NCBI GenBank assembly: GCA_016783965.1
Contig: JADHVO010000005.1
Coordinates: forward strand, 310,001-374,000
Length of the DNA: 64,000 bases
DNA from: Alphaproteobacteria bacterium
GTDB taxonomy: Bacteria > Pseudomonadota > Alphaproteobacteria > Micropepsales > Micropepsaceae
Reading direction: 5' to 3'
Shown here: positions 1 to 64,000 of the stretch, piece by piece
Numbering within the stretch: the stretch's first letter is position 1
Layout of the letters: the number at the start of each line of letters is the position of its first letter
Notes under the pieces: model-generated
What the model was told of the DNA's origin: nothing
The model's database searches: none
The model's input: only the letters and a program-made list of their open reading frames with translations
Program-made: the position numbers and the translations under genes

Positions 1-38
1 TGACTTTCAGTCAGAACACGCTGGAGCGCGAACCGCCA

Positions 39-1841
<1,803 letters not shown>

Positions 1842-1863
1842 TCAATTCAGGCTTGGGCGGTGC

Positions 1864-2175
1864 CTAATTGCCGAGCTGCCGCCCGATCAGTTGCCCGAGC
1901 TGGATGACGAACAGCCCCAGCCCAAAGCTCCAGTAGCAGGCGATGCTGACCGCGAGCCAAAAGGCAAAGCTGGAGCAATCCTTGGCCCGAAAGGACGTCG
2001 CCGCGTTCTCGAACAGTACGTTCGGCCCGGCGACGACCATGACGACGGCGTAACCGACGCGGCCCGTCGTGGTCTCCGGCTTTTTCGCAATCAACCGATA
2101 AAGGTTTGCCAGGATACCCGAGGCGGTGAATCCGCACAGCGTCGCAAAAACGGCCACAAACAGATCTTTGTACAA
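1864..2175 (-). CDS. Small hypothetical membrane protein
   Basis: ORF with several hydrophobic stretches; probable TTG start (MYKDLFVAVFATLCGF...); longer ATG ORF reaches 2286. Confidence 0.5.
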   Translation of the reverse strand: MYKDLFVAVFATLCGFTASGILANLYRLIAKKPETTTGRVGYAVVMVVAGPNVLFENAATSFRAKDCSSFAFWLAVSIACYWSFGLGLFVIQLGQLIGRQLGN

Positions 2176-2457
2176 ACGGGGTCCCCGGCTCCATCTCGCC
2201 GGACCGGAGTTGCAGGCGGCATGCCTTGAAACCGCCCCGTTTTGCGGGATGGCTGTTCCGAATTGAGCCGCCCGACTGCGGAACAATCAGGGCTGTCCCG
2301 GGATGGGCCGGTCTCCTTCCAGCTTAACCGCGTTCTGTCACAGAGGCTTTTGCGTCACGTCACCGAAGAATCCGGCCTTGGTGCACGACTGTCGCGCCGG
2401 AATGGGGATTGGCGCGTGTTAGGAGTCTGGATGCGCGAGTCGAAGGATCGCGCAGCG

Positions 2458-3222
2458 ATGGCCATGACCTACTCCGACACCGACAGTACGATCCGCAAGC
2501 GCTCCGGCTGGCTGATCCCTTTGGCGGTGCTTGTCATCACCGTCGTCCTGTCGGCGCTGATCCTGGTCTACTATCTGGCGCCCAGCCCGCAGACCTTCGT
2601 CAACGAACAGCCCGCGCCGACCTCGGACTCCCGCCTGGTGGCGCTGCGAGTCCACGGCCTCAAGCTCTGGATCCCCGCGAACTACATCCAGTTCGAGAGT
2701 GTCCGTCAGGGCGGCGCACGCCGCGACATCTCGCTGGTTGCCTTGCTGCCGGACCTGGCGGGCTGGTCGAACGCCGAGGCTGCAACGTTCGCCGACAACA
2801 CGGCCGACTCACCGGTGATCTATCTCCTCATCCGCGACGAGGAAGTGAACCGTTCCGAAGCCGACCGGCTTGCGCGCATCTACCTGAATTACGTCACCGA
2901 CCAGAACGGAACGGCCGGCCCGTTCGGCCTGACCCAGTACACCTTCCGCGACGACTCCGGCTACCGGAGCGAAGACCTCTTCGTCGGCCAGACCGCTGCC
3001 GGCCCGGTGATCCTGCGCTGCGTCCGCTTCTCGCCCCAGGTCCCAAGCCCGAGCTGCCTGCGCGACACGCCCATCGATCGCAAGGTGGCGCTGTCCTATC
3101 GCTTCAAGCGCGCCCACCTCGCCCGCTGGCGCGAGATCGGCGACACCGTGGCGACGCTGATCGCCGGGTTCAAGAAGGCGCCCAAGAGCCAGGCCGACGC
3201 CGAGCCTCAGCCGCGCCCGTAG
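2458..3222 (+). CDS. Hypothetical single-pass membrane protein
   Basis: MAMTYSDTDSTIRKRSGWLIPLAVLVITVVLSALILVYYL N-terminal TM segment; ORF extends upstream to 2242. Confidence 0.6.
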   Translation: MAMTYSDTDSTIRKRSGWLIPLAVLVITVVLSALILVYYLAPSPQTFVNEQPAPTSDSRLVALRVHGLKLWIPANYIQFESVRQGGARRDISLVALLPDLAGWSNAEAATFADNTADSPVIYLLIRDEEVNRSEADRLARIYLNYVTDQNGTAGPFGLTQYTFRDDSGYRSEDLFVGQTAAGPVILRCVRFSPQVPSPSCLRDTPIDRKVALSYRFKRAHLARWREIGDTVATLIAGFKKAPKSQADAEPQPRP

Positions 3223-4439
3223 AGCTTCTCAACCGAATAGCGCCGCCGAACCATCGTCTCCAGCGCCGTGGCAATTGCCGGGGCGCCGATGGTCGACTCT
3301 ATCGCCGCCAGCGCGAATAGCATCGCCAGCGTCACCATCGAGCCGTGCAGCACGACCCAGGGCATGATCGCCGCTCCGGCGCAGGCGCAGCCGTAGACCG
3401 CGGGGACCGCGCCGTCCTCCATCGCCTTCAGCCGCGCGATGTCCGGCGCGTCGCCGTCCATTCGATAGCTCCGTGCCTTTCCCACCAGCACCAGTATCGG
3501 CATGAGCGACACCGCGTCGGTCATGACGACGACGACCAGCGCCAGCGTCGTCAGCTGCCCGACAGCGATGGCCCAAAGCCAGAGACCCAGCAGCGTCTCC
3601 ACTGCCAGCGCCACGAGGCCCGCCAGCGCGTCCCGCCAATCGCGGCCGACGCCGAACGTTGCCGCGAACACGACCAGTGCCGCCGCCGACCAGTATCCAT
3701 AGTGCGCGGTCATAGCTCCTTTCGCCTGCAGCGCATCCAGGGCGAAGTAGCCCAGCACCGCGAGCACCATCTCGACGCCCGCCAAACTCAGGCCCCAGCG
3801 CGGCTCGATCAGGTGCGCCAGAAAACGCAGCCGCACGGCCCGTCGCTCGCGTGCGCGATTGATGTCGGTCACCGCCGTTTCGCTGAATGGCAACGCCAGT
3901 GCCCCAAACGTCACAAACAGCAGTGCCGACAGCACGCCGGCGAACATCTCAACCGCAATGCCGGCGGCACGCAGGGCGTCGATCCGAAAAAACCAACCCA
4001 GGAGGACAACGCCGGCGACCAGCACGGCCACTGCCACCGGCCGCACCATCGGCGCCGGCCGCACCAGAATCGCCGCTGTTCGATCCCGCCCGTCTGCAAT
4101 GCCCCGCAGCATCTCGGAACACCACGCCGCGCCCGCCAGCGTTGCGAACCCATAAGCTGCTACGAGCGGCAGCATCCCAACGCCGTGCGTCGCCGCGAAC
4201 GGCCAGGCCCAGATCATCCCGGGCAGCGGCGCCGCTACCGCGACCGCCGCCAGGGCCACATGCCGCAAGTGGACAAACGCCACGCCGAACCCCGCAGCGA
4301 GCGACGACGCTGTCAGAAAGAAAGCCCCCACCGGCACGGCATGGGTGAAGAGCCCGTAAATCATGCCCGTCGCAGCCAGCACGCCGAGCGCGCCCAGCAC
4401 CACGAAACGCTGGCGAAACAGTTCTGTCACGAGCGCCAC
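3207..4439 (-). CDS. Hypothetical polytopic membrane protein
   Basis: 410 aa, many hydrophobic segments; overlaps the end of the upstream convergent CDS. Confidence 0.65.
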   Translation of the reverse strand: MALVTELFRQRFVVLGALGVLAATGMIYGLFTHAVPVGAFFLTASSLAAGFGVAFVHLRHVALAAVAVAAPLPGMIWAWPFAATHGVGMLPLVAAYGFATLAGAAWCSEMLRGIADGRDRTAAILVRPAPMVRPVAVAVLVAGVVLLGWFFRIDALRAAGIAVEMFAGVLSALLFVTFGALALPFSETAVTDINRARERRAVRLRFLAHLIEPRWGLSLAGVEMVLAVLGYFALDALQAKGAMTAHYGYWSAAALVVFAATFGVGRDWRDALAGLVALAVETLLGLWLWAIAVGQLTTLALVVVVMTDAVSLMPILVLVGKARSYRMDGDAPDIARLKAMEDGAVPAVYGCACAGAAIMPWVVLHGSMVTLAMLFALAAIESTIGAPAIATALETMVRRRYSVEKLYGRG

Positions 4440-4540
4440 GCAGGGCCTGTCTTGGAAAACGCGCCATCATGCTGCGATAGCCGTGGACGCTCAAGCATCC
4501 GCGATTGCCCGCTGCGAACGCTTGCGGCAGGTTGCCTTTC

Positions 4541-6345
<1,805 letters not shown>

Positions 6346-6349
<4 letters not shown>

Positions 6350-6576
6350 GAACGGCTGGCCGGCGCCTCAGGCAGATCCATTTCCAGGATCGCCATGTTA
6401 AAGGCGTAGGAGACCTCGCCGTCCTCTTCGTCCTTGAAGATCACTCCGACGAATTCGCCCGCGACCTGCACCTCGACGGAATCCGCCTGCTTCGGCCGCT
6501 CCACGATGGTGATCGTGTCGAGACGGAACAGGTTGCGCAGATACTTCTCCAGGCGCCAGATTTCGCTGCGGGTCAC
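6346..6576 (-). CDS. DUF3126-like small protein
   Basis: VTRSEIWRLEKYLRNLFRLDTITIVERPKQADSVEVQVAGEFVGVIFKDEEDGEVSYAFNMAILEMDL; GTG start with GGAG-like RBS. Confidence 0.75.
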
Positions 6577-6674
6577 GGAATTCTCCTGAACGAAGGGCTC
6601 AACTCGCACAGGGATGCGACGCGGGTCAAGTGGCGCACTTGACCGCCGGGCACGCCCGCGCGCAAGCACGTTCC

Positions 6675-7919
6675 ATGGTCGGTGCGCCTCAGGGATACTA
6701 TGCGGCAAGTGTGCCGGAAGGCCCGCTGGCACGGCAGCTTTCGGGTGACATCCGCGCCGACATCTGCGTCATCGGCGCCGGGTTCACAGGCCTCTCCGCC
6801 GCCCTCCACGGCGCTCGCGCGGGCGCCAGGGTCGTTGTCCTGGAAGCGCAGGCTGTCGGCTTTGCTGCCTCCGGCCGCAATGGCGGCCAGATCCATCCGG
6901 GCCACCGCAAGGAACAGGCTTATCTCGAAAGCTGGCTCGGCGTGCAACACGCGCGCGATCTCTGGACGTTAAGCGAGGAAGCGCGCCATCTCGTCTTCGA
7001 CCTCGCGCGCGAAGGTTGCGATCTCAAGCGCGGCCTGGTCATCGCCGCCCATGACGCGGCAGCGTCGCGCGACCTGGCGGAAGACGCCGCCCATCTCGAA
7101 CGGAACTACGGCTATCGCGAGCTGGTGACGATGGATGCCGCAACGACGAGGGCATCTATCGGCACGGCGGCTTACCCCGCGTCGCGCCTCGACAAAGGCG
7201 GCGGCCATCTGCATCCGCTCAAGTTCGCGCGCCGCCTCGCTGAGGGCGCGTTGGATGCCGGCGCGACGCTCTACGACAACAGCAGGGTGCGCGCGATCGA
7301 AGGCAATGTCGTGCGGACCGATCTGGGCAGCGTCACCGCTGGCCATATCGTGCTCGCCACCGATGCGTTCAGCGGCGCACTGGCGCCCCATCTCAAACCC
7401 TACATCGCGCATGTCGAGAGTTTCATCGTGGCCACGGCGCCGCTATCCGACAGCACCGTGCTTCCCAGCGATGTCGCGGTTGCCGACACGCGGCACGTCC
7501 TCGACTACTATCGTAAAAGCGCCGACAACCGCCTGCTGTTCGCCGGCCGCGAGAGGTATTGGACCCCGCCGGCAGATATCGCGCGCCTCGTCCGCCCGCG
7601 CATGCTGCGCGTCTTTCCGCAGCTCCATGACACGCCCATCGAATACGCCTGGCGCGGTACGGTCGGCATCACGCGCACCCGCATGCCGCATTTCGGCAGG
7701 CTGTCGGAACGCGTCCTGTTCGGTCACGGCTATTCCGGTCACGGTGTGGCGCTGTCGGCGCTGGGCGGGAAGGCCCTTGCGGAAGCCGCGCTTGGCAAGC
7801 CGGAGCGCTTCGACACCCTCGCCCGCGTCCCTGCACGGAAATTTCCCGGTGGGCAGCTACTCCGCAAGCCGATGGTGACGGCCGCGCTGACCTGGCTGAA
7901 GGTGGTCGACGCGCTTTAG
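6675..7919 (+). CDS. FAD-dependent oxidoreductase (DAO / gamma-glutamylputrescine oxidase-like)
   Basis: DICVIGAGFTGLSAALHGARAGARVVVLEA and GRNGGQIHPG, typical of PuuB-like DAO proteins. Confidence 0.85.
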   Translation: MVGAPQGYYAASVPEGPLARQLSGDIRADICVIGAGFTGLSAALHGARAGARVVVLEAQAVGFAASGRNGGQIHPGHRKEQAYLESWLGVQHARDLWTLSEEARHLVFDLAREGCDLKRGLVIAAHDAAASRDLAEDAAHLERNYGYRELVTMDAATTRASIGTAAYPASRLDKGGGHLHPLKFARRLAEGALDAGATLYDNSRVRAIEGNVVRTDLGSVTAGHIVLATDAFSGALAPHLKPYIAHVESFIVATAPLSDSTVLPSDVAVADTRHVLDYYRKSADNRLLFAGRERYWTPPADIARLVRPRMLRVFPQLHDTPIEYAWRGTVGITRTRMPHFGRLSERVLFGHGYSGHGVALSALGGKALAEAALGKPERFDTLARVPARKFPGGQLLRKPMVTAALTWLKVVDAL

Positions 7920-8728
7920 CCGCTCGGATCGTCGATGAACTGGTTCATCTCCTGCGACGGCCGGTCGGCACCCGCGCAGTTGGTGAGGTGCGCCGGCACG
8001 CCCACCGCCGTGCATCCGGGCGGTACAGGCTTCAACACGACCGAACCCGCGCCCACGCGCGAATACTCGCCGACCTCGATGTTGCCGAGCACGCTGGCGC
8101 CGACCGAGATCAGGACGCCACGGCGAATCTTCGGGTGGCGGTCGCCGTCTTCCTTGCCCGTGCCGCCCAGCGTCACGCCATGCAACATCGAAACGTCGTC
8201 TTCGACGGCCGCGGTCTCGCCGATCACCACGCCGGTCGCGTGATCTATCATGATACCCTTGCCGATCTTCGCCGCCGGATGGATATCGACGTCGAACAGC
8301 TCGGAGATGCGGCTCTGGAAAAAGCGCGCCATGTGCTGGCGATTGTGATGCCACAGCCAGTGCGCGATGCGATAGCTCTGGATTGCGTGGAAACCCTTGT
8401 AGAACAGGAAGGCGTCCAGATACGCCCGGCACGCCGGGTCACGTTCGAACACCGCCGACAAGTCCGCGCGCACGGCGACGCCGATCTCCGGCTCCGCCGC
8501 CATCGCCTCGTCGAAGATCTCGCGGGTCATCATCGGTGACAGGTCTTCCGACCCCAGCTTCTTCGCCAGATGGTAGGACAGCGCGTTCTCCAGCCGGTCG
8601 TGCTTCAACACCGTCGCGTGGACAAAGCTCGCCAGCGCCGGCTCGCGCACGGCCAGCTCCTCCGCCTGCTCGCGCAGGGCGCTCCATATCGGATCGCAGG
8701 TGGCAACCTTCTCGCGTGTAACGGCCAT
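7916..8728 (-). CDS. cysE: Serine O-acetyltransferase
   Basis: DIHPAAKIGKGIMIDHATGVVIGETAAVEDDVSMLHGVTLGGTGKEDGDRHPKIRRGVLISVGASVLGNIEVG left-handed beta-helix hexapeptides. Confidence 0.95.
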   Translation of the reverse strand: MAVTREKVATCDPIWSALREQAEELAVREPALASFVHATVLKHDRLENALSYHLAKKLGSEDLSPMMTREIFDEAMAAEPEIGVAVRADLSAVFERDPACRAYLDAFLFYKGFHAIQSYRIAHWLWHHNRQHMARFFQSRISELFDVDIHPAAKIGKGIMIDHATGVVIGETAAVEDDVSMLHGVTLGGTGKEDGDRHPKIRRGVLISVGASVLGNIEVGEYSRVGAGSVVLKPVPPGCTAVGVPAHLTNCAGADRPSQEMNQFIDDPSG

Positions 8729-8891
8729 GTTCGCTCCCAATGGCGCCACTATATCAGTGGACGAATGATTATTACAAAACAACGCGTCAGGAGCGTGAAT
8801 AGACCCAGAATTCGGTCGCGCTCCCCCTCTTCATTCCTTAAGTAGGGCGGCATGCCAAACCGGCAACCCCACTCCCCTGCATAGGCTGACG

Positions 8892-9488
8892 ATGGATTCC
8901 GCAAACCCCGCCCTCAATTGCCCTGCGCCCGACGCGCTGGACCTGCTCCTGTCGCGCCGCTCGGGCTCGGCAAAGACCATGACGGGCCCGGGTCCTTCGC
9001 CGGCACAGCTCGAGGCTATCCTCACCGCCGCCGCACGGGTGCCCGATCACGGCAAGCTCTTCCCCTGGCGCTTCATCGTGTTCGAGGGCGACGCCCGCAG
9101 CCGCATGGGCGAGCTGCTGGCGGCCACGCTCCGCGACACCGATCCCCAGGCGACGCCAGACCGCATCGAACAGGAGCGCCAGCGCTTCCTCCGCGCCCCC
9201 GCGGTTGTCGCCGTCGTGAGCCGCGTCCGCGAGCAGATCCCGATCCCCGTGTGGGAGCAGCAACTCTCCGCCGGCGCAGTTTGCCAGACAATGTTGATCG
9301 CCGCGCATGCCATAGGCTTCGTCGCCAACTGGCTGACCGAATGGCCAGCCTATAACGCGACCGTCAAGGAGAAGCTCGGCCTCAAACCCGGCGAGCGCAT
9401 TGCTGGCTTTGTCTACATCGGCCAGCCCGCGCTACCTCTCGAAGAGCGCGTGCGTCCCGACATGACCAAGATCGTCACGCGCTTCTGA
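8892..9488 (+). CDS. Nitroreductase family protein
   Basis: LLSRRSGSAKTMTGPGPSPAQLEAILTAAARVPDHGKLFPWRF and C-terminal GERIAGFVYIG. Confidence 0.85.
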   Translation: MDSANPALNCPAPDALDLLLSRRSGSAKTMTGPGPSPAQLEAILTAAARVPDHGKLFPWRFIVFEGDARSRMGELLAATLRDTDPQATPDRIEQERQRFLRAPAVVAVVSRVREQIPIPVWEQQLSAGAVCQTMLIAAHAIGFVANWLTEWPAYNATVKEKLGLKPGERIAGFVYIGQPALPLEERVRPDMTKIVTRF

Positions 9489-9547
9489 TCCGCTCGCCTC
9501 GGCGGCACAAAATCGGTACCGTGACTCCGGTTTCGCCGGGGTAGCGT

Positions 9548-11080
9548 ATGGGCCGCAAGATTCTCTTCATCACAACCGACCAGATGCGGTTCGACGCCAT
9601 CGGCTCGAACGGGCAGAAAATCGCACGCACGCCCAACATCGACGCGCTCGCGCGCGACGGCATCAACTACACCCGCTGCCACGCGCAGAACGTGGTCTGC
9701 ATGCCGGCGCGCGCCACCATGATCACCGGCCAGTACGTAACAACACATGGCGTCTGGATGAACGGCGTCCCGCTGCCGGAGGACGCGCCCTCCGTTGCGC
9801 GCCTGCTGAAAGAGGAGAAGAACTACCACACCGCGCTGATCGGCAAGGCGCATTTCGAGCCGTTCCTCGACATCGCACTCCGCTTCGCGGAGAACCGCAT
9901 GGGCCGCGAAGGCACCTTCGGCCCGCATCGCGGCTTCGACCACATGGAGCTCGCCGCCCACGGCGCCCGCGGCCCACTGCACTATGCGCAGTGGCTGATG
10001 AAGACCCACCCGGAGCTGCTGGACAATTTCTATCCGGTGCTCGGTCCCGACCTGTACCAGAACTCCTTCGGCGCCGGCGACACCGGCGCGGTGCAGGTGA
10101 AGCACAACCCGACGCCGCGCGGTCTCTATCACACGGACTGGGTCGCCGACCGCACCATCGCTTATCTCGACAGCCTCGACGTCAAAGATGACTGGTTCGT
10201 CTGGATGAGCTTCCCCGATCCGCATCATCCATGGGACCCGCCGGAGAGCGAACTCGGCCGTGTCGACTGGCGCGACATCCCGGTGCCCGCGGGCTATCCC
10301 GGTTCGCCCGAGAAGATCGATGAAATCCTCTCTGCCAAGCCGCATCACTGGAAGGACTGGTGGACCGGCAAGCGCGTGACTTGCTACGAGGCGCCGCCGA
10401 AATGGATTCCGTCGACCCTGACGACAGACCAGCTCCGCGAAATCGATGCGATGACCCACATCAAGAACGAGCTGATCGACGAGGCCGTCGGCCGCGTCAT
10501 GGCGCATATCGGCAAGCGCGGCTGGGACGCGGATACCGACGTACTGTTTTCGACAGACCATGGCGAGTTCCAGGGCGACTTCGGTCTTCTTTTCAAGGGC
10601 CCGCATCACGTCGACAGCCTGATGCGCCTGCCGCTGATCTGGCGACCTGCACCGAACACGCAGGTCGCGCCCGCCACCATCGCCGCTCCCGTAGGTCAGG
10701 TCGATTTCGCACCCACCTTCTGCGAGATCGCGGGCCTCGACCGCGCCGACTGGATGGAAGGCGCCGCCCTGCCCCGCAACGCTTCCACGGCGGGCAGACG
10801 CGAAGCCGTCTTCACCGAGTGGGACAGCGAGTTCGACGGCATCTCCGTCTCGCTCCGCTCGCTCTACCGCGATGGCTGGACCATCACGGCCTATGGCAAG
10901 ACCTCGATCTATGAAGGCACCGAAGGCGAGCTTTACGACTTGAAGAACGATCCGCGCCAATGGCGCAATCTCTGGAACGATCCTGCCGCCGCCGCGATGA
11001 AGCGCGATCTGCTCGACGATCTCCGCGCCCGCACACCGCAAGGCGAGACCCGCCGCATGAAGCCGGTGGCGTCGGTCTAG
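9548..11080 (+). CDS. Sulfatase / arylsulfatase-like hydrolase
   Basis: TDQMRFDAIGSNG..TPNIDALARDG, CMPARATMITGQ (C-x-P-A-R formylglycine motif), FSTDHGEFQGDFGL. Confidence 0.92.
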   Translation: MGRKILFITTDQMRFDAIGSNGQKIARTPNIDALARDGINYTRCHAQNVVCMPARATMITGQYVTTHGVWMNGVPLPEDAPSVARLLKEEKNYHTALIGKAHFEPFLDIALRFAENRMGREGTFGPHRGFDHMELAAHGARGPLHYAQWLMKTHPELLDNFYPVLGPDLYQNSFGAGDTGAVQVKHNPTPRGLYHTDWVADRTIAYLDSLDVKDDWFVWMSFPDPHHPWDPPESELGRVDWRDIPVPAGYPGSPEKIDEILSAKPHHWKDWWTGKRVTCYEAPPKWIPSTLTTDQLREIDAMTHIKNELIDEAVGRVMAHIGKRGWDADTDVLFSTDHGEFQGDFGLLFKGPHHVDSLMRLPLIWRPAPNTQVAPATIAAPVGQVDFAPTFCEIAGLDRADWMEGAALPRNASTAGRREAVFTEWDSEFDGISVSLRSLYRDGWTITAYGKTSIYEGTEGELYDLKNDPRQWRNLWNDPAAAAMKRDLLDDLRARTPQGETRRMKPVASV

Positions 11081-11706
11081 CGGATACCGATCAGCTTGTG
11101 GGTCTGAAGGCTCAACCGCCATTGCGGGTGCGCGAGGCAGTATTCCGTCGCCGCCGCTGTGTTGGCGTCGCGCACCGGATTGTCCATCGGCTGGAGGAAG
11201 AAGTTGTCGAATGCGAGGCCTGCATAGCGCTCCGGCTCTGCGCCCTCCTGCGGATAGATCAGCTTGAGTTCATTGCCGCGGGTCAGCACCAGGTCGGCGT
11301 TCGCCTTCGGACTGACGCAGATCCAGTCGATGCCCGGCGGCGGCACCTGCGTTCCATTGGTCTCGATGCCGACCTCGAACCCGCGTGCATGCAACGCTGC
11401 GACCGCCGCCTTGTCCAGTTGAAGCAGAGGTTCGCCGCCGGTGCACACCACATAGGGCCGCCCGCCGCCGGGCCACTTCTCCGCCACCGCATTCGCCAGA
11501 TCGTCCGCGGTGGCGAACTTCCCACCGCCCGGTCCGTCAGTGCCCACGAAATCCGTATCGCAGAACCGGCACACTGCCGCTGCACGGTCGCGCTCCAGAC
11601 CGGTCCACAGATTGCACCCCGCGAAACGAAGGAACACCGCGGCGCGGCCCGTCTGCGCACCCTCGCCCTGGAGCGTGTAGTACATTTCCTTGACCGAATA
11701 GGTCAT
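11077..11706 (-). CDS. queE: 7-carboxy-7-deazaguanine synthase
   Basis: [42 protein letters not shown] and [12 protein letters not shown] radical SAM QueE motifs. Confidence 0.95.
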
Positions 11707-12395
11707 GCCGCCCGGTACTTCGCGTAGCCCTGCGCCCGCAATGCGCACGCCGGACATTCGCCGCAGCCCTTGCCCCAGTCGCGCGGTGTCGGCACGCCAT
11801 TGTAGCAGGTGACGGTCTCCTGGATGATCAGGTCCACCAGTGCCTTGCCACCCAAATCCTCCGCCATCTTCCATGTCGCCGCCTTGTCGATCCACATCAG
11901 CGGCGTATGGATGCGCACCTCGCGTGCCAAGCCGAGCGACAGCGATCGCGCCGTCGCCTTGATGGTCTCGTCGCGGCAATCCGGATAGCCGGAGAAGTCC
12001 GTCTCGCACATTCCGCCGACCAGATCGGAAATCCCGCGCCGATATCCCAGCGCCGCCGCGGCCGCCAGGAAGAAGATGTTGCGTCCCGGCACGAACGTTG
12101 TGGGCAAACCATCGCGCCCCATCTCGATTTTCATGTTGTCGGTAAGAGCCGTGCCGCCGATGGCGCTCATGACGTTGATCGGAAGGATGTGATCCTCGCC
12201 CAGCCGTCCCGACCATCGCTCAATGCCGGCAATCGCCGCACGGATCACCGGCCGCGCGCCCATCTCCGCCAGGTGCCGCTGGCCATAGTTGAACCCGATC
12301 GTTTCGACGTGCGCGAAATTGCCGAGCGCCCAGGCGAGGCAGGTCGTCGAGTCCTGTCCACCGGAAAAGAGCACCAAAGCGGTATTGCTGTTCAT
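11703..12395 (-). CDS. queC: 7-cyano-7-deazaguanine synthase
   Basis: [20 protein letters not shown]-loop and C-terminal CYNG...[11 protein letters not shown] zinc site; 4-bp overlap with queE. Confidence 0.96.
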
Positions 12396-12420
12396 GGCGG
12401 GGCTTTTAGCGCCGTTGCTC

Positions 12421-13764
12421 TCAGGCTGCCAGCGTCTTGCGCGTTATCGTCCGCACAGCGGGCAAAGCAATTGTGGCCGTGGTTCCGGACCCCACCGAAC
12501 TCTGGATCAGCAGTTCTCCACCATGCAATTCGACCAGCGATTTCGCAATCGACAGACCGAGCCCTGCACCCTCGAAACGTCGCGCCAGCGAGCGGTCGAG
12601 TTGCCGGAACGGTTCCAGCGCCGCCGCGATCTTTCCGGCATCCATCCCGATGCCGCTGTCCTGTACGAGCAACGATATGCCGCCGGACTTTTCTTGCCGG
12701 GCAATGATCGAGATGCTGCCGCCCTCCGGCGTGAACTTGAGCGCGTTGCTGATCAGGTTCGTGAGTGCCTGACGCAGCCGCTGCGGGTCGGCTTCGACCA
12801 GCGGCAGGGATTCCGCAACCTGCGTGTCGACAGCCCGGCCGTCCTTGGTCGCGATCCGCGCCATGGTCACGGCTTCCTCGCATAATGCTGCCATCGGATA
12901 GGCTCGTGTGTTCAACGTGATGGCTCCGCCAGAGAGCCGCGCGACATCCAGCACGTCGCTGACGATCGCCAGCAGGCGGCTACCGCTCGCGTGAATGTCC
13001 GCGGCGTAACTGCGATAACGCTGCGGTTGCACAGTACCCAGCATCTCGTCCTTGATGATCTCCGAGAAACCCAGCACGGCATTCAGCGGTGTCTTCAGCT
13101 CGTGGCTCATGGCGGCGAGAAAGGCGCCTTTCGCACGGTTGGCTTCCTCCGCGTCCGCTAGCGCTCGCCGCAACGCGCGCTGCGCGTTCTGGCGTTCGGT
13201 CACGTCCTCGACCGTACCCTCGTAGCAGATGAGCTGCCCGGACGTGTCGCGCACCGCTCGGGCGTTCTCCGAGATCCAGATTGTCGACCCATCGCGCCGC
13301 CTTATCTCGGAAACAAACGCGCTCACTTGGTCGTTGGCCTGCATCAGGCGCTGAAATTCCCCCCGCCGCGCGGGGTCGACGTACAACTGGTCCGCAATGT
13401 TGGTCAGCCCGGCCTTCAGATGTGCCGGGCTCGCGTAACCGTAGATGCGCGCCAGCGCGGGATTGGCATCGACATAATGTCCATCCGGCGTGGTGCGGAA
13501 AATTCCCTCGATCGCGTGGTCGAAGAAGGCACGGTAGCTCGCGTCCGCGCCACCCAGCCGAACGCGACTTGGCACGGCGAACCGACCTATCGCGAGCAGC
13601 GCAACACCGAGCCCCGACAGAAGTGCGGGCACCGGCCACAGACCTCCCGTCGACATCTGCGCCGCGGCTGCACCGAGCATCATGCCCGCCGTGAGCGTGG
13701 CTAGCGCCGTGCCCAGCCCGCGCTGCCGCGGTACTGTCGCCGCCTTGTCGCTCACCAACTTCAC
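12421..13764 (-). CDS. PAS domain-containing sensor histidine kinase
   Basis: PAS ([34 protein letters not shown]), H-box [22 protein letters not shown]-box, [18 protein letters not shown]; probable GTG start (ORF reaches 13905). Confidence 0.9.
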
Positions 13765-13907
13765 GCGCGTCCCCGTGCGGCATGTCCGCAATGACCGGTT
13801 TCTAGCGAGGAATATCTGAAAACGCGGTTTATCGCGCCGCGAATTGCTTGCCTTTATTCCGAGCATGAGACAGCTTCTTATTTGAGCAATACAAGAGGAC
13901 GGCACGC

Positions 13908-15029
13908 GTGACAGCGCTAGCCATAAGCGGAACTGGCCTCTACACGCCGCCGCATTCGATCTCGAACGACGAACTCGTAACCGCTTTCAACACCTATGTT
14001 CGCAACACCAACGCGGCCAATGCCGATGCCATCGCGGCCGGCACGAAGACGGCGCTGGTGGAGTCGTCCGCTGAATTCGTCGTGAAGGCCTCCGGCATCA
14101 AGGCGCGTTACGTCGTCGACAAGGATGGCGTGCTCGATCCCGACGTCATGTGCCCGCGCATTCCCGAGCGTCCGAACGATCAGCTTTCGATCCTGGCCGA
14201 GATGGCCGTCACGGCGGCACGTGACGCGCTGAAGGCGGCGGACCGCAAGCCGCAAGACGTCGACGGCGTCCTGGTGGGCGCCTCGAACATGCAGCGCGCC
14301 TATCCCGCCATGGCGATCGAGGTGCAGGATGCGCTGGGCATCGATGGCTTCGGTTTCGACATGAACGTCGCCTGCTCCAGCGCCACCTTCGCGCTGCAAG
14401 CCGCGGCCGATATGGTCGCCAACGGTCACGCGCGCGCGATTCTCGTGTGCAATCCGGAGATCTGCTCCGGCCATCTCAACTTCCGTGACCGCGACAGCCA
14501 CTTCATTTTCGGCGACGTCGCGACTGCCTTCTTGGTGGAGCGCGCCGATACCGCCCGCGGCGCCAACAGCTGGAAGATCGTCGCCACGCGGCTCAAGACA
14601 AAGTTCTCGAACAACATCCGCAACAATTTCGGTTTCCTGAACCGCACGGCGCCCGAAGGCGTTGGCAAGCCGGACAAGCTCTTCGTCCAGGAGGGCCGCA
14701 AGGTCTTCAAGGAAGTCGTGCCGATGGTCTCCGAACTCATCGTCACCCACTTGGCCGACAGCGGCATCGCCGCGGCGCAACTCAAGCGGCTGTGGCTGCA
14801 CCAGGCCAACATCGGCATGAACGACCTGATCGCCAGGCGCGTGCTGGGCCGCGATCCACTACCGGGTGAAGCGCCGAACATCCTCGACGAGTACGCGAAC
14901 ACCAGCTCGGCCGGGTCGGTTATCGCCTTTCACAAATTCAGCGACGACCTCAAGTTCGGGGACATCGGGCTCTTGTGTTCGTTCGGCGCCGGCTACTCGG
15001 CCGGAAGCGTCATCCTGCAAAAGCTCTGA
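13908..15029 (+). CDS. Beta-ketoacyl-ACP synthase III family protein
   Basis: DMNVACSSATFALQAAADMV active-site Cys, WLHQANIGMNDLI, EYANTSSAGSVIAF; GTG start. Confidence 0.85.
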   Translation: MTALAISGTGLYTPPHSISNDELVTAFNTYVRNTNAANADAIAAGTKTALVESSAEFVVKASGIKARYVVDKDGVLDPDVMCPRIPERPNDQLSILAEMAVTAARDALKAADRKPQDVDGVLVGASNMQRAYPAMAIEVQDALGIDGFGFDMNVACSSATFALQAAADMVANGHARAILVCNPEICSGHLNFRDRDSHFIFGDVATAFLVERADTARGANSWKIVATRLKTKFSNNIRNNFGFLNRTAPEGVGKPDKLFVQEGRKVFKEVVPMVSELIVTHLADSGIAAAQLKRLWLHQANIGMNDLIARRVLGRDPLPGEAPNILDEYANTSSAGSVIAFHKFSDDLKFGDIGLLCSFGAGYSAGSVILQKL

Positions 15030-15119
15030 GCGCATTCTACGCGCCACGATTTTTACTTCGCAGAGGCGAGGCGACGCTTGCGAATAGGATCGCGACAACA
15101 ACATCGGCACACGTCCGCC

Positions 15120-15463
15120 CGTTTCGAAGGCATGCGCACCGAAAAACGCGCGCCTACACCATTCTTGTTGGCTTCATGCTTGGCGTGCTCGTGACGATTT
15201 CGTCCGTCGGCGCCGGCGCGCTCGGCGTTACCGCGCTGATCCTGCTCTACCCGCGTTCGCCCATCGGGAAGATTGCGGGCTCCGACATCGCGCACGCGGT
15301 GCCGCTGACCCTGCCTGCCGGTGCCGGACATCTCGTAGGTGGCAGCATCAATACGGGCACGCTGGCATCATGATTGCCAGCGCCTTCGCGCTGCGCCGAC
15401 ACAGCGTTGCGCATCGTCCTTGCGCTCACGCTGATGCTGGTAGCGGCCAGGCTTCTCTTCTAA
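15120..15463 (+). pseudogene. Truncated TauE/SafE (TSUP) permease remnant
   Basis: AYTILVGFMLGVLVTISSVGAGALGVTALILLYPRSPIGKIAGSDIAHAVPLTLPAGAGHLVGGSINTGTLAS, TGA stop at 15371, then TALRIVLALTLMLVAARLLF* resembling the family C-terminus. Confidence 0.65.
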
Positions 15464-16329
15464 TGCACCAGGAACACCGGCAGGTCCGCGTGGCTCACGA
15501 CCTGCCGTGTTACACCGGAGAAAAACATCTCTCGCAGGCGATTGTGGCCGTAGCCGCCTGCCACGAGCATCCCTGCACCACCCTCAGAGGCCGCCTTGAG
15601 CAGCACGTCAGCAATCGGTCGATTGCCGCCATCGACCTTCCGCTCTGTCGCTGCGATGCCTTGCAGCTTCAGATAGGCGCACACGTCCGAGCAGCCGATC
15701 GGCTCGTCCTTGCCGCGCGTGACACTGAGGATTTCCACCGACTGCGCGCATTTCAGGAATGGCAACGCGGCGGTGACGGCGTGGGCCGAGGCCACGCTGT
15801 CGTTCCAGGCAACCGACACTTTTTTCATGCAGAAGCTCGAGGGCGCCGCCTGTGCGCTGAGCAGCACCGGCCTGCCGGTCTCAAGCAACGTCGCCTCGAA
15901 AGCTTCCGTCAGCCCGGGCCGATCGCCCTCCTTCAGCGCCCCAAACACCACCAGGTCCGACAGACGTGCCGCCAACGTCACCTGATCGGCGAAATTGCCC
16001 GTGACTTCCCGAAAGGATGCTGTCGGCGCGCTGCCCAACTCCGGCACATCCTGTACGGCCGCGCCGGCCTCTTTTGCAGCGGCCTGCAACGAGGCCCTGG
16101 CAACCTTGATCGCCTCATCCGACGCCTTCTTGGAGGCGTCTGCGATCTCCTGCATCACGTTCGCAGAGACGCTCTCGCCGTAGAACGGCACGGCTTCCGT
16201 CGCATCGGGCCGCACGAATAGCGCCGCAACGTGGGCATTGAACGGCCGGGCTGCGGCGAAGGCGCTTGAGAGCACGGTATGATCGCGCGCACCGCCCGTG
16301 AGCGGCGCCAGAATCTTAACGAACGTCAT
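15460..16329 (-). CDS. Universal stress protein family protein
   Basis: MTFVKILAPLTGGARDHTVLSSAFAAARPFNAHVAALFVRPDA and C-terminal GMLVAGGYGHNRLREMFFSGVTRQVVSHADLPVFLVH. Confidence 0.92.
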   Translation of the reverse strand: MTFVKILAPLTGGARDHTVLSSAFAAARPFNAHVAALFVRPDATEAVPFYGESVSANVMQEIADASKKASDEAIKVARASLQAAAKEAGAAVQDVPELGSAPTASFREVTGNFADQVTLAARLSDLVVFGALKEGDRPGLTEAFEATLLETGRPVLLSAQAAPSSFCMKKVSVAWNDSVASAHAVTAALPFLKCAQSVEILSVTRGKDEPIGCSDVCAYLKLQGIAATERKVDGGNRPIADVLLKAASEGGAGMLVAGGYGHNRLREMFFSGVTRQVVSHADLPVFLVH

Positions 16330-16381
16330 GGGGCGTCTCCCGTGGGACGAGAAGAAAACGCGGAACCGAAACGCAGCGTTC

Positions 16382-18787
16382 CTAGAACCGCCACCATCCG
16401 TCAAGATGTACCGGCTTCAGCACGCGCGGCCGGGCAAAGTCGATCAGGCGTTCGCGCACCAGCCGGTTGAAGCTTCCTCGGGGAAATGTGCCGTCGCGCC
16501 GGCGCGACCCGGCAGGCATCCCGGTGAGCACCTCGATTGCCTCGTCGACCGTATCGAGCGCGTAGACGGCAAACCGCCCGTCCCGCACCGCCTGGACCAC
16601 ATCCTCGCGCAGCATCAGGCTCACGAGGTTCGCCTTGGGAATGATGACGCCATGGTGACGGCCAAGCCCGCGCGCCGCGCAGACATCGAAGAAACCCTCG
16701 ATCTTCTCGTTCGCGCCGCCGATCGGCTGCATCTCGCCATGCTGATTGACCGATCCGGTGATCGCAATTCCCTGCCGTGTAGGCACGTCGGCGATGGCCG
16801 ACAGGATAGCGATCAGTTCGGCCGCAGCAGCGCTGTCCCCGTCGATCGCCCCATAGGACTGCTCGAACGCCACACTGGCCGAGACGGACAGCGGCCGTCC
16901 GATGGCATAGGCACCGTTCAGATAGCCGGACAGGATCTGTACGCCTTTCACATGGCTCGGTCCGGCGAATCTCGCGAGCCGTTCGATGTCGATGACCCGT
17001 CCATCGCCAGGCGCCACGCGCGCCGTGATTCGTGCCGGCACACCGAAAGCAAAGCCGGCGGCGCTCAGCACCGTCAGTCCGTTGACCTGTCCGGCACGTG
17101 CGCCGTCTGTATCGATGAACACGATCCGCCGCTGGATCAGCTCATGCTCAAGCGCCTTGAGCCGCCCGGACCGGTCGTCCCGCGCCGCCACCGCGCGCGC
17201 GATATCGGCGGCCGAGATCAGCGAACGGCCGTCAAGCGCCGCATAGTGATCGCCCTCGCGCACGATGTCGGCCAGCCGCCCCAGCCGCACGCTGACCTTT
17301 TCGGCATCGCCCGCCTGCCGCGACGCCTCGTCGAGCAGTCGCGCCGCGCCAGCCGTATCGAGATGCTTGAGCCCATCGGTCCGCGCGATGGATGCCATTG
17401 TGAACAGCAGGTCGGCACAGTTCTCCTCGGTGCGAAGCGCAGTCGTCGAGAAGTCCGCCTGCACCTTGAACAGGTCGGCAAATTCCGGATCAAACTGGCA
17501 AAGCCGGTGATAGACCCAGGGCTCGCCGAACAGGACGATCTTGACGTCCAGCGGGAGCGGTTCCGGCTGGATCGTCACCGTCTGGGTCCGGTCTAGAATG
17601 TCCGCGACACTCTCGATCTTCACCTGCCGCGCCTTGAGCGCCCGCTTCAGCGTCTCCCACGACAGCTCCTGCCGGAACAGGTCCATCGCGTCGATCAGCA
17701 GGAAGCCGCCATTGGCGCAATGCAGCGCACCCGGCTTGATGAACATGAAGTCCGTGACAACGGTCATCAGCACCGGCACATGTTCGATCTTGCCGATCAG
17801 GCTGGTGACGGAAGGCAGCCCAAGCGTCACGACCGGCGCGCCGCCGGCGCCGCCGTTGTCGACGATCAGGTTCACTTCATAGCGGTGGAACACGCCGCCT
17901 TCCCGGCGGCTTCGCTCATCCGTCTCGCCGCGCGCGACGGCCTGGAGCAGATCGATCTGCGCCACGGCATCCCGGAAGACCGCCTCGATGTACGCATGTG
18001 CCTCGCGGTGTCCGGCGTAGCGCTGCGAAAGCGGTGCGGCCAGGGCGCGCAGGGCGTGCTCTCCCATCTCGCGATCGATCTGCGATACGTGTTCCAGCGT
18101 CGCCTGCCGCAGCCGCTCCAACCGCTCCACCGCCTTTTCGAGCGCGGCACGCAGTTCGCGCACGCGGCCAAGCAGACGGTCCCGTTCGGCCTTCGGCGTG
18201 GCGCGATATTCGTCTTCGGACAGCACAAGCCCGTCTCGCGAAGGCCGGAAATCGAAGGCGCCTTCACCGCGCTCGACCAGCGCAAGACCGTGGATGTCGG
18301 CCTGCTTGCGCAACAGCTCGAACGTGCTCTCTGCGGTAACATGGAATTCCTCTTCCAGAGCCGCGCGCCGCTGCCGGTAGTCGTCGCCTTCGAACAGCTT
18401 GGGCATCGCGCCTTTCAGCGAGTCCGTGAACTCCTGCATTGCCGCCCTGAACTTCGCGCCCTCGCCGGCCGCAAAGCGCAATGCGCACGGTCGGTGCGGT
18501 GCCGCGAAGTTGTGGACGTACGCGATGTCCTGCGCCGCCGGCATGGAGGCCGCCAGCCGCTTCAGGGCACGGCTCACCGCGGCGCGCTTGCCCGTGCCCG
18601 TCGGACCCGTGACGAAGATATTGTAGCCGGCCTGGGCCATGCCCGCGCCGAAGTGGAGCGCCCGCATGGCGCGGTCCTGCCCCACGGGACCCACCGGCTC
18701 CGGCAGGGTATCTGTCGTCTTAAAGGGCAGCTGCGTCGGATCCGTCACCCGCCGCAGCTTCTCCGCCCCCAGGGGCTTGATGCTCAT
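16382..18787 (-). CDS. Lon-like ATP-dependent protease (AAA + S16 protease domain)
   Basis: FVTGPTGTGKRAAV Walker A and YGAIDGDSAAAAELIAILSAIADVPTRQGIAITGSVNQHGEMQPIGGANEKIEGFFDVC S16 domain. Confidence 0.93.
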   Translation of the reverse strand: MSIKPLGAEKLRRVTDPTQLPFKTTDTLPEPVGPVGQDRAMRALHFGAGMAQAGYNIFVTGPTGTGKRAAVSRALKRLAASMPAAQDIAYVHNFAAPHRPCALRFAAGEGAKFRAAMQEFTDSLKGAMPKLFEGDDYRQRRAALEEEFHVTAESTFELLRKQADIHGLALVERGEGAFDFRPSRDGLVLSEDEYRATPKAERDRLLGRVRELRAALEKAVERLERLRQATLEHVSQIDREMGEHALRALAAPLSQRYAGHREAHAYIEAVFRDAVAQIDLLQAVARGETDERSRREGGVFHRYEVNLIVDNGGAGGAPVVTLGLPSVTSLIGKIEHVPVLMTVVTDFMFIKPGALHCANGGFLLIDAMDLFRQELSWETLKRALKARQVKIESVADILDRTQTVTIQPEPLPLDVKIVLFGEPWVYHRLCQFDPEFADLFKVQADFSTTALRTEENCADLLFTMASIARTDGLKHLDTAGAARLLDEASRQAGDAEKVSVRLGRLADIVREGDHYAALDGRSLISAADIARAVAARDDRSGRLKALEHELIQRRIVFIDTDGARAGQVNGLTVLSAAGFAFGVPARITARVAPGDGRVIDIERLARFAGPSHVKGVQILSGYLNGAYAIGRPLSVSASVAFEQSYGAIDGDSAAAAELIAILSAIADVPTRQGIAITGSVNQHGEMQPIGGANEKIEGFFDVCAARGLGRHHGVIIPKANLVSLMLREDVVQAVRDGRFAVYALDTVDEAIEVLTGMPAGSRRRDGTFPRGSFNRLVRERLIDFARPRVLKPVHLDGWWRF

Positions 18788-18904
18788 GTGGTCCCCGACG
18801 CCGGCGATTTTCCGGCTGTACGGCGGGACTATATCGACGGGTGTTTCGCGCCTCGCACGCCAACGCGGTTTAGGGTAAACACGCGGCCCGCTTGCAGGAG
18901 TCCC

Positions 18905-19492
18905 ATGTCCCACCCACCCACGCGCGCCTGGCAGCGCATGCTGAGCGGCCGCCGCCTAGATTTGCTCGACCCGTCGCCGCTGGATGTCGAGATCGAGGAT
19001 ATTGCCCACGGACTCGCCCGCGTCGCCCGCTGGAATGGTCAGACCAAGGGCGAGCATGCCTTCTCGGTCGCACAGCACTGCCTCCTGGTCGAACGGATCG
19101 TCTCCGAGCTTCGGCCCGGCCTTACCCGTGAAGCCCGGCTTGCGGCCCTTCTCCACGACGCTCCTGAATATGTTATCGGTGACCTCATTTCTCCATTCAA
19201 AGTAGCAATTGGCATTGATTACAAAGCTTTGGAGAACAGACTTCAGAATGCAATTCACCTGCGTTTCGGCCTGCCCGCGACCCTAAATCCGACATTAACG
19301 AAGCTTTTCAAGAGGGCCGATCTCATCGCCGCCTTCTTTGAGGCCACGCAGCTCGCAGGCTTTGAGATGGAGGTCGCGCGCAAGCTCTTCGTGGTTCCTC
19401 CGGCCCTGATGAAGACACCCCGGCTGGTTCCCCTCGCAACCGCCGAGGCCCAAGCCCAATTTCTGGACAGGTTTAAAAGGCTGGCAGGCTGA
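18905..19492 (+). CDS. HD-domain (YfbR-like) phosphohydrolase
   Basis: QHCLLVERIV..LAALLHDAPEYVIGDLISPFK HD motif. Confidence 0.85.
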   Translation: MSHPPTRAWQRMLSGRRLDLLDPSPLDVEIEDIAHGLARVARWNGQTKGEHAFSVAQHCLLVERIVSELRPGLTREARLAALLHDAPEYVIGDLISPFKVAIGIDYKALENRLQNAIHLRFGLPATLNPTLTKLFKRADLIAAFFEATQLAGFEMEVARKLFVVPPALMKTPRLVPLATAEAQAQFLDRFKRLAG

Positions 19493-19530
19493 CGCCTTCC
19501 ACTCGTCACGATCCTTCGCTAGCAAGGAGC

Positions 19531-20049
19531 ATGTCGCGCATCCTGGTCACGCCGCTATCCGCCGTTGACGACGTCATCCGGTCCCACCGGCCGTCGCACT
19601 TGATCACCCTGCTCTCGCCGGAGCACATGATCGAGACGCCGCAAGGCTTCCCCCCCGAGCGCCACCTTCGCCTCGGCATCAACGACGTGGTCGATGTCGC
19701 GGCCGGCGAGAACCCTCCGCTGAAGGAACATGTTGCGCAGCTGCTGGCATTCACCCGCGACTGGCCCGCCGAGGCGCCGATCCTGGTGCATTGCTGGGCC
19801 GGCATCAGCCGGTCCATGGCAGCAAGCTACATCATCCTGTGCGACCGGCTCGGCCACGGCAGCGAGTTCTTCGCCGCAAAGGCCATCCGCAGCCGCGCCC
19901 GCCACGCCTATCCCAACGCGCTTCTGGTTCAATATGCCGACGACCTTCTGGGGCGGCAGGGACGGATGATCGATGCCGTCCGCAGCATTGGCGCCGGCGC
20001 CCTCGCTGCGGAAGGTGAAGTGGTCGAGTTGCCACTGGTGGGCCTGTGA
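19531..20049 (+). CDS. Tyrosine/dual-specificity phosphatase-like protein
   Basis: ILVHCWAGISRSMAASYIILC, a CX5R phosphatase loop. Confidence 0.75.
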   Translation: MSRILVTPLSAVDDVIRSHRPSHLITLLSPEHMIETPQGFPPERHLRLGINDVVDVAAGENPPLKEHVAQLLAFTRDWPAEAPILVHCWAGISRSMAASYIILCDRLGHGSEFFAAKAIRSRARHAYPNALLVQYADDLLGRQGRMIDAVRSIGAGALAAEGEVVELPLVGL

Positions 20050-21005
20050 GCGCCAAGCTCAACCATGTCGTGAGCATCGGGCTGTCCGCGGCTATCGTCT
20101 CGGTGGCCAACGAGCGGCCCTGCGTCCTGGTCGTCCATCACGACGGCAAGGAAGATGCGCTGCCTTTCGGCCCGTTCGATCCCTTGAATCACCGCACGCT
20201 CGACAGCGGCTTGCGCCGTTGGGTGGGCGAGCAGACACAGCTCGATCTTGGCTATGCCGAGCAGCTCTACACATTTGGCGACCGCGGGCGCCATCTGCCC
20301 ACGCCCGACGAAGGCGCGCGCGTCGTGTCGGTCGGCTATCTGGCGCTGACGCGCCAGGCGGGCGCTCTCAAGGTCGCCGACACGCAGTGGAGCGACTGGT
20401 ACAAGTACTTCCCGTGGGAGGATTGGCGCGAAGCAAAGCCCACGGTCATAGATGATGTCATCGCCCCGGCGCTGCGCCAGTTCGCGAGAGCCGCAACCGG
20501 CACCGAAGCCTCCGACCAACGCCGCGAACGCATCCGTCTGTGCTTCGGCTTCGACGGCCTCGCCTGGGACGAAGAGAAAGTCCTCGAACGCTACGAACTG
20601 CTTTACGAAGCCGGTCTCGTGCAAGAAGCCCTGCGCGACGGCCGCGCGCCCATTGCAAAGGCCGCGCCGCTCGGTGTGAGCATGACCTTCGACCACCGCC
20701 GCATTCTCGCCACCGCCATCGCCCGTCTGCGTGGCAAGATGAAATACCGTCCCGTGGTGTTCGAGCTGATGCCGCCGAGCTTCACGCTGCTCGAGCTTCA
20801 GCGCACCGTCGAAGCCCTTTCGGGTATTCGTCTGCACAAGCAAAATTTCCGCCGGCTGGTCGAGGACCAGGGCCTTGTCGAAGGTACCGGCAGGGTCGCC
20901 ACACAATCACGCGGTCGCCCCGCCGAACTCTTCCGCTTCCGCCGCGAGGTCCTGCGCGAGCGCCCGGCGCCTGGCGTGCGTCTCGGTGCAAGGAAGGCCG
21001 GATGA
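20046..21005 (+). CDS. NrtR-like Nudix-domain / winged-helix transcriptional regulator
   Basis: N-terminal Nudix-like domain plus C-terminal TLLELQRTVEALSGIRLHKQNFRRLVEDQGLVEGTG....GRPAELFRFRREVL wHTH typical of NrtR; located near nadABC. Confidence 0.8.
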   Translation: MSAKLNHVVSIGLSAAIVSVANERPCVLVVHHDGKEDALPFGPFDPLNHRTLDSGLRRWVGEQTQLDLGYAEQLYTFGDRGRHLPTPDEGARVVSVGYLALTRQAGALKVADTQWSDWYKYFPWEDWREAKPTVIDDVIAPALRQFARAATGTEASDQRRERIRLCFGFDGLAWDEEKVLERYELLYEAGLVQEALRDGRAPIAKAAPLGVSMTFDHRRILATAIARLRGKMKYRPVVFELMPPSFTLLELQRTVEALSGIRLHKQNFRRLVEDQGLVEGTGRVATQSRGRPAELFRFRREVLRERPAPGVRLGARKAG

Positions 21006-21541
21006 TCCAGGTAGGCTTGCTGCGTGCGGTGAACGTTGGCGGCAATGCGAAGGTGCCGATGGCCGATCTGCGCGCGATGGCAGAGAAGATCGGCCTCAAG
21101 AATGCGCGCACGCTGCTCGCAAGCGGCAATCTCGTCTTCGATGCCGGCGCACGCACGCCGGCCGCCAGCGAGAAGCTGCTTGAGTCCGCCTGCGCAAAGA
21201 CTTTCGGCCTCAAGACCGACATCTATGTCCGAAGTCACGCAGAGCTGAAGACCATCATCGCGCGCAATCCGTTCGAGAAGGAAGCCGAGGATGATCCCAG
21301 CCACCTCGTCGTTCTCTTCATGCGCGATGCGCCCGGCGCCAAGGCCTTCGGCGCGCTTCAGAACTGGATCAAGGGCAGCGAACAGGTTCGCGGCGATGGC
21401 AATCACGCCTATATCGTTTATCCGGACGGTATCGGCATGTCGAAGCTCACCCCAGGCGTCATCGAACGTCACCTCGGCTGTGCCGGCACCGCCAGAAACT
21501 GGAACACCGTCGGCAAGCTGGCCGCTCTGTCCGTAGGCTGA
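21002..21541 (+). CDS. DUF1697 domain-containing protein
   Basis: LLRAVNVGGNAKVPMADLRAMAEKIGLKNARTLLASGNLVFDA; 4-bp ATGA overlap with the preceding gene. Confidence 0.88.
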   Translation: MIQVGLLRAVNVGGNAKVPMADLRAMAEKIGLKNARTLLASGNLVFDAGARTPAASEKLLESACAKTFGLKTDIYVRSHAELKTIIARNPFEKEAEDDPSHLVVLFMRDAPGAKAFGALQNWIKGSEQVRGDGNHAYIVYPDGIGMSKLTPGVIERHLGCAGTARNWNTVGKLAALSVG

Positions 21542-21717
21542 GGATTGGGGAATGTTGCTCGAAGCCACTGCCGAGGCGCTCGACGACGAACAAATTCTGC
21601 CGAACACCGGCGATTCGATCTCACGGCCGGTGAGCGAAAGCCCCTGTGCCGTCACTGGCAGCAAGTAGTTCGGATCGCGATAGAACGGGGAGCGCTGCGC
21701 GCCGGCAACGTCGTTGG

Positions 21718-21927
21718 TCACGTCCCGCTTTTCGCCTGCCACACCGCGCGCGCCTGGTTCAGGCTCATCGCATTCGCGCCGCCCGCGAAATCCGGATCGG
21801 CCGCCTGCACCGGATCGTCCTCCCAGCCGCAGCGCCGGCAGATCTCATATTCTCCGCGCACACCGATCGTGTAAGCGCCGCAGCAATCGCACGGCAGCAT
21901 CTTGCGCTTGGTGCCGCTGCCCGTCAT
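21718..21927 (-). CDS. CPCC-family cysteine-rich zinc-ribbon protein
   Basis: MLPCDCCGAYTIGVRGEYEICRRCGWEDDPVQAADPDFAGGANAMSLNQAR. Confidence 0.8.
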   Translation of the reverse strand: MTGSGTKRKMLPCDCCGAYTIGVRGEYEICRRCGWEDDPVQAADPDFAGGANAMSLNQARAVWQAKSGT

Positions 21928-22334
21928 CGCCGTTCCCAGTACCCCATGCCGTTGTCCGGCTTGAAGAACGTGCGCGGCGCGCCGTTCGAAGCGCGCACGG
22001 CAAATGTGTTGCTGTCCGGGTTGTAGAACAGCGTGTCGCCGTTATTGCGTGCCTTGGTCAGCGTGCCCGGCGGCGGATGATCGATGAACGCGTGCGCGCC
22101 GGCGACATAGGCATCGAGAGTCGTGAACTGCGGAAACTCGCCGCCATGCTTCTGCCAATGATGTTCCGCGTTGGCGATCCCGCCCGTCCAGATCGGCTCG
22201 TTCCAGGCGTTTGTGGTTTCTGCCGGGTGACCGTGAACCGGCGCCGGAGTGCTACTTTCGAGTCCGGCGAAGCGTGCTATCGCAAGGACAACCAGCAGCG
22301 CAACTACGCCTAACGCGCCGTATCTACTGCGCAA
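21924..22334 (-). CDS. N-terminally anchored protein with polymorphic-toxin-like C-terminal domain (candidate toxin)
   Basis: TTG start 5 nt after GGAGG; MRSRYGALGVVALLVVLAIARFAG anchor; HHWQKHGGEFPQFTTLDAYVAGAHAFIDHPPPGTLTKARNNGDTLFYNPDSNTFAVRASNGAPRTFFKPDNGMGYW resembles toxin C-termini; 4-bp overlap with CPCC gene. Longer ORF reaches 22523. Confidence 0.55.
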   Translation of the reverse strand: MRSRYGALGVVALLVVLAIARFAGLESSTPAPVHGHPAETTNAWNEPIWTGGIANAEHHWQKHGGEFPQFTTLDAYVAGAHAFIDHPPPGTLTKARNNGDTLFYNPDSNTFAVRASNGAPRTFFKPDNGMGYWERR

Positions 22335-22365
22335 TTTCGCCTCCACAGCTGGATCGAATCGCTGC

Positions 22366-22394
22366 TTGACAGCTTTATGCTCATATGTAGCATA
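22366..22394 (+). promoter_or_regulatory. Candidate nadA promoter and operator 1 (TTGACA ... TATGCTCATATGTAGCATA)
   Basis: TTGACA at 22366-22371; palindrome TATGCT-N7-AGCATA at 22376-22394. Confidence 0.5.
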
Positions 22395-22407
22395 ACAAAT
22401 TAACGAC

Positions 22408-22430
22408 ACCGGCTTGAAAGCCGGTTTTCT
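22408..22430 (+). terminator. Terminator-like hairpin in nadA leader
   Basis: ACCGGCTT-GA-AAGCCGGT followed by TTTCTT. Confidence 0.5.
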
Positions 22431-22442
22431 TGCCCCACATAT

Positions 22443-22459
22443 ATGCTCACATTGAGCAT
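22443..22459. promoter_or_regulatory. Candidate operator 2: ATGCTCA-CAT-TGAGCAT
   Basis: Perfect 17-bp palindrome 28 bp upstream of the nadA ATG; shares the ATGCTCA half-site with operator 1. Confidence 0.55.
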
Positions 22460-22486
22460 TATTCGGAGCAAGACAGGGAGAAACAG

Positions 22487-23524
22487 ATGGGTGTCGAACT
22501 CGCATATACCGCGGAAGTCGCAAAGGCGACCGCCCCGCTCTATCGCAAGGTGGCCCATGTCATCCCCGAGATCGAATGGCCCGTCTTCGCGCCGGTGATC
22601 GCCGAGATCAACCGCCTCAAGAAGGAGAAGAACGCAGTCATCCTCGGCCACAACTACATGACGCCGGAGATCTTCCACTGCGTCTCCGATTTCGTCGGCG
22701 ACAGCCTCGCGCTCGCGCGTGAAGCCGCGCGCACGGATGCGAAGGTGATCGTCCAGGCTGGCGTGCACTTCATGGCCGAGACGTCGAAAATCCTGTCGCC
22801 CGACAAGACCGTGCTGATCCCCGACATGCGCGCCGGCTGCTCGCTCGCCGCGTCGATCACCGGCGCCGACGTGCGCCTGCTCAAGCAGAAGTATCCCGGT
22901 CTCCCGGTCGTCACCTATGTGAACACCTCGGCCGATGTGAAGGCCGAGAGCGACGTGTGCTGCACCTCGTCGAATGCCGTCGCCGTGGTCGAGGAGATCG
23001 CGCGCGAGTTCGGCGTCGACACGGTCATCATGATCCCGGACAAGTACCTGGCGCAGAACGTCGCCAACCTGACCGGCGTGAAGGTCATCACCTGGGAAGG
23101 CGCCTGCGAGGTGCATGAGCGCTTCACCGCCGCCGAAATTCGCGACTACCGCAAGGCGCATCCCGGCATCGTTGTGCTGGCGCATCCGGAGTGCCCGCCG
23201 GAAGTGGTCGCCGAAGCCGATTTCGCCGGCTCGACCGCTGCGCTGATTGACTATGTCGGCAAGCACCGTCCGCATCGCGTCGTGATGGTCACCGAATGCT
23301 CGATGAGCGACAACGTCGCCGCCGAGTACCCCGACCTCGAATTCGTGCGCCCGTGCAACCTGTGCCCGCACATGAAGCGCATCACGCTCGACAATATCCT
23401 GCACGCTCTCCAGACCATGACGACCGAGGTCACCGTCGACCCGGAGATCTCGGTGCGCGCAAAGAAGGCCATCGACCGCATGCTCGCGGTCAAGCTGCCC
23501 ACCGTGACGAAGAAGGCCGCATGA
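22487..23524 (+). CDS. nadA: Quinolinate synthase
   Basis: [73 protein letters not shown]. Confidence 0.97.
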
Positions 23525-23525
23525 C

Positions 23526-25106
23526 ATGGCCCGTACCGTCGACAACATCATCGAGGCGCCCGGCGCGCTGATCCTGGGCGCCGGCCTCGCCGGCCTTTTT
23601 ACCGCGCTCAAGCTCGCGCCGTTCCCGGCGATGGTGCTGGCCGCGGCCCAGCCCGGCACGTCAGGCTCCAGCGCCTGGGCACAGGGTGGCATTGCCGCGG
23701 CACTTGGCGAGGGCGACAGCTGGGAAAGCCACGCCGCCGACACGCTCGTGGCAGGCGCCGGCCATTGCGATCCGAAGATCGTCGAGTTGGTCACCAGCAA
23801 GGCTGCGGCTCGCATCGACGATCTTCTCCACTATGGCGTGCCCTTCGACCGCGCCCCTGACGGCAGCCTCGCGCTCGGCCGCGAGGCCGCGCACAGCGCC
23901 AAGCGCATCGTACATATCCAGGGCGACCGCGCCGGCGCCGAGATCACGCGCACCGTCGCCGAACGCGCTCTGGCGACGCCTTCGATCCAGGTTATGGAGG
24001 GCTTCCACGCGCTGGAGCTCGCGCTGGAGAACGGCCGCGTCATCGGCGTGTTCGCGCGCTACGGCACCGGCAACGGCACGCGCCTCGTCCTCTTCCGTGC
24101 CAGGGCGATCGTCTTCGCCACCGGCGGTATTGGCGCGCTCTACGCCGTCACCACCAACCCGCTGGAAACGCGTGGCGAGGGCCTCGGCATGGCCGCCCGC
24201 GCCGGCGCCATGATCCGCGACGCCGAGTTCGTTCAATTCCACCCGACCGCCATCGCCATCGGCCGCGATCCCGCCCCACTCGCCACCGAGGCCCTGCGCG
24301 GCGAGGGCGCCACGCTGATCGATGAGACCGGCCGCCGCTTCATGCTGGCTGTGCATCCCGATGCCGAGCTCGCGCCGCGCGACGTCGTCGCCCGCGCCTT
24401 GCACCGCGAACGCGCGCAAGGCCACACGACCTATCTCGATTGCACCAAGGCAATCGGCGCCGCTTTCGCCACGCGCTTCCCGACGGTGTACGCGGCTTGC
24501 AAAAGCGCGGGCATCGATCCGGCCACGCAGCCGATCCCCGTCGCGCCGGCTGAGCACTACCACATGGGCGGCATCAAGACGGACGCACGCGGCCGCTCCA
24601 CGCTCGACGGCCTCTGGGCTGTCGGCGAGTGCGCCTGCACCGGCCTGCACGGCGCCAACCGCCTCGCCTCGAACTCGCTGCTGGAAGCGCTGGTGTTCGG
24701 CGCCGAGGTGGCGGAGGACGTGCGCGGCCAGATCGCGCCGCGCGCCGCCGCCGGCAACCCGCCTGCGCCCGATCGCTTCAACGCCCCGCCGCCGCCCCAG
24801 GCGCTGCGCGATGCGATGACCCGCTATGTCGGGCTGGAGCGCGACTACGACGGTCTGGCGAAGGCGTACGACATAATCGACGCCGTCGAACGCGCCGGCG
24901 CCGGGGAGCCCGCCCTGCTCAACATGACCGCTGCCGCCAAGATGGTGACCAGCGCGGCCATCGTGTACCGCGAAAGCCGCGGCGCGCATTTCCGCACCGA
25001 CTTCCCGAAGACGGCCCCCGACTGGATCGGCTCGAACCATTTCTACGGCGATCTCGGACCGATCTGGAACGGCATCGAGCGCGCGCCCGGCCAGGCCGCG
25101 AAGTGA
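23526..25106 (+). CDS. nadB: L-aspartate oxidase
   Basis: LILGAGLAGLFTALKLAP, SSAWAQGGIAAALGEGDSWESHAADTLVAGAG, EHYHMGGIKTDARGRSTLDGLWAVGECACTGLHGANRLASNSLLEALVFG. Confidence 0.97.
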   Translation: MARTVDNIIEAPGALILGAGLAGLFTALKLAPFPAMVLAAAQPGTSGSSAWAQGGIAAALGEGDSWESHAADTLVAGAGHCDPKIVELVTSKAAARIDDLLHYGVPFDRAPDGSLALGREAAHSAKRIVHIQGDRAGAEITRTVAERALATPSIQVMEGFHALELALENGRVIGVFARYGTGNGTRLVLFRARAIVFATGGIGALYAVTTNPLETRGEGLGMAARAGAMIRDAEFVQFHPTAIAIGRDPAPLATEALRGEGATLIDETGRRFMLAVHPDAELAPRDVVARALHRERAQGHTTYLDCTKAIGAAFATRFPTVYAACKSAGIDPATQPIPVAPAEHYHMGGIKTDARGRSTLDGLWAVGECACTGLHGANRLASNSLLEALVFGAEVAEDVRGQIAPRAAAGNPPAPDRFNAPPPPQALRDAMTRYVGLERDYDGLAKAYDIIDAVERAGAGEPALLNMTAAAKMVTSAAIVYRESRGAHFRTDFPKTAPDWIGSNHFYGDLGPIWNGIERAPGQAAK

Positions 25107-25963
25107 GCGCCGCCCTGCCCTTCACGCGCCCGCCGCATGCGCTGCTGATCGAGCCCATCGTCCGCCACGCGCTGGAGGAAGACCTCGGCCGCGCCGGTGA
25201 CATCACCAGCGAACTGACCGTCGCAGCGGACGCGCGTTCAACGGCGCAACTAGTGGCACGGCAGGCGGGCACGATCTCCGGCCTCGTTGCGGCGGAACGT
25301 GCATTTCACTTTGTCGACCCGGCCCTGTCGTTCGCCGTGCACGCGCCGGACGGCGCCTCGGTGCAGGCGGGTACGCTACTCGCCACCATCGAAGGCTCTT
25401 CGCGAGCGATCCTAACCGGCGAGCGCGTGGCCCTGAACTTCACCGGGCATCTTTCCGGCGTCGCGACGGCGACGCGGTCGATGGTCGATTCTGTGGACGG
25501 CACGAACGCCCGCATCGTCTGCACCCGCAAGACCACGCCGGGCCTGCGCGTTCTCGAAAAGTACGCCGTGCGCTGCGGCGGCGGCTTCAACCACCGCTTT
25601 GGCCTCGACGACGCGGTCCTCATCAAGGACAACCACCTCGCAGCCGCCGGTGGCATCAGGCCCGCCATCGAGCGCGTCCGCGCCGGCCTCGGCCACATGG
25701 CCAGGATCGAGCTCGAAGTCGACACACTGGCCCAGCTCGAAGAGGCCCTCAGCCTGAACATCGACACCATCCTGCTCGACAACATGCCGCCCGACACGCT
25801 CCGCCAGGCCGTCGCCATGGCCAAAGGCCGCGCCACGCTAGAGGCTTCGGGGAACATCACCCTCGCCACGGTCCGGGCCGTAGCCGAGACAGGCGTCGAT
25901 TACATTTCCTCCGGCGCGATCACGCATAGCGCCCAGAACCTCGACCTCGGTCTGGATTTCTAG
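25103..25963 (+). CDS. nadC: Nicotinate-nucleotide diphosphorylase (carboxylating)
   Basis: EEDLGRAGDITSELTV, RIVCTRKTTPGLRVLEKYAVRCGGGFNHRFGLDDAVLIKDNH, VDYISSGAITHSAQNLDLGLDF; GTG start overlapping nadB stop. Confidence 0.96.
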   Translation: MSAALPFTRPPHALLIEPIVRHALEEDLGRAGDITSELTVAADARSTAQLVARQAGTISGLVAAERAFHFVDPALSFAVHAPDGASVQAGTLLATIEGSSRAILTGERVALNFTGHLSGVATATRSMVDSVDGTNARIVCTRKTTPGLRVLEKYAVRCGGGFNHRFGLDDAVLIKDNHLAAAGGIRPAIERVRAGLGHMARIELEVDTLAQLEEALSLNIDTILLDNMPPDTLRQAVAMAKGRATLEASGNITLATVRAVAETGVDYISSGAITHSAQNLDLGLDF

Positions 25964-25995
25964 TCTAGTCGCCTTTGGACAATCGGAGGAACGAC

Positions 25996-26766
25996 ATGGA
26001 TCTGCATCTCAAAGGCAAGAACGCCGTCATTCTGGGCGGCACGCGCGGCATCGGACGCGCGATCGCGGACACGTTGGCAGCCGAAGGCGCCAACGTCGCG
26101 ATCTGCGCCCGCAACGCCGACCAGGTGAAGGACACGGTCGCCGCGCTCAGGGACAAGGGCGTGAAGGCCACCGGCGGCGCGGTCGACATCATGGACGGCG
26201 CGGCGCTCAAGGCCTGGGTGGCGAAGGCGGGCGACGAGCTCGGCGGCATCGACATCCTCGTCTCCAACGCCGGCGCGATGGCGCAGGGCGGCGACCCCGC
26301 CTCGTGGGAAGCGAACTTCAAGCTCGACGTGCTCGGCATGGTCAACGCCTTCGACGCCGCCAAGCCCTATCTCGAGAAAGCCGCCACGAAGAACGGCGAC
26401 GCCGCCTTCACGATCATCTCCTCGGTTTCGGCTGCGGAGTCCGACAACGCGAGTTCCTACGGCCCGATCAAGGCGGCGCTGATTCACTACGCCAAGGGCC
26501 TCGCGCGCCAGTACGCCAAGATCAACCTGCGCACCAACGTCGTGTCGCCCGGCATGGTCTATTTCGAGGGCGGCGTCTGGCACCAGGTCGAGAAGGGTAT
26601 GCCGGACTTCTTCAAGCAGGCGCTCGCGCGCAACCCCACGGGCCGCTGCGCCACACCGCAGGACATCGCCAACGCCGCCGTGTTCCTGTCGAGCCCGGCA
26701 TCGTCCTATACGACCGGCATCAACCTGCTGGTCGACGGCACGATCAGCCGCCGCGTGAACTTCTAG
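25996..26766 (+). CDS. SDR family oxidoreductase
   Basis: AVILGGTRGIGRAIADTLAAEGANV, NAG, SSVSAAESDNASSYGPIKAAL. Confidence 0.93.
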   Translation: MDLHLKGKNAVILGGTRGIGRAIADTLAAEGANVAICARNADQVKDTVAALRDKGVKATGGAVDIMDGAALKAWVAKAGDELGGIDILVSNAGAMAQGGDPASWEANFKLDVLGMVNAFDAAKPYLEKAATKNGDAAFTIISSVSAAESDNASSYGPIKAALIHYAKGLARQYAKINLRTNVVSPGMVYFEGGVWHQVEKGMPDFFKQALARNPTGRCATPQDIANAAVFLSSPASSYTTGINLLVDGTISRRVNF

Positions 26767-26791
26767 GATATTCCGAAAAACAGGAAGGAAC

Positions 26792-26822
26792 CGCCGGAGC
26801 GCCCGCAGCGCCCCGGCGTTTT
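26792..26822 (+). terminator. Candidate intrinsic terminator
   Basis: CGCCGG ... CCGGCG followed by TTTT between convergent genes. Confidence 0.5.
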
Positions 26823-26826
26823 CACT

Positions 26827-27465
26827 TCAGGCCTGCGTGCCGCGCAGACGCGAGCTGTGGCCAGCGCGCCGGTAGAAAATATGGCCGCCGATTTCGACGG
26901 TCGGTATGAACTGGGCGCCCCAGTCGGGATGGACGCTGGTGGCATGGAAACCGACCGCGCCCTGCGTGAGGCCGTCCATCTGCTCTTCGCCTGTCAGCAC
27001 GCGGGCGGCGAGTTCCTGTGCCCGCTGCCATTCCCTGGGTTCCTTCGGATGGGTCAGCGCGCCGCTGCAGGCCCAGGAGAACTGGCAGTGCGCCGTGTTG
27101 GCGCCTTCATAGACCACGCCGCAGATCGAGTTCCCGTAAAGGCCGCTCTTGATGCGGTTGAGGATCACCTCGACCACCGCCTTCTGGCCAGCATCGGTGT
27201 TGCCGCGGGTCTCGTAGTAGATCGCCTCCGACAGGCACTTGTGCTCCTGGAGCAGGCGCGCGGCAAACGACGAACTCGCCGGCAGCGGCGCGGGCACCGG
27301 TGTCGGCACCATGACCGCCGTCGTCACCTTCACGACCTTCACATCGTCCGTCGACGGATGAACGTTGAGCGATGCACCGACCGCAGCGCTCGCCGTCGCG
27401 AGCACAACCGCGAGTGCAGCGACAAGCACGCGGTCTGACCGCGCAATGGCGTCTCTCGTTTTCAT
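26827..27465 (-). CDS. Cell wall hydrolase, SleB family
   Basis: CLSEAIYYETRGNTDAGQKAVVEVILNRIKSGLYGNSICGVVYEG...CQFSWACSG. Confidence 0.9.
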   Translation of the reverse strand: MKTRDAIARSDRVLVAALAVVLATASAAVGASLNVHPSTDDVKVVKVTTAVMVPTPVPAPLPASSSFAARLLQEHKCLSEAIYYETRGNTDAGQKAVVEVILNRIKSGLYGNSICGVVYEGANTAHCQFSWACSGALTHPKEPREWQRAQELAARVLTGEEQMDGLTQGAVGFHATSVHPDWGAQFIPTVEIGGHIFYRRAGHSSRLRGTQA

Positions 27466-27666
27466 GATCGTTGGCCCTCGTAAAGCTTCTTCGATTGTCG
27501 TGTGCTTGGAATTGAAAACCGAACAGCCCCGTGCCGTGTTGAGAAATGTCGGGTCGCGTTTAGCCAGCCAAAAAAAGAATCGTCAAATAAAATTTTCAGA
27601 ATCGTGACGCAGTGTCATTTGACACCGTGAAAACCACAGGGAAAAGCTGGATCGTCCGTGTAAAGA

Positions 27667-30342
27667 TTAATCTGAATCCGCCGCTTTTGCCAGATTCGCC
27701 TGCGCCGCCGCGAGCCGCGCGACGGGGACTCGGAAGGGCGAGCACGACACGTAGTCGAGTCCCGCGCCGTGGCAGAAGCGGATCGAATCCGGATCGCCGC
27801 CATGCTCGCCGCAGATGCCGAGCTTGAGATTTGGGCGCGTCTGGCGTCCGCGTTCGGCGGCAATGCGCACCAGTTCGCCGACTCCGTCCACGTCGATGGT
27901 CACGAACGGATCGCGCTGGATCACACCCTTGTTGAGATAGTCGGTCAGGAAGCCGCCAGCATCGTCACGTGAAATGCCGATGGTGGTCTGCGTGAGATCG
28001 TTGGTGCCGAAGGAGAAGAATTCCGCCGTTTGCGCGATCTGGCGGGCCTGCAGCGCCGCGCGCGGCAGCTCGATCATCGTGCCGATCAGGAAGCCGGGCA
28101 CCCTGCCCCGTTCCCGCTTGACGGCTTCCGCCACCGCGTCGATGCGCTCGCGCATGCGGTCCAGCTCGGCTTTGAAGCCCACCAGCGGGATCATGATCTC
28201 CAGCTGCACCGGCTTGCCGCCGGCGGCTTCCACGTTCAGCGCCGCCTCCAGGATGGCACGCGCCTGCATCTCGTAGATTTCGGGATAGGTGATGCCCAGC
28301 CGCACGCCGCGGTGTCCCAGCATGGGATTGGCCTCGTGCAGCGCGATCGCCCGCATGCGCAGCTTGCCGGGATCGGTACCGGCCGCCTTGGCCACCTCCA
28401 GGATCTCGTCCTCGTCCTGCGGCAGGAATTCGTGCAGCGGCGGATCGAGCAGGCGGATTGTGACCGGAAGCCCCTCCATCACCTTGAAGATCTTCTCGAA
28501 ATCGCCGCGCTGCATCGGCAGGAGCTTCGCGAGGGCGGCGCGGCGTTCGCTCTCCGCGTCCGCAAGAATCATCTGGCGCACCGCAATGATGCGGTGTTCG
28601 TCGAAGAACATATGCTCGGTACGGCACAGGCCGATGCCTTCGGCGCCGAACTTGCGCGCCGTCGCCGCGTCCTCCGGCGTGTCGGCGTTGGTGCGTACCT
28701 TGAGCGTGCGGATCGAATCCGCCCATCCCATCAGCACGCCGAAATCGCCCGTCAGCTCCGGCTGGCGCAGCGCGACCCTGCCCTTGAACACCGAGCCCGT
28801 GGCGCCGTCGATGGTGATGATGTCGCCGCGCCTGATGACGTGCCTGCCCGCTGACATCTCACCCTTGGCAACATCGATCTTGATCATGCCGGCGCCCGAC
28901 ACGCACGGCCGCCCCATGCCGCGCGCCACCACCGCGGCATGCGAGGTCATGCCGCCCCGCGCGGTGAGAATCCCGCGCGCCGCGTGCATGCCATGGATGT
29001 CTTCCGGACTGGTCTCCGTTCGCACCAGGATGACGTCGACGTTGTCGGCAGCCCGCTTCTCGGCCTCTTCCGCCGTGAACGCCACCTCGCCGGTGGCCGC
29101 ACCCGGCGATGCCGCCAGGCCCGCCGCTATCTGCTCCTTCGGCGCATTCGGATCGAGCGTCGGATGCAGCAGCTGGTCCAGCGCCGCCGGATCGACGCGT
29201 CCGACCGCCGTCTTCTTGTCGATCAGCCCCTCGCGCTCCATGTCCACGGCGGCCTTCAACGCCGCTTCCGCAGTGCGTTTGCCGCTACGCGTCTGAAGCA
29301 TGAAGAGCTTGCCTTCCTGCACCGTGAACTCCAGGTCCTGCATGTCGCGGTAATGCGCTTCCAGCCGGTCGCAGATCGCCTTCAGTTCGGCGAACGCCTT
29401 GGGCATCGCCTCTTCCATCGACGGCTTCTTGGCGCCCTGCCTCTCGCGCACGATTTTGCTGATCGACTGCGGCGTGCGGATGCCAGCCACCACGTCCTCG
29501 CCCTGCGCGTTGATCAGGAACTCGCCGTAGAGGATTTTCTCGCCGGTCGAGGGATCGCGCGTGAACGCCACGCCGGTGGCACTCGTCTCGCCGCGATTGC
29601 CGAACACCATCGCCTGCACGGTCACCGCCGTGCCCCACTCCTCCGGGATGTTGTGCAGCTTGCGATAGGTGTTGGCGCGCGGCGAACGCCACGACCCGAA
29701 CACCGCGCCGATCGCGCCCCACAGCTGCTCGTGCACGTCCTCGGGGAACGGCTTGCCCAGCTCCTTCTGTACCCGCTCCTTGAACAGGCCGGCGATCCGC
29801 TTCAGGTCCTCGGCGCTCAGCTCGGTATCGAGGTCGTAGCCCTTGTCTTCCTTCTCGCTGTCCAGGATTTCCTCGAACAGGGCGTGATCGACGCCCAGCA
29901 CGACATCCGAATACATCTGGATGAAGCGGCGATAGCTGTCATAGGCGAACCGCGCGTCGCCGGTGAGCTTCGCCAGCCCCTCGGTCGTCGCGGCGTTCAG
30001 GCCCAGGTTCAGCACCGTGTCCATCATGCCCGGCATCGACACCCGCGCGCCCGAGCGCACCGACACCAGCAGCGGCCGCGTGGCATCGCCCAGCGTGCCG
30101 CCGGCCTGTGTGCCCACCTTGGCCAGGGCCGCGTCGACCTCGGCCTTCAGCGTGTCGGGATAGGTCTCGCCATGGGCGTAGAACCAGGTGCACACCTCGG
30201 TCGTGATCGAAAACCCCGGAGGCACTGGCAAGCCCAGATTGCTCATCTCGGCCAGGTTGGCCCCCTTGCCGCCGAGCAGGTTTCGCATCCCCGCTTCGCC
30301 CTCGGCCTTGCCGTCGCCGAACGAATACACCCACTTGGTCAT
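27667..30342 (-). CDS. ppdK: Pyruvate, phosphate dikinase
   Basis: MTKWVYSFGDGKAEGEAGMRNLLGGKGANLAEMSNLGLPVPPGFSITTEVC; RGGMTSHAAVVARGMGRPCVSG; GICGEHGGDPDSIRFCHGAGLDYVSCSPFRVPVARLAAAQA. Confidence 0.97.
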   Translation of the reverse strand: MTKWVYSFGDGKAEGEAGMRNLLGGKGANLAEMSNLGLPVPPGFSITTEVCTWFYAHGETYPDTLKAEVDAALAKVGTQAGGTLGDATRPLLVSVRSGARVSMPGMMDTVLNLGLNAATTEGLAKLTGDARFAYDSYRRFIQMYSDVVLGVDHALFEEILDSEKEDKGYDLDTELSAEDLKRIAGLFKERVQKELGKPFPEDVHEQLWGAIGAVFGSWRSPRANTYRKLHNIPEEWGTAVTVQAMVFGNRGETSATGVAFTRDPSTGEKILYGEFLINAQGEDVVAGIRTPQSISKIVRERQGAKKPSMEEAMPKAFAELKAICDRLEAHYRDMQDLEFTVQEGKLFMLQTRSGKRTAEAALKAAVDMEREGLIDKKTAVGRVDPAALDQLLHPTLDPNAPKEQIAAGLAASPGAATGEVAFTAEEAEKRAADNVDVILVRTETSPEDIHGMHAARGILTARGGMTSHAAVVARGMGRPCVSGAGMIKIDVAKGEMSAGRHVIRRGDIITIDGATGSVFKGRVALRQPELTGDFGVLMGWADSIRTLKVRTNADTPEDAATARKFGAEGIGLCRTEHMFFDEHRIIAVRQMILADAESERRAALAKLLPMQRGDFEKIFKVMEGLPVTIRLLDPPLHEFLPQDEDEILEVAKAAGTDPGKLRMRAIALHEANPMLGHRGVRLGITYPEIYEMQARAILEAALNVEAAGGKPVQLEIMIPLVGFKAELDRMRERIDAVAEAVKRERGRVPGFLIGTMIELPRAALQARQIAQTAEFFSFGTNDLTQTTIGISRDDAGGFLTDYLNKGVIQRDPFVTIDVDGVGELVRIAAERGRQTRPNLKLGICGEHGGDPDSIRFCHGAGLDYVSCSPFRVPVARLAAAQANLAKAADSD

Positions 30343-30364
30343 GGCGAACCCAAATCCAAAATTG

Positions 30365-30489
30365 TCATGGCCCGCGAATGCGGGCCACCCAGGTGATCGT
30401 AGAGCACGGCCCGGGCCAGACACATAAGACAAGTTGCGGCACCAGCGGAACGGGGCAGCAACTGGGTGGCCCGCATTCGCGGGCCATGA
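30365..30489. repeat. REP/BIME-like paired palindromes
   Basis: Perfect 28-bp inverted repeat TCATGGCCCGCGAATGCGGGCCACCCAG (30365-30392) / CTGGGTGGCCCGCATTCGCGGGCCATGA (30462-30489), each arm containing GGCCCGC-4nt-GCGGGCC. Confidence 0.85.
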
Positions 30490-30530
30490 CACCGAAAGGA
30501 AGGGCGCGCTAACGTCGTCGCACCGGACCA

Positions 30531-30944
30531 ATGGAGAATCGCATGCCGCAGAATGCCATCTTCGTGCCCATGGGCGTGCTTGCCGGCGTCACGTTCTTCG
30601 TGCTGCTGTTCGTGCCGGCCTCGCGCTTCTTCTCCAGGGGCCAGCCCGTCGCGCAGGACAGCGCGACCGGCGATATTCCCGGAGGCCTCGGCAACCCGAA
30701 CTTCGCCGACCTGCTCGAGATGCCGGTGCTCTTCTATGTCATCTGCCTGGCGGCGGTGGTGGCGTCGCGCGTCGATGCAACCATGCTTGGGCTGGCGTGG
30801 GCCTATGTCGGCTTGCGGGCTTTGCACAGCTTCGTGCACCTGACCTACGACAACCCAACCCACCGCACCGTCCTGTTCGCGCTATCGAATTTCGCCGTCC
30901 TGGCGATGTGGGTGTTCTTCTTCATCTCGCCCGCCGCCGTCTGA
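30531..30944 (+). CDS. MAPEG family membrane protein
   Basis: NPNFADLLEMPVLFYVICLA...LAWAYVGLRALHSFVHLTYDNPTHRTVLFALSNFAVLAMWVFF. Confidence 0.85.
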   Translation: MENRMPQNAIFVPMGVLAGVTFFVLLFVPASRFFSRGQPVAQDSATGDIPGGLGNPNFADLLEMPVLFYVICLAAVVASRVDATMLGLAWAYVGLRALHSFVHLTYDNPTHRTVLFALSNFAVLAMWVFFFISPAAV

Positions 30945-30952
30945 CGGCGGGC

Positions 30953-31214
30953 GTCATCGAACGCGATATTCCCGCCGCCGGCCGCTTCGAGCACGAGCAG
31001 CTCAAAGGCGCCGCCGCCCAGTCGAACAAGGTGCTGAAAGAACTGGGTCCCGACATCGGTGGCAGGACAGCTATGTCGCGGGCGACAAGACCTTTTGCGT
31101 CTATCTCGCCGGGGACGAGGCGATCATCGGGAAGCACACCGAGCTGAGCGGCTTCCCAAGACCACCGAGATCCGCAAAATGATCCACCCGACCACCGAAA
31201 AGGACGGGGCGTAA
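30953..31214 (+). pseudogene. Frameshifted DUF4242-like gene
   Basis: VIERDIPAAGRFEHEQLKGAAAQSNKVLKELGPDI then, in another frame, WQDSYVAGDKTFCVYLAGDEAIIGKHTELSGF, then in a third frame TTEIRKMIHPTTEKDGA*. Confidence 0.7.
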
Positions 31215-31217
31215 GGA

Positions 31218-31249
31218 AAAGGCCCCTCCAGCAACCGGGAGGGGCCTTT
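31218..31249. terminator. Intrinsic terminator (strong 12-bp stem)
   Basis: AAAGGCCCCTCC-N8-GGAGGGGCCTTT. Confidence 0.75.
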
Positions 31250-31295
31250 CCTGTTTGCGCGGTAGGGACCCCAAGTAGCTCAAGGGCTCCCCGTT

Positions 31296-31595
31296 TCAAT
31301 CCGGATTCGCGCCCTCAGCGGTGTTCTCAAGCACCTTCCCTGTCATGGCATCGACGCCGACCTCGTAGGTCTTGTTGCCCGCCTTGATGTCGAAGGAGTA
31401 GCGAAGACCACCGCCTTCACGTTCAAGTTCGGTGTCGGTGATGGTGCCGGGCCGAACGTTCAGCGCAATCGTACGCGCCTTGTCGACTGTGATTTTTGCC
31501 GTCCTTGCCAGGTTCTCGCCGGTATAGGCGAGGGCTCCGGTCGTGCCGGAGATAATGATGGCTGCGATTCCGATCGCGATTGCAGTTTTTGTCAT
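31296..31595 (-). CDS. PepSY domain-containing secreted protein
   Basis: Signal-like N-terminus; ITVDKARTIALNVRPGTITDTELEREGGGLRYSFDIKAGNKTYEVGVDAMTGKVLEN. Confidence 0.9.
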   Translation of the reverse strand: MTKTAIAIGIAAIIISGTTGALAYTGENLARTAKITVDKARTIALNVRPGTITDTELEREGGGLRYSFDIKAGNKTYEVGVDAMTGKVLENTAEGANPD

Positions 31596-31745
31596 TGTCA
31601 GACCTATTGCTTGGCTAATCCCCGCAGGCCTTATGAGCCAAACAAAATGGGCGACGGTGTGACCGTTACTATACCGTTTTGTCGGCTTTCCCCTCCCAGG
31701 CCAGGAGCGGCCGGTTGCTGCGCATGGCTTTGCGCGGCAATGCTG

Positions 31746-33965
31746 CTATCCCTCGATCTTCGAAAAGTCCGCCACCTGGTGAAGCGTCGCGCGCAGGGCG
31801 GCCAGCAGGTTGAGGCGGTTGGTGCGCACGATCTTGTCATCCGCGTTCACCTTCACCTTGTCGAAGAACGCATCGACTGGAGCCCGGAGCCCCGCCATCT
31901 CCCGCATCGCCCCCGCGAAGTCCTCGCGCTCCAGCGCCGGAGCAATTGCGCCCTTGGCCGCCGTCAGCGCCGCAAACAGCGCCTTCTCCTGCGGTTCGGC
32001 CAGCTGATCCTCGATGACCTCGCCGCCATAGCGGTGGTCATCCTTCTTCTCCTCGACCTTGAGGATATTCGCCGCCCGCTTGTACCCGGCGAGCAGGTTC
32101 GCCCCGTCATCGCTCTTCAGAAACGCCTGCAACGCCTCGACCCGAGCAACCAGCCGCACCAGGTCGTCTTGATCTCCTAGGCTAAAGACCGCGTTGACCA
32201 AGTCGTATCGGGTGCCGCGATCACGTAGCGCAACGGCCATCCGGTCAGCCAAGAAGGCGAGCAATCCTTCCGAGATGTGCTTGAAAACGAAATCTCGATA
32301 CTTGAGTCGCTCGCGGTCATGTTCTTCGTGACCGAACGGCGTTGTACGCTGTTGAACTGAGCTAGCGACAAGAAAGCGGTGGAACCTAACTTCCATCACA
32401 AGCTGATGGTCGCCACCGTCATTCCTTAGCATCGAGTTGATCTTCAAGCTCTTATCGAAGATCGCTCGCACCAAAGAAAAGACATTCAGCCGGGTCTTAT
32501 TTTCAAGCACCGTGCGAATGAACCCAAGCGCGGCACGCCTGAGTGCAAACGGATCGCTTGATCCGGTCGGCTTTTCATCGACAGCGAAAAAGTCTGTCAG
32601 CTGTTCCAGCTTGTCAGCCAGTGCCACTGCGATTGCGATCTTGTTTGTTGCTACCGCATCGGTCGGTCCCAGCGGCTTGTAATGATCGCGCACGGCATCT
32701 GCGACTTCCGGGTCCTCATTGTCGTTGAGCGCGTAATAGCGACCCATCACCCCCTGAAGCTCGGGAAATTCGCCCACCACGCCGCTGGTCAGGTCGGCCT
32801 TCGACAGCCGCGCCGCGCGTTTCGCCTTCTTCACGTCAGCGCCGATCTTCTCCGCGATTTCGCCCGCCAGCGCCTCGATCCGCTCCACGCGTTCGAGCTG
32901 CGTACCGAGCTTGGCGTGGAATACGATGCCGCCCAGCGCACTCACGCGGTCGGCCAGCGGTACCTTGCGGTCCTGGTCCCAGAAGAACTTCGCGTCGCTT
33001 AGCCGCGCGCGCAGCACGCGCTCGTTGCCGGCCACGATCTGCTTGCCGCCGTCCGCCGCGATCATGTTCGCCACCACCGCGAACATGTTGGCGAACTTTC
33101 CCGTCGCCGGATCGCGCAGCGAGAAATACTTCTGATGCGTCCGCATCGACGTCTGCAAAATCTCCGCCGGCACGTCCATGAACTGGTTCTCGATCTGGCC
33201 GAGCAGCACCACCGGCCACTCCGCCAGCCCCGCCACCTCGTCCAGCAGCCCCTCGTCCCGGATCATCTCCAGCCCGTGGATGAACGCCGCCTGCTTCACG
33301 CCCTCGAAGATGATCGCCTTGCGCTCCTCCGCATCGAGGATCACATGCGCTGCATGCAGCTTCTCGCGATAATCCTCGAACCGCTTCACCGCGATCGTCC
33401 CGCTCGACAGGAAGCGATGGCCCTTGGTCGTGTTGCCCGACTCAACGCCGGCAAACGCGAACTCCACCACATCGCCATCCAGCGTGCAGAGGATCGAATG
33501 CAGGGGCCGCACCCAGCGCACCGGGTTGTTCGACTTTTGCGGCCAGCGCATCGACTTCGGCCACGGCAGCTTGCCCAGCACCTCGGGCAGGAACTCCGCG
33601 ATCACGTCCGCCGTCGCGCGGCCTTTGAGATCGATCACCGCGACATAGAACGGCCCCTTGCCGTCGTCGCGCTGCTCGCAATCCTCCAGCTTCACGCCCG
33701 CCGAGCGCAGGAAGCCCTCGATCGCCTTGGCCGGCGCATTCACGCGCGGACCCTTCTTCTCGTCCTTGACGTCCGGCTGCTTCGCCGGCAGGCCCGCCAC
33801 GGCCAGCGTCAGCCGCCGCGGCCCCGCGAACGCCTTGATGCCTTCGAACAGCAAGCCGCGGTCCGACAGCGCGCCAGCCACCAGCCGCTCCAGGTCCTTC
33901 GCCGCTTGCGCCTGCATGCGCGCGGGGATTTCCTCACTGAACAGTTCGAGCAGAAGATCGGACAT
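31746..33965 (-). CDS. glyS: Glycine--tRNA ligase beta subunit
   Basis: MSDLLLELFSEEIPARMQ, RMRTHQKYFSL-type motif (SMRTHQKYFSLRDPATGKF), DDLVRLVARVEALQAFL; adjacent glyQ. Confidence 0.96.
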   Translation of the reverse strand: MSDLLLELFSEEIPARMQAQAAKDLERLVAGALSDRGLLFEGIKAFAGPRRLTLAVAGLPAKQPDVKDEKKGPRVNAPAKAIEGFLRSAGVKLEDCEQRDDGKGPFYVAVIDLKGRATADVIAEFLPEVLGKLPWPKSMRWPQKSNNPVRWVRPLHSILCTLDGDVVEFAFAGVESGNTTKGHRFLSSGTIAVKRFEDYREKLHAAHVILDAEERKAIIFEGVKQAAFIHGLEMIRDEGLLDEVAGLAEWPVVLLGQIENQFMDVPAEILQTSMRTHQKYFSLRDPATGKFANMFAVVANMIAADGGKQIVAGNERVLRARLSDAKFFWDQDRKVPLADRVSALGGIVFHAKLGTQLERVERIEALAGEIAEKIGADVKKAKRAARLSKADLTSGVVGEFPELQGVMGRYYALNDNEDPEVADAVRDHYKPLGPTDAVATNKIAIAVALADKLEQLTDFFAVDEKPTGSSDPFALRRAALGFIRTVLENKTRLNVFSLVRAIFDKSLKINSMLRNDGGDHQLVMEVRFHRFLVASSVQQRTTPFGHEEHDRERLKYRDFVFKHISEGLLAFLADRMAVALRDRGTRYDLVNAVFSLGDQDDLVRLVARVEALQAFLKSDDGANLLAGYKRAANILKVEEKKDDHRYGGEVIEDQLAEPQEKALFAALTAAKGAIAPALEREDFAGAMREMAGLRAPVDAFFDKVKVNADDKIVRTNRLNLLAALRATLHQVADFSKIEG

Positions 33966-33969
33966 GGCG

Positions 33970-34860
33970 TTACCCGAACCTCGGCGTGTACGCGCCCTGC
34001 GGCGTCGCCAGCCACGCCTCGCAGCACGCCTTCGCCAGCGCACGCACCCGCGCGATATACGCCGCACGCTCCGTCACGCTGATCACGCCGCGCGCATCCA
34101 GCAGGTTGAAGGTGTGACTCGCCTTGATGCACTGGTCATAGGCGGGCAGCGCCAGCTTCTTGTTGCCGCTGATCAGCTCCTGGCACTGCTTCTCGGCGTC
34201 CTTGAAGTGCTGGAACAGGATGTCGGTATCCGCCATCTCGAAGTTATAGGCGCTGAACTCCTGCTCGGCCTGGTGGAACACCTCGCCATAGCGAAACTGC
34301 TCATTGAACGCGAGGTCGTACACGAACTCGACGTTCTGGATGTACATCGCCAGCCGCTCGAGCCCGTAGGTGATCTCCCCAGACACCGGATCGCAGTCGA
34401 TGCCGCCCACCTGCTGGAAATAGGTGAATTGCGAGATCTCCATCCCGTCGCACCACACCTCCCAGCCCAGCCCCCACGCACCCAGCGTAGGGCTCTCCCA
34501 GTCGTCCTCGACGAAGCGGATGTCGTGCAGGTTCGGATCGAGCCCGATCGCGCGCAGGCTCTCCAGGTACAGGTCCTGGATGTCCGCCGGCGCCGGCTTC
34601 ATGATCACCTGGTACTGGTAGTAGTGCTGCAACCGGTTCGGGTTCTCGCCATAGCGCCCGTCCTTCGGCCGCCGCGAGGGCTGCACGAACGCCGCACGCC
34701 ACGGCCGCGGCCCCAGCGCCCGCAGGGTCGTCGCCGGGTGGAAGGTACCCGCGCCCATGTTGTCGTCGTAAGGCTGGAGCACAAGGCAACCCTTCGACGC
34801 CCAGTAGTTCTGGAGCGTCAAGATCAGGTCCTGAAACGTCTTCGCCACGACACAAGGCAT
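33970..34860 (-). CDS. glyQ: Glycine--tRNA ligase alpha subunit
   Basis: [79 protein letters not shown]. Confidence 0.98.
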
Positions 34861-34984
34861 CCAAATGTGAGGGCCGGAAACTACAGACGCGCCAAGCCCC
34901 TAACAAGCCGCGTCCCGCGCATACTTCTTATCTTGCCAAGTGGCGCTCCGCCCTGCCCAAATCGTCTCAACAGGGGAGAGATTC

Positions 34985-36511
34985 ATGTCCAGTTTCGACT
35001 TGGGTGCCGACCGGCGCACCGTCCTGCTCGGCACCGCCGCGGCAGCCGCCACGATGATGTTCTCGACGGTTCCGGGGTTCGCCGCCGATGATATCGCCGA
35101 CTTCAAGAAGATAATCGGCGCCTCGCACGGCGAGGCCCTCAAGCGCCTCCAGGACTGGATCGCCCACCCGACCATCGCCGCCGAAGGGCGCAACGTGAAG
35201 GAAGGCGCCGAGTACATGGCCAACCTTGCGAAAGAGGCGGGCTTTCAGCATGTCGAGATCGTGCCGACCAGCGGCGTCCCCGGCGTCTTCGCCACCCTCG
35301 ACGCCGGCGCGCCCAAGACCATGGGCCTCTACTTCATGTACGACGTGAAGCAGTTCGACCCCACCGAATGGTCCTCGCCGCCGCTCGCCGGCGCGCTTGT
35401 CGACAAGCCGAACTTCGGCAAGTCCATCGTCGGCCGTGGCGCCGTGAACCAGAAGGGCCCCGAAGCCACCTTCCTCGCCGCCCTCGCCGCGTTCAGGAAG
35501 CTCGGCCGCAAGCTGCCCGTGAACCTCGTCCTCGTCTGCGAGGGCGAGGAAGAGATCGGCTCGCCACATTTCGGCGAGATCGTGCGCCGTCCGGACATCA
35601 CCGCCGCGCTGAGCAAATGCGTCGGCGTCACCATGCCGTCGGCCTCGCAGGACACCACCGGCGGCGTGAACATCCAGCTCGGCGCTAAGGGCATCGTCGA
35701 GGCCGAACTCATCTCCTCCGGCGCCCATTGGGGCCGCGGCCCCAGCCATGACGTGCACTCCAGCCTCAAGGCCGCGGTCGATAGCCCGACCTGGCGCCTG
35801 ATCCACGCGCTGAACACACTGGTCAGCGCCGACGGCAACACCATCACGGTCGACGGCTGGTACGACAACGTCCGCGCCATGACGCCGCGCGAGAAGGAAA
35901 TCATCGACGCCTCGGTCAAGGTGCGCAACGAAAAGGCCGAGATGGCCGCGCTCGGCGTCACCCACTGGATAGACAACCTGCCTTTCGACAAGGCGATGGA
36001 GCGCCTCGCCTCCCAGCCCACGGTCAACATCGAAGGCCTCGTCGCCGGCTACACCGGTCCGGGCGGCAAGACCATCCTGCCCAGCAAGGCGGTCGCCAAG
36101 ATCGACTGCCGCCTCGTGCCCAACCAGACCTATGACGAAGCGTGCAGGAAGCTCCGCGCCCATCTCGACAAGCACGGCTTCCCGGACATCGAGTTCAATC
36201 CCTCCGGGGGCTATGACCCGAACGAGACCAGCGAGAAGAGCGCGCTGATCCAGGGCGAGATCGCGCTTTACACAAGGCTCGGCTATCCGCCGTCGCTCAA
36301 CCCGCGCAGCGCCGGTTCATGGCCGGGCTACATCTTCACCGGCGCACCGCTGAAGCTTCCTGCCAGCCATTACGGCATGGGCTACGGCACCGGCGCCCAC
36401 GCGCCCAACGAGTTCTATGTGATCGAGAGCAGCAACCCGAAGATCTTCGGCATGGACGACAGCACGCTCGCCTACGTCCAGTACCTCTACCAGATCGCGG
36501 CGGTAGGCTAG
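34985..36511 (+). CDS. M20-family metallopeptidase with Tat-like signal
   Basis: DRRTVLLGTAAAAATMMFSTVPGFAADD leader; FMYDVKQFDP, VGRGAVNQKGPEATFLAALAAF, CEGEEEIGSPHF. Confidence 0.88.
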   Translation: MSSFDLGADRRTVLLGTAAAAATMMFSTVPGFAADDIADFKKIIGASHGEALKRLQDWIAHPTIAAEGRNVKEGAEYMANLAKEAGFQHVEIVPTSGVPGVFATLDAGAPKTMGLYFMYDVKQFDPTEWSSPPLAGALVDKPNFGKSIVGRGAVNQKGPEATFLAALAAFRKLGRKLPVNLVLVCEGEEEIGSPHFGEIVRRPDITAALSKCVGVTMPSASQDTTGGVNIQLGAKGIVEAELISSGAHWGRGPSHDVHSSLKAAVDSPTWRLIHALNTLVSADGNTITVDGWYDNVRAMTPREKEIIDASVKVRNEKAEMAALGVTHWIDNLPFDKAMERLASQPTVNIEGLVAGYTGPGGKTILPSKAVAKIDCRLVPNQTYDEACRKLRAHLDKHGFPDIEFNPSGGYDPNETSEKSALIQGEIALYTRLGYPPSLNPRSAGSWPGYIFTGAPLKLPASHYGMGYGTGAHAPNEFYVIESSNPKIFGMDDSTLAYVQYLYQIAAVG

Positions 36512-37038
36512 GACCGCACCGGCCGGATTGGCCGCGTACCATCCCAGTGCGCGGCCGCCTCGCGGAGGCGTTCGAAAAAGGCACCCTTGCTGCCAGAGAT
36601 ATCCGACACCTCCATCACCGTGCCCGGATGCGTCTCGGTATCGAAATAGACAAAGCGTCCATCCGGCCCGCCGATCTGTCCTTCCTGGCCGATCCTGAAA
36701 CCCAGTGCGGCGAACCGGTCAAAATCCGCCTGGTAGTTCCGCGTCCAGTACGACATGTGCTGCAAACCTTCGCGCCCGCTCGCAAGGAAGTCGCGATACA
36801 TGCTAGGCGCGTCGTTGCGTTGCTGGATCAACTCGATCTGGAGATCGCCGGTGTTCGCCAGCGCGATGCTTACTTCGGCATCCGAAGGCTCGCCGCGATA
36901 GCGGAACCAGTCCATCTTCGCCCGCTCGATGTAGTAGAACGGCCCCACACCCAGCACTTCGGTCCAGTGTTTCATCGCCGCTTCGATGTCGCGCACGACA
37001 TAGCCGTTCTGGCAGACCTTCCCGAAGATACGGCTCAT
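36508..37038 (-). CDS. VOC family (glyoxalase/dioxygenase superfamily) protein
   Basis: VCQNGYVVRDIEAAMKHWTEVLGVGPFYYIER ... DIQ/ELIQQRNDAPSMYRDFL ... GTVMEVSD. Confidence 0.85.
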   Translation of the reverse strand: MSRIFGKVCQNGYVVRDIEAAMKHWTEVLGVGPFYYIERAKMDWFRYRGEPSDAEVSIALANTGDLQIELIQQRNDAPSMYRDFLASGREGLQHMSYWTRNYQADFDRFAALGFRIGQEGQIGGPDGRFVYFDTETHPGTVMEVSDISGSKGAFFERLREAAAHWDGTRPIRPVRS

Positions 37039-37976
37039 AGCGCCAATCCCCTGCCCCCACGCAGCACGGCATCGGCATCGGCGGTGTAGGTGCCGTCCGC
37101 CTCATGCAGCACCAGCCCATGCAGCATCCGAAACGGCGCGCGCGAGGCCTTTCTGGCTTGCAAGATGACCCGCTTCGCCGCTTCACCCGCGTGCGGATGC
37201 AGCGGATAGACGCACACCCCGGTCGGCGGCAGCGCCGCCAGCGCCTCGCCCAGCCGGTCGCTGCGCAGGATGCAGGTGAACGTGCCGCCCGGCGCCGTCC
37301 GCTTCACGCCGACCGCCAGCCACTCCGTCAGCTCGCCGCCCTCGTCATGCAGCGCGCCCGCCCGCATCTCGTCCGGCGACACCTCGCCACCCGCATGAAA
37401 CGGCGGATTGCACATCACATGGTCGTAGTCGCGCTTCATGTCCGCCGGCAGATCGAGCGCATCGACGGTCACGAACACCACGCGCTCGCCCATCCCGTTC
37501 GCCGTCGCGTTCTGGTTCGACAGCGCGACCAGGTCGCTCTCGATCTCCGCACCCACCGCTTTCACGCCCCGTACACGCGCCGCGAGGCACAGGCTCGCGG
37601 TGCCCGCCCCGCTCCCCAGCTCCAGGACTTCGTCGCCGGCATGCGCAGGCACCGCGGCTGCCACCATGACGGCATCCAGCCCGGAGCGGAATCCATCCTT
37701 GCGCTGGCGCACAACCACCGCGCCGCCGAGAAACCGGTCCTCGGTGAATTCCACCGGTGAACGGCGTCCGGCCTGCGCCATACCGTCCGCCAGAATCGCT
37801 TTGGCGCGATCGAAGTCGTCGTCGCTCACCATCAGCCGGCGCGGCAAAATGCCCAGACTTCCGTCCATCACCGAGGCGTTTTCGTCGAACACCATGCTCT
37901 CGATATCGGCATCGGCCAGCAGGCTGCGCGCAAAGCTCAGCAATACCTGATCGTTGGTTTTCAGCACGGGACGCAT
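37035..37976 (-). CDS. DUF2007-like domain fused to TrmN6-like methyltransferase
   Basis: N-term LKTNDQVLLSFARSLLADADIESMVFDENASVMDGSLGILPRRLMVSDDDFDRAKAIL; C-term FLGGAVVVRQRKDGFRSGLDAVMVAAAVPAHAGDEVLELGSGAGTASLCLAAR and MCNPPFH. Confidence 0.85.
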   Translation of the reverse strand: MRPVLKTNDQVLLSFARSLLADADIESMVFDENASVMDGSLGILPRRLMVSDDDFDRAKAILADGMAQAGRRSPVEFTEDRFLGGAVVVRQRKDGFRSGLDAVMVAAAVPAHAGDEVLELGSGAGTASLCLAARVRGVKAVGAEIESDLVALSNQNATANGMGERVVFVTVDALDLPADMKRDYDHVMCNPPFHAGGEVSPDEMRAGALHDEGGELTEWLAVGVKRTAPGGTFTCILRSDRLGEALAALPPTGVCVYPLHPHAGEAAKRVILQARKASRAPFRMLHGLVLHEADGTYTADADAVLRGGRGLAL

Positions 37977-38082
37977 GGCCTGCTCGCGTGAAGGTGTCCC
38001 GGATGGGGCAATGGTCGTCTTGACCGGGCGTTATTCGCCTCCCAATCTCGCAAATGCCGGGCAGCCCCGGCAAGGAGTGCAG

Positions 38083-39099
38083 ATGCTGAAGCCAGACACG
38101 CGCAAGACAGCCGCCGGCGGTGTTTCCCCCGTCGAGCGCCTGCACGCGCTGGTGGCGGATGCCATGGCGGCTACCGACCGCATGATCCACGCCCGCATGG
38201 GCAGCGGTGTCGCGCTGATCCCGGAGCTCTCCAAGCATCTGATCGATTCCGGCGGCAAGCGCCTGCGTCCGATGCTGACGCTCGCGGCCGCGCAGCTCGG
38301 CGGCTACACCGGCGACAAGCAGATTAACCTCGCCGCCGCGGTCGAGTTCATCCACACGGCCACGCTCCTGCACGACGACGTGGTCGACGCCAGCACGCTT
38401 CGCCGCGGCAAGGTCGCGGCCAATCTCGTGTGGGGCAACAAGGCGACCGTGCTGGTCGGCGACTTCCTGTTCAGCCGCGCCTTCGAGATGATGGTCGACA
38501 CCGGCTCGCTCCGCGTCCTCGACATCCTCTCGCACGCCTCCGCAGTCATCGCCGAGGGCGAGGTGATGCAGCTCAAGTCCGAGAGCAATCTCGGCACCAC
38601 CGAGGAGCACTATCTCAAGGTCGTCGGTGCCAAGACCGCCGCGCTGTTTGCGGCCGCTGCCGAGTCCGGCGCCACGCTGTGCAACAAGGGTCCGGAGTTC
38701 GTGGAAGCCATGCGCGCCTATGGCGAGAGCCTCGGCATCGCCTTCCAGCTCGTGGACGACGCCCTCGACTATTCCGGCCGCCAGGCGCTGATGGGCAAGG
38801 CCGTCGGCGATGATTTCCGCGAAGCCAAGGTCACGCTGCCCGTGATCCTCGCCTACGCCCGCGCCGACAAGCCGGCGCAGCAGTTCTGGAAGCGCGTGAT
38901 CGAAGGCGGCCCGCAAAGCGAGCCCGATCTCGAACGCGCGATCTCCTATGTGGAGTCCACCGGCGCGATCCAGGAGACCATGACCCGCGCTCGCCACTAC
39001 GCCGACGTCGCCGTCGCCGCTCTTCAGTCGCTGGCGCCGAGCGAGATCAAGGCCGCGTTGGCCGACATTGCCGATTTCTGCGTCGAGCGGGCCTTCTAG
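38083..39099 (+). CDS. Polyprenyl diphosphate synthase
   Basis: GGKRLRPMLTLAAAQLGGY, FIHTATLLHDDVVDASTLRRGK, FQLVDDALDYSG. Confidence 0.95.
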   Translation: MLKPDTRKTAAGGVSPVERLHALVADAMAATDRMIHARMGSGVALIPELSKHLIDSGGKRLRPMLTLAAAQLGGYTGDKQINLAAAVEFIHTATLLHDDVVDASTLRRGKVAANLVWGNKATVLVGDFLFSRAFEMMVDTGSLRVLDILSHASAVIAEGEVMQLKSESNLGTTEEHYLKVVGAKTAALFAAAAESGATLCNKGPEFVEAMRAYGESLGIAFQLVDDALDYSGRQALMGKAVGDDFREAKVTLPVILAYARADKPAQQFWKRVIEGGPQSEPDLERAISYVESTGAIQETMTRARHYADVAVAALQSLAPSEIKAALADIADFCVERAF

Positions 39100-39968
39100 C
39101 CGAACCGCGTCGCGCTCACCCACCACTTGGGATGCGAGCGTTCCAACGCAATCGCCGCCATCGCAGCCGCGTCGTCGTCTTCGAACAGCCCGAAGCAGGT
39201 CGCACCGCTGCCGCTCATCCGCCACAGCAGGCATCCCGGCATCCGCGACAGCTCGTTCAGCACCTCGCCGATCACAGGCGCGATCTCGATCGCCGGCGCC
39301 TGGAGGTCGTTCGACGTCAGCTTCAGGTAGGTCACCAGCCCTGCCACATCGCGCGCCTGCAAGTCATGCGAGACCGCGCCGACGCCGCGCCGCGTCTTCA
39401 GCGCCTTGAACACAGGCCCCGTCGGCACCGCGACGCGCGGATTGACCAGCACCGCAGCAACACGAGGAACGCCGTCCGCCGCCGTGACCCGCTCGCCGCG
39501 ACCTTCCATCCACGACGCTCGGCCCGACAGGCATACAGGAACATCCGACCCGAGCGCTGCAGCAATCGCCGACAACTCGGCGTCAGGCACAGACAAGTCC
39601 CACAGCCGCACCAGCCCGCGCAGCGCCGCCGCTGCATCCGCCGAGCCGCCACCGATCCCCGACGCCACCGGCAGGTTCTTGGTCAGGATGATCGCCGCCT
39701 CCGGCTCGCGCCCCGCGTGCGCCGCCAGCGCTCGCGCCGCGCGCAGGACCAGGTTGTCGGCATCGAGCGCCAGGTCGGCGCCGAACGGCCCGCCGATCTC
39801 CAGCGACAGCATACCGGCGCACTCGAGCGTCAGCGCATCGCCCATCCCCGCAAACACCACAAGGCTTTCCAGGTCGTGAAACCCGTCCGCCCGTCGCTCG
39901 CCGACGTGCAGGAACAGATTGATCTTGGCCGGCGCGAATTCGCTGAGCGGCTCAGTTGGGCTTGGCAC
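39096..39968 (-). CDS. ispE: 4-diphosphocytidyl-2-C-methyl-D-erythritol kinase
   Basis: APAKINLFLHVGERRADGFHDLESLVVF and LPVASGIGGGSADAAAALRGL GHMP kinase motifs. Confidence 0.95.
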   Translation of the reverse strand: MPSPTEPLSEFAPAKINLFLHVGERRADGFHDLESLVVFAGMGDALTLECAGMLSLEIGGPFGADLALDADNLVLRAARALAAHAGREPEAAIILTKNLPVASGIGGGSADAAAALRGLVRLWDLSVPDAELSAIAAALGSDVPVCLSGRASWMEGRGERVTAADGVPRVAAVLVNPRVAVPTGPVFKALKTRRGVGAVSHDLQARDVAGLVTYLKLTSNDLQAPAIEIAPVIGEVLNELSRMPGCLLWRMSGSGATCFGLFEDDDAAAMAAIALERSHPKWWVSATRFG

Positions 39969-41688
39969 CGGCGTCCAGCCCGTCCTTCAGCTTCTTCTCG
40001 ATGACGGCCTTGTCGGCGTCGCTGGGCCCGAACGCCAGCGCATGGTTCCACTGGAACTCCGCTTCCCGCCGCCGTCCGACTCGCCAATAGGCATCGCCCA
40101 GGTGATCGTTGATGGTCGGATCACCCGGCACCAGTTCAACCGCCTTCTCCAGCGTCCTCGCCGCATCCGCATAACGGCCGACCTTGTAGTACGCCCACCC
40201 CACACTGTCGGCGATGTAGCCGTCGGTCGGCTTGAGCGTGTGCGCCTTCTCCAGCATCGCAAGCGCCTCGGGGATGTTGCGGTTCTGATCCACCCAGCTG
40301 TAGCCGAGATAATTGAGCAGCGTCGGCTCGTTGGGCGCGAGTTGCAGTGCGCGTTTCAGGTCCAGCTCCGCCGCGCTCCAGTTCTTGCTGCCCTCTTCCG
40401 ACACGGCGCGCGCGAAGTACAGTGGCCAGTTGGACGCCTTGTCGGCGGTGCCCAGCAGATCGACCGCGTGGTTATAGGCCTCGGCCGCTTCCGCAAACTT
40501 GCTCTCGCTCCGATAGGTGTCGCCGAGCGCCGTCCATGCCTCGACATCCTGCGGATTGGCCGCCGTCAGCGCCTTCAGCTGCTCCTCCGCCTTCGCGTTG
40601 TTGCCCAGTCGCGCCTCATCCAGCGCGATCTCCACCGCTGCCATGCGCCAATAGGGCGACTTCTTGTCGATGGTCGTATAGACCGCAATCGCATCCTCGT
40701 ACTTTTGCAGGTTCTCGAGCCGGTCCGCGAGAAGCACCGCGCCGAGATCGAGTCCCGGCCGCAGGTAGAGCGCCAGCCGCATGTAGAGGATCGAGACATC
40801 CGCGCTCGCATCGTCGGTCAGCGACGCCGCGATGCCGAACAGTGCTTCCGCTGCGCCGTCGGCTGGCGACGTCACCAGCGCATCGGGACGCTTGCCGGAC
40901 TTCACACGTTCCAGCCCCGTGTCGGCGATCTGCTTCAGCCCGGGCTCTGCCTGCATCCTGGTGTACAGCGCAACAGCGTCGTCCTTGCGGCCTTGCCGCT
41001 CCAGGAACCGGCCATAAGCATCGACGATGCGCGGGCTCGCTCCGCCGCCGGCCAGCACCGTCTTGTAGGACGTCTCGGCAACCTGCGTGTCGCCGAGATA
41101 ATCGGCGAGCAGTGCGAGGTGGAACATCGACAACGCGTCTGCCCCGCCCTGCGCGCGCAGCGACGCCAGATCGGCGATCGCCGCCGCCTTGTCGCCCGTG
41201 CCGGCTGCGGCCCAGCCGTCGATCAGGCCGATGGTCAGCGACGTGAACGGGCCCTTCTCGGATAGCCCGATCTGCTTGCGCACCTCCGCATAGTCCTTGT
41301 GCTTCAGTGCGGCCACCGCCAGCGTCAGGCGCGCCGCCCGGTCGCCAGGCGTCAGCGCCACGACCTGCTGCGCCAGCTTCGCGGCCGTATCGATGTCGCC
41401 CGACGACGTGGTGAAGAAGAACGCCAGCGCCAGCAGCTGCTGGTTTTGCGGATCGGCGTTCAGGCTCGCGCGATAGTACTGCGCGGCATCCCTCAGATTG
41501 TGCTGGCTCGCCGCGAACCGCGCGGAGAGGTAGTTGCCGAACTCCGCGGCATCGGCATCGCGCGCCGCGGTGCCGGGGTTCACGTCGCCCGTCGTCGTCG
41601 TGTTCGCACCACCGGTCGCGCAGGCGCCCAGCAGCAGCGCCATCCCGAGAATCGCAATCGTCGCCTTACGCAATGCCGCCTCACTCAC
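39952..41688 (-). CDS. Tetratricopeptide-repeat lipoprotein-like protein
   Basis: Cys near N-terminus (LLLGACATGG lipobox) and repeated TPR helices (AWTALGDTYRSESKFAEAAEAYNHAVDL, etc.). Confidence 0.88.
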   Translation of the reverse strand: MSEAALRKATIAILGMALLLGACATGGANTTTTGDVNPGTAARDADAAEFGNYLSARFAASQHNLRDAAQYYRASLNADPQNQQLLALAFFFTTSSGDIDTAAKLAQQVVALTPGDRAARLTLAVAALKHKDYAEVRKQIGLSEKGPFTSLTIGLIDGWAAAGTGDKAAAIADLASLRAQGGADALSMFHLALLADYLGDTQVAETSYKTVLAGGGASPRIVDAYGRFLERQGRKDDAVALYTRMQAEPGLKQIADTGLERVKSGKRPDALVTSPADGAAEALFGIAASLTDDASADVSILYMRLALYLRPGLDLGAVLLADRLENLQKYEDAIAVYTTIDKKSPYWRMAAVEIALDEARLGNNAKAEEQLKALTAANPQDVEAWTALGDTYRSESKFAEAAEAYNHAVDLLGTADKASNWPLYFARAVSEEGSKNWSAAELDLKRALQLAPNEPTLLNYLGYSWVDQNRNIPEALAMLEKAHTLKPTDGYIADSVGWAYYKVGRYADAARTLEKAVELVPGDPTINDHLGDAYWRVGRRREAEFQWNHALAFGPSDADKAVIEKKLKDGLDAGAKPN

Positions 41689-43361
41689 ATGTTGGGGTAG
41701 TTCGGCCCGCCCCCGCCTTCGGGCGTCACCCAGGTGATGTTCTGTGCCGGATCCTTGATATCGCAGGTTTTGCAGTGCACGCAGTTCTGCGCGTTGATCT
41801 GGAACCGCGGACCGCTCGTTTCCTGCACGACCTCATAGACACCTGCCGGGCAGTAGCGCTGCGCCGGCTCGTCATATTCAGGAAGGTTTACCCGGATCGG
41901 AATTGTAGGGTCGGTCAACTTCAGGTGAACCGGCTGATCTTCCTCGTGGTTAGTGTTCGACAAGAATACCGACGAAAGTTTGTCGAAACTGATAACACCA
42001 TCCGGCTTTGGATAGGCGATCTTCGGCGCCTTTGAGGCGTGAACCAGCGTCGCGTAGTCCGGCTTTCCGTGCTTGAGCGTTCCCAGCGGCGAAAACCCGA
42101 ACAGCTGGTTGCACCACATGTCGATGCCGGCCAGCGGCATCAAGCCGATGAACGTGCCGAACCGGGACCACAACGGCTTCACGTTCCGCACCCGCTTCAG
42201 GTCCTTGTAGACGTGGCTCTCGCGCAGGTTCGCTTCATAGGCCTCGACGGTATCGTTGGCGCGTCCGGCCGCCAGCGCCTCGGCGATCGCCTCCGCCGCC
42301 ACCATCCCGCTCTTGACGGCGTTGTGGCTGCCCTTGATGCGCGGCACGTTCATGAAACCGGCCGCGCAGCCGATCAGCGCTCCGCCCGGGAACGCCAGCT
42401 TCGGGATCGACTGAAGACCGCCTTCGGTAACCGCGCGCGCGCCATAGCCGATGCGCTTGCCGCCTTCGAGATATTTCCTGATCAGCGGATGCTGCTTCAC
42501 GCGCTGGAATTCGTCGAACGGCGAGGTGTAGGGGTTCCAGTAGTTCAGATGCAGCACGAACCCGATGGAGCACAGGTTCTCGCCCCAGTGGTACATGAAG
42601 ATGCCGCCGCCGGTGCGATTGTCCAGCGGCCAGCCGAAAGTGTGCAGCACCATGCCCTTCTTGTGGTTATCGGGCTTGAGCTCCCACAGCTCCTTCAGGC
42701 CGATGCCGAACTTCTGGTAGTCGCGGCCTTCGTGCAGATTGAAAATCTTGCCGAGCCGCTTCGACAGCGAGCCGCGCGCGCCTTCCGCGAACAGCGTGTA
42801 CTTGCCAAGGATGTTCATGCCGGGCGTGAAGCCGTCCTTGTGGTGACCGTCCTTCGCAACGCCCAGGTCACCCGTCGTGACGCCCTTCACGACGTTGTTC
42901 TCGATCACCAGATCGGCCGCCGGGAATCCCGGATAGATCTCGACGCCCAGCGCCTCGGCCTGCGTCGCGAGCCATTTGCAGACGTTCGACAGGCTCGCGA
43001 TGTAATTGCCGTGATTGCTCATCAGCGGCGGGAAGATGGGCGGAATGCGGATCGAACCCATCGGGCCGAGGAAATAGAACCGGTCGTCCGTCACCGGCGT
43101 ATCCAGCGGGCAGCCCTTCTCCTTCCAGTCGGGAAACAGCTCTTCGATGCCGATCGGATCGATCACGGCGCCCGACAGGATGTGCGCACCGACCTCCGAA
43201 CCCTTCTCCAGCAAACAGACCGTGATGTCCGGATTGACCTGCTTCAGCCGGATCGCCGCAGACAAGCCCGCCGGCCCGCCGCCCACGATCACGACGTCGT
43301 ATTCCATGCTCTCGCGCTGAATTGGCTCTTGTTCGGCCATTGCTTGGAAACCTGCGTTCAT
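41685..43361 (-). CDS. Electron transfer flavoprotein-ubiquinone oxidoreductase
   Basis: [85 protein letters not shown] 4Fe-4S C-terminus. Confidence 0.97.
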   Translation of the reverse strand: [558 protein letters not shown]

Positions 43362-43421
43362 CCCCGTAAACCTCTTATGGGGCGGTAGGATTCGGCGGTC
43401 AACCGCGCCTAATATCGCGTC

Positions 43422-44303
43422 ATGCCTTCCGCCGAGGACACCCTCTCCACCCTGAACTGGCTGGTCGAAGCCGGCGCCGATGAGGCCATCGGTGATGCGC
43501 CCGTCGACCGGTTCGTGACGCGTCCCCCTCGCGGGGAGGTCGACGCGCAGTCGCGTCGGACGGGGGAAGCCACCTCTGCACCAATACCGAAACCGCTTCC
43601 GCCTCGTCCCACGCCAAGTGGCGAAGGCAAGCGTCTGCTCGCGAACATCACGCCCGCGAACACAGGCCCGCTCGGCACCGACGGCTACGGTTCCGCCGTC
43701 GAACTCGCCGCCGTGTGCCAGTCGCTTCCGCAACTCAGGGACGCCCTCGAATCCTTCGAAGGCTCGCAGCTCAAGAAGCTCGCCACCAACACCGTCTTCG
43801 CCGACGGCAATCCCGACTCGCAGGTTCTCTTCATCGGCGAGGCGCCCGGCCGCGACGAAGACGCCGCCGGCCTCCCCTTCGTCGGCCGCGCCGGCAAGCT
43901 GCTCGACCAGATGCTGAAGGCGATCAACCTCGATCGCACCAGCTCCTACATCATCAACGTCATGCCCTGGCGCCCACCGGACAACCGCAATCCCGATCCG
44001 GCCGAGGTCGCGGTCTGCATCCCGTTCCTGCGCCGCCACATCGAGCTCGCCCGGCCCAAGGTGATGATTCTCCTGGGGGCCGTCGCCGCGCGGCACGTGA
44101 TGGGCCTCAACGATGGAATCATGAAACTTCGCGGCCGCTGGCTTGATTACCGGATCGGTAGCGAAGTGATTCCAGTCTTACCGACACTTCACCCCGCCTA
44201 CTTGCTTCGGCAGCCCGCGCATAAGAGACTGGCGTGGCGCGATTTGCAGTCCCTCGCCGACCGGCTGGACGCCTTGGGCCTTAATGGTGCCAAAGATCGC
44301 TAA
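43422..44303 (+). CDS. Uracil-DNA glycosylase (family 4-like)
   Basis: VLFIGEAPGRDEDAAGLPFVGRAGKLLDQML, NVMPWRPPDNRNPDPAEV, VLPTLHPAYLLRQPAHKR. Confidence 0.93.
   Translation: MPSAEDTLSTLNWLVEAGADEAIGDAPVDRFVTRPPRGEVDAQSRRTGEATSAPIPKPLPPRPTPSGEGKRLLANITPANTGPLGTDGYGSAVELAAVCQSLPQLRDALESFEGSQLKKLATNTVFADGNPDSQVLFIGEAPGRDEDAAGLPFVGRAGKLLDQMLKAINLDRTSSYIINVMPWRPPDNRNPDPAEVAVCIPFLRRHIELARPKVMILLGAVAARHVMGLNDGIMKLRGRWLDYRIGSEVIPVLPTLHPAYLLRQPAHKRLAWRDLQSLADRLDALGLNGAKDR
43525..43569. repeat. Palindromic repeat-like insertion inside UDG linker
   Basis: CCCC-TCGC-GGGG then GACGCG-CAGT-CGCGTC, within a low-complexity linker encoding RPPRGEVDAQSRRTGEATSAP. Confidence 0.5.
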
Positions 44304-44342
44304 CACTCTTGCCCGCACGGGCGCTTCGAAGAGACGGTTGGG

Positions 44343-46175
44343 ATGCGGAAATCGGCACTTGCACTGATCGGGTTGGCTGTTGCCGCGACCTGCGGCGTTG
44401 CGCAGGCGGAGATGGTGCTCCCGCCCGACAACGGCCTCGCTGCCAGTGTGCCGATCGCCGTGCTGTCGGCCGCGGATGCCGATCTCTATCGCCAGATCTT
44501 CGCCGCAGAGCGTACAGGCCGCACGGCCGAAGCCGATGCCTTGCTCGCGAAAGTTTCCGACCAGTCGCTCAAGGGTTATGCCCTCGCCGAGGGCTATCTC
44601 TCGCCCTATGGAAGCGCCCCCCTGTCCGACCTGGTCGACTGGCTGCACAGCTACGCGGACCTGCCGATCGCCGACCGCGTCTATCGCCTTGCCGTGCAGC
44701 GCGCCTCGAAGCGCGTGCACAGGAAGCACCATCAGGTCGCCATCGTGATGACCGCGAGCGTGCCGGTTCCATCGGCGGCGCCACGCAAGCGCAGCGGCAC
44801 TTACGAAGAGTTCGATTCGTCCGATCCGCCGCTGAGTTCCCCCGCCGGACTGTCCGCCCGCGGAACCATCGAGGCCTATATCAAGGCCGATCAGCCGGAT
44901 CAGGCCGCCGCCGTACTTCGCCAGGCCGCCGCCAACGGCGCGTCCGACTACGATGTCGCCCGCCTGACCGCACGCGTTTCGGCATCCTACATTGCCGAAG
45001 GCGAAGACCAGGCCGCCTATGACACGGCCGTGGGCGTGCAGGGCACGATCCGCCAGGCGGTCCCTACGCTCGACTGGTACGCAGGCTTCGCCGCATTCCG
45101 TCTCGGCCAGTACGAGAATTCCGCCAGCCGCCTCGAAGTCCTCGCCGCGTCGCAGACCGTGCCCAACTATCTGCGCAGCCAGGCCGCCTTCTGGGCCGCC
45201 CGCGCCCACATGCGCTACGGCGACCCGCAGCGTGTGATCACGCTCCTCACCGCGGCCGCGCATGAGCAACCCACTTTCTACGGCGTGCTCGCGGCACGCA
45301 CTCTCGGCCTCGATACTGAAGCCAATTTCCGTGATCCCGTCCTCACCGCGGCCGATCTTTCCGCGCTGATGATGGAACCGGCAGCACATCGCGCCCTGGC
45401 GCTCGCCCAGCTCAGCGAGGAGCGCAACTATCAGGGCGAAGAGATCAACCGCGCGTTCAACACAAGCGACGGCAGCCACGACATCGCCTACGCCGCGCTC
45501 GCCCGCCGCACGGGTCAACCGAACACCGAGATGCGCGCCAGCGAGGCGGTCGCCGGGCGCGGCGGTCCGCTGCTCACCGGCCTCTATCCCATCCCGCCCT
45601 ATCGCCCCGATGGCGGCTACACGCTCGATCCCGGGCTGGTCCTCGCCTTCGTACGCGCCGAGAGCCGCTTCGTCCCCGAGGCCGTCTCGTCCGCCGGCGC
45701 GCGCGGCCTGATGCAGCTCATGCCGTCCGCGGCCGTGAAGTTCGGCGGTCCCGGCGCCACCGCATCGCTCAACGACGCCTCGTTCAACATGGCGCTCGGC
45801 CAGCGCTACCTCGCCTTCCTGCTCGACCAGTACGGCGGCAACCTCGTCAACGTGCCCGCGGCCTACAACGCCGGAACCGCCCGCGTCACCGGCTGGCAGA
45901 ACGCCCGCCTCGGCAAGGAAGACGACGCACTTACCTTCATCGAGAGCATCCGCATTCTCGAGACGCGCATCTACGTGAAGCGCGTGCTGATGTATCACTG
46001 GATGTACAACCGCCGCATGGGCAACGCCTCGCCCAGCCTCGACCAGACAGCCGCCGGCGGCTGGCCGATCTATCACCCGCCGGTCCAGCCGTCCGCGCCG
46101 GTGCCCACGCCGCGCCCGCCGGTCAATACGCAGCCGCCGCCTGCCACGACCGTGGTCAGCGATGCCAGGTATTGA
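44343..46175 (+). CDS. Soluble lytic murein transglycosylase
   Basis: FVRAESRFVPEAVSSAGARGLMQLMPSAAVKFG ... NVPAAYNAGTARVTGWQ SLT domain. Confidence 0.94.
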   Translation: MRKSALALIGLAVAATCGVAQAEMVLPPDNGLAASVPIAVLSAADADLYRQIFAAERTGRTAEADALLAKVSDQSLKGYALAEGYLSPYGSAPLSDLVDWLHSYADLPIADRVYRLAVQRASKRVHRKHHQVAIVMTASVPVPSAAPRKRSGTYEEFDSSDPPLSSPAGLSARGTIEAYIKADQPDQAAAVLRQAAANGASDYDVARLTARVSASYIAEGEDQAAYDTAVGVQGTIRQAVPTLDWYAGFAAFRLGQYENSASRLEVLAASQTVPNYLRSQAAFWAARAHMRYGDPQRVITLLTAAAHEQPTFYGVLAARTLGLDTEANFRDPVLTAADLSALMMEPAAHRALALAQLSEERNYQGEEINRAFNTSDGSHDIAYAALARRTGQPNTEMRASEAVAGRGGPLLTGLYPIPPYRPDGGYTLDPGLVLAFVRAESRFVPEAVSSAGARGLMQLMPSAAVKFGGPGATASLNDASFNMALGQRYLAFLLDQYGGNLVNVPAAYNAGTARVTGWQNARLGKEDDALTFIESIRILETRIYVKRVLMYHWMYNRRMGNASPSLDQTAAGGWPIYHPPVQPSAPVPTPRPPVNTQPPPATTVVSDARY

Positions 46176-46710
46176 CGAAAGCATCGCCTTCGTCCCCGTC
46201 CGCATCGCGGTCATGACGGTGTCGGACACGCGCACCTTCGCGGACGACAAGTCCGGCGACACGCTGGTCGCGCGCATAAAGGAAGCCGGCCACGCGCTCG
46301 CCGCGCGCGTCATCGTCACCGACGACCAGGCGAAGATCGCCGCACAGCTCAAGGAATGGGTAGCCGACGAGAACATCGATGCGGTGATCTCCACCGGCGG
46401 CACCGGCCTCACCGGCCGCGACGTCACGGTCGAAGCCTTCAAGTCGGTGTTCGAAAAGGAGATCGATGGCTTCGCCGCGATCTTCCACCAGATCAGCTTC
46501 ACCAAGGTCGGCACCTCGACGGTGCAAAGCCGCGCCTGCGCCGGAGTCGCCGGCGGCACCTACCTCTTCGCCCTCCCGGGCTCGCCCGGAGCCGTCAAAG
46601 ACGGCTGGGACGGCATCCTCAAACAGCAACTCGACATCCGCTACCGCCCCTGCAACTTCGTCGAAATCATGCCGCGGTTGACGGAGGATGCCCGCATACG
46701 CCGCAACTAA
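46162..46710 (+). CDS. moaB: Molybdenum cofactor biosynthesis protein B
   Basis: VRIAVMTVSDTRTFADDKSGDTL, DAVISTGGTGLTGRDVTVEAF, YLFALPGSPGAVKDGWDGIL. Confidence 0.94.
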   Translation: MPGIDESIAFVPVRIAVMTVSDTRTFADDKSGDTLVARIKEAGHALAARVIVTDDQAKIAAQLKEWVADENIDAVISTGGTGLTGRDVTVEAFKSVFEKEIDGFAAIFHQISFTKVGTSTVQSRACAGVAGGTYLFALPGSPGAVKDGWDGILKQQLDIRYRPCNFVEIMPRLTEDARIRRN

Positions 46711-46985
46711 GGCCACGGCTGCCGTGACGTGTGCCGGATATGGATGATTTCGAGCACGTCACTATCGATCTGATAGAATATCCTGTAGCGGTACCTTCGG
46801 ATCGTCTTGGCGCGAATGCCTGGACGGCTTGTCTTCGGACTGCTGAGGGGCAACTGCGCAATTAAGCGAACTCCAGCCAGGATGGCGCTCATGACATTTG
46901 CCGCGCCCGACGGGCTTCGTTCGTAGAGATAATTGTAGATGTCACGCATATCGGCAGATGCTTCTGCGCGATACTTGACGATCAT
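46707..46985 (-). CDS. RelE/ParE superfamily toxin
   Basis: YRAEASADMRDIYNYLYERSPSGAANVMSAIL...RPGIRAKTIRRYRYRIFYQIDSDVLEIIHIRHTSRQPW. Confidence 0.9.
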   Translation of the reverse strand: MIVKYRAEASADMRDIYNYLYERSPSGAANVMSAILAGVRLIAQLPLSSPKTSRPGIRAKTIRRYRYRIFYQIDSDVLEIIHIRHTSRQPWP

Positions 46986-47446
46986 GAAATGCCGCGTGCC
47001 TTCCAGAAGGCCAGCACTTCTTCTTCAGGGATAAGTGGGCTCTTCAGCGCCTTATCGATCGCCGCGTTCTCTTCGTCGCTCAACACGTAGACGCCAGTGC
47101 GCCGCGCCTCGATATCGCGCGCCGCTTCAATCAATTCCTGCTGGTCCTCGGCAGGCCAGGAGTGGCTCCTTTCCAAAACCATCTCGATTCGAGTCTTGGT
47201 GTCCACGCGATAGTCCGCCGGCGGCTCGGCCACGGACGACCACAGCCGCTCCCGCACCTCGCTCCATGCGAGCGCACTTGCGGGATCGGCATCGTGCTCG
47301 GCAATACGCCGGGCGATCTCCTTCTGCTGTTCTTCAGTCAGAGGCCGATCTGCAGTCTCGTCCGCGATGCTATCCCACAAGTCTTGCACGAGCTGTATGC
47401 GCTCAGCGAGCGGGAGCTTGAAGATGTCGCGCGGGTCTTTCATCAC
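46982..47446 (-). CDS. Fused antitoxin: addiction-module component (TIGR02574-like) + second antitoxin-like domain
   Basis: N-term LPLAERIQLVQDLWDSIADE..LTEEQQKEIARRIAEHDADPASALAWSEVRERLWSS; C-term TKTRIEMVLERSHSWPAEDQQELIEAARDIEARRTGVYVLSDEENAAIDKAL..PEEEVLAFWKARGI; 4-bp overlap with toxin. Confidence 0.85.
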   Translation of the reverse strand: MMKDPRDIFKLPLAERIQLVQDLWDSIADETADRPLTEEQQKEIARRIAEHDADPASALAWSEVRERLWSSVAEPPADYRVDTKTRIEMVLERSHSWPAEDQQELIEAARDIEARRTGVYVLSDEENAAIDKALKSPLIPEEEVLAFWKARGIS

Positions 47447-47580
47447 TCAATATTCTCAAAAATCCAACCTCCTCACAATCGGGGTTGAAATTCCCGCCCA
47501 CCCTGTCGAAATCCTCTTTCATCGCGCGTCATCGCACTGTCCCGGCCCCTGCGCCGGCTATCGATGAAAGGGAAACCGCC

Positions 47581-47928
47581 ATGCAATTCATGCTCTTCGC
47601 CTGGTCCGCCGAGGGATATTTCCAGAAGATGCCGCCCGCGGAGGCGCAGGCCGCTATCGGCGCCTATTCCGCGTTCGGCGAGGCGCTGCGCAAGGAGAAC
47701 GTGCTCGTCTCCTCCAACCGCCTGCGCCCGAGCGGCGAGACCACCCAGGTCAGCATCCAGAACGGCAAGACCCGCGTGCTCAACGGCCCCTATGCCGAGA
47801 CCAAGGAACAACTCGGCGGCTATTTCCTGATCGACGTGCCCGATCTCGACGCCGCGATCGCCTGGGCCGCGCGCTGCCCCGGCGCCAGCCACGGCACAGT
47901 GGAAGTCCGCCCGATCTGGACGATGTGA
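47581..47928 (+). CDS. YCII/DGPF-family protein 1
   Basis: MQFMLFAWSAEGYFQKM...RVLNGPYAETKEQLGGYFLIDVPDLDAAIAWAARCPGASHGTVEVRPIW. Confidence 0.93.
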   Translation: MQFMLFAWSAEGYFQKMPPAEAQAAIGAYSAFGEALRKENVLVSSNRLRPSGETTQVSIQNGKTRVLNGPYAETKEQLGGYFLIDVPDLDAAIAWAARCPGASHGTVEVRPIWTM

Positions 47929-47935
47929 GGCCCCG

Positions 47936-48283
47936 ATGCAGTACCTTCTCCTGATCTATGACGACGAGAAGAACGACCTGAAGATGACGCAGCCGCAGCT
48001 CGGCGAGGTGATGCAGGCCTATATGGCCTACACCGAGAAGCTGCGTACGGACGGCGTTTATCTCGGCAGCAACCGCCTCAGGCCCGTCGAAACCGCCTCA
48101 TCCATCCGCATCCGCGACGGCAAGACCAACGTCATGAACGGCCCGTTCGCCGAAACCCGCGAGCAGCTCGGCGGCTACTACCTGATCGACGTGCCGGACG
48201 AGCAGAAAGCACGTCACTACGCAGCGCTGTGCCCCGGCGCGAAGACCGGCACGATGGAAGTCCGCCCCGTCTGGGCCATGTGA
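47936..48283 (+). CDS. YCII/DGPF-family protein 2
   Basis: MQYLLLIYDDEK...NVMNGPFAETREQLGGYYLIDVPDEQKARHYAALCPGAKTGTMEVRPVW. Confidence 0.93.
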   Translation: MQYLLLIYDDEKNDLKMTQPQLGEVMQAYMAYTEKLRTDGVYLGSNRLRPVETASSIRIRDGKTNVMNGPFAETREQLGGYYLIDVPDEQKARHYAALCPGAKTGTMEVRPVWAM

Positions 48284-48286
48284 GCT

Positions 48287-49531
48287 ATGGAGAGCGACGC
48301 GCTTGCCCGGGAAACCGCCGAAGCGGTCGCGCGCCGAAGCTACGGCAAGCTCGTCGCTCTCCTCGCCGCGCGCACGCGCGATCTGTCGTCCGCGGAAGAT
48401 GCGCTCTCCGAAGCCTTTGCGGCAGCGCTGGCGCATTGGCCCACAACTGGCATTCCCGGCAATCCTGAAGCCTGGCTCCTGACCGCCGCGCGCCGCAAAT
48501 CCATCGACGCCGCGCGCAAGAAGAAGCGCGCCGAGCTCGCCTCCGACCACATCACCCTGATGGCCGACGAACTGTCTCAGGCGAACGAGAACGAACTCCC
48601 CGACCAGCGGCTCGCCCTGATGTTCGCCTGCGCCCATCCCGGCATCGATGCGAGTATCCGCGCGCCCCTGATTTTGCAAACCGTGCTCGGCTTCGACGCC
48701 GCCACCATCGCCTCGGCCTTTCTTGTCGCGCCCGGCGCCATGAGCCAGCGCCTCGTGCGCGCCAAGACCAAGATCCACACCGCCGGCATCCCGTTCCGCG
48801 TGCCCGAACGCGACGATCTCGCCGATCGCCTCGATGCCGTGCTCGAAGCGATCTACGCCGCCTATGCCGAGGGCTGGAGCGATCCGGCGGGCACCGACAT
48901 CCACCGCCGCAATCTCGCCGGCGAAGGCATCTGGCTCGGCCGCCTGATCGCCTCGCTGATGCCGGACGAGCCCGAGGTCCTGGGCCTCGTCGCGCTCATG
49001 CTGCACACCGAAGCGCGCCGCGACGCCCGCCGCAACAACGCGGGCGACTTCATCCCGCTCGACAGGCAGGACACCATGCGCTGGAACGCCGATCTGATCC
49101 ACGAGGCCGAGTTCCTGCTCCGCCGCGCGGGAGCCATGAACCGCATCGGCCGCTACCAGCTCGAAGCCGCGGTGCAATCCGCGCACGCCATCCGCCGCCT
49201 GACGGGCAGCGCCGATTGGGGTGCCATCGTCAGCCTCTATGACGGCCTGCTCCAGCTCACCCAATCGCCTGTCGTAGCGATCAATCGCGCCGTCGCCATC
49301 GCCGAGATCGAAGGACCCCAAGCCGGCCTTGCGGCCCTCGACGAGCACACCGGCGACGCACGCCTGTCGCAATACCAACCATGGTGGGCCGCCCGCGCCG
49401 AACTCCTGGCCCGCTGTCACCGCAAAACGGAAGCCGCGAAAGCCTACGAACAGGCTATCGGCCTGGAGCCGGACCCGGCCATCCGCCGGTTCCTGCAACG
49501 CAGGCAAGCCGCGCTGCTGGGGGTGCCCTAA
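48287..49531 (+). CDS. ECF sigma factor with long C-terminal extension (ECF42-like)
   Basis: AARTRDLSSAEDALSEAFAAALAHWPTTGIPGNPEAWLLTAARRKSIDAARKKKR; C-terminal YDGLLQLTQSPVVAINRAVAIAEIEGPQAGLAAL; linked to YCII genes. Confidence 0.92.
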   Translation: MESDALARETAEAVARRSYGKLVALLAARTRDLSSAEDALSEAFAAALAHWPTTGIPGNPEAWLLTAARRKSIDAARKKKRAELASDHITLMADELSQANENELPDQRLALMFACAHPGIDASIRAPLILQTVLGFDAATIASAFLVAPGAMSQRLVRAKTKIHTAGIPFRVPERDDLADRLDAVLEAIYAAYAEGWSDPAGTDIHRRNLAGEGIWLGRLIASLMPDEPEVLGLVALMLHTEARRDARRNNAGDFIPLDRQDTMRWNADLIHEAEFLLRRAGAMNRIGRYQLEAAVQSAHAIRRLTGSADWGAIVSLYDGLLQLTQSPVVAINRAVAIAEIEGPQAGLAALDEHTGDARLSQYQPWWAARAELLARCHRKTEAAKAYEQAIGLEPDPAIRRFLQRRQAALLGVP

Positions 49532-49609
49532 ATTCTTGGTGATCCCTGTCGGAAACCAGCCCCGCCGCTCGTCCTTGCGGTGCTAATCTGATCACCGGGG
49601 AGGAACGTC

Positions 49610-50743
49610 ATGTCGGTTTCCTTGATTGTCGGCACGCCCAAAGGCGCCGCCATCCTGAAGAGCAACGACCGTCAGACCTGGAGCGAGGACTTTGTTCTGC
49701 GCGGCTGGCCCGTCACCGCCAGCGTGCGCGACGACAAGGGCCGCACCTACATCGCGGTCAACAGCCCCAACTACGGTGTCGCGCTCTTCGTCAGCGACGA
49801 TCTTGCCAACTGGAAACAACTAGACGCCGCGCCGCGCTATCGCCCGGAGGATCGCGGCAACCCCGAGCACCATCGCCTGGTGGCGAAGGAAGACTTCGGC
49901 GGCATTCTCAAAGGCGGCGGCCGTTTCGTCGACCAGATCTGGACGCTGCACTTTGCCCACGGCGCGCTATGGGCCGGCGTGTCGGAAGCCGGCCTGTTCG
50001 TCAGCCGCGATTACGGCAAGTCCTGGCAGCCGATCGATGGCTTCAATGAGCAACCCGGCCGCGAAAACTGGGCGCCCGGCTTCGGCGGTCTTGGCTGCCA
50101 CACCATCCTCACCGACGCCGCCAATTCCAACCGCATGTGGGCAGGCATCTCCGCCGCTGGCTTCTTCCGCACAGACGACGGCGGCAAGACCTGGGCTCCG
50201 AAGAACAAGGGCGTGAACCCGGCCATCGACTCCGCGCCTGCCAGCACCGGCCAGTGCGTGCACAGCGTCACCCACGATCCTCGCAACGCGAGCGTCCTGT
50301 ACCGCCAGGAACATCGCGGCGTGCACAAGAGCACCGATGGCGGCGACACCTGGCACGTGATGGAAGAAGGCCTTCCCGTCACCGAGCTCTCCGACGGCCA
50401 TCACTGCTCGTTCGGTTTTGCTTCCGCGATGGACCTGAAATCCGGCGACGTCTTCGTCGTGCCGCTCGACGGCGACAATTTCCGCTTCCCGCGCAACGGC
50501 CAGCTTGCCGTCTATCGCTCGCGCAACGGCCGGAGCTGGGAGCCGCTCACGACCGGCCTTCCCGACAATTGCTTCACCGCCGTCCTGCGCGGTGCGATGA
50601 GCGCCGATCAGATGGACCCGGGCGGGCTCTACTTCGGCACCGCCTCCGGCGCGGTCTACGCCAGCGCCGACCGCGGCGATCACTGGAGCGAGATCGCCAC
50701 CAGTCTCCCGCGCATCACGAGCGTCGATGCCTACGTCCACTAG
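49610..50743 (+). CDS. BNR/Asp-box beta-propeller (sialidase-like fold) protein
   Basis: Asp-box-like motifs SRDYGKSW, TDDGGKTW, STDGGDTW, SRNGRSW, SADRGDHW. Confidence 0.85.
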   Translation: MSVSLIVGTPKGAAILKSNDRQTWSEDFVLRGWPVTASVRDDKGRTYIAVNSPNYGVALFVSDDLANWKQLDAAPRYRPEDRGNPEHHRLVAKEDFGGILKGGGRFVDQIWTLHFAHGALWAGVSEAGLFVSRDYGKSWQPIDGFNEQPGRENWAPGFGGLGCHTILTDAANSNRMWAGISAAGFFRTDDGGKTWAPKNKGVNPAIDSAPASTGQCVHSVTHDPRNASVLYRQEHRGVHKSTDGGDTWHVMEEGLPVTELSDGHHCSFGFASAMDLKSGDVFVVPLDGDNFRFPRNGQLAVYRSRNGRSWEPLTTGLPDNCFTAVLRGAMSADQMDPGGLYFGTASGAVYASADRGDHWSEIATSLPRITSVDAYVH

Positions 50744-51014
50744 TGTCCGCGTCCAACTCCCGCCGGTGCTGCGTGCGGTGAACGGCGGCGAGCGCTGGGT
50801 CGACGCGCAGGGCTCATCCATCGCTGCCGTGCTGACCGATATCGCGAGAAAACACCCGCCGCTCGCATTGCATTTCTTCGACGAGGCTGGCGCGATCCGT
50901 CACAATATCGTCTTCCTGCACGCCGGCACGATGGTGCGCGCGAAGGAAGCCGCCGCTCGCCAGATCCGGGCCGGCGACGAGATCGTCATCACCAACGCCC
51001 TCGCGGGCGGCTAG
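50727..51014 (+). CDS. MoaD/ThiS-family beta-grasp protein ending in GG
   Basis: VRVQLPPVLRAVNGGERWVDAQGSSIAAVLTDIARKHP...AAARQIRAGDEIVITNALAGG*; 17-bp overlap with BNR gene. Confidence 0.85.
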   Translation: MPTSTSVRVQLPPVLRAVNGGERWVDAQGSSIAAVLTDIARKHPPLALHFFDEAGAIRHNIVFLHAGTMVRAKEAAARQIRAGDEIVITNALAGG

Positions 51015-51078
51015 AGCAATTCCAGGAAAAGCGTGAAGCGGTTTCCGTCCGGAATTGCGACAAACAAAGAGGAGCACC

Positions 51079-51456
51079 ATGAGCATTGACGCCATCCGGA
51101 AACTCGCCAACGATTTCCTCGACGCCATCGAGCGCGGCGACATCGAGACTGTGCAGTCGATCTACGCACCCGACGCCGTCGTCTGGCACAACACAGACAA
51201 CATCGCGCAGCCCGTCGCCGCCAATCTTGCCACGCTCGCCAACTTCATCAAGCACGTGCCGGAGCGTCGTTACACCGACCGCCGCATCGAAGCCTTCGAC
51301 GGCGGCTTCGTCGACCAGCACGTGCTGAAGGGCAAACTCGCAAGTGGCAAGGAAGTTGGCATGGCCGCGTGCCTGATCTGCAAGGTCGCGAACGGACGCA
51401 TCACCCGCCTCGACGAGTACTTCGACTCCGCCACCCTTGCCACCTGGCGCGACTGA
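51079..51456 (+). CDS. NTF2-like/SnoaL-like protein
   Basis: IRKLANDFLDAIERGDIETVQSIYAPDAVVWHNTDN. Confidence 0.85.
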   Translation: MSIDAIRKLANDFLDAIERGDIETVQSIYAPDAVVWHNTDNIAQPVAANLATLANFIKHVPERRYTDRRIEAFDGGFVDQHVLKGKLASGKEVGMAACLICKVANGRITRLDEYFDSATLATWRD

Positions 51457-51515
51457 CTTACACCCTCGACTTCCTGCCCGCGGGGTGAACGCTTGACTCG
51501 ATGCATCTTGCATAG

Positions 51516-51552
51516 TATTCAACCTATCAGTTATTAACTGCTAGGTTGAATA
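51516..51552. promoter_or_regulatory. Near-perfect 37-bp palindrome, candidate ArsR operator overlapping promoter and RBS
   Basis: TATTCAACCTA-T-CAGTTA-T-TAACTG-C-TAGGTTGAATA; upstream TTGACT (51493-51498) 17 bp from TATTCA. Confidence 0.75.
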
Positions 51553-51899
51553 TGCAGGACCGTCTCAGCGCCACGCTCTTCGCCCTCGCCGACTCGACGC
51601 GGCGCGGCATCCTCGCCCGCCTCGCCACCGGCGATCTCACCGTCAACGAGCTCGCCGCGCCATACGACATGTCGCTCGCCGCCGTGTCCAAGCATCTGAA
51701 GGTTCTGGAAACCGCCGGCCTCATTTCCCGTGGCCGCGAGGCGCAGTACCGCCCCTGCCACCTCGAGGCCGCGCCGATGAAAGCCGCCAGCGATTGGCTC
51801 GACGATTTCCGCCGCTTCTGGGACGTCAACCTCGACAGCCTCGATGCCTATCTGAAGACCCTCCAGAAGAAGAAAACGCGCCGCAGGAGCCGCAAATGA
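51552..51899 (+). CDS. ArsR-family transcriptional regulator
   Basis: LFALADSTRRGILARLATGDLTVNELAAPYDMSLAAVSKHLKVLETAGLISRGREAQYRPCHLEAAPMKAASDWLDDFRRFWDVNLDSLDAYL. Confidence 0.95.
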   Translation: MQDRLSATLFALADSTRRGILARLATGDLTVNELAAPYDMSLAAVSKHLKVLETAGLISRGREAQYRPCHLEAAPMKAASDWLDDFRRFWDVNLDSLDAYLKTLQKKKTRRRSRK

Positions 51900-52387
51900 A
51901 CACTCAGATCGAGATCCCGCCCAGGGAACCCATCATCGTCATGTCGCGCATCTACGACGCGCCACGCGACCTTCTCTGGCGCGTGCTCACCGACAAGAAA
52001 CACGTCGCAAAGTGGTGGGGCGGTCCCGGCGCGAAGAACAGGATCAAGGAGATGGACGTCCGTCCCGGCGGCCTGTGGACCCATCACATGACGTTCCCGA
52101 ACGGCGACGGCATCCAGATGGACTTCGTGTTCACCGTGGTCGAGGAACCCACCCGCCTCGGCTGGAAGCACGTAGACTACGATACCCGCAAGGAAGGCCC
52201 GCCGCCGATCGACGTCGTCGTGGCACTGGACGCGCTCGCGCGGGATAGAACCCGGTGGACCATGACCGCGCGCTTCCCGACACTCGCTGGTCGCGACCAG
52301 TCCGTCGAATTCGGCTTCACCCGCCCGATCGAAGCCAGCAACGACATGCTGCTCGACTACCTCAAGACGGTGGAGGCCGCGCAATGA
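51896..52387 (+). CDS. SRPBCC/AHSA1-like protein
   Basis: MSRIYDAPRDLLWRVLTDKKHVAKWWGGPGAKNRIKEMDVRPGGLWTHHMTFPNG; 4-bp overlap with arsR. Confidence 0.92.
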   Translation: MNTQIEIPPREPIIVMSRIYDAPRDLLWRVLTDKKHVAKWWGGPGAKNRIKEMDVRPGGLWTHHMTFPNGDGIQMDFVFTVVEEPTRLGWKHVDYDTRKEGPPPIDVVVALDALARDRTRWTMTARFPTLAGRDQSVEFGFTRPIEASNDMLLDYLKTVEAAQ

Positions 52388-52902
52388 TATCGATGCACGC
52401 CATGGCGGTGGAGGGCATGGTGCCGATGCTTGCCAGCCTCTCCGAGTGCCTCGACAAGGGCGAGGCGCACGCCAGGGCCAACAAGCTCGACCTCGTCAAC
52501 GCCCGCCTCGCGCCTGACATGTACACGCTCGCACAACAGGTCCAGCAGGCCTGTCACTACGTGAACGACGGCCTTTCACGCCTCGCCGCGGCCGGCCCTG
52601 CGCAGATGCCGGGCGTCCAAACCACCTTCGCCGGCCTCAAGGCGCAGATCGCCGACACCATCGCGAAAGCCCGCGCCGTTTCCGTCTCCGCGCTCAAGGG
52701 CGCAGAGGATCGCGACTGCTCGATCGAAATCCCCGGCAACCTGGTGATCGCGCTGACCGGCCTCACTTTTCTGCGTGCCTGGACCCTGCCGCACTTCTAC
52801 TTTCACGTGGTGACCGCCTACGACATCCTGCGCCACAACGGCGTCCAGATCGGCAAGCGCGATTATCTGAGCCAGATCGGCGGAATGATCAGGCCGAAGT
52901 AA
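52384..52902 (+). CDS. DUF1993 family protein
   Basis: MVPMLASLSECLDKGEAHARANKLD...LAPDMYTLAQQVQQACHYV...PHFYFHVVTAYDILRHNGVQIGKRDYL. Confidence 0.9.
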   Translation: MISMHAMAVEGMVPMLASLSECLDKGEAHARANKLDLVNARLAPDMYTLAQQVQQACHYVNDGLSRLAAAGPAQMPGVQTTFAGLKAQIADTIAKARAVSVSALKGAEDRDCSIEIPGNLVIALTGLTFLRAWTLPHFYFHVVTAYDILRHNGVQIGKRDYLSQIGGMIRPK

Positions 52903-53551
52903 ACCGCGACACGACCGACACAGGCACGCGCAGCGCGTGCGCCACGGCGACCAGCGCGCCGCGCGGTCTGTCGTCGCGCACAGGCTTGCTGATCGCGCGG
53001 CTGCGCAGCCGCACCAGCCGCGAGCGTCCGATCCGCCGCACCAGGTCGGCATCCTCGTGCAGCACTTCGCGATGCCCGCGGAGCCTCTGATACAGCCGCT
53101 TCGGCAACAGCAGCCCCTGCTCTGCATACGGCAGCCCGAACAGCGCCGTGCGCGCCGCGACCATCGCCTCGCGCCGCCGCGCCGCACCGCCAAAGTCGTC
53201 GAGCGCGAAGCGGAACGATGCCGCGCGGGGCCGCTCCATCGTCACGCTTGCTAGGAACGACTCCGCCTCGTTCTCCCAGCCGCTTTCCAGCATCGTTTCC
53301 GGCAGGAGGAACAGCAACCACTCGCCCCGCGCCACTCTCGCGCCCGCGATGCATTGCGCTGCCCGCGCCGCGCCCGCCTCCACCACATGGCATCCGGCGG
53401 CGTCGGCGATCGTCAGCGTTGCGTCGGTGGAACCACCATCGGCCACGATCACCTCTTTCACCACGCCGCGCACCGTCGCGCCGATCAGCCCGTCAAAGCA
53501 GCGCGGCAGGCTCGTTGCGGAATTGTGTGCCGGTATGACGACAGTAATCAT
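52889..53551 (-). CDS. Family 2-like glycosyltransferase
   Basis: MITVVIPAHNSATSLPRCFDGLIGATVRGVVKEVIVADGGSTDATLTIADAAGCHVVEAGAARAAQCIAGARVARGEWLLFL. Confidence 0.85.
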   Translation of the reverse strand: MITVVIPAHNSATSLPRCFDGLIGATVRGVVKEVIVADGGSTDATLTIADAAGCHVVEAGAARAAQCIAGARVARGEWLLFLLPETMLESGWENEAESFLASVTMERPRAASFRFALDDFGGAARRREAMVAARTALFGLPYAEQGLLLPKRLYQRLRGHREVLHEDADLVRRIGRSRLVRLRSRAISKPVRDDRPRGALVAVAHALRVPVSVVSRFTSA

Positions 53552-53668
53552 GCGCCAACTATGGCCACACGCGCCGTCCTCGCCAAAGTCTTTCCTGTCG
53601 CACTGGTTTACCAAGCGTCCGTCACGCGCTTGCCGATCTGCCCACGATTTGATCCCGTGCGGTCGGGG

Positions 53669-54418
53669 ATGAACTCCATGCAATGTCTTGCGCGCCTGCT
53701 CGCCGCTCTGCTCGCGCTCGCCATCCTGCCAGTGCAGGCGGCCGCCGAAGACGCCGGCGGCGTCCTCATCCTCGGCGACTCCAATGCGGAAGGCCCCTTC
53801 GGCGGCGCGCTTTACAACGCCCTGCGCACCACGTCCGACCCGGTCACGCATCGCCCGCTCAACGTCTCCATCTTCGCCAAGTGCGGCGCCGGCGCGAACG
53901 ACTGGACCAGCCGCGACTATGCACGCATCGATTGCGGCGCCTGGGCCTGCAACGGTCGGCCCATCGCGCTTTGCATGCACTTCAACCGTGGCGCCATCCC
54001 GCCGCTGGCTGATCTCTACGCCGATCTCGGAGCGACACGCCGCGTCACCATTCTGGCGCTGGGCCTCAACATGATCATCGGCCGCCGCAGCGAGAAGCTG
54101 CGCGATGCCGAGCGCCTGATCGCCGCGATCCACGCCAACAGTTCCGCCTGCATCTGGATCGGCCCGCCCGAGCCCGGCGACCTGTTCGTCGACCCGGACC
54201 GTTATGAGGACTTCATCGCCGACCTGCGCGCCACCGTGCGCAACGCCGGCTGCCGCTACATCCGCAGCGACGACAAGACCGACCGCCGCAACGTCGCCCG
54301 CCGCGACGACCATTACTCGCGCGACGATGCCATCGCGTGGGCCCGCGCCGTGCTGGTGGAACTCGAAAGGCCGTCGGACGAGGGCGATAGGCCGCTCTTG
54401 GCGCTGCTCGCGAAATAG
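53669..54418 (+). CDS. Secreted SGNH/GDSL-like hydrolase
   Basis: Signal peptide; VLILGDSNAEGPFGGALYNAL and C-terminal RRDDHYSRDDAIAWARAVL (DxxH). Confidence 0.7.
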   Translation: MNSMQCLARLLAALLALAILPVQAAAEDAGGVLILGDSNAEGPFGGALYNALRTTSDPVTHRPLNVSIFAKCGAGANDWTSRDYARIDCGAWACNGRPIALCMHFNRGAIPPLADLYADLGATRRVTILALGLNMIIGRRSEKLRDAERLIAAIHANSSACIWIGPPEPGDLFVDPDRYEDFIADLRATVRNAGCRYIRSDDKTDRRNVARRDDHYSRDDAIAWARAVLVELERPSDEGDRPLLALLAK

Positions 54419-54447
54419 GCTGCAATCCCTCCGTCAGGGGAACGGTC

Positions 54448-55623
54448 ATGAGCGAACTCGACAATCTGAAGATTTACGGCGAAACCACCGTCGGCTGGTG
54501 CGCCGCCACGCCGCCGAACGAAACCACCGACGAGGACGGCCGCATGGTCGTTCCGGACGTCGCCAGCGGTCGCGTCGATCCGCGCGCGCCCGGGTCGCGC
54601 CGCTACGACGATCCCGGCGTCAAGGCCCTGCGCGAAACCTTCCGCGGGAAGAACGGCATGATCGGGCTCGAGATTTGCGAGCCGCACGAGGTCGAGCGCG
54701 CCACGCGCATCTTCTTCCGCGACGGCTTCGTCGTAGTGAACAACCTGCTTGATCCCGACCAGCTCGAACGCTGGCGCGACGCGTCGGCCCGCGTCCTGCG
54801 GATGATCCTCGAGATCAAGGGCGAGGGCGGCCGCAAATACATCACCGAATCCGGGCGACTGCCCCACCGCTATTCCTACGGCACCGCGTCCGCCAGCCGC
54901 GAGCTGCTGCACGATCCGGTGTGGGCATCGATGGTCGACCTGCCGACCACCACCCCGATCCTGAAATCCATTTTCGGCGGCAACGACTATTTCCTGCGTG
55001 GTGCCGGCGGCGATCTCTGTCTGCCCGGCGCGATTGAATACCAGGGCCTCCACGCCGACACCCGCGACGACTTCAAGATCACCCCCGAGCGCCTTGAACA
55101 GGCCGGGCGCGTCGGCATCCGCCCCGACAAGGTTCCGGGCACGGACGAACTCACCGCCTCGACTGTCGGCCTGATCCTCGAACGCACCCCGCCGCACGTC
55201 ACCATCAACTTCCTGATGAGCGACTTCACCTGGGAGAACGGCCCCGTCCGCCAGATCCCCGGCACCCATGGCCGCGTGCCGCATCCGCCGAAGCTCCCGG
55301 AGGAGCCGGAATGGATGCGCCTCTCAACGCTGGTCGGGGCCAAGGCCGGCGCCGGTGTTTTCCGCGACAACAGGGCCTGGCACGGCGCCACGCCGAACTT
55401 GTCGAAGGAAATCCGGGCCATGCCGAACGTCGAATACCACGCGCCATGGGTCGACCCGTCGCGCTACTGGAAGTCCATGCCGCACGAGATCTGGGAAACG
55501 CTCTCCCCGCACGCCCAGCACATCTCCCGCTACGTGAAGGAAGCTCCCGGCGTGTGGCCGGCCGGCGCCGGCGTCATGCACCCCCTTGCCAACAAGCGGA
55601 AAGAAGCCAAGGAAATGGCCTAA
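54448..55623 (+). CDS. Phytanoyl-CoA dioxygenase (PhyH) family protein
   Basis: FFRDGFVVVNNLLDPDQLERWRDASARVLRM; EYQGLHADTRDDF; NGPVRQIPGTHGRV; FRDNRAWHGATPNLSKEIRAMPNVEYHAPW. Confidence 0.88.
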   Translation: MSELDNLKIYGETTVGWCAATPPNETTDEDGRMVVPDVASGRVDPRAPGSRRYDDPGVKALRETFRGKNGMIGLEICEPHEVERATRIFFRDGFVVVNNLLDPDQLERWRDASARVLRMILEIKGEGGRKYITESGRLPHRYSYGTASASRELLHDPVWASMVDLPTTTPILKSIFGGNDYFLRGAGGDLCLPGAIEYQGLHADTRDDFKITPERLEQAGRVGIRPDKVPGTDELTASTVGLILERTPPHVTINFLMSDFTWENGPVRQIPGTHGRVPHPPKLPEEPEWMRLSTLVGAKAGAGVFRDNRAWHGATPNLSKEIRAMPNVEYHAPWVDPSRYWKSMPHEIWETLSPHAQHISRYVKEAPGVWPAGAGVMHPLANKRKEAKEMA

Positions 55624-55749
55624 AAGCACGGACATGACAACGGGTTCATGAAAGTGTGACCGCGACGCACTCTTGAAAGCAGGTGCGGCCATGACCAAGT
55701 GCCGTGCTCGGGTGTATCTTCCGCACCGCTGAATCAGGGGACCTAACCA

Positions 55750-55962
55750 ATGCGCGGATTACTCACGGCTGCGTGCCTCGCAGCGCTCGCAGCCATATCG
55801 TTCACGACATCGGCCAGTGCTTCTAACGGCCACTGGGTTTGCACCGGCGACGGCATCAAGAGCTGGACGTCCGATATGGGCGCGAAAGACGCCTCCGGCT
55901 GGAAATACGAGGGAGCCGACCGCACGTCCTACAAGGACGCCGGAAAGTGCTCGAAGGGCTGA
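55750..55962 (+). CDS. Small secreted hypothetical protein
   Basis: Signal peptide followed by SNGHWVCTGDGIKSWTSDMGAKDASGWKYEGADRTSYKDAGKCSKG. Confidence 0.65.
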   Translation: MRGLLTAACLAALAAISFTTSASASNGHWVCTGDGIKSWTSDMGAKDASGWKYEGADRTSYKDAGKCSKG

Positions 55963-55976
55963 TCAGTTGAAGTGCT

Positions 55977-56012
55977 CGGTGGCCTGTTCCCAAGCGGACG
56001 GGCCACCGCTTT
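55977..56012 (+). terminator. Candidate terminator
   Basis: CGGTGGCC-N16-GGCCACCG followed by CTTT. Confidence 0.4.
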
Positions 56013-56201
56013 CAATACGGCTCCCCGGGGGGCGTTCGATTTTCTGACGGTTCGAATACGAAAATCGTCGCCCGCCAGGCACATCGCTGGCTAAACCAGC
56101 CCATTTCGAACAAGCATGCATCAATCCCTAGCGGTCTGGTTCGCGCCGGATTCTGCATGTAGTTCTTGATTTGTTCTCATGTTCGCCTTACATTCCTGAG
56201 C

Positions 56202-57317
56202 ATGACAACGGTCCTCGACATCACGACAGACAGGCGGCTCCTGAGGGGGCGCGGAGCGGTCTCCAACACGGTCGGCCGCTACGAGAAACAGCAGCGTGTC
56301 TTGATGGACGACGGCTGGGATGATGGCTGGCGCGACGAAGATGGGGCGCCGCCGCCCCTCCGCACCGAAGTCATCCGCGATGCCACCCGCACCATCATCG
56401 CGCGCAACAAGTCGCCGGATATCGGCTTCGACCGATCGATCAATCCATATCGCGGCTGCGAGCATGGCTGCATCTACTGTTTCGCACGCCCGACGCATGC
56501 CTATCTCGGCATGTCGCCCGGCATCGACTTCGAATCCCGTCTGTTCGCCAAGCCGAACGCGGCCGAGTTGCTGCGCAACGAGCTGTCGGCGCCCGGCTAT
56601 GTCCCGCGCACCATCGCCATCGGCACCAACACCGATCCCTATCAGCCGATCGAGAAGAAGATGCGCATCATGCGCTCGATCCTCGAAGTGCTGCGCGATT
56701 TCCGGCATCCGGTCGGGATCGTCACCAAGTCGCCGCTGGTGCTGCGCGACGCCGACATCCTGTCGGAGATGGCGAAGGAAGGCTTGGCCAGGGTCGCACT
56801 GAGCGTCACCACCCTCGACCGCAAGCTCGCGCGCGCGATGGAGCCCCGCGCCGGCACGCCGACGCGCCGCCTCCAGGCGATCGAAGGTCTCAGCAAGGCG
56901 GGCATCCCTACCGGCGTGATGTTCGCGCCGATCATCCCGGCGCTGAACGATCCGGAATTGGAACATGTGTTGACCGCTGCGCGCGATTGCGGCGCCCGCA
57001 CTGCCGGTTACGTGCTCCTGCGCCTGCCGCTGGAGATCAAGGATCTTTTCCGCGAATGGCTGGAGGCGAACCGTCCCGACACCGCCAAGCACGTCATGTC
57101 GCTGATCCGCGGCATGCGCGGCGGCAAGGACTATGACGCGCAATGGAACGTGCGCATGAAGGGCGCGGGTCCCTACGCTGAGATGATCGCCCAGCGCTTC
57201 CACATGGCAGTGAAGCGCCTCGGCCTGAACCAGGACCGCCAGCCCCTGACCTTGGACAAATTCCGCAAGCCGCCCGCCACCGGGGACCAGCTGAGCCTGT
57301 TCGAAATGGCGTCCTGA
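56202..57317 (+). CDS. PA0069-like radical SAM protein
   Basis: SINPYRGCEHGCIYCFARPTHAYLGMSPGIDFESRLFAKPNAAELLRNEL. Confidence 0.93.
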   Translation: MTTVLDITTDRRLLRGRGAVSNTVGRYEKQQRVLMDDGWDDGWRDEDGAPPPLRTEVIRDATRTIIARNKSPDIGFDRSINPYRGCEHGCIYCFARPTHAYLGMSPGIDFESRLFAKPNAAELLRNELSAPGYVPRTIAIGTNTDPYQPIEKKMRIMRSILEVLRDFRHPVGIVTKSPLVLRDADILSEMAKEGLARVALSVTTLDRKLARAMEPRAGTPTRRLQAIEGLSKAGIPTGVMFAPIIPALNDPELEHVLTAARDCGARTAGYVLLRLPLEIKDLFREWLEANRPDTAKHVMSLIRGMRGGKDYDAQWNVRMKGAGPYAEMIAQRFHMAVKRLGLNQDRQPLTLDKFRKPPATGDQLSLFEMAS

Positions 57318-57398
57318 GGACGTTGCATCCGTTCCGGAATTGCCCGCATCTAACCTTGTCGAACCCGCTCGTCCGAGCGGAAAGCCAAGGAATTCCTG

Positions 57399-57782
57399 AT
57401 GTTTAACGACTTCGCCATGGTCGGCACCGTGTTCTGGATTGTGGTGGGCGCCGTGCTAATCGCCAACGGCTTCTTCGTCTATCAGGTCCGCATCGCCCGC
57501 TATCGCGTGATGCAGACCCTGGCAGAGAAGGGCCAGCCCGTGCCGGTAGAGCTTTTCAATGGCGCCGTCCGAAGGGCGCACAGCGGCCTGATGCGCGCGG
57601 CCATCATCCTGATGTGCCTCGGCATCGCGTTCAGCACCTTCTTCTGGTCGATGACCTCCGTGTCGATCTTCCACGGCCCGATCGAAAGCGCGTTGTGGCT
57701 GCCGACCTTGGGCCTCTTCCCGATCATGCTGGGCCTCGCCTTCCTGCTGATGGCGTTCCTCGAGCGCACACGCCCGCAATAA
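57399..57782 (+). CDS. Hypothetical membrane protein
   Basis: 127 aa with several hydrophobic segments; directly upstream of ECF sigma gene. Confidence 0.7.
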   Translation: MFNDFAMVGTVFWIVVGAVLIANGFFVYQVRIARYRVMQTLAEKGQPVPVELFNGAVRRAHSGLMRAAIILMCLGIAFSTFFWSMTSVSIFHGPIESALWLPTLGLFPIMLGLAFLLMAFLERTRPQ

Positions 57783-57806
57783 GGAGAGAACCGTGGCGTA
57801 ATCGTC

Positions 57807-58322
57807 ATGGACGATCCCACGCTCATCGCCCGCGCAGTCAGGAAGGACGTCGCCGCCTTCAACGCGCTCGCGCGCCTGCACCAGTCGAAGGTCCGCGGCC
57901 TGCTGCTGCGCCTCACGCGCGGCAACCACGCGACGGCCGACGATCTCGCACAGGAGACGTTCCTGGAAGCCTGGCGCGGCATCGGCAATTTCCGCGGCGA
58001 CAGCGCCTTCGCGACATGGCTCTACCGCATCGCCTATTCGCGCTTCCTGATGCACGCGCGCAAGCGCAAGCCCGACGAACAGCTCGACGACTGGCAGGGC
58101 GAAGCGCCCAGCGGAGAAGCCGCCACGCACGCCCGCGTCGATCTCGAACGCGCCTTCACGAAGCTGAGCGCGCCGGAAGCCGCAGCCCTCACGATGTGCT
58201 TCGCATTGGGCCTCTCCAACACCGAAGCAGCAGAAGCTCTCGACATGCCGCTCGGCACCCTCAAATCCCACGTCCTCAGAGGACGCGAAAAACTGAAAGC
58301 GATCCTGGGAGATCAGCCATGA
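57807..58322 (+). CDS. ECF-type RNA polymerase sigma factor
   Basis: VRGLLLRLTRGNHATADDLAQETFLEAWRGIGNFRGDSAFATWLYRIAYSRFLMHARKRK; LGLSNTEAAEALDMPLGTLKSHVLRGREKL. Confidence 0.94.
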   Translation: MDDPTLIARAVRKDVAAFNALARLHQSKVRGLLLRLTRGNHATADDLAQETFLEAWRGIGNFRGDSAFATWLYRIAYSRFLMHARKRKPDEQLDDWQGEAPSGEAATHARVDLERAFTKLSAPEAAALTMCFALGLSNTEAAEALDMPLGTLKSHVLRGREKLKAILGDQP

Positions 58323-58609
58323 ACGACACCGATCTCGACGCCCTGCTCTCGACGCCGCTCCCCGAACGTGACGCCGGCGAATTCACCGTGCTCCTGATGG
58401 AGAAGATCGCCCACGACCAGGCCCGCCCCGCGCGCATCCTGTCCTGGATCACCGTCGGCCTCCTGACCGTGATCGTCGCCGCCGCATGCCTCTACGGGGC
58501 GCAGATGATGAACCACGCGGCATCGTTCAACTTCGCGATCCCGTCGCTCCTCACGCTGCTGACGCTCGCGCTGTCCGTCGCCGTGATGCAGTCCGCGCGG
58601 GAGGGTTGA
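58319..58609 (+). CDS. Small membrane protein, candidate anti-sigma factor
   Basis: 4-bp overlap with sigma gene; short acidic N-term then two TM-like segments. Confidence 0.65.
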   Translation: MNDTDLDALLSTPLPERDAGEFTVLLMEKIAHDQARPARILSWITVGLLTVIVAAACLYGAQMMNHAASFNFAIPSLLTLLTLALSVAVMQSAREG

Positions 58610-58640
58610 CGATCATCATTATTTGATGATTATATGATGT

Positions 58641-59261
58641 ATGGCCGAGACGAAGAAGCTGCCCCAGCCTATGCGCCCGTCCGGCTTCGGCGGCCGGATC
58701 TTCGGCGTGGCGATGGAGATGCTCTCCGCCTCAAACTATCGCTGGGTGGTCAAGCAACTCGAACCGACCGCACCGCGGACCTATCTCGAGATCGGCTTCG
58801 GCACCGGCAAGCAGGCGCAACTCGTCGCCGCCCGCTTCCATCCCGCGCACATCTTCGGAGTCGATCCGTCCGAACTGATGCTCGCCACTGCCCGCAAGCA
58901 GCTCGCGCGCTTCAGTCCCGCGACCGCCGTCGACATGCGCCTCGGCGACGACACCCTGCTCGGCCAGTGGCCGCCTGCCCCGATCGACGCCATCGTCGCG
59001 TCGCATTCCTGGCAGTTCTGGGCCGACCCGGTGACCACCCTCGCCCGCATCCGCGCTCTGCTCGCGCCGGCGGGCCGCTTCGTGATGGTGATCCGCAGCC
59101 ACATCTCCGAAGGCGTGCAGAAGTGGATACCCAACCCCATCACCAAAGCCGGCAATGAGCTCGAAGGCCTGCGCGCCGCGCTCGCCACTGCCGGGTTCCG
59201 CATCATAGTCGATGAAAAACTGCGCACCGGTTCGCAAGGCATCGTCGCCGTCATCGCATAG
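58641..59261 (+). CDS. SAM-dependent methyltransferase
   Basis: TYLEIGFGTGKQAQLVAARFHPAHIFGVDPSELMLATARKQL. Confidence 0.9.
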   Translation: MAETKKLPQPMRPSGFGGRIFGVAMEMLSASNYRWVVKQLEPTAPRTYLEIGFGTGKQAQLVAARFHPAHIFGVDPSELMLATARKQLARFSPATAVDMRLGDDTLLGQWPPAPIDAIVASHSWQFWADPVTTLARIRALLAPAGRFVMVIRSHISEGVQKWIPNPITKAGNELEGLRAALATAGFRIIVDEKLRTGSQGIVAVIA

Positions 59262-59324
59262 CGGTAGACATCGTCATCGCCGCGCGGTTAAGCAGCACAG
59301 GCATCACATCGAACGAGTCCCACC

Positions 59325-59714
59325 GTGCTCAAGGTCGCCGTCGTCCGCATTTCGGGAAAAGGCCGCGGCGTCATCGCCACCGTCGCGATCGCCGCCGGCG
59401 ACACCGTGGAACGCTCGCCGGTCCTGCCGCTCTCGCTCGCCGACAGCGAATGCCCCGGCCTCAACGAGTACGGCATGGCGTGGGAGGAGAACCACGACAA
59501 CCCAACGCCGGGCAGGGAATGCTGCATCGGCCTCGGCTATCTCTCGATCTACAACCACGCCGACCGGCCGAATGCGAAGCTGGAACACCACTACGACACG
59601 GACGAGATCAGCGTTGTCGCACTGCGCGACATCGCAGCGGGCGAAGAAATAACCTACGACTACGTTGTTCCCCTGTGGTTCACCGACGCCGGCGAGGCGA
59701 AGGCCGCCGAATAG
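59325..59714 (+). CDS. SET domain-containing protein
   Basis: GKGRGVIATVAIAAGDTVERSPVLPLS; LGYLSIYNHADRPNAKL; ALRDIAAGEEITYDYVVPLWF. Confidence 0.9.
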   Translation: MLKVAVVRISGKGRGVIATVAIAAGDTVERSPVLPLSLADSECPGLNEYGMAWEENHDNPTPGRECCIGLGYLSIYNHADRPNAKLEHHYDTDEISVVALRDIAAGEEITYDYVVPLWFTDAGEAKAAE

Positions 59715-59774
59715 GCGTGCATAAGTCGGCGCCGTTCGCTTTTCGGACCGAATCCTGCTGCTAGTGTCCGCGCG

Positions 59775-60431
59775 ATGCCGCATTACATCTACGAATCGCG
59801 CGTGCTGAAGAGGATCGCCGCCGGCGGTCTGGTCGCCGGCGTGGATGAAGCCGGGCGCGGCCCGCTCGCCGGTCCGGTCGTCGCCGCCGCGGTCATCCTG
59901 CAAAAAGGAAAGATCCCCAAGGGCCTCAACGACTCGAAGCAGCTCGACGCCGAAACGCGCGAGGAACTTTTCTCTGCCATCATGTTCAACGCCGTCGCGG
60001 TCGGCGTCGGCGAGGCCACGGTCGACGAGATCGACCTCATCAACATACGCCAGGCGACGCATCAGGCGATGGCGCGCGCCGTCCGCGCCCTGCGCTTTCA
60101 GCCGGCCTTCGCGCTCGTGGACGGCAACGACGCGCCCGCATTGCCCTGCCCATGCGACACCATCATCGACGGTGACGCCAAGTCGGTCTCCATCGCAGCC
60201 GCCTCGATCATCGCCAAGGTCACGCGCGACCGCCAAATGGCCGCGCTGCACCAGGTCCATCCGCACTATGGCTGGCTGACCAACAAGGGCTACGGCACGC
60301 CCGAACACCTGACCGCACTTAACGAGCACGGGCCGTGCGCACATCACCGCCGCAGCTTCGCGCCGGTGCACCACCTTCTCTACGGCGATAGCGAGCCGGC
60401 CACAGCACTGGTCGAAGCTGCCGCCGAATAA
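59775..60431 (+). CDS. rnhB: Ribonuclease HII
   Basis: GVDEAGRGPLAGPVVAAAVIL, DSKQLDAETREELF, ALVDGNDAP, KSVSIAAASIIAKVTRDRQM. Confidence 0.97.
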   Translation: MPHYIYESRVLKRIAAGGLVAGVDEAGRGPLAGPVVAAAVILQKGKIPKGLNDSKQLDAETREELFSAIMFNAVAVGVGEATVDEIDLINIRQATHQAMARAVRALRFQPAFALVDGNDAPALPCPCDTIIDGDAKSVSIAAASIIAKVTRDRQMAALHQVHPHYGWLTNKGYGTPEHLTALNEHGPCAHHRRSFAPVHHLLYGDSEPATALVEAAAE

Positions 60432-60444
60432 TCCTTCACGCGCG

Positions 60445-60582
60445 TTATCCACACCTCCGTGGCCGCGGAGCACGAGTCGTGTTCGCTACATCTGGTGGCA
60501 GTGAATCATGGGGACTCAATTAGGAGTCTAGGTTAACACCCTGATTCAAAACGGACTCTTGACGGCGAGTCGCCGGCGAATC
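60445..60582 (+). promoter_or_regulatory. ccrM upstream region: DnaA box plus cluster of GANTC sites
   Basis: TTATCCACA at 60445-60453; GANTC at 60474, 60503, 60513, 60524, 60543, 60554, 60567, 60578. Confidence 0.75.
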
Positions 60583-60605
60583 ACTGTGCATCCATCTGTT
60601 GATAA

Positions 60606-61935
<1,330 letters not shown>

Positions 61936-61939
<4 letters not shown>

Positions 61940-63060
61940 TGGCGCCTGAACAATGGCCCCTCGTCGGGAAACGCGTGCTCGACGATCTTCTTCATCACCG
62001 TCGGTAACGCCGCGGTTGAGAGATCGCGCACCCACCTCTCACCATGGCCGGGCTTGACCCGGCCACCCAGTGGGCGCGCGTCTGCGCGCCCAGACAACTC
62101 GGCGACGTAGACCTCGATCTCCAACTCGAAATGAGTAAACCCATGCCGCACCACGCCGGTCTTCTTCTTCCACTTCGCTTTGAATGGCGCTTGCGCCATC
62201 GCCTCATCCGCTGACGGAAACGTCTCACCCCACGGGCCCAGCGGCGGCTGCATCATGCCGCCGAGCAATCCCTTCTCCGGCCGCTTCACCAGCAGCACCG
62301 CGCTCTCCGCGTCGCGCGCCACGAACGCCGCGCCACGCTTCAGCGGCCGCACCATCTTCGGCGCCTTCACCGGCAGCTCTTCCTGGACACCCTTCGCCCG
62401 CGCGGCACATACATCGCCCCACGGACAGCGCTCGCACGACGGCCGCTTCGGCGTGCAGATCGCCGAGCCCAGGTCCATCAGCGCCTGCGCGAAGTCCCCG
62501 GCCCGCATCTGCGGCACCAGTGCCTGCAACGCCGCCCGCATCTCGCCTTTCGATCCCGGCAGCGGATCGGCAATCGCGAACACCCGTGCGATCACGCGCT
62601 CCGCATTCGCATCCATCGCTGCGAAGGGCAGATCGAACGCGATCGCCGAAATCGCTCCCGCCGTGTAGTCGCCTACGCCCGGCAACGCCCGCAATGCTTC
62701 ATACGTCGATGGAAACCGCCCGCCATGCTCACTCGCTACGACCTTCGCCGCCGCGTGCAGGTTGCGCGCCCGGGCGTAGTACCCAAGCCCCGCCCACGCG
62801 GTCAGCACATCGTCCTGCTTCGCCCGCGCCAGCGCTACCACATCCGGCCAGGCCTTCAGGAACTTCACGAAGTACGGCCCAACCGCCTGCACCGTCGTCT
62901 GCTGGAGCATGATCTCGCTCAGCCACACCCGGTACGGATCGGCCCGCTTCCCGCGCGGCGCCCGCCACGGAAGCGTGCGGCGATGCACGTCGTACCAGTC
63001 GAGCAAGACCTGTGCGGAAACCGCGCTGGCCTTTTGCTTCTTGGATGTTCGCGCGGGCAT
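61936..63060 (-). CDS. mutY: Adenine DNA glycosylase
   Basis: LPWRAPRGKRADPYRVWLSEIMLQQTTVQAV, ALPGVGDYTAGAISAIAF, MDLGSAICTPKRPSCERCPW Fe-S site, C-terminal NUDIX-like domain. Confidence 0.96.
62044..62092. repeat. REP-like double hairpin embedded in mutY
   Basis: GGCCGGG-CTTGA-CCCGGCC followed by TGGGCGCGC-GTCT-GCGCGCCCA; flanks CATGGCC...GGCCACCCAG shared with the 30365 element. Confidence 0.8.
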
Positions 63061-63069
63061 ACTCCCACC

Positions 63070-63573
63070 ATGGCGCAACCGCCCCCTGAGAAACAACCGG
63101 CCGAGAAGCAGCCGTACCAACCGCCGCCGCGACGCAACTGGTCGGCGCCTGTGGGCAACGACGCGACCGTCGCCGCGCGCACCGCCTTCACGCGCGCTGG
63201 CTTCACCGATCCGACACTCGTGCTGCGGTGGAACGAGATCGCCGGCGCCGAGACCGCGCGCCTCGCCCGCCCGATCAAGCTCTCCTCCACCGGCACGCTC
63301 ACGCTCAAGGCCGAGCCCGCCGCCGCGCTCTTCCTCCAGCATGAGACGCGCGCGCTCTGCGCCCGCATCAACGGCTATCTGGGTCGCGACGCCGTGACGA
63401 AGCTGAAATTCGTGCAAGGTCCGCTTGTACCCACGCCGCCGCCTCCGCCGCGCCGCGCCAGACCCACCGAACCCGCCGCCACCGATCCCGCCCGCCGCTT
63501 CGTTGGCCCGGAAGGTCTCGGCCAGGCCCTGCTAGCCTTGGCCCGCCAGCGCACGCGCCCCACCGTGGATTGA
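63070..63573 (+). CDS. DUF721 domain-containing protein
   Basis: LRWNEIAGAETARLARPIKLSSTGTLTLKAEPAAALFLQHETRALCARINGYLGRDAVTKLKFVQG. Confidence 0.85.
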   Translation: MAQPPPEKQPAEKQPYQPPPRRNWSAPVGNDATVAARTAFTRAGFTDPTLVLRWNEIAGAETARLARPIKLSSTGTLTLKAEPAAALFLQHETRALCARINGYLGRDAVTKLKFVQGPLVPTPPPPPRRARPTEPAATDPARRFVGPEGLGQALLALARQRTRPTVD

Positions 63574-63626
63574 ACCAACCCCAACCCTCTGCCAAAAACC
63601 GTTTCGAACCGCGCTGGGAGCCCCAA

Positions 63627-64000
63627 GTGAGCCGCAATCAGGTCCTTATCGGCATCATTGTCGCCGCCATTCTCGCCCTAGGCGGCGGTTGGTACTTCCT
63701 GATAGGCCCGGGCGCCGACGGCGACACCGGCGGCGGCACGACCAGCGGCAAGCTCCAGATCACCGCCGACGACATGACGCTCGGCAATCCGAACGCTCCG
63801 GTCCAGGTCGTCGAATACGCCGCTCCGATGTGTCCGCACTGCGCCCACATGAACGAGGAAGGCTTCCCGGTCCTCAAGAAGGACTACATCGACAAGGGCA
63901 AGGTCTTCTACGTCTTCCGCGTCTTCCCGATCGGCCAGCCCGACATCCCGGCCGAAGGCATCGCGCGCTGCCTGCCCAAGGCGAACTACTTCGCGTTCAT
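63627..64000 (+). CDS. DsbA-like thioredoxin-fold protein (partial, runs off window)
   Basis: GTG start, N-terminal anchor, DDMTLGNPNAPVQVVEYAAPMCPHCAHMNEEGFPVLKKDYIDKGKVFYVFR. Confidence 0.88.
   Translation, partial: MSRNQVLIGIIVAAILALGGGWYFLIGPGADGDTGGGTTSGKLQITADDMTLGNPNAPVQVVEYAAPMCPHCAHMNEEGFPVLKKDYIDKGKVFYVFRVFPIGQPDIPAEGIARCLPKANYFAF

Follow-up and report, generated by a model that had tools for sequence, protein, structure and literature searches.

The region considered here carries a methyltransferase gene and the short intergenic stretch that precedes it, and it was analysed within a window, that is, the whole stretch of 64,000 nucleotides. The product of the gene contains the PF01555 and RAMA domains and matches the NCBIfam CcrM model (E=1e-192, 639 bits, under the curated cut-off of 830); among solved structures, that of Caulobacter CcrM (6PBD, E=8e-162) matches best. 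Between this gene and its upstream neighbour, rnhB, the following features are found, with the offsets of the GANTC sites counted from the −35 element:

59775–60431, plus strand: rnhB, ribonuclease HII, the upstream neighbour
60445–60453, plus strand: perfect DnaA box TTATCCACA, position not conserved
60474–60478: GANTC, offset −85; the offset is not conserved and the site lies outside the conserved set
60503–60507: GANTC; together with the site at 60513 it fits the GAATC-N5-GACTCAA pair of the genus by sequence context
60513–60517: GANTC, offset −46; second site of pair 1 by sequence context
60524–60528: GANTC, offset −35; an additional site within an insertion (by alignment) that several relatives share
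60543–60547: GANTC, offset −16; pair 2
60554–60558: GANTC, offset −5; pair 2, directly abutting the −35 element
60559–60564, plus strand: −35 element TTGACG, very probable, the conserved anchor
60567–60571: GANTC, offset +8, in the −35/−10 spacer; CGAGTCG, which fits YGAKTCK
60578–60582: GANTC, offset +19; CGAATCA (TGATTCG on the other strand), which fits YGAKTCK; its last C is base 1 of the −10
60582–60587, plus strand: probable −10 element CACTGT, spaced 17 bp from the −35 and with little resemblance to TATAAT
60597–60605, minus strand: DnaA-box-like TGTTGATAA with one mismatch, between the −10 and the ccrM start codon
60621–61697, plus strand: ccrM, GANTC DNA adenine methyltransferase; conserved ATG at 60621, with the open reading frame opening at GTG 60612

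The eight GANTC starts given in an earlier, sequence-only reading of this DNA agree exactly with the sequence. In dinucleotide shuffles of the intergenic interval 60432–60611, a mean of 1.05 and a maximum of 6 GANTC were obtained, and eight or more occurred in none of 20,000 shuffles; the estimate of 0.35 sites in 109 bp made in that reading is therefore somewhat low, while its conclusion that the density is not due to chance holds. The 23 other pentamers that share its composition occur at most twice in this interval. In the 64-kb window as a whole, 98 GANTC were observed versus 298 expected from shuffles, a roughly 3-fold depletion; outside the array the motif is thus avoided. Genome-wide density was assessed by pattern searches for three GANTC with gaps of at most 30 bp, requiring the sites to be chained. 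The ccrM promoter proved to be the longest and densest chain found in the genome, followed by a cluster of 5 sites in 104 bp, so that the array stands out as exceptional. Likewise, in an 800-kb sample from two congeners, the sole 110-bp stretch with more than 5 GANTC is a ccrM promoter. The second-densest cluster found in the genome (C14:21475–21578) lies beside a long open reading frame. Within the window, eight GANTC are also spread over about 310 bp (27577–27884) where a pyruvate phosphate dikinase-like gene ends and in the sequence immediately after it.

The GANTC positions are locked to TTGACG, and the earlier suggestion that this hexamer at 60559 serves as a −35 element is thus very probably right. 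The probable −10 hexamer, 17 bp downstream of it, reads CANNNT across the genus, and because of its weakness a scan of the promoter for consensus sigma70 elements returned no match. A weak −10 is what would be expected of an activator-dependent promoter.

The ccrM upstream regions were collected from named contigs and other relatives, and 49 unique promoters of the genus were analysed. Most of them hold 6–8 GANTC within 200 bp, and the interval from −70 to +30 usually has 6 or 7. When the promoters are anchored on TTGAC, the sites fall at −44/−43, −36 to −32, −16 to −14, −5, +8 to +10, and +19. A site in the −17 to −13 class and the −5 site are each found in 47/49 promoters, the +8 to +10 site in 48/49, and the +19 site, which shares its last base with the −10, in all 49. 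The spacer core formed by the +8 and +19 sites is present in 48/49; shuffle rates for this set and the loci outside the genus are 0.0003–0.0006. The expectation that the array upstream of ccrM would be conserved in relatives is thus borne out by offsets fixed relative to the −35 across the genus, with −5 and +19 as the nearly invariant positions and a total site number that varies. The array is a real and conserved ccrM promoter and very probably functional.

The sites are arranged in three pairs with 9–11 bp (occasionally 8) within a pair, 18–21 bp between pairs 1 and 2, and 13–15 bp between pairs 2 and 3. The near-helical spacing described in the sequence-only reading is therefore correct within pairs, which span about one turn, but does not extend to the array, as the pairs are not in mutual helical phase. 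In 800 kb of congener DNA no enrichment of one-turn GANTC spacing was seen (9–11 bp in 6 of 1394 intervals). The first spacer site shifts from +8 to +10, and A, C, G, and T are all seen at its N base, yet it is GANTC throughout. Since the site moves and varies at N while remaining GANTC, the methylation target itself appears to be kept, and this drift is the best evidence for such selection that the alignments offer. By comparison, the full string GACTCTTGAC is conserved at −5 in 47/49 promoters and TTGATTC is nearly fixed at −15; since the surrounding strings are conserved too, these two sites alone are no proof of selection for methylation. The 3′ end of rnhB spans the first GANTC pair in many congeners. 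A conserved dyad, ACATCTTGTG, which lies 5′ of the array, was considered and set aside, being mostly rnhB coding sequence (HNILY); it remains in some genomes whose rnhB ends earlier.

Conservation extends beyond the genus. In a first set of 69 non-genus loci from named contigs, mostly Rhodobacteraceae, GANTC is found at −15 (54 loci), +8 (61), and +19 (57); the −17 to −13 class is present in 54 of the 57 anchored promoters, and the +8/+19 core in 57/69 loci versus a shuffle rate of 0.0003. Rhodobacteraceae promoters have 3 GANTC between −70 and +30. Among further alphaproteobacterial families sampled, the core was found in 31/74, with a GANTC count that varies widely both between and within families. 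The f60 loci, which are nearest to Caulobacter (73–76% identity to its CcrM), are without the spacer core, in line with PMC7987155, where ccrM is no longer under GcrA control in Caulobacterales.

GcrA is the most likely reader of these marks. It binds to sigma2 and promotes open-complex formation, with a preference for m6A promoters (PMC7403470, PMC3667746), and in Caulobacter, promoters with a GANTC between −10 and −35 are switched on within a particular interval of the cell cycle (PMC4287350). In PMC7987155, ccrM is computed to be a core GcrA target that was lost in Caulobacterales. A full gcrA gene with an intact DNA-binding domain is present in the same genome as the ccrM studied here. A second GcrA homologue (C7:465469–465877) has halves that match in different reading frames, and is either a decayed copy or the result of a sequencing error. 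In the genus, the +19 site reads CGAATCA in 46/49 promoters and CGACTCA in 3/49, so that the GcrA-type context YGAKTCK is found on one strand in 49/49, while the fit at the four upstream conserved positions is 0 to 15% and almost never occurs at −44, −15, or −5. The +19 sequences of Rhodobacteraceae, TGACTCA and TGAATCA, all fall outside YGAKTCK, and no extended motif was favoured in Brevundimonas. Furthermore, PF07750 (GcrA) was not detected in 15/74 non-genus families, where a divergent GcrA may have escaped detection, and the core is present in 6/15 families without and 25/59 with detected GcrA (Fisher p=1), which amounts to no association. In one of these six core-bearing families without detected GcrA, a single-contig genome (G123) has a clear core and no convincing GcrA match. 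The core in these six families and the unfitting +19 site of Rhodobacteraceae weaken the view that GcrA is the only reader.

In the genus, a second TTGAC promoter with a spacer GANTC pair precedes a septum gene that resembles DivIC/FtsB and lies between eno and pdhA (C7:30423–30449, minus strand). It is conserved in 12/12 congener loci examined, most of which have a third GANTC just past the start codon, and in the genome of the window both spacer sites match the GcrA context by inspection.

On these grounds, we propose that the ccrM promoter may sense methylation through sigma70 and GcrA, with the CcrM mark feeding back on ccrM, a model to which we give an even chance of being right. The methylation state of the GANTC sites would set the output of the promoter. 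RNA polymerase with sigma70 would bind TTGACG (60559) and the weak −10 (60582), between which lie two spacer GANTC, the second abutting the −10. Since the GcrA context is present at each of them in this genome, sigma70-bound GcrA most likely reads the N6-methyl-adenines of these sites and would aid promoter opening. The upstream sites, both the one abutting the −35 and those further up, would have arisen by expansion in this lineage and would probably adjust occupancy. Replication would leave all sites hemimethylated and CcrM would restore them, closing a feedback loop on its own gene. The sites, their fixed and conserved positions, the GcrA-type context, and gcrA itself are observed, whereas binding by GcrA, dependence on methylation, and the direction in which the feedback acts are inferred. 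In a broader form, methylation autoregulation of ccrM, whether by activation or by repression, is plausible.

The main rival to control by sigma70 and GcrA is direct autorepression, in which N6-methyl-adenines beside the −35 and −10 would weaken polymerase binding or melting and replication would briefly reopen the promoter, with no need for GcrA. As the core is not associated with GcrA from family to family, a direct action of methylation on the polymerase has to be taken seriously, and the persistence of the core in the six families mentioned above is in its favour, as are the sites that abut both hexamers at the fixed positions −5 and +19. The Caulobacter ccrM promoter has two GANTC (PMC10073500) and was modelled by Li et al. 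as transcribed from hemimethylated DNA only (PMC2217572), which points to repression by full methylation. However, direct repression would not need the GcrA context seen at +19 in every genus promoter, and the poor −10 is what an activated promoter would be expected to have, so that we regard this explanation as possible but somewhat unlikely. A related scenario, which we consider unlikely, is that of an ancient self-contained switch in which methyl groups beside the −35 and −10 act directly, GcrA was recruited later as a reader in some lineages, and the genus amplified the array to at least six sites. Multi-site occupancy, in which hemimethylated sites would hold CcrM or a SeqA-like protein and the promoter would stay closed or shielded until full methylation, could draw on the six to nine paired sites with roughly one-turn spacing and on the ability of DNA-binding proteins to shield GANTC from CcrM (PMC5172544). 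It is improbable given that the pairs are out of phase with each other and that site number differs widely from family to family and also inside families, whereas the genus keeps two positions almost without exception. The same applies to the methylation-state counter put forward in the sequence-only reading: nothing beyond the number of sites speaks for it, and this number varies (mostly 6–7 in the genus, 3 in Rhodobacteraceae) while −5 and +19 hardly change.

Two further explanations dispense with methylation or replace the activator. The GANTC sites might arise incidentally within conserved sites for a different factor (e.g., GATTC or GACTC boxes), methylation being irrelevant, and the conserved strings around −5 and −15 would fit this; it is nevertheless very improbable, as the drifting +8 to +10 site keeps GANTC despite up to 2 bp of movement and variation at N, and the controlled gene encodes the GANTC methylase itself. 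The promoter might also be activated by CtrA, which activates ccrM in Caulobacter and both binds and activates ccrM in Sinorhizobium meliloti (PMC4433202). A TAAC/TAAG string does occur between −34 and −14 in 31/36 genus promoters, but a full TTAA-N6/7-TTAA box was found in 0/36, and among the Caulobacteraceae-like f60 loci a full or near-full CtrA box is present in 2 of the 3 examined, where the GANTC spacer core is missing. Hence, activation by CtrA has only a very low probability here.

Among known systems, the sigma70 promoters controlled by GcrA and CcrM in Caulobacter (mipZ, ctrA P1, podJ; PMC3667746, PMC7403470) come closest to the preferred model of a methylation-sensing sigma70/GcrA promoter. 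They share with the present locus GANTC near the −35 and −10 of a sigma70-type promoter, a genome encoding both gcrA and ccrM, and the YGAKTCK context (here at +19). They differ in that here two spacer GANTC at fixed offsets are joined by at least four upstream sites, on the methylase gene itself. The Caulobacter crescentus ccrM promoter (PMC10073500, PMC2217572) drives the same gene and has promoter GANTC and a presumed methylation feedback; it is CtrA-activated with 2 GANTC, whereas the promoter described here has no full CtrA box, 6–9 sites, and a TTGAC-anchored spacer pair. With the CtrA-controlled ccrM promoter of S. meliloti (PMC4433202), cell-cycle control of the same gene is shared, while the activator and its binding site differ. 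The prediction of ccrM as a class-wide core GcrA target (PMC7987155) concerns the same gene and the same proposed regulator; as far as its available text goes, motif number and quality were scored without positions, and neither the −35-locked architecture nor the genus expansion or the families without detected GcrA are described. A survey from 2010 listed predicted GANTC close to cell-cycle genes without concluding on control (PMC2877005), and Caulobacter ccrM was described as “most probably” affected by methylation (PMC3973325). Control of ccrM by GANTC and GcrA has thus already been proposed, and the −35-locked architecture appears to be a new variant of it. In a literature search that covered mostly freely readable papers and did not extend to the primary studies of GcrA and of ccrM transcription in Caulobacter, no report was found of the −35-locked spacer pair, of a +19 site sharing a −10 base, or of an expansion at the level of the genus.

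Most of what is known about how CcrM is restricted to a brief period of the cell cycle comes from Caulobacter; the ccrM promoter there, driven by CtrA, is atypical judging by the family survey and PMC7987155. A TTGAC promoter with spacer GANTC at fixed offsets is found in about two-fifths of the other families sampled and could be a more general element of ccrM control. Its conserved layout and recurring core suggest that the product of CcrM activity directly controls its own gene. A few mutations in the ccrM promoter would directly test the sign and the reader of this feedback. In addition, families in which GcrA is not detectable could serve as a natural experiment on a direct methylation effect on RNA polymerase.

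The sequence-only reading also pointed to the DnaA box at 60445. The sequence is indeed present; as it has no conserved position in the genus promoters, its role as a component of the system is not supported. A DnaA-like box with at most one mismatch is found at +36 to +39 in 33/49 genus promoters (shuffle rate 1%), as at 60597 in the window, and DnaA might act there near the transcription start. An explanation by replication timing was considered from the chromosomal position and set aside: ccrM lies 0.2–0.5 Mb from dnaA and far from parB, at 92–97% of the half-chromosome in three single-contig genomes. GC skew, sampled in two of these genomes, was too noisy for origin placement. In G047, G028, and G054, dnaA and the main parB are nearly opposite each other on the chromosome, with ccrM nearer to dnaA.
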